A stretch of DNA of 41,756 nt from a virus, in the IMG/VR virus record IMGVR_UViG_3300009130_000060, positions 1-41,756 of that record, one strand, 5' to 3'. The position numbers were made by a program, and so were the translations under genes. How positions within the stretch are numbered: the stretch's first letter is position 1; every line of letters begins with the position of its first letter. The notes under the pieces are model-generated. The model saw nothing but the letters and a program-made list of their open reading frames with translations, did no database searches and was not told where the DNA came from. This document shows, piece after piece, positions 1-41,756 of this stretch.

Positions 1-46
1 ATAATAAAATAAATGAATAAACAAAGATAAAAATGATTTTTTTATC

Positions 47-62
47 ATCGTAATATTACGAT
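47..62. repeat. 16-bp perfect palindrome
   Basis: ATCGTAATATTACGAT reads identically on both strands. Its words (ATCG, TAATATTACG) recur in looser form downstream at 211-242 and 461-629. It could be a dimeric protein operator or part of an origin; no function can be assigned from sequence. Confidence 0.7.
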
Positions 63-210
63 TTCGTACGTTCTCGAAGTCTTGTATATGATAGTACATT
101 AGACAACTTTTAAAGGCTGTCACGTCTAAATCTGACTTTTCCAAATAAAAACTAACTTTTCTTTTTAACTTTTTTTCTTTGATATTAAATAAAAATGTGT
201 ATGGGTTACT

Positions 211-242
211 ATATCGTATTATTGCAATATTGTAATATCGTA
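211..242. repeat. Paired ATATCGTA repeats around ATTGCAAT
   Basis: ATATCGTA occurs at 211-218 and again at 235-242, exactly 24 bases apart, with the palindrome ATTGCAAT (221-228) between them. The 24-base step equals the step between the first two iteron-like copies at 467 and 491, which suggests related binding sites. Confidence 0.5.
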
Positions 243-340
243 GGATTACGTTGCCGTCTCCCATATACAGAAACCCCATATATAAAACATATAAGATATA
301 CAAGTAATAAATACAATATTATAAAATAAATTATAGAACG

Positions 341-378
341 TTTGTATTTGTCGTATTTTCGTTTATGTGTTATTTTTG
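341..378 (+). promoter_or_regulatory. Possible Bacteroidota-type promoter in the leader region
   Basis: TATTTTTG at 371-378 matches the -7 consensus TAnnTTTG, and TTTG at 347-350 sits 20 bases upstream, where the -33 element is expected. No gene begins for the next 720 bases, so if active it would make a long leader or a non-coding transcript through the repeat cluster. In such AT-rich DNA a chance match is quite possible. Confidence 0.3.
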
Positions 379-460
379 TCGTAAAATTTTTTTGTGTGGA
401 AATTTGGATTTAATGGATAAAATGTTATAGACACCACAAAGAGAAAAAACCTATCGTTAC

Positions 461-629
461 AATGCTATATCGCTATAATACAATGATATAATATCGCTAT
501 ATTGTAATAATACGATGAAGAAAAACTATCTATATAATGCTATATCGCTATAATACGATAAACAAACTATATCTATATATCGCTATAATACGATAAGCCT
601 AAATAATGCTATATCGCTTTATTACAATG
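461..629. repeat. Cluster of five degenerate iteron-like repeats
   Basis: The core ATATCGCTAT occurs at 467-476, 491-500, 542-551 and 577-586, with one variant (ATATCGCTTT) at 611-620. Three copies are preceded by AATGCT (461, 536, 605), and the copies end in similar words (TAATACGATAA, TAATACAATGA, TTACAATG). Steps between cores are 24, 51, 35 and 34 bases. Copies are imperfect and unevenly spaced, which fits iterons or a multi-site operator rather than CRISPR. Function is inferred only. Confidence 0.65.
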
Positions 630-723
630 TACCTAGGGGTATATAACAATCCTTTTATTGGTATTTTGCGATGCACCCCCCTGTTTCGATTTGTGTTTTG
701 CGTTGCGAAATACTATATTATAA

Positions 724-765
724 CCCCCCTAGAGAGAAATATCCCCAACAACCCCAACATCCCCC
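724..765 (-). other. Potential G-quadruplex (minus strand)
   Basis: Four C-runs on the + strand (724-729, 743-746, 752-755, 761-765) give four runs of at least four G on the minus strand, separated by gaps of 5, 5 and 13 bases. Runs this dense are striking in DNA of this composition. One loop is slightly longer than strict G4 rules allow. Confidence 0.5.
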
Positions 766-893
766 AACCTATATTAACCACTAATCCACAATAACCCCTA
801 TTACAGCCTCTCTACGCCACTTTCTCCTCGTAGGTAGGCACATTATACCTTTGCAAGAAATATAACGGCATAACGCCTATTTTAGCAAGTGGA

Positions 894-948
894 TATATAG
901 ACACCCCCTGTATGACACCCCCTATATAGATGTTTATTGGTCTATATA
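894..948. repeat. GACACCCCCT tandem pair inside an inverted repeat
   Basis: GACACCCCCT occurs at 900-909 and 914-923, 14 bases apart, and a related CACCCCCCTG lies at 674-683. The pair is enclosed by TATATAGAC (894-902) and GTCTATATA (940-948), which are complementary. It may be an operator or a transcript hairpin; no known element is recognised. Confidence 0.45.
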
Positions 949-964
949 CCTGTACAAAATTGCA

Positions 965-1053
965 CTATTCAAAGAGGCGTCAAGGCAAATCCTAGGGATT
1001 CTACCCATATTTATTGGATTATTTAAAGATACGTCAACAATTCTTTTGAATAG
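965..1053. repeat. Inverted repeat ending at the promoter -33 element
   Basis: CTATTCAAAGA (965-975) is nearly complementary to TCTTTTGAATAG (1042-1053), with one extra base in the right arm. The right arm contains the TTG (1046-1048) used as the promoter -33 element, so a protein bound to the two arms could loop the DNA and block or aid RNA polymerase. Confidence 0.4.
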
Positions 1054-1074
1054 CCGTAATATTTCCTATATTTG
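1046..1074 (+). promoter_or_regulatory. Bacteroidota-type promoter of the structural operon
   Basis: TTG at 1046-1048, 18 bases, then TATATTTG at 1067-1074 fits the Bacteroidota sigma consensus (TTG about -33, TAnnTTTG about -7). Transcription would start near 1080, leaving a leader of roughly 20 A-rich bases before the ATG at 1100. It stands directly before the first gene of a 40-kb run of co-oriented genes, and is the main evidence for the host phylum. Confidence 0.75.
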
Positions 1075-1099
1075 AAATATAAACTTAAAGTAAAAAGCA

Positions 1100-1513
1100 A
1101 TGAGCAATTATCAATTAGGGAACGCCCCACTTTACAAGAACACATTAGAGAACTACTTTCCATTACACAATGGATTATTGTTAGAAACAGTTACGGTTCA
1201 AGAGAAGACCGAATCAGGTATCTATCTTCCTGACTCTGTAATTGAACATCAAAAGAATACCGTAGATGATTCTAAAGGTTGGAGAGTAATCAAGGTTGGT
1301 CCTGAAGTGGTTAATATTAAAGAAGGAGATTTCGTTATATTTGGTAAGGCGACTCCAATCGGTGTAGATTTAGAAGGAGAGTTGTACTTACAGATTTTTG
1401 AGAACTGGGTTGTAGGTTTATTTAGAGAGGGAGCTACTGCTGACGATTTCAAGGCGTCTCCCATTTTAGTAGGTATGCCTGAAGAAGAAAGTGCTATTCC
1501 AACTGATAAGTAA
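1100..1513 (+). CDS. GroES-like co-chaperonin (Cpn10)
   Basis: Probable phage co-chaperonin that would cap the host GroEL folding chamber, as GroES or phage T4 gp31 do. What shows it: residues 35-46 (EKTESGIYLPDS) align with the GroES mobile loop, including the hydrophobic tripeptide Ile-Tyr-Leu that contacts GroEL; residues 63-81 carry the V-I-K-V-G-P...I-K-x-G-D-x-V-I-F beta-barrel signature; the end of the domain (about 95-108) resembles the last GroES strands. At 137 aa it is longer than bacterial GroES (about 95 aa), with an about 20-residue N-terminal and 25-residue C-terminal extension. It is the first gene after the promoter, with the capsid gene downstream, which suits a role in capsid folding. 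No GroEL gene is in the window. The next ATG overlaps its stop codon (TAATG). Confidence 0.8.
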   Translation: MSNYQLGNAPLYKNTLENYFPLHNGLLLETVTVQEKTESGIYLPDSVIEHQKNTVDDSKGWRVIKVGPEVVNIKEGDFVIFGKATPIGVDLEGELYLQIFENWVVGLFREGATADDFKASPILVGMPEEESAIPTDK

Positions 1514-1782
1514 TGAAAGGATTTGAAGAAAAGGATTATCACTCCTTACATAAAGAGTATAGAGAATTTTTGTCTCAAGAACCTAAAAACTTTAAACAAT
1601 ACGACAAACAAGCTTATATAGTAGATTTGTATTCTAGGGCTTTAGGGATTTTTAAAGATTTGTTAAATAAAAAAAACGACCCTTTATTTGATAAGGAAAA
1701 TGCGAAAGCAATGATAAGATTACTAAAGCACCAAATAGAAAGCCGTAAAAAGGATAATTATGGAGAAGTACTACACACCTGA
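1513..1782 (+). CDS. Hypothetical protein (89 aa)
   Basis: Not recognised. A small, charged, lysine-rich protein predicted to be mostly helical, without signal peptide, membrane segment or cysteine motif. Its ATG overlaps the stop of the co-chaperonin gene by one base, and its end overlaps the next gene by 23 bases, so it is firmly embedded in the operon. Such small genes before a terminase are common in phages and seldom characterised. Confidence 0.7.
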   Translation: MKGFEEKDYHSLHKEYREFLSQEPKNFKQYDKQAYIVDLYSRALGIFKDLLNKKNDPLFDKENAKAMIRLLKHQIESRKKDNYGEVLHT

Positions 1783-2161
1783 ATTAGATGAATTCCACGT
1801 TGGTTTTGAGTATGAACAAGAATTGAATGGTGTTTGGGAAAAAGATGTATTTGAGCCAAATAAATACATTGACGACAAACAAATGTTTGATGAAGGTTAC
1901 TTAGACGATGGGGATATTAGAGTCAAATACCTAGACAGAGAAGACATTGAAAGCTTAGGGTTTGAGTTTCAAGGTTCATCTTGCTATTACTGGTACAGAT
2001 ACTATGATGGAGAGTATCTTCTTTCTCAAGCAACAGAAGGCTCAAGAGATGAATTAAGGTTGACCATAGAGAAAGATGGGGATTTTTACTTTAACGGAAT
2101 AGTAAAAAACAAATCAGAATTAAAAAGAGCTTTAAAACAAATCAAATATGTATCTGATTAA
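1760..2161 (+). CDS. Hypothetical acidic protein (133 aa)
   Basis: Not recognised. It is acidic and rich in Asp, Glu and Tyr (for example the C-Y-Y-W-Y-R-Y-Y stretch near residues 75-82). The pattern of a leading Phe/Tyr-rich half and a C-terminal helix rich in Lys suggests a small globular cytosolic protein. The start overlaps the previous gene by 23 bases and the end overlaps the next by 14, consistent with translational coupling. No enzymatic motif is visible. Confidence 0.7.
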   Translation: MEKYYTPELDEFHVGFEYEQELNGVWEKDVFEPNKYIDDKQMFDEGYLDDGDIRVKYLDREDIESLGFEFQGSSCYYWYRYYDGEYLLSQATEGSRDELRLTIEKDGDFYFNGIVKNKSELKRALKQIKYVSD

Positions 2162-2360
2162 TTACAATACTGGAGCTGTGCAGTACACAGATGATAAAGA
2201 CCTAAACGACTGGGTTAATGGATTAACTACAGGAACTATTGTTAATGTGGTAGACGCCAAGGAAAAGAGGGCGTTAATCAAAAATTCTAACAATGAAATT
2301 GGTTGGGCAGAGATTCCATTAAAGAAAAAGTACACAGACGAAGAGTTATCATCGTTATAA
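2148..2360 (+). CDS. Hypothetical protein (70 aa)
   Basis: Not recognised. Residues about 28-56 alternate hydrophobic and polar (T-I-V-N-V-V-D-A...A-L-I-K...I-G-W-A-E-I-P) in a way that suggests a small beta-barrel, SH3-like. It overlaps the previous gene by 14 bases. It is the last gene before a terminator-like hairpin at 2366, so it closes the first small transcription block. Confidence 0.65.
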   Translation: MYLINYNTGAVQYTDDKDLNDWVNGLTTGTIVNVVDAKEKRALIKNSNNEIGWAEIPLKKKYTDEELSSL

Positions 2361-2365
2361 AACAT

Positions 2366-2390
2366 AGACCCTGCTAACGTGGGGTCTTTT
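2366..2390 (+). terminator. Intrinsic terminator-like hairpin
   Basis: AGACCC (2366-2371) pairs with GGGTCT (2382-2387); further pairs T-G, G-T and C-G inside leave a TAAC loop, and TTTT follows. It lies between two co-oriented genes with no recognisable promoter after it, so it probably attenuates rather than ends transcription. Confidence 0.6.
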
Positions 2391-2395
2391 CTATT

Positions 2396-2854
2396 ATGCT
2401 AAAAGCATTTCTTAAATTATTAATCCAAGTTATAGTATTCCTTTTAGGGTACTATTATTTAACAAATACAGATATGAAACCTATTTACGACAAGGTAAAA
2501 GAATTTAATGAAACATTCGGTGTAGAATTAAAAGACACTGTAACAGCTAGACCAAAGAATGGTATGTTGAATTACAATTTGATGACAGAAGAGAACGAAG
2601 AGTACATAAATGCCGTATTAAAGGATGATATGGTTGAAGTGTATGACGCCTTACTGGACCAGTTGTATGTTCTTATGGGTAACTTTCAAAAGCACGGTAT
2701 CTCTTATGACCTTATAGAGAAGGGTATAGAGGAGGTGCATTCTTCTAATATGAGTAAGTTAGAGGATGGAGAGGTTATTAGGCGTGAGGACGGCAAGGTT
2801 TTGAAAGGCAAACATTACTTCAAACCGAATCTTAAAGACATACTAAAAACATAA
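2396..2854 (+). CDS. MazG/PRA-PH-like nucleotide pyrophosphohydrolase with N-terminal hydrophobic segment
   Basis: Likely all-alpha NTP pyrophosphohydrolase, a family that hydrolyses (d)NTPs or related nucleotides to monophosphates using Mg2+ held by acidic residues. Visible: E65-E66-x-E-E69, then D84 and D88 in Y-D-A-L-L-D-Q-L, which form the usual EExxE...D pattern, and the phage/PRA-PH style tail V-H-x-S-N-M-S-K...D-G-K-V-x-K-G...P (114-145). Unusual: residues 5-22 are strongly hydrophobic and would make a membrane anchor, not typical for this family. Met27 (ATG at 2474) is an alternative start giving a normal soluble 126-aa enzyme and placing all of the hairpin at 2366-2390 upstream in the leader. 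I list the longer form because the frame is open and fills the gap; the start is unsettled. Confidence 0.75.
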   Translation: MLKAFLKLLIQVIVFLLGYYYLTNTDMKPIYDKVKEFNETFGVELKDTVTARPKNGMLNYNLMTEENEEYINAVLKDDMVEVYDALLDQLYVLMGNFQKHGISYDLIEKGIEEVHSSNMSKLEDGEVIRREDGKVLKGKHYFKPNLKDILKT

Positions 2855-2857
2855 AGA

Positions 2858-3196
2858 ATGGCAGCTAAACAGACTAGCAAAAGAAATCGCTACGCAGGTA
2901 CTTCAAGAGGTAAAAGTAAAACCTCTAAGTACTATGCGAAGAACCCAAAGGCTAGAGAAAAGAAGAGGGCGTACAACAAGAAGTACAATGCAAAGCCTGG
3001 GGAAAAGAAAAAGAGGGCAGAGTTGAACAGGTATAATCATAAGAAAGGTACTTATGGTAATGGTGATAACAAAGACGCCTCACACAAAAACGGAAAGATA
3101 AAGGGAATGGAATCCCAATCTAAAAACCGAGCTAGGAATGGTAAAGGCTCTACTAAGCCAGGAAGAAAGAAAACAACAACTAAAAAGAAGAGATAA
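2858..3196 (+). CDS. Small highly basic protein, possible DNA-binding or virion protein (112 aa)
   Basis: Function unknown. About a third of the residues are Lys or Arg, with few hydrophobics, a repeated K-K-R-A/K-Y pattern (residues 30-60), the segment G-T-Y-G-N-G-D-N-K-D (64-73), S-K-N-R-A-R-N-G near 87-94, and a lysine tail. I recall similar small basic proteins with the G-T-Y-G-N and N-R-A-R words in many environmental phages, without known function. It could coat or condense DNA, or enter the virion with it. It is the first of four consecutive tiny basic genes; the next ATG overlaps its stop (TAATG). Confidence 0.7.
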   Translation: MAAKQTSKRNRYAGTSRGKSKTSKYYAKNPKAREKKRAYNKKYNAKPGEKKKRAELNRYNHKKGTYGNGDNKDASHKNGKIKGMESQSKNRARNGKGSTKPGRKKTTTKKKR

Positions 3197-3300
3197 TGAA
3201 AAAGTGCTGTGGTAAATGCTCTAAAATGAAGAGAACAAAAACTAAAAAGAAAGCGATTAAGAAAACGACTAAGAAAACGACTAAGAGATATGGCTACTAA
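3196..3300 (+). CDS. Tiny lysine-rich protein with cysteine cluster (34 aa)
   Basis: Translation begins M-K-K-C-C-G-K-C-S-K, giving three cysteines in five residues that might bind a metal ion, and continues as a Lys/Thr tail with the repeat K-K-T-T-K-K-T-T-K, like histone H1 tails. The ATG overlaps the previous stop (TAATG) and the end overlaps the next gene by 11 bases; without it there would be a gap of about 90 bases in a fully packed region. No family recognised. Confidence 0.6.
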   Translation: MKKCCGKCSKMKRTKTKKKAIKKTTKKTTKRYGY

Positions 3301-3550
3301 AAAGAAACCTGCAAAAGGTAAAAGATTTGTCAAAGTGGTTAAGAACCCAAAGACAGGGAGAACTAGAAAAGTTAGTTACGGTCAAGCAGGAAAAGCAAAG
3401 AGTGGAGGGGATAGGATACGTCCTGGTACTAAGAAGGGTGATGCTTACTGTGCGAGATCGGCTAAGATCAAGAAGTGTAAGAAGCCACCTTGTGCTAACG
3501 CTTTATCAAGAAAGAAGTGGAAGTGCAGGGGGAGTAAATCTATGAAGTAA
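3290..3550 (+). CDS. Small basic protein with GDAYCARS and LSRKKWKC motifs (86 aa)
   Basis: Function unknown. It has a basic N-terminus, then K-V-V-K-N-P-x-T-G-R (15-24), V-S-Y-G-Q-A-G-K-A-K (28-37), R-I-R-P-G-T-K-K-G-D-A-Y-C-A-R-S (42-57) and L-S-R-K-K-W-K-C-R-G near 72-81. These words recur in a family of small basic proteins I recall from marine and other phages, near terminase genes. The four cysteines may bind metal. It is probably a nucleic-acid-binding or virion protein, which is inference from charge and place. The stop overlaps the next ATG (TAATG). Confidence 0.7.
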   Translation: MATKKKPAKGKRFVKVVKNPKTGRTRKVSYGQAGKAKSGGDRIRPGTKKGDAYCARSAKIKKCKKPPCANALSRKKWKCRGSKSMK

Positions 3551-3696
3551 TGATTCGTAGAACAAAGAATGGGTATAAGGTCTTCTCTGAAGAAGGGAAG
3601 GCTTTATCTAAGAAGTGCTACAAGAGTAAAGTCTTAGCAGAAAGGGAAGATAAGAAGATTCAATTCTATAGGAAACGAAATAGTAAGGTAAAATGA
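3550..3696 (+). CDS. Small basic protein (48 aa)
   Basis: Begins M-I-R-R-T-K-N-G-Y-K-V-F-S-E-E-G-K-A-L and continues with a Lys/Arg-rich amphipathic helix ending in R-K-R-N-S-K-V-K. The layout (G-Y-x-V-x-S-E-x-G-K...K-S-K-x-x-A-E) resembles short phage proteins found beside other basic genes upstream of terminase; function unknown. The ATG overlaps the previous stop by one base and its TGA overlaps the next ATG (ATGA), so start and end are well fixed by packing. Confidence 0.65.
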   Translation: MIRRTKNGYKVFSEEGKALSKKCYKSKVLAEREDKKIQFYRKRNSKVK

Positions 3697-4220
3697 TTTT
3701 TAAGGTTAAATTAGACGAGGACATTCGTAAGACTAATGATGGTATAGATAGCATTCCTGCATTTGTTGACGCAAACGACAAAACAATCAAGTATGTTATA
3801 CTGATGTACGATTACGATTCTCCTTATGCTAGGCAACCTCACGATGTAAGGAAACAACAAGTGTTGTTAGCTTTGGATTACAGGAAACAGGGGTCTATTG
3901 ATTCTTTCTTTTCACGTAACCGAAAGAAAATAAAAGATTGTGAGGAAGCTTATGCTGAATTACAGTATGATGATATATACGAAGGTTTGTTATCTTGTAA
4001 GACACAGTTAAGGAACTGGGATAAGTTATTAAGGAACGAAGAGAAAACAGATAAGGAAGAGGCTCTAGCTTTTAAAATCTTTGACAAATACCCACAGTTG
4101 ATGGAAAAGATTGAAGAGATGGAGAAGATTGTCGGTTATAGAGAGAGGTATGACAAGGCATCTACAGCAGACAAGAGAACTTCTTTAGAAAAGTATATTC
4201 AATCTAACAGTAAAAGATAA
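3693..4220 (+). CDS. Hypothetical protein upstream of TerL; candidate small terminase
   Basis: Not recognised by motif. The first 50 residues look beta-rich (I-F-K-V-K-L...K-Y-V-I-L-M-Y-D-Y-D), the rest is helical and highly charged, with a coiled-coil-like stretch about 95-150. It sits exactly where phages often carry the small terminase, which recognises DNA and recruits the large subunit, and its stop overlaps the TerL start (TAATG), which implies coupled translation. There is no clear helix-turn-helix, so the small-terminase role rests only on position. Confidence 0.6.
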   Translation: MIFKVKLDEDIRKTNDGIDSIPAFVDANDKTIKYVILMYDYDSPYARQPHDVRKQQVLLALDYRKQGSIDSFFSRNRKKIKDCEEAYAELQYDDIYEGLLSCKTQLRNWDKLLRNEEKTDKEEALAFKIFDKYPQLMEKIEEMEKIVGYRERYDKASTADKRTSLEKYIQSNSKR

Positions 4221-6082
4221 TGGATTTAAGTTTATCAGGAGATTGGAAATACGAGTATAAGACGCTTCCTAGAATCAAAACCGAAGAAGATATACAACAT
4301 TACGTCAAGGTTGCAGAAGAGTACTTTCCTAAATGGACTAGAGGTAAATATAAGAGAGTAGAGATTCCTAAATTCAGTAACCCTATAGCGCAAGAGACTT
4401 GGGAGTTTGAAGAGATTAGGAGGTGTATACAAGGACACGATGGTTTACCAGGTCGTATGTATTTTTATTTTCATTATTGCTCTATACAGAATATTAGTGG
4501 TGGATTTATTAAACCACAGTTCCGTATGGCTGATGCTATATGGTTTCATTTAGTAGAAAGTTGCGAATGGGGGAACTATAATCAAGAGACTGGTATTATA
4601 TGTGTGAAACGTCGACGTTCAGGGTTCTCTTGGAAACAAGCGTGTGATGCACTATGGGAAGCTTTGTTTAAACAGGGTAGTCAGATTGCTATGATCTCTA
4701 AAGATGAAGATTCTTCTAAAGATTTGCTAGACAAAGTGTATGTTATGGAAGAACAACTACCTTCTTTCTTAAAACACCCTAAAGCAAAGCGTTCTATGGA
4801 TGGTGCTTTATTTGCTCGTAAAGAAAAAGATGAAGACACTGGGGATTTACTATTAACAGGTAACCGTTCCAAAATTACAGTACGTGCGCCTTCTGACACT
4901 TGTTTAGAGGGTTTACAAGCAGGTAAGTTGGTTATTGACGAGGTAGGGAAGATACCTAATGTTAAAACTATTGTGTCTATGGCAGGTCCTATCTTAATGG
5001 AGGAAATGCACAGGGTAGGAGTTCTTATTATGTTTGGTACAGCAGGGGAACAAGAGAAAGATGGTGTAGGACAAAAAGACTTTTGGGTTAATCACGAAAG
5101 CCACGACTTACAAAGATTCTTCTTCCCAGGTTGGGCAGGTATGTCATCTGATGAATTTGGTAATGATGATATAGAAAAAGCCGTACGGTATATATTAAAG
5201 GAAAGAGAGAAGAGGTTAGCTATCAGTGAGAAAGATTACACTGAATATGTTCAACAGTATCCATTGTATGCAGAAGAAGCTTTTTTATCTTCAGGAAATG
5301 ATGGTATTGGACACGCTAAAAACATTCGTAAGCAATTAGAAGATTTAGATACCGTTTCTAAAGAACCTAGAAAGGGAAAATACGTTCAAGATACTGATGG
5401 GGTTGTTAGCTTTGTACCTAATACTCTTTATGATGTTTCAGGTAAAGCTATTATGTGGGAAACGCCAAACCCTTCTAAAGATTATGTAGCAGGATGTGAC
5501 CCTGCTGACCACGACCACGTTACAAAAGGTTCAGACCTTTCTATGTATATTATGTCTAAGCAGAAAGGGTTGACGCCTCCACAGATTGTTTTCTCTATGA
5601 CGTTTAGAACTGAAAACGTAGATGACTGGTATCAACAGGCAGCTTGGGCTTTAGAAAGCTACAATAATACAAAAGTTCTTGTGGAGAATAACAGGTTCGG
5701 TATGATTAAGTGGTTTCAGAACACTGGTTATATGCACTTACTAAGGTATGAACCTTCTAACGCCTCAAAACTTATTAAAGGAAAACCTAGGTCTGTTGGT
5801 GTAAGAGCTACAGCTTCTAGTAATAAAGAGATGGAAAGATGTATAAACGATTACACTACTAAGTTCTGCGACTTAATACTTGATAATGAGTTACTTACAG
5901 AATTTGGTGTTTACGGAATACAAAACACAGATAGGGTTTTTGCTTTTGGTTGGTGTTTAGTTGCTCTTGAAGATGAATATATTTCACAGGAAAGAAAGGA
6001 ACATATTAAGCAAGCCTTGCCGAAAACTCAAATGCGTATGATTAGAGGAAAATTAACTAGAGTAAGAAGACGAAAAAAATAA
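4220..6082 (+). CDS. Terminase large subunit (TerL)
   Basis: DNA-packaging motor: an ATPase that drives DNA into the prohead through the portal plus a nuclease that cuts genome ends. Visible: a Walker A-like loop K-R-R-R-S-G-F-S-W-K (130-139) of the variant arginine-rich type found in many Bacteroidota phages; Walker B K-L-V-I-D-E (236-241), whose final Glu is the likely catalytic base; a coupling motif candidate M-F-G-T-A-G (271-276). The RNase H-like nuclease half begins near 420 with A-G-C-D-P-A-D (Asp427), then L-V-E-N-N-R-F-G (Glu489 region). At 620 aa the length is normal for a two-domain TerL. It directly precedes the portal gene (TAATG overlap). Confidence 0.92.
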   Translation: MDLSLSGDWKYEYKTLPRIKTEEDIQHYVKVAEEYFPKWTRGKYKRVEIPKFSNPIAQETWEFEEIRRCIQGHDGLPGRMYFYFHYCSIQNISGGFIKPQFRMADAIWFHLVESCEWGNYNQETGIICVKRRRSGFSWKQACDALWEALFKQGSQIAMISKDEDSSKDLLDKVYVMEEQLPSFLKHPKAKRSMDGALFARKEKDEDTGDLLLTGNRSKITVRAPSDTCLEGLQAGKLVIDEVGKIPNVKTIVSMAGPILMEEMHRVGVLIMFGTAGEQEKDGVGQKDFWVNHESHDLQRFFFPGWAGMSSDEFGNDDIEKAVRYILKEREKRLAISEKDYTEYVQQYPLYAEEAFLSSGNDGIGHAKNIRKQLEDLDTVSKEPRKGKYVQDTDGVVSFVPNTLYDVSGKAIMWETPNPSKDYVAGCDPADHDHVTKGSDLSMYIMSKQKGLTPPQIVFSMTFRTENVDDWYQQAAWALESYNNTKVLVENNRFGMIKWFQNTGYMHLLRYEPSNASKLIKGKPRSVGVRATASSNKEMERCINDYTTKFCDLILDNELLTEFGVYGIQNTDRVFAFGWCLVALEDEYISQERKEHIKQALPKTQMRMIRGKLTRVRRRKK

Positions 6083-8217
6083 TGCACAACAGACAAAGAC
6101 ACAGTCAAAGCCTACCAAGTCTTAATATTCCTGAAGCAAAGAAAGATGCTAAATGGCATAAGGATTATTGCTTAGGTATTATTAGGTCAGCCGTAGGAAG
6201 TAAGTATGAGTATTCTTATACTTCTATGCAGGAGGCTTATGATTTCTATGATGGAACTCAAAGTAATGAGGAGTTTGATTTTATTCAAACAAGTGAAACA
6301 GGAGATACACTCCCTGCTATTTGGATTAACTACAATAAGATCAGAACAAAGGTAGATGTTCTTATTGGTGAGTTATCTTCTAAAGGGTATGAAATAGGTG
6401 TAAAAGCTGTTAATAAAGAAGCTGTATCCAAAAGACTTAACAAGAAGATGGAAATGTTAGGTAAGATGGATATTAGAGAGGACTTACAAGAGCTTGAACA
6501 AATATCAGGTTTTCCTTCTCCTCAAACCGAAAACATTCCTGATACTGCTGAAGAGATTGAAGAATACATCAACGACACATATAAAGATGAAGCTGAAGAG
6601 GTAATGGAAGCTGCTTTAAAATTCCTTTTGAAGAAATACAAATGGGATATGAAGCGTTTACAATTATTTAAAGATGTCCTTATTACTGGTAGAGCTTTTG
6701 TTAAAACTAAAATTGTCAATGGATTCCCTACTTATGTTAGAGTAGACCCTAGACGTATGGTTATTGACACAAGTGCTACTGATGACTACTTAACAGATAA
6801 AGCGTATTGTGGCGAATCAGAATATATATCTTTAGCTGAAGCTGTTGATATTTACAAATTAACCGATGATGAAATAGAAGAGGTTATGAATTCTGAAGAA
6901 AACAACTCTAATGTAGATTTAGAATCAGAAGCTAGATTAGACTATACTTCAGGAGACGGTTTAGGTTTAAAGGTCCTTGTATTCCACGCTGAATGGCAGG
7001 ACTACAAATGGTTAAACAGAAAGGTTTCTAAAGATAGATTCGGAAACGAACACTATAAAAAAGTTAAGGATACTGCTAAAGGTAATGACATTATTAGAAA
7101 ACGTGTAAAGGTTTGGCGTAAATGTACACTTATCGGTGGTAAAGTTGTAAGAGAGTTTGGTATTCGTGAGAATATGAACAGAAGTGTAGATGATATTTAT
7201 GATACTAATTCATCTTATGTTTGTTTTTGCCACAATTTCTCTAATCAAATAACCGTATCTAAAGTTGATATGATGAAAGGTATACAAAAGGCAAAGAATA
7301 TTGCATTGTATAACCTTCAATTAGCTTTAAACAGAGCAGGTACAAAAGGTATCGCTTATGATATAGCCAATATTCCTGACGAGTGGGATATTGAAGAAGT
7401 TCTTGGTCATTTAAAATCTTATGGTATTGTTGTTTACAACTCTATGAAAGATGGTATTCCAAGTGGCTCTAAGCCTTGGGATGAATTTGATATGACTATT
7501 TCCAACTCTATTGGACAGTACATTAACATAAGTAATATGTACGATAGAGAGTTAGATGAAATTACTGGTATCAATGACGCACGTCAAGGTCAAGTTGGTA
7601 GTGCATCTCAAGCTGTAGGAGTAACACAAGCTGCAATTTCAGCCTCTCAATTCGCAACCGAACCTTTATTTGAAGGATTCAGAGTATTTGGAGAGATGGT
7701 ATTCAATGAGTTAGCAGGATTGGTTAAGATTGTTTACGGTGAGAAGAAAGAGATTTTTGCTCCTATCATTGGAGACGCAGGAGTTGACTTCTTAAAAAGA
7801 GATGTTGATTTACATTTGAATGATTATGGTGCATTCGTAGAGATGACGCCTCCATTAATTGTAGACAAGCAGAAGTTTGAGAACTTTATCAATGTATCTT
7901 TACAATCAGGTAAAATCGAGGTTGTAGACGCTTTAGATTTAATTATGGAGAAAGATACTAGACAAGGTGTTAAACGTCTCAAGAGAGCTATAGAAAAGCG
8001 TGAGAAAGAGAAGCAACAAGCAGAACAAGCTATGCAACAAGCTCAAGCCCAAGCTAAAGCTCAAGCACAACAAGAACAGATACAAATGCAACAAATGTAT
8101 CACCAACAAGAACAACAAGCGAAAGCTTTACGTAGAAGAGAAGAGATTCAACAAACACATCAAAATAGATTAGGTCAAGAAGCGTTTAAAGCAGAACTAA
8201 GAAGTAAACAAGTTTAA
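6082..8217 (+). CDS. Portal protein
   Basis: Probable dodecameric ring at the capsid vertex through which DNA enters and leaves, and to which the tail attaches. Assignment rests on position right after TerL (TAATG overlap), length (711 aa, usual for podovirus/crAss-type portals) and internal pattern: Y-D-F-Y-D-G-T near residue 50, G-R-A-F-V-K-T...V-R-V-D-P-R-R (about 202-228) and D-R-E-L-D-E-I-T-G-I-N-D-A-R-Q-G (about 485-505), the last typical of portal proteins. The C-terminal 75 residues are rich in Gln and Ala and heptad-like, as in portals whose C-terminal barrel or coiled coil reaches into the head. Confidence 0.85.
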   Translation: MHNRQRHSQSLPSLNIPEAKKDAKWHKDYCLGIIRSAVGSKYEYSYTSMQEAYDFYDGTQSNEEFDFIQTSETGDTLPAIWINYNKIRTKVDVLIGELSSKGYEIGVKAVNKEAVSKRLNKKMEMLGKMDIREDLQELEQISGFPSPQTENIPDTAEEIEEYINDTYKDEAEEVMEAALKFLLKKYKWDMKRLQLFKDVLITGRAFVKTKIVNGFPTYVRVDPRRMVIDTSATDDYLTDKAYCGESEYISLAEAVDIYKLTDDEIEEVMNSEENNSNVDLESEARLDYTSGDGLGLKVLVFHAEWQDYKWLNRKVSKDRFGNEHYKKVKDTAKGNDIIRKRVKVWRKCTLIGGKVVREFGIRENMNRSVDDIYDTNSSYVCFCHNFSNQITVSKVDMMKGIQKAKNIALYNLQLALNRAGTKGIAYDIANIPDEWDIEEVLGHLKSYGIVVYNSMKDGIPSGSKPWDEFDMTISNSIGQYINISNMYDRELDEITGINDARQGQVGSASQAVGVTQAAISASQFATEPLFEGFRVFGEMVFNELAGLVKIVYGEKKEIFAPIIGDAGVDFLKRDVDLHLNDYGAFVEMTPPLIVDKQKFENFINVSLQSGKIEVVDALDLIMEKDTRQGVKRLKRAIEKREKEKQQAEQAMQQAQAQAKAQAQQEQIQMQQMYHQQEQQAKALRRREEIQQTHQNRLGQEAFKAELRSKQV

Positions 8218-8219
8218 TT

Positions 8220-8483
8220 ATGCCAAGAAAAAAGAAAGAAGTTAAAGACGAAGAATTTAAGGATATGCAGGTTGCAGGGCTTGACGTTCCTGAAGAAGGA
8301 ACATTGGTTCAGAAGGTTACAGAGACACTTGAAGAAAGTAAAGAAAGCGTTATCATCGCTACACAGAACGAACCTAAAGGAGTAGTTAATCATAAACCGA
8401 ATCCTGTAAGATCAAGTCAAATTGAAACAAAACGTGCAGTATCCTCGTTTCAAGAACGAAGAAAAGCATTAAGAAATAAATAA
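8220..8483 (+). CDS. Hypothetical small charged protein (87 aa)
   Basis: Not recognised. Charged and probably disordered, with a Lys-rich N-terminus (P-R-K-K-K-E-V-K), an acidic middle and a basic C-terminal helix (F-Q-E-R-R-K-A-L-R-N-K). It lies between portal and scaffold genes, where head-assembly helpers are often found, two bases after the portal stop. A terminator-like hairpin begins at its stop codon. Confidence 0.6.
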   Translation: MPRKKKEVKDEEFKDMQVAGLDVPEEGTLVQKVTETLEESKESVIIATQNEPKGVVNHKPNPVRSSQIETKRAVSSFQERRKALRNK

Positions 8484-8508
8484 GAGGGGCTAATAACCTC
8501 TCTTTTCT
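8483..8508 (+). terminator. Intrinsic terminator-like hairpin
   Basis: AGAGG (8483-8487) pairs with CCTCT (8497-8501) around a 9-base loop, followed by CTTTTCT. The stem is short, so it may only partly stop transcription. It separates the packaging genes from the scaffold/capsid genes. Confidence 0.5.
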
Positions 8509-8546
8509 AAAACCATTTTAAGTAAAAATCGTAAACAAAAAGTAAT

Positions 8547-9713
8547 ATGGCTGAAATTGGCAATGAATCAAAACAAATACCAAAGAGTAATTGGATTGAA
8601 AGATTACAACAAAGAAATATTGACAACGCACAACCTAGTGCAGAGAACAATCAAGTAAATGACATTCCAAAAGGGGATGTTGCCCAAGAGCAGAATGAAT
8701 TAAATGTAGTTGAAGATGTTTTAAAGGATGTTAAAAGCCAAAACAAAGGCTTATCTGAATTACAGGACGTCAATGATGACAATTCGGAGAGTGTAGATAC
8801 GCAACAAACAGTTACGGACACTCCGACTGCTGATGATACAAATACTGAAAAACCTTGGTGGGAAAGTGATGATGTCACAAATGTTGATACAAATAGTGAC
8901 GCTACTCCAACTGCTGACTTCAGTTCTCTTAGCAATGCTTTAGGTATTGAAGGAGGGTCGGAAGAGGCTATTACTAATGAATTCAAATCATTAAAAGACA
9001 AAATCACACAATACGAAACTCAATTAGAATCTAATCAAAGCAATTCACAGTTTGCAAACGACGAAATCCGTGTAGCTAACGAGATTTCAAAAAATGGTGG
9101 AGATTGGAAGTCTTACTTACAGATTGAAAGTATGGACTGGAACAGTGTTGATGACACTGCTTTATTGGTTGAGTTCGGTTTAAAACCTGTGTACGGTAAT
9201 GAAGAAGCTACTATTAACGAAGTTCTTCAGGATTATAAGCCACATCAAATTAAGAGAGAGGCTCATAATATTCGTCAAGGATTGGTTAATGAACAAAAAG
9301 CAGAAATGCAAAGAATCCAAAACGAAGCTGCACAGAAGAAATCCCAAATTGACAATTCTATTAAAGATGCGTTACAAGGTACAAATGAAATGTACGGTAT
9401 GAAGTTTAATGATTCTATGAAGAAAGATTTATATGATTCTATTACTTCTAGCGATTTTATTAACAGTATTTTCTACGACGATAATGGAAACTTAAACCCT
9501 AAGAGGATTGTTGAGACGGCATTCCTAGTAAACAATATTAAGGATATTGTTAAGACTAATATTAATGTCGCTCGTAATCAAGGTGTTAAGCAAATTATGG
9601 ACGAAGTATCACAGCCTCAAATCCGTCAAAACGGAGACTACGCTGCGCCTAAACAACAAAAACCTTTATCAAGGTTGGATAAGGCGATGGCTTCTTTAAG
9701 AGGAGGAAAATAA
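8547..9713 (+). CDS. Scaffold-like head assembly protein
   Basis: Likely internal scaffold that guides capsid assembly; inferred from location just before the major capsid gene and from composition rather than from a motif. Residues 1-130 are acidic, Asn/Thr/Asp-rich and probably disordered; residues about 145-175 and 235-275 are heptad-like coiled coil (K-D-K-I-T-Q-Y-E-T-Q-L; E-Q-K-A-E-M-Q-R-I-Q-N-E). The C-terminus is basic (P-L-S-R-L-D-K-A-M-A-S-L-R-G-G-K), typical of scaffold C-termini that bind the capsid protein. No protease signature is seen. Confidence 0.6.
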   Translation: MAEIGNESKQIPKSNWIERLQQRNIDNAQPSAENNQVNDIPKGDVAQEQNELNVVEDVLKDVKSQNKGLSELQDVNDDNSESVDTQQTVTDTPTADDTNTEKPWWESDDVTNVDTNSDATPTADFSSLSNALGIEGGSEEAITNEFKSLKDKITQYETQLESNQSNSQFANDEIRVANEISKNGGDWKSYLQIESMDWNSVDDTALLVEFGLKPVYGNEEATINEVLQDYKPHQIKREAHNIRQGLVNEQKAEMQRIQNEAAQKKSQIDNSIKDALQGTNEMYGMKFNDSMKKDLYDSITSSDFINSIFYDDNGNLNPKRIVETAFLVNNIKDIVKTNINVARNQGVKQIMDEVSQPQIRQNGDYAAPKQQKPLSRLDKAMASLRGGK

Positions 9714-9739
9714 TTTATTCAATTTAAACTATATAACAA

Positions 9740-11077
9740 ATGGCTTGGGGAAATCCAACACAAACACAAATTGACAATACACCTAATATTCAAACAGGTG
9801 ATGTTAGAGTAAACCGTGGACAAGACGGATATTTATTCGCTAGTGGTCTTTTAGAACCTGAACATAGTGATTTATTATCTTACTTATTTCCACAGTATTT
9901 AGCAACTTCTATTATCGACCGTATCGGACGTTACGAAGGAATTGAGCAAGATGTATGGTCTTGGAATGAGATGGACAGAACTCGTAGAGGAGCTTCTATT
10001 ATTAATGGTGGAGGTGACACAGGTGCTACTATCACTTTAGAAACAAGTATCCCTGCTTCTGAATCTTACTTCTTAGTAAATGACACAGTTGTTACTGAAC
10101 AAAGTGTTGTTGCTCGTATTACTGCTATTGGTACAGCGAATAGTAATCAAACAATTACTATTGCTAAAACAGATGGAACTAACTGGGTAGCAGGAGACAC
10201 TGCTAACTCTGAAAACATCGGTCACTTAGCATCTGTATTTGGTGAATATTCTGATGCGCCAGGAACTCGTGTTTACTTACCTAACGAAAGATACAACGTA
10301 CTACAAACAATTAGACGTTCTTGTTCTGCTTCAGGTAAAGTAATGACTAGCCGTACTTATTTAGGTGGAGCTTGGTATTACGAGAACCAAATGATTGAAA
10401 TGGACGAATTAGCGAAAGACCGTGAAAACACAGTTATGTTCTCACAAATTTCTGCTGTCGGTGAAGATAACCAAACTTGTGAAGGTATCGTTCCTGCTGT
10501 AACTCGTGGTGGTGTAGTTTCTAACTATACAGGAAGTGTTACTGAAACTGATATTCAAGATCACATTACTGCAATGAGAATTTCTTCTCCTGCTAATGAG
10601 TATATGGTATTCTGTGGAGCTGACTTCGCACACGATGCACAAATCGCATTAAAAGATTATTCATTAAACGGTGGAGTTGATTACGGTTCTTTCAAAGGAG
10701 CTGATATGGTAGGATTAAACGTAAGTGGTTATCAATTCAATGATACAACTATCTTCTTCGTTTACTACCCAACTTTCAACGATACTGCTACGTTACCTTA
10801 CAGTGGTACTGCTACTTCTACTAAGAGAAACTATTCTAACTACTCATTGTGGTTAAACTTAGGTTCTGACAAAGGTCAAAACTTAATCTCATTGAAGTAT
10901 AAAGAATTCGATGGTAAGCAACGTAAGTTTATCTTAAAAGATGAAGAAGGAATGATGGGAGATGGACCTAAAGTAGCTAATGCTTTAGATGGTAACAAAA
11001 CACATATGTTATCTGAAATCGCTCCTGAAGTTCGTTGTTTAAATCAACACGGAATCTTAGCTGCAACTGGAGTATAA
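9740..11077 (+). CDS. Major capsid protein (HK97-like fold, inferred)
   Basis: Main shell protein of the head. Evidence: 445 aa, position after portal and scaffold genes, isolated by hairpins on both sides as highly expressed capsid genes often are, and residue pattern. The N-terminal arm (1-45) leads to L-S-Y-L-F-P-Q-Y-L...I-I-D-R-I-G-R-Y-E (46-70); residues about 95-165 are Thr/Ala-rich beta strands, probably an inserted beta domain (A-R-I-T-A-I-G-T-A-N); the helix R-Y-N-V-L-Q-T-I-R-R-S near 180-190 would be the spine; the C-terminus has E-V-R-C-L-N-Q-H-G-I-L. Codons are uniform and A/T-ending, in keeping with high expression. The lack of an overlap with the previous gene (27-base gap) suggests its own ribosome entry. 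Confidence 0.8.
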   Translation: MAWGNPTQTQIDNTPNIQTGDVRVNRGQDGYLFASGLLEPEHSDLLSYLFPQYLATSIIDRIGRYEGIEQDVWSWNEMDRTRRGASIINGGGDTGATITLETSIPASESYFLVNDTVVTEQSVVARITAIGTANSNQTITIAKTDGTNWVAGDTANSENIGHLASVFGEYSDAPGTRVYLPNERYNVLQTIRRSCSASGKVMTSRTYLGGAWYYENQMIEMDELAKDRENTVMFSQISAVGEDNQTCEGIVPAVTRGGVVSNYTGSVTETDIQDHITAMRISSPANEYMVFCGADFAHDAQIALKDYSLNGGVDYGSFKGADMVGLNVSGYQFNDTTIFFVYYPTFNDTATLPYSGTATSTKRNYSNYSLWLNLGSDKGQNLISLKYKEFDGKQRKFILKDEEGMMGDGPKVANALDGNKTHMLSEIAPEVRCLNQHGILAATGV

Positions 11078-11097
11078 GATATGTATATAATATAAAG

Positions 11098-11128
11098 GGA
11101 GAGGGATACGTCCTTCTCCTTTTTTTTT
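11098..11128 (+). terminator. Strong intrinsic terminator after the capsid gene
   Basis: GGAGAGGGA (11098-11106) pairs with TCCTTCTCC (11111-11119) in a 9-bp stem with one G-T pair, closed by the tetraloop TACG, and is followed by nine T. This is the best terminator in the window. Confidence 0.85.
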
Positions 11129-11152
11129 AAGTAATTATTAATTTTAAGAAAA

Positions 11153-11866
11153 ATGTCTAAAAAGAAACAACCTAAATTCGTTGAATTCGCTCTATGTAAC
11201 GAGCCAAGACCTGCACAATGGTCATTCAGAAACTATTTTGATGAAGACTACAATGACAAGCATTTAGTAGTATCTAAACAAAACGGTGTAGAAAAACAAG
11301 CTGTTATTAAGTTTCCACCAAACACACGTATTATCCGTATCCCTTCAGGGAAGAGAGATATAAATGGTAACTCTTATGCAGAGTATATTAGAAACTCACC
11401 ATTCTGTAAAGGAAGCTCTTTATGTAGTGATGACAACAGAGCTGTATTTTATGAGATCAACCCTGTTAAAGACGCAAAGGTTAAATTAGAAGAAGACAAA
11501 ATTAGAGTACAAGCAACTGCTTATGCTCTTGAAGTAAAAGGTGAAAAGCTAGAACAGTTAGCTAACTATGTAGGCTGTTTCCACGAAGATGAAGATGTTC
11601 AGCGTTCTTATGTTATGGAATACGCTAAACTAAAACCTAGAGAGTTTAATGAAATTTCTGATTCACCGAGTATGCCTGTATTAGCATTATATGGTATTGC
11701 AGAATCAGTTGGTGTTATTCAGAAGAAAGGGTTTTTATGTGAAGCTGTATTAGAAGATAATACTATTCCATTAGGAAACAAGAACTCGGCTATTGAAAAG
11801 CTTTCCACTGACAAGGGATTATACAGTGCTGTAGAAAGAGCTGTTTCCCTTAAAAAAGCGAAATAA
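11153..11866 (+). CDS. Hypothetical protein following the major capsid gene (237 aa)
   Basis: Not recognised. It has a basic N-terminus (S-K-K-K-Q-P-K-F), a beta-rich first half, four cysteines (including F-C-K-G-S-S-L-C near 85-92) and a C-terminal domain with a helix ending in A-V-S-L-K-K-A-K. No membrane segment. It is framed by two hairpins, thus probably a separately tuned structural or head-completion protein; that is inference from context only. Confidence 0.6.
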   Translation: MSKKKQPKFVEFALCNEPRPAQWSFRNYFDEDYNDKHLVVSKQNGVEKQAVIKFPPNTRIIRIPSGKRDINGNSYAEYIRNSPFCKGSSLCSDDNRAVFYEINPVKDAKVKLEEDKIRVQATAYALEVKGEKLEQLANYVGCFHEDEDVQRSYVMEYAKLKPREFNEISDSPSMPVLALYGIAESVGVIQKKGFLCEAVLEDNTIPLGNKNSAIEKLSTDKGLYSAVERAVSLKKAK

Positions 11867-11888
11867 ACAAATAAATATAAAAAGGGTA

Positions 11889-11916
11889 AAGGGTGGATGT
11901 TAACACCCTTCTTCCT
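11889..11916 (+). terminator. Terminator-like hairpin
   Basis: AAGGGTG (11889-11895) and CACCCTT (11904-11910) form a perfect 7-bp stem with an 8-base loop, followed by the pyrimidine-rich CTTCCTTTGTCTTT. The tail is not a pure T run, so termination may be partial. Confidence 0.5.
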
Positions 11917-11943
11917 TTGTCTTTATTCAAAACAATAGACACT

Positions 11944-12174
11944 ATGGCAGATGTTATACAAAAATACTTAGATGAAGATTTGCATAATTCAGCTAAATTC
12001 ACAGACACAAACAATATAACACCTTGTTTCGTGTATAATGGGTCAGGTCAAGTTTGGACTTCTACTGGGTATGTAGACCCTGATACTATTATAGGAGGAG
12101 TTATTGATGAACAAGAACTAAATAATATTTCTCCTGTTGTTATTGTTGACCCTGATATGAACCCTTTAACTTAA
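11944..12174 (+). CDS. Small structural protein paralogous to the next gene's N-terminus (76 aa)
   Basis: Function unknown. Residues 1-27 (M-A-D-V-I-Q-K-Y-L...A-K-F-T-D) match the start of the next protein (M-A-N-F-L-Q-K-Y-L...A-K-F-T-D), and both then have P-x-x-V plus V-I-V-D-P. This shared head fixes the start at the ATG here: an in-frame GTG at 11893 would start inside a terminator hairpin and add 17 unmatched residues. It is probably a virion protein carrying the same attachment module as its neighbour, after a local duplication. Confidence 0.7.
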   Translation: MADVIQKYLDEDLHNSAKFTDTNNITPCFVYNGSGQVWTSTGYVDPDTIIGGVIDEQELNNISPVVIVDPDMNPLT

Positions 12175-12179
12175 TTAAA

Positions 12180-12956
12180 ATGGCTAATTTCTTACAAAAA
12201 TATTTACAACCGGCATTTAATGTTTTAGCAAAATTCACTGACTTAACTAAAATCAAGCCTGTTATTGTTATTGACCCATCTACAGGAGAACCCCTTAATT
12301 TAGTAACGGCAGCAGGGTCTAATTTTACAGCTTCAGCAACATTACCGACCAGTCCAAATTTAGGTGATTATTTTTGGGATACAACCAGTGAGATTCTTTA
12401 TAAATATATATCTGATGGTACTTCAAATTTATGGCTAGATATATCTTCAGCAGCATCTTCACAGGTAGACGTTAATAAACAAGGTTTTGTTGATTATAAC
12501 GACAGTTCAACATCTTCATCTCCAATTTCTTTATCAGCTAATACCTGGACAGATATTCCTAACGACACATTAGGAACTTTTACTAATACTTCTTATGCGC
12601 CTACTGGATTAACATCTATTATGGACCCTGCTACAGGATACTTAGATTTTTCTGAACTTACATTAGGGAGTGATGTTTTAATTCGTATTGACTTTGTAGT
12701 AACTCCAAATACCAATAACGCTTTACTAGAAACTCGTTACGTATTAGGGCAAGGTGCAGGAGAATACGCTTTACCAGTAAGGTCTAGGCGTTTAGATAGT
12801 GGTAGTGGCATCCCTTATGCAAGTGAGAAAGGCTCTTTCTATATTTATATGGGAGACAACAATACATTAGGTGGTGTTGGAAAATTACAAGTAAAACTTT
12901 CAACTACAGGTACTTTGGTTAATAATGGTGTGGCTATAAAAATTTACAAGAGATGA
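12180..12956 (+). CDS. Virion adhesion/decoration protein with C-terminal beta-sandwich (258 aa)
   Basis: Residues 1-35 are the module shared with the preceding gene. Residues about 50-85 (L-P-T-S-P-N-L-G-D-Y-F-W-D...N-L-W-L-D-I-S) resemble the P-x-N-x-G-D-x-Y...W motif of phage fibre proteins, also present at 14304. The rest (about 105-258) is beta-rich with Ser/Thr/Gly turns, like the C1q/TNF-type jelly rolls of phage receptor-binding or head-decoration proteins. The stop overlaps the next start (ATGA). Exact place on the virion is not known. Confidence 0.6.
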   Translation: MANFLQKYLQPAFNVLAKFTDLTKIKPVIVIDPSTGEPLNLVTAAGSNFTASATLPTSPNLGDYFWDTTSEILYKYISDGTSNLWLDISSAASSQVDVNKQGFVDYNDSSTSSSPISLSANTWTDIPNDTLGTFTNTSYAPTGLTSIMDPATGYLDFSELTLGSDVLIRIDFVVTPNTNNALLETRYVLGQGAGEYALPVRSRRLDSGSGIPYASEKGSFYIYMGDNNTLGGVGKLQVKLSTTGTLVNNGVAIKIYKR

Positions 12957-14275
12957 TAAAAATATACAAAGATTTAGAAGCTAATTCAATATTTATAGAG
13001 GACGCTAACGGTGCGCAGTTTATCAACAGTTTACAAGCTAGTGTACCTGTAGATAAGGTAACTATTACTGACCTAGCGAGGCAAATCGAAATTGTTACAA
13101 GTGCAGACCACACAGAATTTGTAAACAAAGATGGGATTACTTACCAACAGATTCTTATAGATGAAGGTAAAACAGGTACAGATACAGAGGTTTGTGATGA
13201 ATTAAACACTATATTTCAAAGCACAGGTACTTCTAGTAGTAGTACTCCATCAATCACCAGTCCTTTAACAATTAATAGTGTGGAAGGTTCTGTTATTAAC
13301 TACGAGCTTACTGCTGATTATGGTGTGGCTTACGAGTGGGATTTTGCAAATGTTCCTGGAATCACCACAGTAGACGGAAACCAAAGAAAAATAATTGGAG
13401 GTGCAAGTCTAGGGGTTGGGTCATTTAACATTCCTGTAAAAGCTATTAATTATAACGGTCAAGATTCACAAACTATTGTTTTAACTGTTTCTAACCCTCC
13501 TTTCGCTAACACTAAAAGTATTAAATTTGACCAAAATGATTGGTTGGGAGCAAACGCAGCTTTATTAGATTCAACGCTTGGAAGAACAGGTAATGGAGCA
13601 GGAGCAAGCGACGCTTGGGCTATTTCGTTTTATTTTAAAGTAGGAGGAAGTTCTAATCAAGAACAGACTGTGTTTTATTTTGGCTCTAATGATGTAGCAA
13701 ACGGAAACCACATAAGAGTTTGGTATAACGGTGATAACGGCTCAAGAAGACAAATTTGTTTTAGATATGGTACTAACAACAATCACTTATTATTAAAAAC
13801 ACCTGTAGGTAGCGTTGGTAGCAATAATGGTTGGCAACACTTTTTAATAACTTACGATGGAGGAACAACAGGTTCTTCAAGTGGGAGTATAAACGATTAT
13901 TACAGTCGTTTTAAAATATTCCTTAATGGGGTTCAACAAACTACAGTAAATAGTCATTCAAACTACGGTATTACTACATCTTTAACAGGGCAAAACCTTA
14001 GAGTTGGAAGATATAATAATTCAGGTTATATGCGCAGTAACTGTAAGGTTGACGAGTTAGCTATTTGGGATAGTGACCAAAGTGCAAATATAGCTAATAT
14101 TTACAACACTGGTGTTCCATTCGATTTATCTACTTTAGGAACTCAACCTAAACATTGGTCAAGAATGGGCGATGGTGACACTTATCCGTTTTTACAAGAT
14201 AGTGGAACAGGAGCTAATTTAATTTGGCAACAGTATAATATGACGATTGCCAATACTGTAAATGATGTACCATAA
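12953..14275 (+). CDS. Tail/virion protein with Ig-like and LamG (ConA-like lectin) domains
   Basis: Probable carbohydrate-binding virion protein. Residues 1-90 form an unrecognised N-terminal domain; 98-180 look like an Ig/cadherin-type beta-sandwich (S-I-T-S-P-L-T...Y-E-W-D-F...I-V-L-T-V-S); 185-400 look like a laminin-G/concanavalin-A fold: a strand I-K-F-D, W-A-I-S-F-Y-F-K, a turn W-Q-H-F-L-I-T-Y-D-G, F-L-N-G-V-Q-Q, L-R-V-G-R-Y and V-D-E-L-A-I-W-D, the classic order of LamG strands. Binding of surface glycans is inferred from the fold. It starts on the previous stop (ATGA). Confidence 0.7.
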   Translation: MIKIYKDLEANSIFIEDANGAQFINSLQASVPVDKVTITDLARQIEIVTSADHTEFVNKDGITYQQILIDEGKTGTDTEVCDELNTIFQSTGTSSSSTPSITSPLTINSVEGSVINYELTADYGVAYEWDFANVPGITTVDGNQRKIIGGASLGVGSFNIPVKAINYNGQDSQTIVLTVSNPPFANTKSIKFDQNDWLGANAALLDSTLGRTGNGAGASDAWAISFYFKVGGSSNQEQTVFYFGSNDVANGNHIRVWYNGDNGSRRQICFRYGTNNNHLLLKTPVGSVGSNNGWQHFLITYDGGTTGSSSGSINDYYSRFKIFLNGVQQTTVNSHSNYGITTSLTGQNLRVGRYNNSGYMRSNCKVDELAIWDSDQSANIANIYNTGVPFDLSTLGTQPKHWSRMGDGDTYPFLQDSGTGANLIWQQYNMTIANTVNDVP

Positions 14276-14303
14276 AAATAATAATAATTAAAACTATAAA
14301 AAT

Positions 14304-14744
14304 ATGGCTTTTCCAACTAACCCAAATATAGGAGACTTTTATACAACATCTATTGGAGCAATTTATCAATTTCAATCGCCAAATGTTTGGAAGAATGTTT
14401 CAGTTAATTCAGATGTAACAGGTCTTGTTTACCAAAACATTTCTTTTAGTGTAGACAGTAACTCAACTACTGCTGCACACGTTACATTTACAGGAGAGAT
14501 TGAAGTAGACGGTACTTCAGAAGTTAAAGATGGAAATATTTCTTCTGTTGAATGGTATTATAGAGATGCTACCACAAGTGGAGTTTTTGTTAAAGCAGGA
14601 ACAAGTGGTCTTTTATCTGAATTACAAACATATATAACAGATAATATCACTGCTACAGATGATATTAGTATTAGACCGTTAGCAATATTTAGTGGAACAG
14701 GTCTAGGTTCAGTAGGGTTTGATTATAAAATATTATATAAATAA
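14304..14744 (+). CDS. Fibre-associated structural protein (146 aa)
   Basis: The N-terminus F-P-T-N-P-N-I-G-D-F-Y...Y-Q-F...W-K-N-V-S repeats the short module seen in the protein at 12180, a motif common at the ends of phage tail fibre proteins. The remainder is beta-rich with conserved-looking E-W-Y-Y-R and ends in Y-K-I-L-Y-K. It is likely a virion protein of the adhesion cluster; the specific role is not known. Confidence 0.6.
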   Translation: MAFPTNPNIGDFYTTSIGAIYQFQSPNVWKNVSVNSDVTGLVYQNISFSVDSNSTTAAHVTFTGEIEVDGTSEVKDGNISSVEWYYRDATTSGVFVKAGTSGLLSELQTYITDNITATDDISIRPLAIFSGTGLGSVGFDYKILYK

Positions 14745-15446
14745 ATGAAAACACATACTTATACATACAGAGGGAAAACAGTAGATGTATATAAAGCGTC
14801 TTTAGATGATATTGCTAATAAAGAGCAATACAAAAACTATTTAGAGTTTACTGAAAACGGAATCACTACGAAAGTCTACCTAAAAGGATTAGAAATCAAT
14901 GACCAACAATATTCATTAACCGTTAAATGTTTCTTTAAGAGATATGTTGGAGACATCTTAGTATTCGAGAGTAAACCTTCTTACAAAACAGTTACAGATG
15001 AGTATGCTATGTTTTACGGTGTAAATGTTGATGGTTTATTGGGTGACTTTATTAGATTCGGTCAATTAAATACTATTGCAGGAGATTTTGATTTCACTAC
15101 TGGGGAATACTTTATTGGTGAATATGCTTTTCCTTTCAATCCTTTAAATGGTTATGCTCCAATGCAACCAATTACTTATGACTTAACTACAACCGAAACA
15201 GGAGTTACTGTATCAGTAGTAGACACTAAAGAAGAGTACAACATAGAGTATTCTTTAGACGGAGGAGTAACCTATGATGATTTAGTTGAAACTGAAATTG
15301 CTTTAGAACCTGGTAATTACACTATTATAGTTAGAGCTAAAGAAGAATTGTATCCTTTCCCTTCTAGTTTTACTATTGTAGAGCCTTACGAAACTCCAAG
15401 CGAGGTAGACACTCCTGATTTAGGAGGACCTGTAGACTTTGATTAA
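14745..15446 (+). CDS. Hypothetical structural protein with C-terminal beta-sandwich (233 aa)
   Basis: Not recognised. The first 145 residues are mixed beta (T-Y-T-Y-R-G-K-T-V-D-V-Y), followed by a Fn3/Ig-like repeat from about 145 to 210 (V-T-V-S-V-V-D...Y-N-I-E-Y-S-L-D-G-G...Y-T-I-I-V-R-A-K). The tail is acidic and Pro-rich. The start follows the previous stop directly. Its place among lectin-domain proteins suggests a virion-surface component. Confidence 0.6.
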   Translation: MKTHTYTYRGKTVDVYKASLDDIANKEQYKNYLEFTENGITTKVYLKGLEINDQQYSLTVKCFFKRYVGDILVFESKPSYKTVTDEYAMFYGVNVDGLLGDFIRFGQLNTIAGDFDFTTGEYFIGEYAFPFNPLNGYAPMQPITYDLTTTETGVTVSVVDTKEEYNIEYSLDGGVTYDDLVETEIALEPGNYTIIVRAKEELYPFPSSFTIVEPYETPSEVDTPDLGGPVDFD

Positions 15447-15457
15447 ACAACAATGTT

Positions 15458-18442
15458 ATGATACAAAACTCACTACACAGTAGGTATAACAGGAACCATA
15501 GTCCTAAGAGCTTTTCTTGGGATGGTTCTAATACCACAAGTAAGATTATTTGTACGGATGCTAGTAGAAGTATTAGAATGGCTAATGATTGGACGTTTGC
15601 GTGTTTAGTGAACTCCAATGACTCAACTGGTCTAACAACTTTATACAGTGATTATTTTGGTTCAGATGGTATAGCTATCTGTTTAGATTTACTAACGAAC
15701 CCAAGTGAAACATACATTCGTATAATTGACAGAGGTACAAATACAGCTCGTTATTACGCCACTAATAGTCTTTTTACAAATAAATGGATTTCAGTAATAG
15801 TTAGTTATGAAAGCTCTACAAATGAATTAAGTTGTTACGTAAATGGAGTAAACTTAGGTAACAATACATTGGGTAATAAAACTTATTCAGCTACAGCAGA
15901 ATGGGCAGTAGGAGATGACTTTGGTCTATACTGTTTACCTTCTACTTTTTCAAATACTTCGGTAGAAGGTTTGTACTCAAGCTTTTGTATTCTAGACAAG
16001 CAAGCCGACAATGGCTTCATAGAAAGCTTTAACGTCTTTGGAGAACCTGATTCTGCTTCTTATAGTAACGTAACTTTCTTTACAGACCTTAGCAAGGTTA
16101 ATGCTAAATCCTCTTATGTAGGAACTGAATGTTCTTCCGTATTCTACAATAGTGCGACAACAACTAAAGAAATTAAATACCTTGGCTTTGACAATCAGAA
16201 GCTAGGCATAGATGCAAGCAACAACTTAGCGTTAGATATGGGTTCTCTATGGCATAACGCAGTTCCTGTTGGGAGTGGAGGAAGCTTTAGATTAAATAGC
16301 TTTAATCTTGCAAATAACCCTCCAACAGTAGGGTTTGCTAATGGTTGGACAATGGTTTGGAAGGGAAATTTCGCACCTAGTGGATTACCAAACCAAATAG
16401 ACTCTACTTGGTTTATTCAGCAATTCGCAGGATTTTCGTCAACGCAACATTTAATCACGCACGACATTAGTGCATCTAACATTGAACATATAGTTCGTGA
16501 TAATAGCAATAATGTTTTAGGCTCTATAGTTATCCCTATCGCTAACATAGACAGACAAATAACACTAACTATTACAGCAGACCCTATTGGAGAATACAAA
16601 GCTTACATAGACGGTGCTTTAGTTACAACGGCTACCTTTACTTATAAAGAATTGAGTGATGGAAGTTCTAATTGTAGAGTAGGTGTTTTAAGTACAGGAA
16701 GTTCTAACCAAAGACATTACAAAAATCTTAGTGCGTTAAAAATTTATGACAGACCTTTAAATAGCACAGAAGCATTATTAACAAATGGTTATGATCTGAA
16801 TGCATTAAGTGGGTTAATTTGTAGTTTTTCCACAGACGTAAGGGATAATATTTGGTACGATGACACAGGGAACTGTTTGCCTTCTTTAAGTGGAGGAAGT
16901 ATGCCTTCTAACACTAATTTTATTATTCCTATACCAGGAAAGAATACAGAACCAAAGGGTCTCTCTAATGATTGCTTGTTAAAAGACTTTTATGTAGAGG
17001 AAACAGAAGATGCTTTCGGTTTAGATATGGGTGATTTATGGTACACAGAACCTACTTTATCCAACTCTAATGTAGTAAATATAGATTTAGAAAGTGGTAC
17101 TACAAATCACACAGTAGGTTGGACTAATGGTTATAGCGTAACTTTCAAAGGTAATTTAGCTTATAGACCTAGTATTCCAAGTGCTTCAACTCAAACAATC
17201 GCTTGGTTTTGTAGTGGTAACGCTTCTTTACGTACAGATGGAGTAGATGATATATTTTTGCAGATTACAGGTATTACAGGAACTTTCTTACACACACAGG
17301 TTAAACTAGACCGAAACAATGTTTATACAGTAACTGTAACAGCATCAGGCGTTTACACAATGTATGTTAATGGAGTTAAAAGAACTCAAGAAACTAAAAC
17401 TTTTATTCCTTTAAATAACGATACAACCTCTATGGCAATAGGAGTGCTATCTCCTAAAAGATTTTATAAGAATTTCCAAAGCATTAGAATTTACGATGGA
17501 GTTCTTACAGACGCACAAGCTAGTAGCGTATTAGGAAGTGAATTGGACACTTATAGTCCTTTATGCTCTTACTCTACTAATATGAACTCTTCTGCTAAAC
17601 TAATAGACAACACAGGTAATTTAGCAGACACTACTCCTGTTGTTTCTCATACGTTTATTGATACAGTTGTGGAAACTGATAGTGGGTTTCAACCTAGAAG
17701 AAAAGGTTTGCAGTTTACAGCAGCGAATCAACACTACTTAAAGATAGCCGACCTACCACAAATAGATGTAGATTTAGGTTGTACTATTATAATGGTAGCT
17801 AAAGATTTTGCTATGGCTTCTGATAGAACTATAGCTTGGTTTAGCGATGAAGTAGCGACAAACGACTTAATACGTATTCTATACAGAACTGGAACACCTA
17901 ATGTAGTAGGGTTTAACAGTAATGTTTCTACAGGTTCTGAAATCCAAACAGAAGTAGACGCTAATGAATCTAATAGATTAGTTTTTAAAGCTTCTAATCA
18001 AACTCAAACAGAACCTAAAAACACATTTAATAAATTAGGTTCGGTTAATAAAATTTCAGATGTGAAGACTGAAGCTTTTGTTAGAAATGGAGCTACGTAT
18101 GATTTATTTATTGGTGGAGTACCAGGCGAAGACTTACCTACTTTTGGTGCAGAGCAGTATTGTGATGTTACTATTGAATCATTTATATTAGTTAATGGAG
18201 TAATGGATGATGCTGATATTGATAAAATAATACACAACAACAAAGTAAACAACGTACCTATTGAACTACAAGAAAAGTACGACTTTGAAGTGATTGTAGA
18301 TTTTAATAATGTATATGATGATGCAGGTACTTTAAAGGTAAAAGATTTAAGTGGTAATGACCACGATATTGTTGCTAGGGGTAGTGCAGGTCTTGGTTGG
18401 AACAATTTAACAGAATTAGAAGCAAGTCAAGTAGATTTATAA
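15458..18442 (+). CDS. Large multi-LamG virion adhesin (994 aa)
   Basis: Probable receptor- or glycan-binding protein built of about four ConA/LamG-like domains, at roughly 18-215, 250-480, 520-745 and 755-960. Domains two and three are clear duplicates: L-D-M-G-S-L-W against L-D-M-G-D-L-W, then G-W-T-M-V-W-K-G-N against G-Y-S-V-T-F-K-G-N, G-V-L-S...Y-K-N-L against G-V-L-S...Y-K-N-F, and a shared I-Y-D near their ends. Domain four has L-Q-F-T-A-A-N-Q-H-Y-L, typical of LamG starts. No trimerising collagen-like repeat or chaperone is seen. It lies just before the phospholipase and amidase, in the adhesion block. Confidence 0.7.
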   Translation: MIQNSLHSRYNRNHSPKSFSWDGSNTTSKIICTDASRSIRMANDWTFACLVNSNDSTGLTTLYSDYFGSDGIAICLDLLTNPSETYIRIIDRGTNTARYYATNSLFTNKWISVIVSYESSTNELSCYVNGVNLGNNTLGNKTYSATAEWAVGDDFGLYCLPSTFSNTSVEGLYSSFCILDKQADNGFIESFNVFGEPDSASYSNVTFFTDLSKVNAKSSYVGTECSSVFYNSATTTKEIKYLGFDNQKLGIDASNNLALDMGSLWHNAVPVGSGGSFRLNSFNLANNPPTVGFANGWTMVWKGNFAPSGLPNQIDSTWFIQQFAGFSSTQHLITHDISASNIEHIVRDNSNNVLGSIVIPIANIDRQITLTITADPIGEYKAYIDGALVTTATFTYKELSDGSSNCRVGVLSTGSSNQRHYKNLSALKIYDRPLNSTEALLTNGYDLNALSGLICSFSTDVRDNIWYDDTGNCLPSLSGGSMPSNTNFIIPIPGKNTEPKGLSNDCLLKDFYVEETEDAFGLDMGDLWYTEPTLSNSNVVNIDLESGTTNHTVGWTNGYSVTFKGNLAYRPSIPSASTQTIAWFCSGNASLRTDGVDDIFLQITGITGTFLHTQVKLDRNNVYTVTVTASGVYTMYVNGVKRTQETKTFIPLNNDTTSMAIGVLSPKRFYKNFQSIRIYDGVLTDAQASSVLGSELDTYSPLCSYSTNMNSSAKLIDNTGNLADTTPVVSHTFIDTVVETDSGFQPRRKGLQFTAANQHYLKIADLPQIDVDLGCTIIMVAKDFAMASDRTIAWFSDEVATNDLIRILYRTGTPNVVGFNSNVSTGSEIQTEVDANESNRLVFKASNQTQTEPKNTFNKLGSVNKISDVKTEAFVRNGATYDLFIGGVPGEDLPTFGAEQYCDVTIESFILVNGVMDDADIDKIIHNNKVNNVPIELQEKYDFEVIVDFNNVYDDAGTLKVKDLSGNDHDIVARGSAGLGWNNLTELEASQVDL

Positions 18443-19339
18443 ATGAAAATAGCAGTATTAACAGGAGGTGGTGCTGACGGTGCTTTTACCGTTGGTCGCC
18501 TAGAGACATTAAATAAAGATTATGATAAAGCTATCGGCTCTAGTACAGGGTCGTTAGCTTCTGTCTTAACATTACTAAAGGACTGGGATAAATTGGGAGA
18601 CGCCTATGAAAACACGGAAACCAAAGACATCACAGAAAAAAGTGCTTTTAGTAAAGACGGCTCAATAAATATTAGAAAAGTTATCACAAGAACAATAAGA
18701 AGTTATGGAAAAAGACAACCAAAAACTGTGGGAGAAAGTAAAGCACTTCGTAAAAGAATTAATACTTTCGTTAGCGAAGCAGACTATAACAGATTACGTG
18801 AACAAGAAAAAGAAGCAATAGTAACTTGCTTTAGTATGACCACTGAAAGTGTATCACATTTTAGTAGTTTAACAGAAAAATTTGAGGATTTTAAAGATTG
18901 GATGTGGGCAAGTGCAAACCCTCCTATTGTTTTTTCGTTATTAAAGAAAGCAAAAGTAGAAGGAGGGAATATTGAAGAATGGGTAGATGGTGGAGTTGGC
19001 TCGATCACACCTATATCTTTAGCTGTACTATCAGGAGCTTCAGAAGTGGACGTGTTTATGCACCAACCAAAACCTGAACACCATTTTAAGAAAAGCATTA
19101 AAAATGTACCTCACTTTATTTCTAGGCTTTTTAAATCTTATTACAAAATAAATGAAGTAAAGGAATTAGAAGCAGGACTAGAATTAGCTAAATTACTAAA
19201 CGTAAATGTGAATGTTTACTGGATGCCTCAAGAGTATTACGACAACTCTTTAATTTTTGGAAAAGAGAAAATGAAAAACTTGAGACAAAAAGGTAGAGAA
19301 CACGCTTACGATTGCATTGATAACTACAACTTTCGGTAA
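18443..19339 (+). CDS. Patatin-like phospholipase
   Basis: Probable acyl hydrolase of the patatin family, which uses a Ser/Asp dyad to cleave phospholipids. All three hallmarks are present: oxyanion-hole glycines G-G-G-A-D-G-A-F (8-15), nucleophile elbow G-S-S-T-G with Ser34, and D-G-G with Asp182 (V-D-G-G-V). Length, 298 aa, is normal. There is no signal peptide. The gene starts directly after the lectin gene stop and is followed seven bases later by an amidase, so it may attack the host membrane during lysis, or be virion-bound for entry. Which of the two is not shown by the sequence. Confidence 0.85.
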   Translation: MKIAVLTGGGADGAFTVGRLETLNKDYDKAIGSSTGSLASVLTLLKDWDKLGDAYENTETKDITEKSAFSKDGSINIRKVITRTIRSYGKRQPKTVGESKALRKRINTFVSEADYNRLREQEKEAIVTCFSMTTESVSHFSSLTEKFEDFKDWMWASANPPIVFSLLKKAKVEGGNIEEWVDGGVGSITPISLAVLSGASEVDVFMHQPKPEHHFKKSIKNVPHFISRLFKSYYKINEVKELEAGLELAKLLNVNVNVYWMPQEYYDNSLIFGKEKMKNLRQKGREHAYDCIDNYNFR

Positions 19340-19346
19340 CAAAATT

Positions 19347-19982
19347 ATGAGTAAAAGACATTGGATTCTTGACGCAGGACACGGTGGTATGGTTGACGGA
19401 CAATATACCACTAATCCTTATTATGACGAAAACGACCCTAAGACATTTCATAAAATGTGGGTTCACGATGGTACACCTATATACGAAGGAGTATTTAACA
19501 GATTGGTTGTCAATCAGATAGCTACTCGTCTTAAAGAGGAAGGCGTCTCACATCAAAAATTAGTAGGTCAATTAGACACTTCATTAAGATGGAGAAAGAA
19601 TGAAGCAAACTATATATATACAAAGAAACCTGAAAGTGTATTAGTATCAGTACACGGAAATGCTTTTAACGGTCTAGCAAAAGGAATTGAAGTATTTACA
19701 AGTAAAGGAGAAACGAAAAGTGACCCTATTGCAGAAGTATTTTGCACAGAGGCAGACAAAGAGTTTCCTAGTAAAGCAATGAGATGGGATTTGTCAGATG
19801 GAGACAAAGACAAGGAAGCTAACTTCTATATTTTATCTAAAACTAGATTACCTGCAATATTAACCGAAAACTTTTTCTTTGACAATAAAGACGAAGCAGA
19901 GTTTATGATGTCAGAAGAAGGTGTAAGAAGAATAGCAGAGTATCACGTACAAGCAATTTTAAAGATAGAAAAATGGACATAG
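19347..19982 (+). CDS. N-acetylmuramoyl-L-alanine amidase (Amidase_3 type endolysin)
   Basis: Zinc hydrolase cutting the bond between muramic acid and the stem peptide. Zinc ligands are visible in the usual order: L-D-A-G-H-G-G (His12), Y-E-G-V-F-N (Glu47) and S-V-H-G-N-A (His103); the catalytic Glu is in I-L-T-E-N (Glu174). Length, 211 aa, equals a bare catalytic domain with no wall-binding domain, usual for phages of Gram-negative-type hosts. I start at ATG 19347, eight bases after the phospholipase stop; an upstream in-frame TTG at 19317 would overlap that gene and adds no family residues. No signal peptide, so release would need a holin, for which the next two small genes are candidates. 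Confidence 0.9.
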   Translation: MSKRHWILDAGHGGMVDGQYTTNPYYDENDPKTFHKMWVHDGTPIYEGVFNRLVVNQIATRLKEEGVSHQKLVGQLDTSLRWRKNEANYIYTKKPESVLVSVHGNAFNGLAKGIEVFTSKGETKSDPIAEVFCTEADKEFPSKAMRWDLSDGDKDKEANFYILSKTRLPAILTENFFFDNKDEAEFMMSEEGVRRIAEYHVQAILKIEKWT

Positions 19983-20152
19983 AAGATTTGAAAGCATTAG
20001 CCGTTGTATTTATGACAGGAATTTTTGAGCATTTAATGCATAATCCTATTGGTAGCTTAACAGCAATTATTGGTTTATTGTATGTATATCAAAAATGGCA
20101 AACACAAAGTATTTTAAGAAAGAAAGCTGAAAAAGATTTAAAAGACGAATAA
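19973..20152 (+). CDS. Small membrane protein, holin candidate (59 aa)
   Basis: Starts inside the amidase end (ATG 19973, amidase stop 19982). Residues about 9-39 are hydrophobic with one or two short membrane spans broken by H-L-M-H-N-P, and the C-terminal 18 residues are strongly charged (I-L-R-K-K-A-E-K-D-L-K-D-E), the layout of small phage holins. Direct linkage with the endolysin gene supports a role in lysis timing; family not recognised. Confidence 0.6.
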   Translation: MDIEDLKALAVVFMTGIFEHLMHNPIGSLTAIIGLLYVYQKWQTQSILRKKAEKDLKDE

Positions 20153-20242
20153 ATGAAAAAGGCACTTATTATTATTTTGTTTGGAATAATGACTACTTAT
20201 TATTTATTAAAAAAACATTTTGAAGAACTATGGCAGTTATAA
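20153..20242 (+). CDS. Tiny single-span membrane peptide (29 aa)
   Basis: Begins M-K-K-A-L-I-I-I-L-F-G-I-M and is mostly one membrane segment with a charged end (K-K-H-F-E-E). It follows the holin candidate without a gap and overlaps the next ATG by 13 bases, so it fits the packing exactly. It could be an antiholin, spanin-like piece or signal peptide-like remnant; too short to classify. Confidence 0.45.
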   Translation: MKKALIIILFGIMTTYYLLKKHFEELWQL

Positions 20243-21738
20243 ACCTAAGCCCATTAACATTAACACAGGATTGTCCTAATGTTAATATTAAGGACGATAC
20301 ACTTTATTATAATGAAGCTTTATCTTATGGAGATTTTAAGTTTCACGATTTTGTAGGAGAGATTGGTGTTAATAAAACCAATACACTTTACGATTTTAAA
20401 TTCGGAACTTTTGAATTCACCAATATTACTATAACTATTGAAACAGATGGAGTTGGTAATATTATTAACCCTGAAGCACAATACAATGCTTTGGTTGAGT
20501 TGTTAGATTCTTTTAGTGAAGATTTTAAAGCTGTATTAATTAAACCTAACGATAAGTATAGACAGTGGTATATTAGAATATATTCTACTGACAACTCTTA
20601 TGTAGGTCAAAGTATAGACGCTACTGTTTTAGTGTCAGGTACAACTACTTATTACACAGACTTTGCTGAATATGGAGGAAATGGAGACGCAGCTTTCTAT
20701 ACAATAACATCTGATGATGATGGAAATGTTTATCACCCATTGTTTGATAATGAAGCAGATGCTCAACAATTTGATACTCTTCGAGGTGGTTCAGGAGATG
20801 CTACAGCTTATACTTTTTCAAATGACCCTACAGGAGCAACTTGGTATTTACCAAACTATCAGTTAATAAATATAGGTACATTAAGTGGCATTCCTTCAGG
20901 TTCTGTAACTGGTTGGGATTATTACGGTCCGATTATCTATTTTAATCTTATAACCGATTTACCTGAACCTACAACTTTAAGCCCATTTCTAGGCGTTATA
21001 CAAGCTTCAAAAAGTATTTCCAATAGAAACATTACATTGATACTTCCTGATGGCACAGAGGCTGATTTAGGAGCTGTTAAGCAAGTAGATGAAATTACAT
21101 TCTCTTCTATCGAATATACAGAAGGTCAAATTTTCACATTAACATTTTGTAACGACACTATTACTTACGCCGTAACAGATGACAATGACGCTGAATGTGT
21201 AGCCAAAGGAATTAATGAGTTAATACAAGCAGAAAATTCAGAGAGTTACTTTACAAAGTATCTAACATCAAGTGTTGTAGATAACAAGATTGTTCTTACA
21301 GCAAAGAGTGCAGGAATTCCTTTTAATGTAACCGTATCATATGATGGAACTGAATCATACTCTATTAGTAATATAACAGGTAATGTTAGTAACTTGACTA
21401 ACACTGGGTTTTTACAAGGAGACTCGGTTGATTATAAATATATTGAAAGAGGTGGGGAATATGAGTTTATTCTTACTGTTTTATCAGAGTGTGATTACAA
21501 CCAATCATCTATCAAGAAGTTGTCTTGGTGCTACGATAAACAAAAGTTTGATTGCTGTTTTATAAACGCTATTGAGAAGCTGAAATGTAAGTGCAAGAAA
21601 GGTAGTAACGTATGTTACATATACAACGTAAAAAGAAGTATTGAATATATGTTAGACAATAACTACTCTCAAGAAGATATACAAAAGGTTGTAGATTTAG
21701 GTTGGAGTTTATGTACGTCTGACTGTGGATGTAAATAA
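20230..21738 (+). CDS. Structural protein with cysteine-rich C-terminus (502 aa)
   Basis: Not recognised as a whole. Residues about 165-210 contain V-Y-H-P-L-F-D-N-E-A-D-A...G-G-S-G-D-A...Y-L-P-N, a form of the Y-P-L-[YF]-x-x-x-x-x-A...G-G-G-x-A-H...Y-x-M-P motif that recurs in phage fibre and spike proteins. The middle part is beta-rich. The last 80 residues have about a dozen cysteines (F-D-C-C-F, L-K-C-K-C-K, L-C-T-S-D-C-G-C), which suggests metal or disulfide cross-linking. The following gene also has conserved-looking cysteines. Probably a tail or fibre-base protein. Confidence 0.6.
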   Translation: MAVINLSPLTLTQDCPNVNIKDDTLYYNEALSYGDFKFHDFVGEIGVNKTNTLYDFKFGTFEFTNITITIETDGVGNIINPEAQYNALVELLDSFSEDFKAVLIKPNDKYRQWYIRIYSTDNSYVGQSIDATVLVSGTTTYYTDFAEYGGNGDAAFYTITSDDDGNVYHPLFDNEADAQQFDTLRGGSGDATAYTFSNDPTGATWYLPNYQLINIGTLSGIPSGSVTGWDYYGPIIYFNLITDLPEPTTLSPFLGVIQASKSISNRNITLILPDGTEADLGAVKQVDEITFSSIEYTEGQIFTLTFCNDTITYAVTDDNDAECVAKGINELIQAENSESYFTKYLTSSVVDNKIVLTAKSAGIPFNVTVSYDGTESYSISNITGNVSNLTNTGFLQGDSVDYKYIERGGEYEFILTVLSECDYNQSSIKKLSWCYDKQKFDCCFINAIEKLKCKCKKGSNVCYIYNVKRSIEYMLDNNYSQEDIQKVVDLGWSLCTSDCGCK

Positions 21739-21739
21739 T

Positions 21740-22126
21740 ATGGCTTTAACACAAGAACAACAAAATAAAATTAACCTAAAGCAAAGTGCGATTGTGCATT
21801 TTGTTTTAGGTGCAGCTATACAAGATGATTATGGAAACTGGGAGACGGCAAAGTGTTTTCTAGATAAAGCTGTATCAATAGATAATGAAATAGCTAAAAT
21901 ACAAAGTATATGCGATGTAGATTTAGAATTGGATTTATCTTTAAATACTACTTGTGATATTACTAAAAAAGGTATTGGTTATTCAGCTATTGGCAGACCT
22001 GTTAAAAACTCTAGCGTTGGCTGTACAGTCCATACTGTAGTTGGAACTAATGTTCCCCCTCCTTATGGAGAATTTAAAAAATTAGAATTTAAACTAACTG
22101 ATTTCACAAAAGAAGTTACAGAATAA
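21740..22126 (+). CDS. Hypothetical protein linked to the cysteine-rich gene (128 aa)
   Basis: Not recognised. The N-terminal half is helical (E-Q-Q-N-K-I-N-L-K-Q-S-A...), the centre has three cysteines (S-I-C-D-V-D, N-T-T-C-D-I, V-G-C-T-V) in a beta-rich segment, and the end is charged. The start is the ATG directly after the previous stop; an in-frame GTG at 21725 lies within the upstream gene and is less likely. Probably a small partner of the preceding structural protein. Confidence 0.6.
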   Translation: MALTQEQQNKINLKQSAIVHFVLGAAIQDDYGNWETAKCFLDKAVSIDNEIAKIQSICDVDLELDLSLNTTCDITKKGIGYSAIGRPVKNSSVGCTVHTVVGTNVPPPYGEFKKLEFKLTDFTKEVTE

Positions 22127-22128
22127 AA

Positions 22129-24084
22129 ATGGCAGATTTAAAAACGATACCTGCACTTAAAAGTGCTATTAACACTAGAATATATACTAACGAAAGCTAT
22201 GAAGTTTCGGCAGAGGATATTCAAAATTCTTTTACTGACACTATTGACACATTAAGATCACTGGGAATCACGTCTACTACTTATGGAGATTTAGAAACTA
22301 AAGTTAGTAATTCAGAATTATCACCAGGAGCTTTCTATTCTTTTGAATACGAAGCAAAACACTATATTAGAAACGCATCCATTACTCCTATATTAAACGT
22401 AGACGTTCCTGATTATCCTGCTAATGGAATTAAAGAAACACTGATTGTTCAGGCAATATCAGCCAATTCTTTTTCTTTTGACGCTATATCTTTAGATTAC
22501 CCTAGTGATGATATTAAATATGATTTCTCACAAAATGCTGTGTTAGATTTGAATGATTCTCCAACAGCTATTGCAAAAACAGGAGAGATCACATATAGAA
22601 AAGCTAAAGACGATAATGGAGATATTTCTGCGTATTACGATATTAGAAATGATTGGACAGCACATTTTGCACTAGACCCTACATTTATTACTGTAGCTCA
22701 TACGGATACGCCTATCTCTAAAAATAAAGGAGATGTTATTTATTTAACTACACCAGGAGCTTGGGGTGCAAATGCTTTAGATACAGGTTATTACTTGGTT
22801 AATCAGGACACAACTGATTTAACAGCCGAAGTTTCTCTATCACAGTTTGCTGAAATGCTAAAACCTATATCTTCATACGAGCAAACATTCTTTACTCAAG
22901 CACAAGACAATGGCAACATTCCTCGTGATTTATCTTCTGTTGTTTATAGTCAGAGCATTGATATATCTACTTGTTACGGTATTGAAATTGGAGAAGATTG
23001 TACCAATTTATTTATCCAAAACGCTTATGATATTGTAATTGGAAAAACGTCTACTGGTATAACAATTAACGAAGCGAATTCGATTGATATTAAAGGTGGA
23101 TATGATATTGTACTAAAACAATGTCAATTAATTAATACCGATTTTAATGCGTCAGAAATTACAGCATTTGGATTAATTAGAGCAGGTTTTGGAGTATCAT
23201 CTAGACAAATTTTACTAGAGAATTCTGAAGATGTCAAGATTGGTTTTAATGTAGAAAATTGCAAAGCACTGACTAGCAATGGTTTAGTTATCGGAAATAA
23301 ATGTGCAGGAGTATCTAGTATTGATTCTGCAAACAATACATTATCGGTAGGATGTTCTAATATTTTCCTACATAACTCAAACTCTAATAAGTTTGACCAA
23401 GATTGCACTACAATTCAGATTTATGGAGGAAATCATAACACATTTGGTAGTGGATGCTCTACTATCAATTTCTTAGGAGATAGAGATTTTCTATTACAAG
23501 GAGTTGGTTATAATTCTCCGTATTCATCAATGAATTATAATTCGTTCGGTTCAGGTTGCGAGAATATTTCATTCAATGCACTTGGAGGACGTGGTAATAC
23601 GTTTGGTGACGAATGTAAGAATTTATCTTTTACTGACCCATCACCATCAGCATCTTCAGAAAATAGATTGATAGGTTGTGATTTTTGCAGAGGAATACAG
23701 AATAAAACTTTTCAAGCAGTGATGCACGGTTGTAGTTTTATTGTACCTAATCAAGAGACAGCTACAATTACTGTAAACGATTTTAAATCACAAGTTTTAC
23801 ATATTGATAATTCATCAGGTAGTGGTTTATCAAAAAGCTACACGGAATCTGATGTGGAAAGTAATGGATACAACTTCCCTAACTCTACATTAGTTGCTTA
23901 TATTGACTCTGATATTCCATATCTATCAGGAACAACCAACAACGACGGTGATCCTATTGAAGATTCAGTTGTTAGAATATCAGGAAAAGCATATATTTGG
24001 ACATACAATGGACTACCTTTAAATAGTACATTATCAATCCGTACAGCTCCTGAAAATGACCCTACAGCGTCACTTAATGGGTAA
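22129..24084 (+). CDS. Tail fibre/spike protein with beta-solenoid (651 aa)
   Basis: Probable host-recognition fibre or spike. The N-terminal 70 residues look like a virion-attachment region (A-L-K-S-A-I-N...E-D-I-Q-N-S-F-T-D-T-I). Residues about 110-240 form a mixed domain with G-D-V-I-Y-L-T-T-P-G-A-W. From about 285 to 545 there are irregular 17-25 residue repeats built on N-x-F-G-x-G-C-x-x-I-x-F and I-x-I-G-x-x-C, the pattern of a right-handed beta-helix or solenoid with stacked Asn, Gly and Cys. The C-terminal 90 residues make a globular cap. No catalytic motif for polysaccharide lysis is obvious, so binding is more likely than cleavage. Confidence 0.65.
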   Translation: MADLKTIPALKSAINTRIYTNESYEVSAEDIQNSFTDTIDTLRSLGITSTTYGDLETKVSNSELSPGAFYSFEYEAKHYIRNASITPILNVDVPDYPANGIKETLIVQAISANSFSFDAISLDYPSDDIKYDFSQNAVLDLNDSPTAIAKTGEITYRKAKDDNGDISAYYDIRNDWTAHFALDPTFITVAHTDTPISKNKGDVIYLTTPGAWGANALDTGYYLVNQDTTDLTAEVSLSQFAEMLKPISSYEQTFFTQAQDNGNIPRDLSSVVYSQSIDISTCYGIEIGEDCTNLFIQNAYDIVIGKTSTGITINEANSIDIKGGYDIVLKQCQLINTDFNASEITAFGLIRAGFGVSSRQILLENSEDVKIGFNVENCKALTSNGLVIGNKCAGVSSIDSANNTLSVGCSNIFLHNSNSNKFDQDCTTIQIYGGNHNTFGSGCSTINFLGDRDFLLQGVGYNSPYSSMNYNSFGSGCENISFNALGGRGNTFGDECKNLSFTDPSPSASSENRLIGCDFCRGIQNKTFQAVMHGCSFIVPNQETATITVNDFKSQVLHIDNSSGSGLSKSYTESDVESNGYNFPNSTLVAYIDSDIPYLSGTTNNDGDPIEDSVVRISGKAYIWTYNGLPLNSTLSIRTAPENDPTASLNG

Positions 24085-24094
24085 ATATTAGATT

Positions 24095-24718
24095 ATGATA
24101 AAGGAATTTGACAAAGTCTTTGTTATTAACGTAGCTAGCTACAAAGAACGAAGACAATTAAGTAAAGAAAAATTAGAAACTATTGGTATGCAGGAAGGGC
24201 TTGATTACGAGTTCTTCCGAGCTACTACAGGTAAAAGTAAATTCGCTAAATTAAATGGTGAAGAATCAGTAGGGTGGAATCGCAATGCAGCAGGATTAGT
24301 TTATACCACTAGAAGGATTATTGAAACGGCAAAGAAAAATAAGTGGAAATCAGTTTTAATATTTGAAGATGATATAAACTTTATTAACAACTTTACCGAC
24401 CTATATCCGAAAGCAATTAAAGATTTGCCTGAAGAATACGATTTCTTCCATTTAAACGCAACTAATACAAAGCCTCCAATATGGCATAAGGGGATGTTGC
24501 ATAAAATAAAAGAGGCATTATGCTGTCAGGCTTATGCTATTCACGAATCAGTATATGACATCTACTTAGATGAACTAAAGAAATCTTGTAGACCAATAGA
24601 CGAAACAACAAGGATTTTACACAAGCAAAGAGGCAGAAGCTATTGCACAAGACCTAATTTAGTTTATCACGTAGAAAACTTATATTCTAGTTTGAGAGAA
24701 AGAATCGTACATTATTAA
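24095..24718 (+). CDS. Glycosyltransferase family 25-like protein
   Basis: Probable sugar transferase of the GT25 family (LPS/collagen galactosyltransferase type). Visible: N-terminal V-F-V-I-N-V-A-S-Y-K-E-R-R (8-20), matching the family start F-V-I-N-L-x-x-x-x-x-R; W-K-S-V-L-I-F-E-D-D (84-93), with the metal-binding E-D-D; Y-D-F-F-H-L-N (115-121); A-Y-A-I-H near 146-150; and P-I-D-E (167-170). Length, 207 aa, is normal. It could change host surface sugars to block superinfection, or glycosylate fibre proteins. Its position between fibre genes suggests the latter or a linked role; the acceptor is unknown. Confidence 0.8.
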   Translation: MIKEFDKVFVINVASYKERRQLSKEKLETIGMQEGLDYEFFRATTGKSKFAKLNGEESVGWNRNAAGLVYTTRRIIETAKKNKWKSVLIFEDDINFINNFTDLYPKAIKDLPEEYDFFHLNATNTKPPIWHKGMLHKIKEALCCQAYAIHESVYDIYLDELKKSCRPIDETTRILHKQRGRSYCTRPNLVYHVENLYSSLRERIVHY

Positions 24719-24776
24719 GCAGAATAATCAACAATAAAACATATACAGAATCAATTTATTATAAATAAAAACAGAA

Positions 24777-25922
24777 ATGAACAGAACTAAAAGAGCGTAC
24801 TTTACAGAAAATACAAAGTCTGTTGACGCAGAGGGCGTACAAATTCCTGGTAATAGATTCCTTGATGAAGACGTGCCAACAAGTGATACTTACAAGAGAC
24901 TTATTGAAGGTTACGCAAATATCTTAGAATCAGCTGATAAAGCTAAGACTGACGAGCAAGGACTTGTAAAGATTGTATCAAGTGCAAACGCAAAAGCAGG
25001 AAATACTCCTGATGAAGAATTCACATATGTAGCACAGATTAAAAATCTTCCTGAACTAAAATCTGTTTTACAGTCTATTGACACGCTTATCAATAAAGAG
25101 TTGATTTCTATTACTGTTGAAGGAACGGATAACAATATTTATAAACCGAAACTTTCTCAAACATTCTTAGATTGGTTGAATACGTCTTTGTCTGATATTA
25201 AGAGTAGTATTTCAGGTTTAGATATTCCTGATATTCAAGGGATTACAGATACAATTAACTCTTTGTCAGGAAGTATTGATACATTGAATAATATTGTTTC
25301 AGAGATTGGTTTAAGAGTTGATGCTAATGAAACAGCCATTGAAGATAATGCGACAAATATCTCTACAAACGCAGCAAATATTCAGGCAAATGCAGACGCA
25401 ATCGCAGCAATTAATGTAAACGATGGTAGGTTTCTAGGAGAAGTTGCTTGGAGAGCTAGTACGACACCACCTAACGCATCGTGGGTAAAAGCTGATGGAC
25501 AGGCAATTAGTAGAACTACATATGCAGATTTATTTACTTTAATTGGAACTACATTTGGAATTGGTGATGGCTCAACAACATTCAATGTACCGAACTTAGA
25601 AGATAAAACTTTAAGAGGGCAGTCTACCAACTTCGCTTTAGGTAGTACAGGTGGTTCTGATTCTGTTACATTAGCAGTTAATAACTTACCTGAACATACT
25701 CACGATGGAGCAACTCTATCATCTGACGGTTCAATTAATTTGTCGAATACAGCAGGAACTGATACTACAACTGTAGCAGCAGGTAATGGAACTACAGACA
25801 ATACTTTAACAACAAGTACAAGTATCACAGGAAGCACAGACAACAATACTACTTTAGCTACAGCAGTAGACACTACTACTCCGTATTTAAGTTTAGTACC
25901 ATTTATTAAAATTAGTAACTAA
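24777..25922 (+). CDS. Tail fibre with phage tail-collar domain (381 aa)
   Basis: Likely short tail fibre. Residues 1-155 are an N-terminal attachment region; about 155-215 are regular heptad-like coiled coil (I-N-S-L-S-G-S-I-D-T-L...A-I-E-D-N-A-T-N-I) fit for trimer formation; 218-275 form the collar domain, with G-E-V-A-W-R...P-P-N-A-S-W-V-K-A-D-G-Q-A-I-S-R and F-N-V-P-N-L; the C-terminal part has N-N-L-P-E-H-T-H-D (about 302-310), the usual site of histidines that bind iron in such fibres, then Thr-rich repeats and Y-L-S-L-V-P-F-I-K. The 58 bases before it contain no gene. Confidence 0.85.
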   Translation: MNRTKRAYFTENTKSVDAEGVQIPGNRFLDEDVPTSDTYKRLIEGYANILESADKAKTDEQGLVKIVSSANAKAGNTPDEEFTYVAQIKNLPELKSVLQSIDTLINKELISITVEGTDNNIYKPKLSQTFLDWLNTSLSDIKSSISGLDIPDIQGITDTINSLSGSIDTLNNIVSEIGLRVDANETAIEDNATNISTNAANIQANADAIAAINVNDGRFLGEVAWRASTTPPNASWVKADGQAISRTTYADLFTLIGTTFGIGDGSTTFNVPNLEDKTLRGQSTNFALGSTGGSDSVTLAVNNLPEHTHDGATLSSDGSINLSNTAGTDTTTVAAGNGTTDNTLTTSTSITGSTDNNTTLATAVDTTTPYLSLVPFIKISN

Positions 25923-26608
25923 TGATATTAGTAGAAGATTTACATAGAGTGTTTGACTTATGGATTGATAAAACTTCTTCACCGTATTTTACTAGCAACG
26001 AAAAAGATTTATTTATAAATAACGCTGTTAGAGAATGGTTGAATAAATACTTCAATCCTAACACGTCATCACACCAATTAGAGAAGTTTCAATACGATTT
26101 ATCAGATGTGGAAGAACTAGTTCCTATGCCTATTACTTTAGACTCTATGAGTAATGGGCTAGTTACTAGAAAAAGCATTGAAGCAGAACTGAACGAAAAT
26201 AGAACTTATTCGTATATATTGAGAGTTGGTAGAGCCAAAAGCAAAGAATGTGGTGGACAATTTAAAAAAGTTAGATGGGTTTCGCACAATGATTATTTAG
26301 CACAACAAGATAATTCATTTAAAAAAGCGACAGAAGATTATCCAATTTACACTATATATAAAGATGGTTTAGTAGTTGAACCTAAAGCCGAGGTGAAAGT
26401 CGAAATTACGGTTCTTCTACAACCATTAAAAGTTACTTTAGATGACTCTGACAACACATTTGAAAGAGGGAGTAATGCAGTAGACTTAGATGTTTCGGAG
26501 AAATGTTTTAATGAAATTGTATATTTATCCCTTAAACAGGCAGGTATCTCTATAAGAGAAACTGAATTCTACCAAATAACAGGTAACGAATCAATTTCAA
26601 ATGAGTAG
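25922..26608 (+). CDS. Probable tail ring/adaptor protein 1 (228 aa)
   Basis: Tentative head-tail connector or tail-ring protein. It is helical at the N-terminus (F-T-S-N-E-K-D-L-F-I-N-N-A-V-R-E-W) and the C-terminal third has L-D-V-S-E-K-C-F-N-E-I-V-Y-L-S-L-K-Q-A, a pattern seen in adaptor proteins of short-tailed phages (L...F...I-V-x-x-A). Location upstream of two similar-sized proteins and the 1663-aa tail protein matches the ring-protein block of crAss-type phages. There is no direct motif proof. It starts on the previous stop (TAATG). Confidence 0.55.
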   Translation: MILVEDLHRVFDLWIDKTSSPYFTSNEKDLFINNAVREWLNKYFNPNTSSHQLEKFQYDLSDVEELVPMPITLDSMSNGLVTRKSIEAELNENRTYSYILRVGRAKSKECGGQFKKVRWVSHNDYLAQQDNSFKKATEDYPIYTIYKDGLVVEPKAEVKVEITVLLQPLKVTLDDSDNTFERGSNAVDLDVSEKCFNEIVYLSLKQAGISIRETEFYQITGNESISNE

Positions 26609-26966
26609 CAAAGAGAAAAAAGAATTTACAGTTGAGTATCAAGGTACTTGGGTTTCGGTAAATTCATTAAGGAATAACAACTACAAAGTAAATCAAGGGT
26701 TGAAAAGAAAGTTTAGAAGTATTTATGCTAAACTAATTAAAGAAGCAATGCCAAAAGAAGGGTTGCCTTTCGATAGATTTTCAATACACCTTAGATACAA
26801 TTCAAGGCTAGACACTGATAATCCTACTACAAAATTTTTCGTAGATGCACTAAAGGATTGTGGTGTAATAATTGACGACAACAAGAAATATTTTAGACAA
26901 TTAAACATACAGCCTGACGAAACATTAAAATTTAACACATACGTAATTGACATAAAAGAAGTGTAA
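26601..26966 (+). CDS. RusA-like Holliday-junction resolvase
   Basis: Probable endonuclease cutting four-way or branched DNA, which phages use to clear DNA before packaging. The motif R-L-D-T-D-N-P-T-T-K (69-78) followed by V-D-A-L-K-D-C-G-V-I-I-D-D-N (81-94) matches the RusA signature D-x-D-N-x-x-K...D-x-L...D-D. The acidic residues D71, D73 and D92 fall close to the positions of the catalytic trio of E. coli RusA (70, 72, 91), and length (121 aa) is the same. The gene sits between two tail-ring-type genes, overlapping the first by 8 bases and the second by one, an odd place for a recombination enzyme. Confidence 0.85.
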   Translation: MSSKEKKEFTVEYQGTWVSVNSLRNNNYKVNQGLKRKFRSIYAKLIKEAMPKEGLPFDRFSIHLRYNSRLDTDNPTTKFFVDALKDCGVIIDDNKKYFRQLNIQPDETLKFNTYVIDIKEV

Positions 26967-27616
26967 TGGCGAAAATAATTGACTTAATATCTGATATAGA
27001 ACTTAGATTATCAGGTGGAAAAGTATCTGATGATTTTCAAATTGACAGAAGGCAAATATTATTTTGGTTAGATAACGCTAGAAACGCACTAATGGATGAC
27101 CTCATTAAAACAATGGGGTCTTCTGCTATTTCTAACTTTCTAACTTTACTAGAATGTCAAGAGATCAAACAAATAGAAAAACCTTGTGGAACAACTTGCG
27201 ATGTTTATGATTATATTATAGATATACCGACACTTCCTATTGAAATGGGGGCAACAGATAGTGGTATGTACCGTGTTGAAACACAAGCAAATAAAGTTAT
27301 TAAAAGAATTGAAGCAGGGGAAAAGGAAAGGATTTACAGTTTTAAATTCTCCAAACCTTCAAATAAAAACATTTACTACTACAGAATTGGAACACGACTT
27401 TATATACTTGGAGGAAGTGATGGGTTTAAGAGAGGAGGAAAGGTTAATATCCTTTATGCTCAAGGAAGCACCCTTGACTTGCCTCTCGAATCAGAATACC
27501 CTATCCATTCGTCTTTGGTTGAATTAGCTTTACAGTCGGCTGAAGAAATCGGTAGGAGAGAACTAGGTATCCCACAGGACGATGGGAATGACGGCTCACA
27601 TAATATAAATCAATAA
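26966..27616 (+). CDS. Probable tail ring/adaptor protein 2 (216 aa)
   Basis: Tentative tail-ring or adaptor protein. The N-terminus is helical (I-S-D-I-E-L-R-L-S-G-G...R-R-Q-I-L-F-W-L-D-N-A-R-N-A-L), like proteins that begin structural genes in large Bacteroidota podoviruses; the middle is beta-rich with two cysteines in E-K-P-C-G-T-T-C; the C-terminal helix has L-V-E-L-A-L-Q-S-A-E-E-I-G-R-R-E. The motif E-K-P-C-G is also found in the following protein, which suggests a common origin. Context supports a neck or tail location. Confidence 0.55.
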   Translation: MAKIIDLISDIELRLSGGKVSDDFQIDRRQILFWLDNARNALMDDLIKTMGSSAISNFLTLLECQEIKQIEKPCGTTCDVYDYIIDIPTLPIEMGATDSGMYRVETQANKVIKRIEAGEKERIYSFKFSKPSNKNIYYYRIGTRLYILGGSDGFKRGGKVNILYAQGSTLDLPLESEYPIHSSLVELALQSAEEIGRRELGIPQDDGNDGSHNINQ

Positions 27617-27617
27617 A

Positions 27618-28307
27618 ATGGCAGAAAGAAGTATAACAGTAGAAGAAGTAATAGCACAAGCATTACTATTGTTTCCTGAACAGGACAGTAGAGATGAAAT
27701 GGTTTTTACTGAATGGGCGTGGCAAGCACTAAGAGATATTGGACCATCTAAAGTAGATACATTTGAAGTATGCTTAGAGGTTTGTGATTTACAGTTTGAG
27801 AAGCCTTGTGGATTCATTGCTGATATAGATATTAACTTGTTAGATGAAAACAAGAATATATTAGACTTTGAACACACTATGTCTCCTACATTATCATCTG
27901 ATAAATACGATACACATTTTCGCTCTAAAGAGGTTAAATTGTCTGAAGGTAAGGATTACTATAACTTATCAGATACAGACGCCTCACGTAGCGTTAAATA
28001 CCTTAATATGATATATTACGGTTATCCATTAGATGAAAATGACAATATGCTTATAGAAGAGAATATGGAAGAAGCTATTATTCGGTATATTGAATGGATG
28101 TGGACCAGGAGAGAGAGGAGGAGAGATAGAGATAATATTCCTATGTCTGAAGAAAGAAGTATGTTCCAAGATTGGATTAACACAAAGAAAAAGGTAAAAG
28201 CACAAATCAAGATGCCTAGTCCTGCTGAAGCTGATACTATCTTTAGAAAATGGGTCAGTGCTATTCCTAACTTTCAGAATAAACCGAAGTATAGAAAAAG
28301 AAGATAA
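27618..28307 (+). CDS. Probable tail ring/adaptor protein 3 (229 aa)
   Basis: Tentative tail-ring protein. It shares with the preceding protein the order helix (V-I-A-Q-A-L-L-L-F-P-E...F-T-E-W-A-W-Q-A-L-R-D), then C-x-x-x-C-D-L-Q-F-E-K-P-C-G (about 48-65), then beta strands and a C-terminal helix. The end is very basic (R-R-E-R-R-R-D-R-D, then N-K-P-K-Y-R-K-R-R), suitable for contact with DNA in the channel or with the portal. It begins one base after the previous stop. Confidence 0.55.
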   Translation: MAERSITVEEVIAQALLLFPEQDSRDEMVFTEWAWQALRDIGPSKVDTFEVCLEVCDLQFEKPCGFIADIDINLLDENKNILDFEHTMSPTLSSDKYDTHFRSKEVKLSEGKDYYNLSDTDASRSVKYLNMIYYGYPLDENDNMLIEENMEEAIIRYIEWMWTRRERRRDRDNIPMSEERSMFQDWINTKKKVKAQIKMPSPAEADTIFRKWVSAIPNFQNKPKYRKRR

Positions 28308-28309
28308 TA

Positions 28310-31300
28310 ATGCAAATTACTAATAACAATTTCTCTAAAGGTATTAACTCTGATATTGAAGAAAGGTATCAGGGGAATGACTCTTATAGAGATGCCGAAA
28401 ATATTACAATTACAGGTGAAGGAAGTTATCTTACAGCTACTAATATTAGTGGGTCTAAACTTGTTTCTAGGATTATTGATAGTTCTATTGAAGCTGACTA
28501 TGTAAATGTACTAGGTGCATTTGAATGTACTGGGTCTTATTCTTCTTATGGTAATAAAGAGAGTAATGCTTCTATTCTTATGTTTGTGTATTGGGAGACG
28601 TCAATCCTTCCAAACGACCCTTCTCAATTATCTTCTATTTATCTATATGATATTGTAAAAGATAAATTACATTTGTTACTAGAGACTAACCAAAATTTTA
28701 ATGGAACATCTTTAAGAGGGTTAGATTTCCCAAAAGAAGGAACTGTAGATGCTGTTATTTTAGGAGAGAATGGTATTGACAATATTTATTTTGACGATCA
28801 CAAGAATGTTTTAAGGAAGTTAGAAATAACTGATACATCTATAGAAGCTGCTTATCTACTTTCTCACGTTCGTTATGCACCAATAGATACTATTTCTTTT
28901 GAAGATATTGTTGAGGACGATGGTGAATTAGGTTGTGGGTCTTACCAGTTTGCTTATCAATATTACAATACCGAAACTAAAAAAGAAACTACATACAGTT
29001 TATTTACTAACCCTATTGATATAGTTCCTGTAGATTTTAATGAAGATACGCAATCTCATAAAATATACGGTGGGGTTCCCAATGAAGTATCTAGGAAAGC
29101 AATAAAACTAAAGATTGATAAAAATAGTGAACATAGACAATTTTACAACTCTATTAGATTAGCTGTTATAAAAAACACTATTGGTAGTAGCAGAGCGAAT
29201 CCTTCCGTAAATTTAACCGAAGTAAACTTATCTTGGTTTGAAGATGAATACGTTATATATAGTGGAGCAGGTCTTGAAAGAGTTGTTGATTTAAGTGAAA
29301 TTGTTGTTGATGATGCACCTATAAATAACGCTAAAACATTGACTACTAAAGACGGTGTTTTATTTAGAGGGAATATTAATTACTTTGATAGAAAGATTGA
29401 AGATGTTAAATTTGATTCGGCTGAAACTATATCTAAAAATATAGGTATATCTTCTATTCAAGTAGACAACACTAAAGTAAATACCAACAACCCTAGTTTT
29501 AACAACGATATTTACCGTAGTGATAAAAAACTTTTTGCCGTCAATAAAGAAATCTATAACGATGAAGAAGTATCCCCTAGTGTAATTAGATTAATAAAGC
29601 CTGGTGTAGATGTAGCAGCAGGAGAAGTTTCTGATTACGGAACAGGAAAAAGAAATGTAGCTAATTTAGTTTCGTGGTACACAGAGCCAGTACGTATAGA
29701 AATAAATAATGACTTAAAAGCAGGCAATGTTTTTAGATTTTCCCTTAAAGGATTCTTTAGAGGTTTATCCGATGGAGAGACGCTTAGCGACGAATTTAGA
29801 CTTGATATACAAGATTACCACACCACTACTAAAAGATGGTTTAATAATCAAGAGTCTAATGGTAAAGGCTTTACTTACAGCCCTGATATGGATTTCTCCT
29901 ACACAGTTAAAAAAGGAGACACCACTAAAAACATTGTAGATGCGATTTGTGATTCCATAGAACTGAACTCTTCAGGCTTTATGGATATTACTAGACAAGA
30001 CGATTATTTTGTATTAAAAAGCACTATACCTAGCAACTACAACTGGGATACAGGGAGCTTTCCTAACAAAATATACAAAGAAGGATACTGGGATATTGCT
30101 TTTTGGTCTTTTAAAGGTATTGATACTACTATTCTTTCAGACAACGTATCTGATTTTAAGAATGAAAAAGGTGGGTATGTAAACCCTATAAACTCTAATA
30201 AAAACAGAGGATACTTTAGAGATGAAGTTTACAGATTCGGTATAACTTATATGGATGAATTTGGTAATTGGAGCAATCCTGTACCATTTAATTTTAGCGA
30301 ACAAAATATTTATGCAGAACCTAAAAGTGATGCTTTCTTCACTACTTCTATTGGTAATATAGATTGGTCTAATTATTATGGAGGAGTGGAGTTTGCTAGA
30401 ATAGAAGGATTCTCTTATGAAGAAGGTGACTTGTTTAGGTATGAAGATTCTGTCGGTAATATTAATGGAGTTTACTTAATAACAGCTTTATTAGAGGAAG
30501 GATGTGTTGCAGAACCATTAGATTTTAAAATAAAACCTGAAGACACAGAAGGAGGTAGATTAGGTAAAAAGATTTATCCTATTTCTTCATCTTTATCTTA
30601 TGCTAAAAAAGGTACTGATTGGAAATTTCCTTCAAGAAATAACCGTAACTATTCTATATTTAAAGAGGATGGATTATCTGCTTTAGGTATAAAAATAAAT
30701 GGTATTACTAATCATCCTGAATGGGCTAAAGCATATGCTATAGTTCGTGTGAGACGCCTTAAAGATATTGTATGGCAATCCCCACATATTACAGCTAGCG
30801 CAGTTATGCCTAGTACAAATGTAGAAGGAGCAGGAGAAAGTGGGTCTGTTAATGGTACATTACTTCCTAAAACCTTTTCTAAAGGGGCAACAAGGAACTT
30901 TCAGAGAACTACACATACATTTACTACTATTAAAGATGTTTCGTCTTTACAAGCACAATCTCAAGAAGATGACAATATTTTACCTGTATCTATTTGTGTT
31001 CCACCTGAATATATGTATCAACTTGATAATATAAATTTTGGTAGTGGATTAACACCAAATAGTTCTAAATTAAAAATAGTAGATGCTATTTCTTTAAGTA
31101 GAACTCAAATATTTGATATAGATGGAATTGGTGGTCAAGGTGGTAATGGATACTCTCAAACAGACCGAATGGCTTTAGCTTTTAACGCTAGTAATTACTA
31201 CAATTATTACTATGGCAAAAAGAACGGAAACATATCTTTTGATTATTATGATTTTAGTACAACTGGTCAATTTGAAAATGGAAATGATAACAATGTAATT

Positions 31301-33301
31301 GATTTTGGAGAAGTTACAGCAGGTGGAACTCATTATACTATGCCGTACACACCTAGTAGTAATGTTTCTTTAAGAAGTGTCGTTGATTTTGGTAATGGTC
31401 AAGGGGTTGCTTTATACAATAACTCTCCTGCATCATTTAGACAACAGAAAGCTCTAGTATTAACTTTAGATAAAAAGTTTGGCGATCTCACATATATGTC
31501 TGCTATTGAAGTTCCAGGGTTTACAGGAGTACACACAGACTTTAAGGTAACTAATGAAATAAAATTTAATGAAGATAGATTAACTGATAATGGATTTATT
31601 AATGTAGGATTTAGTTCTTTTTGGACTATTGAACAAGTTATTCAAGACCCTACAAAGGTAACAGGAGTAGAAAATATATTTTCTGATTCTATTCAAAATC
31701 TACCTGACCCTACTAATATAAATGGAAGTAACAGAATTACATTGTACAACAATGGTACTACTGCTACAACACCTATTGTTAATTTAGTTCGTGGTATAGA
31801 AGATGACAGATACGGCTTAAATTCAGATGTATTACAATATATTCACACAGGAGTTTATGGTGTAATTACTTCACAAACACAATCTATTGATGTAGAAGTA
31901 TTTGGTGGAGACTGTTTTATTTCTAAGCATACAGTTAGAACAAGTGAAACACAGTTTGGTATTTTTTCTGAAAAAATTCAAGCATACAATGATTTATATG
32001 AAGTTATTAGTTGTTATGTGGAAAGTACTATTAACTGTCAGCTACAATCTAACCCATTTGTTTATCCAGTAAGAGACGAACAAACTGTTGGAGAATTTGA
32101 AACTGATTATACATATCCATATAACCCAGGTTATTCTGTAGAGAATGAAGCTAAGACTTGGACGAGTTTGTCTTTGGGAGACGTCAACAGAACGAAGTTT
32201 CCTGCACGTATGATTTATTCAGACCAAAAGATATTCCAAACTGATGAAGAAGGGTTCAACAGGTTTAGAGTCAGTAGTTTATATGACTTTCCTGAAGAGT
32301 ATGGAGGTCTTACAAAACTATCTAAAGTTGCTTCTGACAATGTATATGTTATACAAGATGAAGCTGTATGTGTTGTTCCTATAAATAAAAATGTTATAGA
32401 AGATGCTAGTAGTAATCAAATGATTATTAACAGTAGTACTTTGATAAACAAGCCACAGTATTTCCTTAACGAAAACGGCTCACAACACATTAGATCAGTA
32501 ATCAATACCGATGATACTATAATCTTTATGGACGCACAGAAAAGAAGTGTAATAAAGATAGCAGGAGGACAGTCAGAAAGAATATCAGATAACGGTAAAT
32601 ATTCTGATTTCCACACAGCATTAGAATCAAATACTAAAATACCTGATAAAGATATAGTTGCAGGATATGATTTCAACAACAAAGAATACTTTATTGGCGT
32701 AAATACATTTAAAGACAAAGTATATAATGACGGAGGAAGTGAAACGGAAGTTGACCGTAAAGGGTTCTTATACGTTTGGAGTGATAAAATTAATTCTTGG
32801 ACTACTAGCATTGTGCCAAGTGAAGATACTAAAATACATAGCATCGTCTACTCTAACAGTGAACTTTATATTATTGGGAACGATAAATCAAATTCCCTTG
32901 ACTTGGAGAATTTTTACGGCAATAGTACTAGAGGTGTTATACTAGGTGAAACTGTTCCATCAAAAATAACTTTCGTTATAAATCCTAACGTATCATTTGG
33001 TAAAACATTTGATAACATTAGATTAGATTCTAACAACAGAGTAGATAGTTGTGATATGGTAGTTATAAAAGAAGATGGTACAGTGGACCAAGAAGCTACT
33101 ATGAATTGCAATGTAAAACCTAGACACGACGCTTATGAATTCCCTATACTTAGAGATTTTAAAAACGCAAGGTTAAGAGGTAAGTATGCTATTACAACAT
33201 TTACTATTAACAACGGAACTGAAACTTCTGTATCAATAGCAGGAGTCATAACTAAATACAGAACAAGTAAAAATAATTTTACATATGGCGCAACAAGATG
33301 A
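28310..33301 (+). CDS. Giant tail nozzle/stabilisation-type protein (1663 aa)
   Basis: Likely main tube or nozzle (muzzle) protein of the short tail. The N-terminus N-N-F-S-K-G-I-N-S-D-I-E...Y-R-D-A-E-N-I-T-I (about 6-34) fits the start of podovirus tail-tube/stabilisation proteins of Bacteroidota phages (F-x-x-G-I-N-x-D...A-x-N). The rest is beta-rich, with a long central region of repeated Tyr/Gly/Asn turns, few helices and no coiled coil, as expected of propeller and beta-sandwich domains. At 1663 aa it is far longer than T7 gp12 (about 800 aa) and in the range of the large crAss-type proteins. The last 17 bases overlap the next gene. Confidence 0.65.
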   Translation: MQITNNNFSKGINSDIEERYQGNDSYRDAENITITGEGSYLTATNISGSKLVSRIIDSSIEADYVNVLGAFECTGSYSSYGNKESNASILMFVYWETSILPNDPSQLSSIYLYDIVKDKLHLLLETNQNFNGTSLRGLDFPKEGTVDAVILGENGIDNIYFDDHKNVLRKLEITDTSIEAAYLLSHVRYAPIDTISFEDIVEDDGELGCGSYQFAYQYYNTETKKETTYSLFTNPIDIVPVDFNEDTQSHKIYGGVPNEVSRKAIKLKIDKNSEHRQFYNSIRLAVIKNTIGSSRANPSVNLTEVNLSWFEDEYVIYSGAGLERVVDLSEIVVDDAPINNAKTLTTKDGVLFRGNINYFDRKIEDVKFDSAETISKNIGISSIQVDNTKVNTNNPSFNNDIYRSDKKLFAVNKEIYNDEEVSPSVIRLIKPGVDVAAGEVSDYGTGKRNVANLVSWYTEPVRIEINNDLKAGNVFRFSLKGFFRGLSDGETLSDEFRLDIQDYHTTTKRWFNNQESNGKGFTYSPDMDFSYTVKKGDTTKNIVDAICDSIELNSSGFMDITRQDDYFVLKSTIPSNYNWDTGSFPNKIYKEGYWDIAFWSFKGIDTTILSDNVSDFKNEKGGYVNPINSNKNRGYFRDEVYRFGITYMDEFGNWSNPVPFNFSEQNIYAEPKSDAFFTTSIGNIDWSNYYGGVEFARIEGFSYEEGDLFRYEDSVGNINGVYLITALLEEGCVAEPLDFKIKPEDTEGGRLGKKIYPISSSLSYAKKGTDWKFPSRNNRNYSIFKEDGLSALGIKINGITNHPEWAKAYAIVRVRRLKDIVWQSPHITASAVMPSTNVEGAGESGSVNGTLLPKTFSKGATRNFQRTTHTFTTIKDVSSLQAQSQEDDNILPVSICVPPEYMYQLDNINFGSGLTPNSSKLKIVDAISLSRTQIFDIDGIGGQGGNGYSQTDRMALAFNASNYYNYYYGKKNGNISFDYYDFSTTGQFENGNDNNVIDFGEVTAGGTHYTMPYTPSSNVSLRSVVDFGNGQGVALYNNSPASFRQQKALVLTLDKKFGDLTYMSAIEVPGFTGVHTDFKVTNEIKFNEDRLTDNGFINVGFSSFWTIEQVIQDPTKVTGVENIFSDSIQNLPDPTNINGSNRITLYNNGTTATTPIVNLVRGIEDDRYGLNSDVLQYIHTGVYGVITSQTQSIDVEVFGGDCFISKHTVRTSETQFGIFSEKIQAYNDLYEVISCYVESTINCQLQSNPFVYPVRDEQTVGEFETDYTYPYNPGYSVENEAKTWTSLSLGDVNRTKFPARMIYSDQKIFQTDEEGFNRFRVSSLYDFPEEYGGLTKLSKVASDNVYVIQDEAVCVVPINKNVIEDASSNQMIINSSTLINKPQYFLNENGSQHIRSVINTDDTIIFMDAQKRSVIKIAGGQSERISDNGKYSDFHTALESNTKIPDKDIVAGYDFNNKEYFIGVNTFKDKVYNDGGSETEVDRKGFLYVWSDKINSWTTSIVPSEDTKIHSIVYSNSELYIIGNDKSNSLDLENFYGNSTRGVILGETVPSKITFVINPNVSFGKTFDNIRLDSNNRVDSCDMVVIKEDGTVDQEATMNCNVKPRHDAYEFPILRDFKNARLRGKYAITTFTINNGTETSVSIAGVITKYRTSKNNFTYGATR

Positions 33302-33794
33302 TTTTATGAATAATATTAGTGGTGCTGTTAATTTAGCTCAAACTGGTTATGGTGCTTACCAATCTATGACCGAGTTAGATGACATCAACACTCAAGATTA
33401 TTTCCCTGAACAAAACTATAACGAAGATTATCAACCAACCTTTCAAGAAGTTCCTATGCCTGAAGAAATATCTAAGGGTGTAGGTACTTCAGCAGGTATT
33501 GAATATGCTACTAAATTTGGGTTAGCAGGTTTAAAGACAGGTAATCCTTTACTAGCAGGTGCAGGTGTTCTAGCAGGTGCAGGAGTCGGTCTTTATAAAG
33601 GTATGGAGGCTAGAAATAAAAGGAATTTATTCAATCAAAAGCAAGAACAAGCTAAAGTTAGTTACGCACAAGCAATGAACGCTTTCGGTGCTAACCAAAT
33701 TAAAAAACAACAAAGTTTAGCAAAACAAAAATCACAAAGCAAACGAAGAGAAAATACAATACCATTATTTAACTCTTCTTTATACGGACTATAA
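33285..33794 (+). CDS. Gly/Ala-rich small internal virion-type protein (169 aa)
   Basis: Unknown function. Acidic N-terminal half; a glycine/alanine-rich hydrophobic segment at about 80-107 (F-G-L-A-G-L-K...L-A-G-A-G-V-L-A-G-A-G-V-G-L) like glycine-zipper membrane-inserting segments of phage ejection proteins; then a basic Gln/Lys-rich coiled-coil tail. It overlaps the giant tail gene by 17 bases and precedes the lysozyme-domain protein, so it may be an ejected pore component. This role is inferred from composition and place. Confidence 0.6.
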   Translation: MAQQDDFMNNISGAVNLAQTGYGAYQSMTELDDINTQDYFPEQNYNEDYQPTFQEVPMPEEISKGVGTSAGIEYATKFGLAGLKTGNPLLAGAGVLAGAGVGLYKGMEARNKRNLFNQKQEQAKVSYAQAMNAFGANQIKKQQSLAKQKSQSKRRENTIPLFNSSLYGL

Positions 33795-33796
33795 TT

Positions 33797-36088
33797 ATGG
33801 CAGAAGTAAAAACAAAAAGTATAACGTACCCAACTCAAAAAGATGGTACGGCTATGGTTGAAGTTAATGGATACAAATACAAAAAGATTCCTGACCCATA
33901 CGACCCTACAGGAAAGAATTTTGTTTACATACCTGCTCCTGGTAAAAAAGACCCTGCTTTTGAAGAACTTAAAAAAGGTATGCCAGGTAATGACTCTTTC
34001 ATTAATCAAACATCTTTAGAGAGGTTGAAAGACCCTGAATATCTAAAAAGATTTCGTGATGAAGCAGAGAACGACCCTGTTAGAAAACAATTCTATAAGG
34101 ACCAAAAAAATAAACAGAAAATCAAAGAGTTCACTAAATCTAGTGATTGGAAAGATAAAAGTATGCAAGGTTTAAAAGACGATCAATTACAGCGATTAGC
34201 TGAAAGAATACATAAATTTGAAACTCAAAAAGGTAGTGCTGATGGTACTGGCTTGACTATCGATAGGTACGCAAGAGGTAAAGCTAAAGATGTTGAAGGA
34301 CTGAAAAAACTTATTCAAGATGATTATTTCATTCCTATGGCTAACTCATTGAAGGCTAGAGGTTTAGATGTTAATAGTTTAAGTGAAGAAGTTTTATTTG
34401 AATTAACTGATTACGCTTTTAATTCAGGTAGAGAAGTTGAAGACCTTCTAACATACGCACTAGGAGAAGCTTCAATAGATGAATTAAAGGGTAACACACC
34501 TACTCCTGACTTGTCTAAGGCATCTGAATTGACAATCGAGGATATATATAAAGCAAAGGATGACGCTTACAAAACAACATATGACAAAGTTAATAAAAAA
34601 TCATACACATTAGAAAATCCTAATCCTGCTTACGAAAAAACTTGGAAACATAGAATTGGTTCTATGCAGGAAGGTCACGATGACTTTAGTAAAACTTGGT
34701 CTGATTATAATACCGATGCTAAAAAAGTTAGCACTAAAGATAAAACAGAAACTACTTCTACAGACACAACCGATACTACTGACCCTACAGTTAGAGATTT
34801 AAACGCTAAAAGCTATATAGGTTTAGTAGAGAAATACAAGAATGACCCTACAAGTCTTTCTAATTCAGAAGTAAAGTCTTTACAGAAATACATCAATACT
34901 AACTCACCAGGTTCTAATTTAAAGGTTGACGGTATTGTAGGTGAAGGAACTATAGATGCTATTAGTGACTATACTACTTCAGAGAATTTTAAACAAAGAC
35001 TTCGCAGTGAATCATCTAGTGCTGAAAGAGAAGCTGTGATGGGAAGCTTGGAAACAATGGGTGACGAATTAAAAACTAAAAACAACGCCCTTAAAACAGC
35101 CTATAAAGAAGAAACAGACGCTAGACAAGAGTTAAAGACAGACGTACAAAAGAAAACTGCTGACGCTTATAATGTAGCTAAAATAGGTGTGGATACAGCT
35201 AAGATGCTAGAAAGCTATCGTCAAATAAAAGCAGGTAAAGAAGCACAAAGAGAGTTAGCAGGTCAGCGTCCACAAATGCCTACTCTACGAGAAAGCGAAG
35301 ATTTAGCTTCTGCTACACAAAGAGCGCAGGCTAGAGCTAATCAAGGGCTTACTGACAGAGCTTTATCTGCAATTAGACAACAAGACATTGATGATTATTC
35401 AGCTCAACAAGCTGCGATTAAATCAGCAGCAGCAGGACAATCAGGAGTGTACGGTTCTTTAATGAGTAAAGGTGGAGTAGACGCTTTAAAAAGAAATATC
35501 CTTTTAGGACAAGCCGACCAAGCTGCACAAGCACAAAACGAAATGCAGGCTGCACAGTTAGCACAAGCTAGAGCAAATGAACTATCTACAAATCAGCAAT
35601 TAGGTTTAAGATATGGGTATCAACCACAATTAGAAGAGTGGCAATTATCTAAAGTTGGAGCGAGAGAAACTGAAAGAGCAGGTAGATTAAATCTAGCTAG
35701 ACAACAACAAATGCTACCTTATACCATTGGTAATTTAGCTAACCAATACTATAGAAGAGATGAACAAACAGCCCCTTCTTTAACAGGGTATAATGACCCT
35801 AGAGTTGTTCAAGCCGCTGAAAGAACAATGAAGCAAAATCAGGCTAAGATTGCTAAAGAAAATAGTAAACTTAATGAAGCACAACATAATCTTAATAAAA
35901 AAATAGCACAAACCCAACTTGATACATATAAAGCTATGGCTAAACCTAGAGTAAGTAATGCTGATAAAATATCTGCTTATATACAAGGAGATGAAGCATA
36001 TCCATCATTTATAGCAGACAATCCATTTGAAGAAACAAATAATGTTGGCTCACCGTATAAACTTGAACCAATAGTTCCATATAAGTAA
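33797..36088 (+). CDS. Virion-associated peptidoglycan hydrolase with lysozyme-like and PG-binding domains (763 aa)
   Basis: Probable internal virion protein that opens the wall during DNA entry. Residues about 75-310 look like a lysozyme-like (GH108-type) domain: D-P-E-Y-L-K-R-F...F-E-T-Q-K-G...L-T-D-Y-A-F-N-S-G-R (203-212)...D-L-L-T-Y-A-L-G, and later N-P-A-Y-E-K-T-W-K-H-R-I. A candidate peptidoglycan-binding repeat follows a Thr/Asp linker at about 345-395 (V-K-S-L-Q-K-Y-I...L-K-V-D-G-I-V-G-E-G-T-I-D-A-I). The C-terminal half is Ala/Gln-rich helix (A-Q-A-Q-N-E-M-Q-A-A-Q-L-A-Q-A), typical of ejected virion proteins. The catalytic residue is not certain. Confidence 0.65.
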   Translation: MAEVKTKSITYPTQKDGTAMVEVNGYKYKKIPDPYDPTGKNFVYIPAPGKKDPAFEELKKGMPGNDSFINQTSLERLKDPEYLKRFRDEAENDPVRKQFYKDQKNKQKIKEFTKSSDWKDKSMQGLKDDQLQRLAERIHKFETQKGSADGTGLTIDRYARGKAKDVEGLKKLIQDDYFIPMANSLKARGLDVNSLSEEVLFELTDYAFNSGREVEDLLTYALGEASIDELKGNTPTPDLSKASELTIEDIYKAKDDAYKTTYDKVNKKSYTLENPNPAYEKTWKHRIGSMQEGHDDFSKTWSDYNTDAKKVSTKDKTETTSTDTTDTTDPTVRDLNAKSYIGLVEKYKNDPTSLSNSEVKSLQKYINTNSPGSNLKVDGIVGEGTIDAISDYTTSENFKQRLRSESSSAEREAVMGSLETMGDELKTKNNALKTAYKEETDARQELKTDVQKKTADAYNVAKIGVDTAKMLESYRQIKAGKEAQRELAGQRPQMPTLRESEDLASATQRAQARANQGLTDRALSAIRQQDIDDYSAQQAAIKSAAAGQSGVYGSLMSKGGVDALKRNILLGQADQAAQAQNEMQAAQLAQARANELSTNQQLGLRYGYQPQLEEWQLSKVGARETERAGRLNLARQQQMLPYTIGNLANQYYRRDEQTAPSLTGYNDPRVVQAAERTMKQNQAKIAKENSKLNEAQHNLNKKIAQTQLDTYKAMAKPRVSNADKISAYIQGDEAYPSFIADNPFEETNNVGSPYKLEPIVPYK

Positions 36089-36099
36089 TTACAAACCTT

Positions 36100-38427
36100 A
36101 TGAGTAGTAAAACAGCAGAACAAATAGCTAGAGAACAAGCTATAGCTAAACAAAACGCAAATACACAGCAAGGGCTAATGCAACTTAAACAGCAACAAGC
36201 CCTAAAGTCTGATAATTTTTTAGCTCCTGAAAACAAAACAGAAGGTAGTTTAGAAGGTCCAACTTTATCTAGGGAATTTGGTACAAGTGTAGGTGGTTCG
36301 GCTTATTTGATGCCTACTGACTATGGTACTGAACCTGAAATGGACAGGATTTGGGAACAACCAGTTACACTTCCTGATATTGACGAGCCTGAAGATATTG
36401 ATTTAGAATTAATTAAACCGTTAGAAGAACTAGAACAAGTTCCGTATTTAACTGAAGAATACGGTAATAAAGTTAGGCAACTAAATGATTTAGCTGTTGC
36501 TGCTAGGTCAGCAGGATTTAATATAAAAAAACCTGATGCACACGACCCTAGACAGATGAAAGCTTATACGCTATATCAACAAATTCTAGGTGAATCTACA
36601 GCATTAGGTGGTTCTTTACAAGAAGGATACAAAGCACAGGAATTAATTGCTAAAAACCCTGAAAAATACGCTAGATTATTATACAATAAAGAAGCAGGAA
36701 TCACTAGAGCTACACGATACTCTGATTTAGTTGGTTCTGATATAGATAAAGGTGTAACTGAATTTAATAAAGGTTTAGAAGCTTGGGAACAAACTACCGA
36801 TAAAGATAATGAATCTTACAAGATTAAAGAGCAAGAGTACAATAGAATGTACAATGATTTAGCTGTGAGACGTGATGCTTTAACCAAAGCAGGTAGACTT
36901 GATGAAGCTATGCGAGTTAAGGTTTCTATGGATGCTTTAAGGAAGCCTGTGCGAACATACAATATGGACGAGTACGAAGCTCAAACAAAAAGGGCAGCAG
37001 CTACTAAGACAAAATTCGATGTAACTACTAATGAAAAAATAATAAAAACAGATATTATATCTAAAGTTGCAGGTGTTATATCAAACCCTACTATGTTTAC
37101 AGAAGAAAATGGTGTTTTATCTACAAGGATGTTAAACGGCTACAAATATAATGGGCAAAATATAACGAAAATTGATATTGGAGACCCATCTCATACTAAA
37201 GGATTATGGAATCTAACTCCTGAAGACGCTAGACACTATTACACTTTAAAACAAAAGCAAAGAAATTTAACAGCTCTCCTTAAACTTTCGCCTGAACAAA
37301 TGGTTAAGTATAGGCAAGATGAAGAAGGGTTTAAAAAATACGTACAAGACTTCAATAAGAAGTATGATACTGATATACCTAATGATTACGATGAATTGTT
37401 TGATGAAAACGGAAAACTACTATCTAATACATTAACCGAAAGAGAATTAGCTTCTATTAAAAGATTTGAAGAAGATAGAGGTTACGGTATTACTATATAC
37501 ACTGAAGGAGGTGAAGATGAAGAAACAGGAGAAAACATAGAGAATAATTATTACCTAGAACCAAACGAAACAAATAGTCTTTTAGATAATATTATTCAGA
37601 ATAGCGATGTTATTAACGAAGACCAAAAAACAAAGATAATAGAAAAGTATGGGTTAGTTGACCAAAACAACAAACTAGATGGTGATTTAATTGACAACTC
37701 TCCTGTAATGGTTGATTTTGATTTTAACGGAGATGGTATAACAGAAAAAGTTCCTATGGGTAACCAAGAACAACGCGCTTTAATGAAAGCTAACTATCTC
37801 CTTAGACAAGGTGAATACAGTATGGTTGAAGATGCTTTTATTAGTTTTTTGGATGACGAATCTGACCCTGAAATGTTTACTGCCCCTGCTGCAAAATTTG
37901 AAAACAGTGTTATTGGAGGTGCTTGGAATGAATATTTCGTTAATAACGGAAATAGTAAAGCTTTTAGGTTTAATACTACAGAAAACCCATTATTCGGAAG
38001 TGTAAATGGGATAGAGATTGTTCCTGATGTTGGGTTATTTTCAAATTTTACTGGCGAAAGAAGATTTAAAATTCACGTAGTTAATAGTGATGGAAACGAT
38101 TACTTACCTCTAAATATTTGGAACAAACTAAATATAGAAGGGAAGGAACGTGATGATGCTTTTACTGTTCAAGAAATGCAAGAGTTTATTAAAAACGCTA
38201 AAGTAATAGCTAACGACCCTAAGATCAAAGAGCATTTTCAGCGAAAAGAAGAAATTATTGGTATATTTAGAAAGAAAAGAGCAGATTCAGCTAGAACTCC
38301 ACACGAAATAAAAGACATTAGTAAGACTACAAAATTTACTAGTGGTCAAGAAACTTCTTTCAACCCTCAAACTGGAGAGAAAAATGTTAGACAGGAGCAA
38401 GAAGATGCAACAGAATGGATGAAATAG
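36100..38427 (+). CDS. Large internal virion/cargo-type protein (775 aa)
   Basis: No recognised domain. The N-terminal 40 residues are Gln/Ala-rich helix, resembling the C-terminus of the previous protein; the middle is charged and helical (K-E-Q-E-Y-N-R-M-Y-N-D-L-A-V-R-R-D), and residues about 530-560 have D-F-D-F-N-G-D-G-I-T-E, close to an EF-hand-like calcium loop. The C-terminus is disordered and charged. It follows the lysozyme-domain gene by 11 bases and precedes another giant gene, the place of cargo proteins ejected with the DNA in crAss-type virions. Function is inferred. Confidence 0.55.
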   Translation: MSSKTAEQIAREQAIAKQNANTQQGLMQLKQQQALKSDNFLAPENKTEGSLEGPTLSREFGTSVGGSAYLMPTDYGTEPEMDRIWEQPVTLPDIDEPEDIDLELIKPLEELEQVPYLTEEYGNKVRQLNDLAVAARSAGFNIKKPDAHDPRQMKAYTLYQQILGESTALGGSLQEGYKAQELIAKNPEKYARLLYNKEAGITRATRYSDLVGSDIDKGVTEFNKGLEAWEQTTDKDNESYKIKEQEYNRMYNDLAVRRDALTKAGRLDEAMRVKVSMDALRKPVRTYNMDEYEAQTKRAAATKTKFDVTTNEKIIKTDIISKVAGVISNPTMFTEENGVLSTRMLNGYKYNGQNITKIDIGDPSHTKGLWNLTPEDARHYYTLKQKQRNLTALLKLSPEQMVKYRQDEEGFKKYVQDFNKKYDTDIPNDYDELFDENGKLLSNTLTERELASIKRFEEDRGYGITIYTEGGEDEETGENIENNYYLEPNETNSLLDNIIQNSDVINEDQKTKIIEKYGLVDQNNKLDGDLIDNSPVMVDFDFNGDGITEKVPMGNQEQRALMKANYLLRQGEYSMVEDAFISFLDDESDPEMFTAPAAKFENSVIGGAWNEYFVNNGNSKAFRFNTTENPLFGSVNGIEIVPDVGLFSNFTGERRFKIHVVNSDGNDYLPLNIWNKLNIEGKERDDAFTVQEMQEFIKNAKVIANDPKIKEHFQRKEEIIGIFRKKRADSARTPHEIKDISKTTKFTSGQETSFNPQTGEKNVRQEQEDATEWMK

Positions 38428-38438
38428 AATAAATAAAT

Positions 38439-41400
38439 ATGTCTTTAGGTAACGAAAATAATCAAAACCCAAACGAACAGGTAAGTGCGCCTGTTCAGGG
38501 TCAAACTCCACAACAACAAGATTCAGTTGAAGTAACACCAACTGAAGTAGAACCAACTGAAACTCCACAACCACAAACCGAAGAAGTTAAATTTTCGGAA
38601 GCAGGTTTGAGAGAGGATAAGTTACAAAGTTTGTATAACACTATTACAAATAGAGGGTATAACATAGGTACATACGAACAATACTACGAAAAAATGAATG
38701 AAAGTAGATTTCGTAGACAGAAATTCCATTCTTTTATGAGTTCAAAATTAAACATAGGAACTTTTGAAGAAATGGAAGGTACACTTATGCCTACTCCTGA
38801 CGACGACTATGACGCTAGCGACCCTGCTTTTGATAGATATGGTCATAAAAGATTTGATAGTGCCTTCAGACCTATGAGAACGTCTTACGAGAACATTCGC
38901 ACCACTCAAGAAATTATGAAAGATTACGATGGTGAATACCAATCTAAGCTTTCAGAGAATATAAAAGAGTTCGGTGAAGAAGATGGTAAGCAAAAAACAG
39001 AGGATTGGTACGAAGATAAACTTGCTGAAAAAGTATTTACACAAGACAGGTATCACAAGCTAGGACTAGATTACCAGTTAGGTCAAGTAATTAATATGGC
39101 TAAAGATGATGCTTTAGAAGGAAATGCTTTAGACCCAAACAAGCCTATCAGTAGTCTATTTGACTCTATGAATCAGACTACAGCCGAGATATTATATAAA
39201 GATAAGCCTGAAAAACTAAAAAGGTTTAAGCTTATGGAGTCTTTAAAGCAGGAGGAATTATTGCTTGAAGAACTTTCCAAGAAGAAAGCTAGTGGGGATT
39301 GGGATAAGTACGATCAAATTTCTTTTGAGAAACAAGAGAAAGATATAAAAAGCAAAAGATTAGAAATAGCTACATTAAAGCACGATGCTACTATAGGTCT
39401 TAAAAACGAGATTTCTGAATTAAGGGATGCTATGGTTAGTAAAAGTATTAGTGGAGCCACATTACTAAAATATTTAGCAAAGGATGGTAATGTTCCTGAA
39501 GAACTAGCTGACGTTGACGCCTCCCAACAATACAACATAAATGAACTAGGAGAAGAACAAAGACAACAGCTAGAAGATATATACATAGATAGAACTACTT
39601 CTTACAAACAATTCTTTGTAGATTCAGAAACAAAGGCAGAAGACGCTTTAAATCAGCTTCACGAATACACAGGAGACGAAAGTATTTTTCCTCCAAATAT
39701 GACAGCTAGAGAGAAGTTACAATTAGAATTTGCTTTATACGGTAGACAATTATCTACATACTTTTCTAAAAGAGAAGAACCGTCATTTAACGATAAGATA
39801 AATGCTATGTTAGGTGGTACTGGTATGAACGCTGAAATGTACTACTTAGGATTAGCTCAAATGATGGAGAAGTTTGCTGATATACCATACTTAAATGAAG
39901 ACCCTATAGATTTAGATAAAGGTTCATTCCTTTCTAATAGAGTTGATGATTTAAAAACTATCGGTTCAAAAGCAATGGATGTTGTTGCAGGTACAGATAG
40001 AGGGAGAGGTAATTTTTCTTTTTCAAAATCTGCATTTGGTTCTTCAGCCAATCCATACGAAGATGCTAGATGGTTAATATCTAAAGGTTCTGAAGTAGGA
40101 GCTATTACATCAGAAAACTTAACAGCAGAAGCTATAGATAACTTAGATGTTGTAAGGAACTTTGAAGGAGGTGTAGACAGAGAGCAAGGTTTAGGTAGAG
40201 AATTTTGGACTAACACTTTAGGTACTACACTAGGTATTGCTGCTGAAATGACTATTGGTAGTAAAGGTTCTTCGGCTTTATTAAAAAGTGGAAAGTTTGG
40301 TAAGACTTTAATGAAGTTGTCAAGAGCAAATCCTAAAACTTTAAAATACATATATAAAACAAATCAAACATATACTAACGCTGCTAGAGGTAGTCTTATG
40401 GCTAGAGTTTACAGTTATGGTGGTGCTGCTGTTAAACAAGGTATTGATTATCAAGTAACTGGTATTATGTTCCCTAGACACCTAGACGAAATGAACTTTG
40501 TATCAGGTGCATTTGGTTCTTTAGCAGGTCAAGGAATGGTTTCTTCTTTAAGTAGAGGTAAAAGTTTATTCGGCTCATTGACTAATGTTTTAGGTAAAGA
40601 AGGTGCTACTAAAGCAGCGAGTTCAATATCTAAATTTGGAGAGTTTACTAAGAATAGATTTAGGAAGGGATTTGAAGAGATGGCTGAGGAGACAGCTCAA
40701 GAAATGACTGGGTTATTTATGGATAGCCGAAGCGATGTGTTCCAAGATTTTCATAAGAAATATGGAGAGTCTGATGACCTTATGAAGTTATTAGTATCTT
40801 CTTTTACTATGGGTTTCTTTATGCCTGGTGGTGACTTACAAAATGCTTTTAGACAAATTGTAATAAAGAATGAACCGAAGCTAACTAATTCACAGCAAAT
40901 GCAATGGCAAAGGTTTCAATCTGACTGGGAATCAGATCACGCAGATGCTATTGAAGAAACAGTTGAACAAGCTTTATTACCTGCTCCAAAAGAAAGACAA
41001 TACGAACCTTACCAGTTAGGTGAATTGGATTTGATATTTAAAGATATTGAAACACAAGACGGCTTGGAAAACACCATTAAACAAGTGAACCTAGACGTAA
41101 GGACCAAAGGTGAAGCTAAAGGGATTAGAGACCAAATAAGAAAGATTAAAGACCCTCAAAAAAGAGCTGACTTAATGCGTGATTACGTTAGAAGTGTTCG
41201 TGAACACAAAGGTCAGATGCCTATTAGACGTGATATAACACAGACACAAGGTATGGAAATAGTTCCTGCTGTTAGCGACCCTAGAAACTTAAACACTTTA
41301 GAAGAAGTTGAACAAGTAACTCCTAAACCTTTTGAATTTGTTCCAAGTCCTGCAATGCCTTTTGAACCTACATCTGCTGAAACACAAGTATCAGAGATAA

Positions 41401-41756
41401 AGGAACATAATAAAAGGGTTGCTGCTAGTGGTGGACAAGGTTCTACATTCTTAGTTGACAATAAAACCGAAACAGAAACAGAAACAGAAGCAGGAAATAA
41501 TTTTCAAGTTCCTACTAAAACAATAGAAGATGTTGTTACTTGGGGATTAGATAAAATTCTTCCTGACAGCCCTTTCTTTAATAAGGCTAGAACAAAAGCA
41601 GGGAAGTGGTTGTCTACAGAAGGTGTGCTTCCTGAATTCGTTAAGTCTTTCAAAGAGAAAGCTGTAGGTAGAACAGAATACAGAATGAAGAATTTCTCTA
41701 AAATGGTTAAGAATGCTGAAACAAGAATGAAGGAGCTATACGGAGAAAATTATGAG
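38439..41756 (+). CDS. Giant internal virion/cargo-type protein, partial (first 1106 aa)
   Basis: Open frame from ATG 38439 to the window edge with no stop; the 3' end is missing. Residues 1-50 are Pro/Gln/Glu-rich and disordered with the repeat V-x-P-T-E. Residues 50-480 are helical and charged. A Gly/Ala/Ser-rich part at about 595-720 (G-T-T-L-G-I-A-A-E-M-T-I-G...F-V-S-G-A-F-G-S-L-A-G-Q-G) looks able to insert in membranes, then F-E-E-M-A-E-E-T-A-Q-E (about 746-756), an E-E-x-x-Q-E pattern I recall from giant phage internal proteins. A second flexible Glu/Thr-rich linker follows near 1000-1025. Probably ejected with DNA; an RNA polymerase or other enzyme could lie in the missing part, which cannot be judged here. 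Confidence 0.6.
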   Translation, partial: MSLGNENNQNPNEQVSAPVQGQTPQQQDSVEVTPTEVEPTETPQPQTEEVKFSEAGLREDKLQSLYNTITNRGYNIGTYEQYYEKMNESRFRRQKFHSFMSSKLNIGTFEEMEGTLMPTPDDDYDASDPAFDRYGHKRFDSAFRPMRTSYENIRTTQEIMKDYDGEYQSKLSENIKEFGEEDGKQKTEDWYEDKLAEKVFTQDRYHKLGLDYQLGQVINMAKDDALEGNALDPNKPISSLFDSMNQTTAEILYKDKPEKLKRFKLMESLKQEELLLEELSKKKASGDWDKYDQISFEKQEKDIKSKRLEIATLKHDATIGLKNEISELRDAMVSKSISGATLLKYLAKDGNVPEELADVDASQQYNINELGEEQRQQLEDIYIDRTTSYKQFFVDSETKAEDALNQLHEYTGDESIFPPNMTAREKLQLEFALYGRQLSTYFSKREEPSFNDKINAMLGGTGMNAEMYYLGLAQMMEKFADIPYLNEDPIDLDKGSFLSNRVDDLKTIGSKAMDVVAGTDRGRGNFSFSKSAFGSSANPYEDARWLISKGSEVGAITSENLTAEAIDNLDVVRNFEGGVDREQGLGREFWTNTLGTTLGIAAEMTIGSKGSSALLKSGKFGKTLMKLSRANPKTLKYIYKTNQTYTNAARGSLMARVYSYGGAAVKQGIDYQVTGIMFPRHLDEMNFVSGAFGSLAGQGMVSSLSRGKSLFGSLTNVLGKEGATKAASSISKFGEFTKNRFRKGFEEMAEETAQEMTGLFMDSRSDVFQDFHKKYGESDDLMKLLVSSFTMGFFMPGGDLQNAFRQIVIKNEPKLTNSQQMQWQRFQSDWESDHADAIEETVEQALLPAPKERQYEPYQLGELDLIFKDIETQDGLENTIKQVNLDVRTKGEAKGIRDQIRKIKDPQKRADLMRDYVRSVREHKGQMPIRRDITQTQGMEIVPAVSDPRNLNTLEEVEQVTPKPFEFVPSPAMPFEPTSAETQVSEIKEHNKRVAASGGQGSTFLVDNKTETETETEAGNNFQVPTKTIEDVVTWGLDKILPDSPFFNKARTKAGKWLSTEGVLPEFVKSFKEKAVGRTEYRMKNFSKMVKNAETRMKELYGENYE

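Follow-up and report, generated by a model that had tools for sequence, protein, structure and literature searches.

For phage WO of Wolbachia, a 'patatin-based lytic cassette' was proposed in 2022 as a hypothesis (PMC9203015), and in mycobacteriophages the lipolytic esterase LysB has been demonstrated to finish the third step of lysis (PMC5707550). Among tailed phages of Gram-negative hosts, ~13% are without identifiable spanins according to a passage of PMC12819732 (citing Kongari et al. 2018), which also states as an open question whether disruptins or other outer-membrane disruptors act in spanin-less phages. A phospholipase encoded in an endolysin-holin operon, and recurring near lysis genes across several phages, would be a directly testable candidate for such a spanin-less breach of the outer membrane.

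Such a gene was analysed here in a viral record of 41,756 nt (IMGVR_UViG_3300009130_000060), the whole of which is called the window. The original prediction for this locus remarked that patatins are seldom discussed in phage lysis, which is correct, although the WO cassette was already on record (PMC9203015). Given that precedent, what is new here is a lysis-cassette patatin in a new phage group and in an unusually clean operon; a literature search for patatins in crAss or jumbo phages returned nothing relevant.

The window and its patatin gene

As judged from sequence comparison, the window corresponds to the structural region of a divergent crAss-like phage (Crassvirales), a group whose hosts are Bacteroidota. 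By tblastn its terminase matched 52 phage records, the named ones all being crAss-like, and identity to known Crassvirales was ~23-25%; given this distance, the phage may represent a new family-level lineage. A scan of viral_contigs with the terminase gave no relatives. The genes run from terminase and portal through a small protein and the capsid region to the fibre and lysis genes, followed by the tail tube and the giant structural proteins (Table 1), an order that agrees with that of crAss001 and cr50_1, in both of which the annotated lysis genes are likewise grouped with tail-spike genes. Two small, strongly Lys/Arg-rich proteins are encoded 5′ of the terminase (2858-3196 and 3290-3550), the former matching a PHROG of unknown function (3e-22) and having a homologue in contig L101. 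Within the tail block, 24095-24718 encodes a weakly glycosyltransferase-like protein that shares 38% identity over 97 aa with a protein of the 636-kb phage LR756504, encoded ~8 kb from the patatin there.

Table 1. Features of the window, with the evidence for each assignment.
Feature	Position	Strand	Evidence
Terminase large subunit	4220..6082	+	tblastn; phmmer to cr50_1 7e-25
Portal protein, crAss-like	6082..8217	+	phmmer to cr50_1 3e-39; PHROG portal 1.5e-95
Tail-fibre/adhesin-type protein, 994 aa, LamG/ConA-like domains	15458..18442	+	Laminin_G_3 1.1e-16, 3 stretches (Pfam)
Patatin-like phospholipase, 298 aa, ATG start	18443..19339	+	Pfam PF01734, predicted structure, Foldseek, alignment
N-acetylmuramoyl-L-alanine amidase (Amidase_3) endolysin, 211 aa	19347..19982	+	Pfam 1.3e-20; PHROG 435 endolysin 2.8e-30
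Single-TM protein, 59 aa, charged C-terminus, holin-like	19973..20152	+	Sequence; L093 homologue
N-terminal-TM peptide, 29 aa, MKKALIIILFGIMTTYYLLKKHFEELWQL	20153..20242	+	Sequence and translation
Virion structural protein, 1663 aa	28310..33301	+	phmmer to cr50_1 1337-aa structural protein 3e-13; PHROG 3.8e-18

The open reading frame at 18443-19339 is an intact patatin gene, well past what chance would produce, with the profile score, the motifs (GGG, GxSxG and DGG) and the fold of the PF01734 (Patatin) family. The Pfam match reached 59.6 bits (E 6.4e-16; curated cut-off 27.7) over residues 5-194 of 298, and the complete catalytic signature that had been claimed was found, with GGGADGAF as oxyanion loop (residues 8-15), GSSTG as nucleophile motif (residues 32-36, Ser34) and DGG as dyad motif (residues 182-184, Asp182). 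Among 17 aligned phage patatins, Ser34 is identical in all and Asp182 is conserved in 15. The AlphaFold2 model, based on an alignment of 16 sequences, has a pLDDT of 80.9 and a pTM of 0.83, and its Foldseek matches include CapV, CapE, PlpD and the plant patatin patatin-17 (E 1e-11 to 1e-7; identity 13-18%). From active site and fold, lipid acyl hydrolase activity is predicted. Scans for TM segments and lipoboxes revealed no signal peptide, TM segment or lipobox in the protein, and the make-up of a spanin (lipobox and/or TM anchor plus periplasmic domain) was not found in it.

The patatin gene is located within a gapless block that runs from the LamG fibre through patatin and Amidase_3 endolysin to the 59-aa holin-like protein and the 29-aa membrane peptide, and it thus belongs to an endolysin/holin cassette. 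The fibre stop abuts the patatin start (junction TAAATG, 0 nt between), only 7 nt separate the patatin stop from the amidase ATG, the 59-aa gene starts 10 nt inside the 3′ end of the amidase gene, and the 29-aa peptide starts next to the 59-aa stop and overlaps the following gene. The tail-plus-lysis setting and the position directly before an amidase and tiny membrane proteins, both part of the original prediction, were therefore borne out, with more tail-fibre and structural genes on the sides of the block. Scans for sigma-70 promoters and terminators gave counts no better than those in shuffled sequences.

Several members of the block have relatives in other phages. The fibre has a syntenic homologue in L014, and homologues of the amidase carry endolysin annotation in Bacteroidota phages. 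The 59-aa protein has a homologue in L093 (E 1.8e-8) beside an amidase 58% identical to that of the window, which supports the protein as a cassette partner, probably a holin; since PHROGs gave no match for it, the designation 'holin' is taken from size, topology and position.

Spanins and relatives of the patatin in other phages

A scan of the window's coding strand gave neither a lipoprotein nor a u-spanin-like ORF, in agreement with the earlier remark that no spanin could be recognized there; as the 41.8-kb window compares with Crassvirales genomes of ~95-100 kb, a spanin may be encoded elsewhere in the genome. The single further protein with an N-terminal TM, encoded at 2396-2854 and 5′ of the terminase, was weighed as a candidate i-spanin and rejected as a MazG-like pyrophosphohydrolase.

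Relatives of the window amidase were found in 11 contigs from which patatin is absent, and in 8 of the 11 a membrane-anchored gene that is spanin-like by topology only follows the amidase. By the same measure, three of these genes have a clear u-spanin topology (L098, L103 and L104), four contigs carry an N-terminal TM or lipobox-like anchor with a long domain (L095, L096, L097 and L101), and in L093 TM proteins with coiled-coil-like character are encoded. This distribution suggests that a patatin may have been exchanged for a spanin in the window phage. However, L015 encodes a protein of u-spanin topology (4043-4489; lipobox Cys17 and C-terminal TM) with the patatin 2.5 kb further, so strict replacement is not a rule. 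The idea that the patatin acts in place of spanins thus gains slight support from the window, which has no candidate, and L015 shows that the two can coexist.

Patatins of the same clade were found in L014 (11-kb contig, 47% identical), in L015 (42-kb contig), in many large contigs, the longest of 366 kb, and in a single contig assigned to a Bacteroidota MAG by binning. In a maximum-likelihood tree the window, L014, L015 and jumbophage patatins form one group with moderate support (89/83), whose sister is a chromosomal Bacteroidota patatin family (~300 aa) with full-length profile matches (E near 1e-60) in about one-tenth of the 296 sampled genomes; the patatins of L032, RM378 and LR756504 fall apart from this clade. 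The cellular Bacteroidota proteins read GGGSKGA in the oxyanion loop, with a basic K at a position taken by D, W, Y, M or L in the phage clade, and such sequence markers of the clade can be used to find further phage patatins. In two jumbophage patatins the active site is altered, the dyad Asp being replaced by Asn in L026 (6935-7876) and both oxyanion loop and dyad being degenerate in L029 (6968-7921); these two are possibly decaying or non-catalytic, and the damaged dyads indicate that not every lineage needs the function. Scans seeded with the L032 or L015 patatin returned essentially self-matches only.

A prophage origin of the bacterial homologues was rejected, as they are surrounded by genes of chromosomal type whose arrangement recurs. 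The 'phage' record MT835490 (L012) was set aside for its bacterial-looking neighbours (DNA polymerase I- and CoaE-like by eye), and two short Listeria-labelled 'phage' records with patatin matches were left out. In L081 and L085 the chromosomal Bacteroidota patatins occur as tandem duplicates and adjoin a conserved protein of ~650-700 aa that is M1-type peptidase-like by eye.

In the phages of the clade and in L032, the distance from the patatin to a peptidoglycan hydrolase or holin is 0-7 kb, often with the patatin right after a fibre gene. For example, L014 encodes fibre, patatin and a small TM protein in the absence of an amidase, L015 harbours a GH19 endolysin, a PHROG holin, the u-spanin and the patatin all inside 4.6 kb, and L032, with its unrelated patatin, has a 1192-aa fibre-sized protein (without family match), patatin and Amidase_2 consecutively. 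In the jumbophage clade the nearest Amidase_2/GH25 gene shares the strand of the patatin at a distance of 2.8-6.9 kb, and every Amidase_2/GH25 match in these contigs of up to 366 kb falls within ~13 kb of the patatin. For a single contig the estimated chance of such a distance is 0.04-0.57; with related contigs, proximity supports a lysis role and does not decide it; the jumbophages in particular are one clade, and the linkage does not represent many independent events. The patatins of RM378 and LR756504 had no association with lysis genes, as far as annotated and searched. In L020, L026, L029 and jumbophage loci related to them, the endolysin gene 5′ of the patatin alternates between Amidase_2 and GH25 at one place, within a conserved gene row that includes a membrane protein of 64-66 aa.

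Role of the patatin in the phage cycle

On balance we favour, by a modest degree of belief, a late phospholipase that would be accessory to envelope rupture by endolysin and holin. We infer that the patatin would be co-expressed with fibre, endolysin and holin on a late message and, as a soluble protein, would remain cytoplasmic until the inner membrane is permeabilized by the small membrane proteins. Since the patatin has no signal peptide or TM segment, it would depend on the holin lesion for access to the periplasm and outer membrane, like the amidase, and the two may enter the periplasm together. There the amidase would strip peptidoglycan, and at the same time phospholipids both of the inner membrane and of the outer membrane's inner leaflet would be hydrolysed by the patatin, the released fatty acids and lysophospholipids then destabilizing the envelope; in the window phage, the patatin may take over the outer-membrane step that is usually that of spanins. 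The active site, the fold, the gapless cassette, the recurrent lysis neighbourhood and the lack of a spanin candidate in the window argue for this role, while the u-spanin beside a patatin in L015, the damaged dyads of L026 and L029, and the location of the RM378 and LR756504 patatins away from lysis genes count against it.

The lysis role of the original prediction is upheld in so far as the clade lies near endolysin or holin genes in three phage groups, with L032 alike, but the same neighbourhood also fits a role in the virion. Lysis genes are commonly near tail genes, and with the patatin so often beside a fibre gene, the neighbourhood cannot pick one role over the other. Entry, which the original prediction had named as an alternative, therefore stays as the main rival: a virion-associated phospholipase, carried with the upstream-encoded fibre, would cut outer-membrane lipids for genome delivery. 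A fibre/adhesin or fibre-sized gene lies directly 5′ of the patatin in the window, L014, L002, L016, L018 and L032, almost as often as lysis genes adjoin it; the L002 fibre has an S74 fibre chaperone domain, and further tail-fibre and structural genes border the window block. However, Pfam detected no virion-attachment domain in this single-domain enzyme, endolysin and holin follow immediately 3′ in the window, and no recognizable fibre is directly beside the patatin in L004, L006, L020, L023, L026 and L029, so we regard entry as unlikely. Still less probable is intracellular lipid remodelling or host takeover (fatty-acid supply, membrane change or superinfection exclusion), with the proximity to lysis genes as a by-product of late-gene clustering. 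The missing secretion signal, the chromosomal and apparently cytoplasmic nature of the nearest cellular relatives, which are Bacteroidota patatins away from phage genes, and the RM378 and LR756504 patatins outside late blocks would all suit such a role, yet in three groups of the clade the gene sits within a late structural/lysis operon, and a phospholipase present constitutively in the cytosol would probably do harm ahead of lysis.

An effector of defence or counter-defence akin to CBASS CapV/CapE, nucleotide-activated and of the abortive-infection type, is very improbable. AbCapV and CapE are the closest solved folds and weak PADLOC effector matches were obtained (best 2.7e-8), but identity to CapV/CapE is 14-18%, the NCBIfam CBASS lipase model gave 21 bits where its cut-off is 200, and no nucleotide cyclase (CD-NTase) was detected among the family-scanned neighbours, the adjoining genes being those of LamG fibre and amidase; a CBASS identity was thus rejected on model score and gene context. 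We give least credence of all to a moron, that is, a non-essential passenger that came from a Bacteroidota chromosome and serves the phage cycle in no defined way. Although the phage clade is sister to a chromosomal family, the L029 copy is degenerate and none of the nine Crassvirales genomes tested harbours a patatin, the gene is kept across deeply diverged phages (25-37% identity) with active site and kind of position conserved.

Comparison with known systems

Like the window locus, the WO cassette contains a small holin-like gene close to a patatin gene that adjoins the tail module, and the patatin was proposed as an enzyme of lysis and/or entry (PMC9203015). The two differ in that the WO cassette is without endolysin, in a host without detected peptidoglycan, whereas the window patatin adjoins a true amidase; moreover, the WO patatin is outside the window subfamily (BLASTP E 0.073, 22% over 220 aa). 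CapV and CapE share the Ser-Asp chemistry and fold of the patatin, but the window protein is far below the CBASS model cut-off, and the chromosomal Bacteroidota patatins, a sister clade, differ by the K of their oxyanion loop and by having no phage genes nearby. LysB is a lipolytic enzyme of a lysis cassette that acts after the endolysin, as proposed for the patatin, and was likened to spanins by its authors (PMC5707550), but it acts on a mycolyl-arabinogalactan substrate, is another enzyme in another envelope and has a demonstrated function, whereas the patatin is known from sequence.

Spanins and disruptins possibly serve the same step as the patatin, the breach of the outer membrane after peptidoglycan loss, but they are either membrane proteins with fusogenic action or short amphipathic peptides, whereas the patatin is a soluble hydrolase. 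A bolder and rather doubtful proposal is that, in crAss-like and related Bacteroidota phages, a holin-released phospholipase could serve as an enzymatic outer-membrane disruptor that would dissolve the lipids of the envelope and, in the window phage, would fully replace the spanin. If true, spanins and disruptins would be joined by a third class of lysis effector for the outer membrane.
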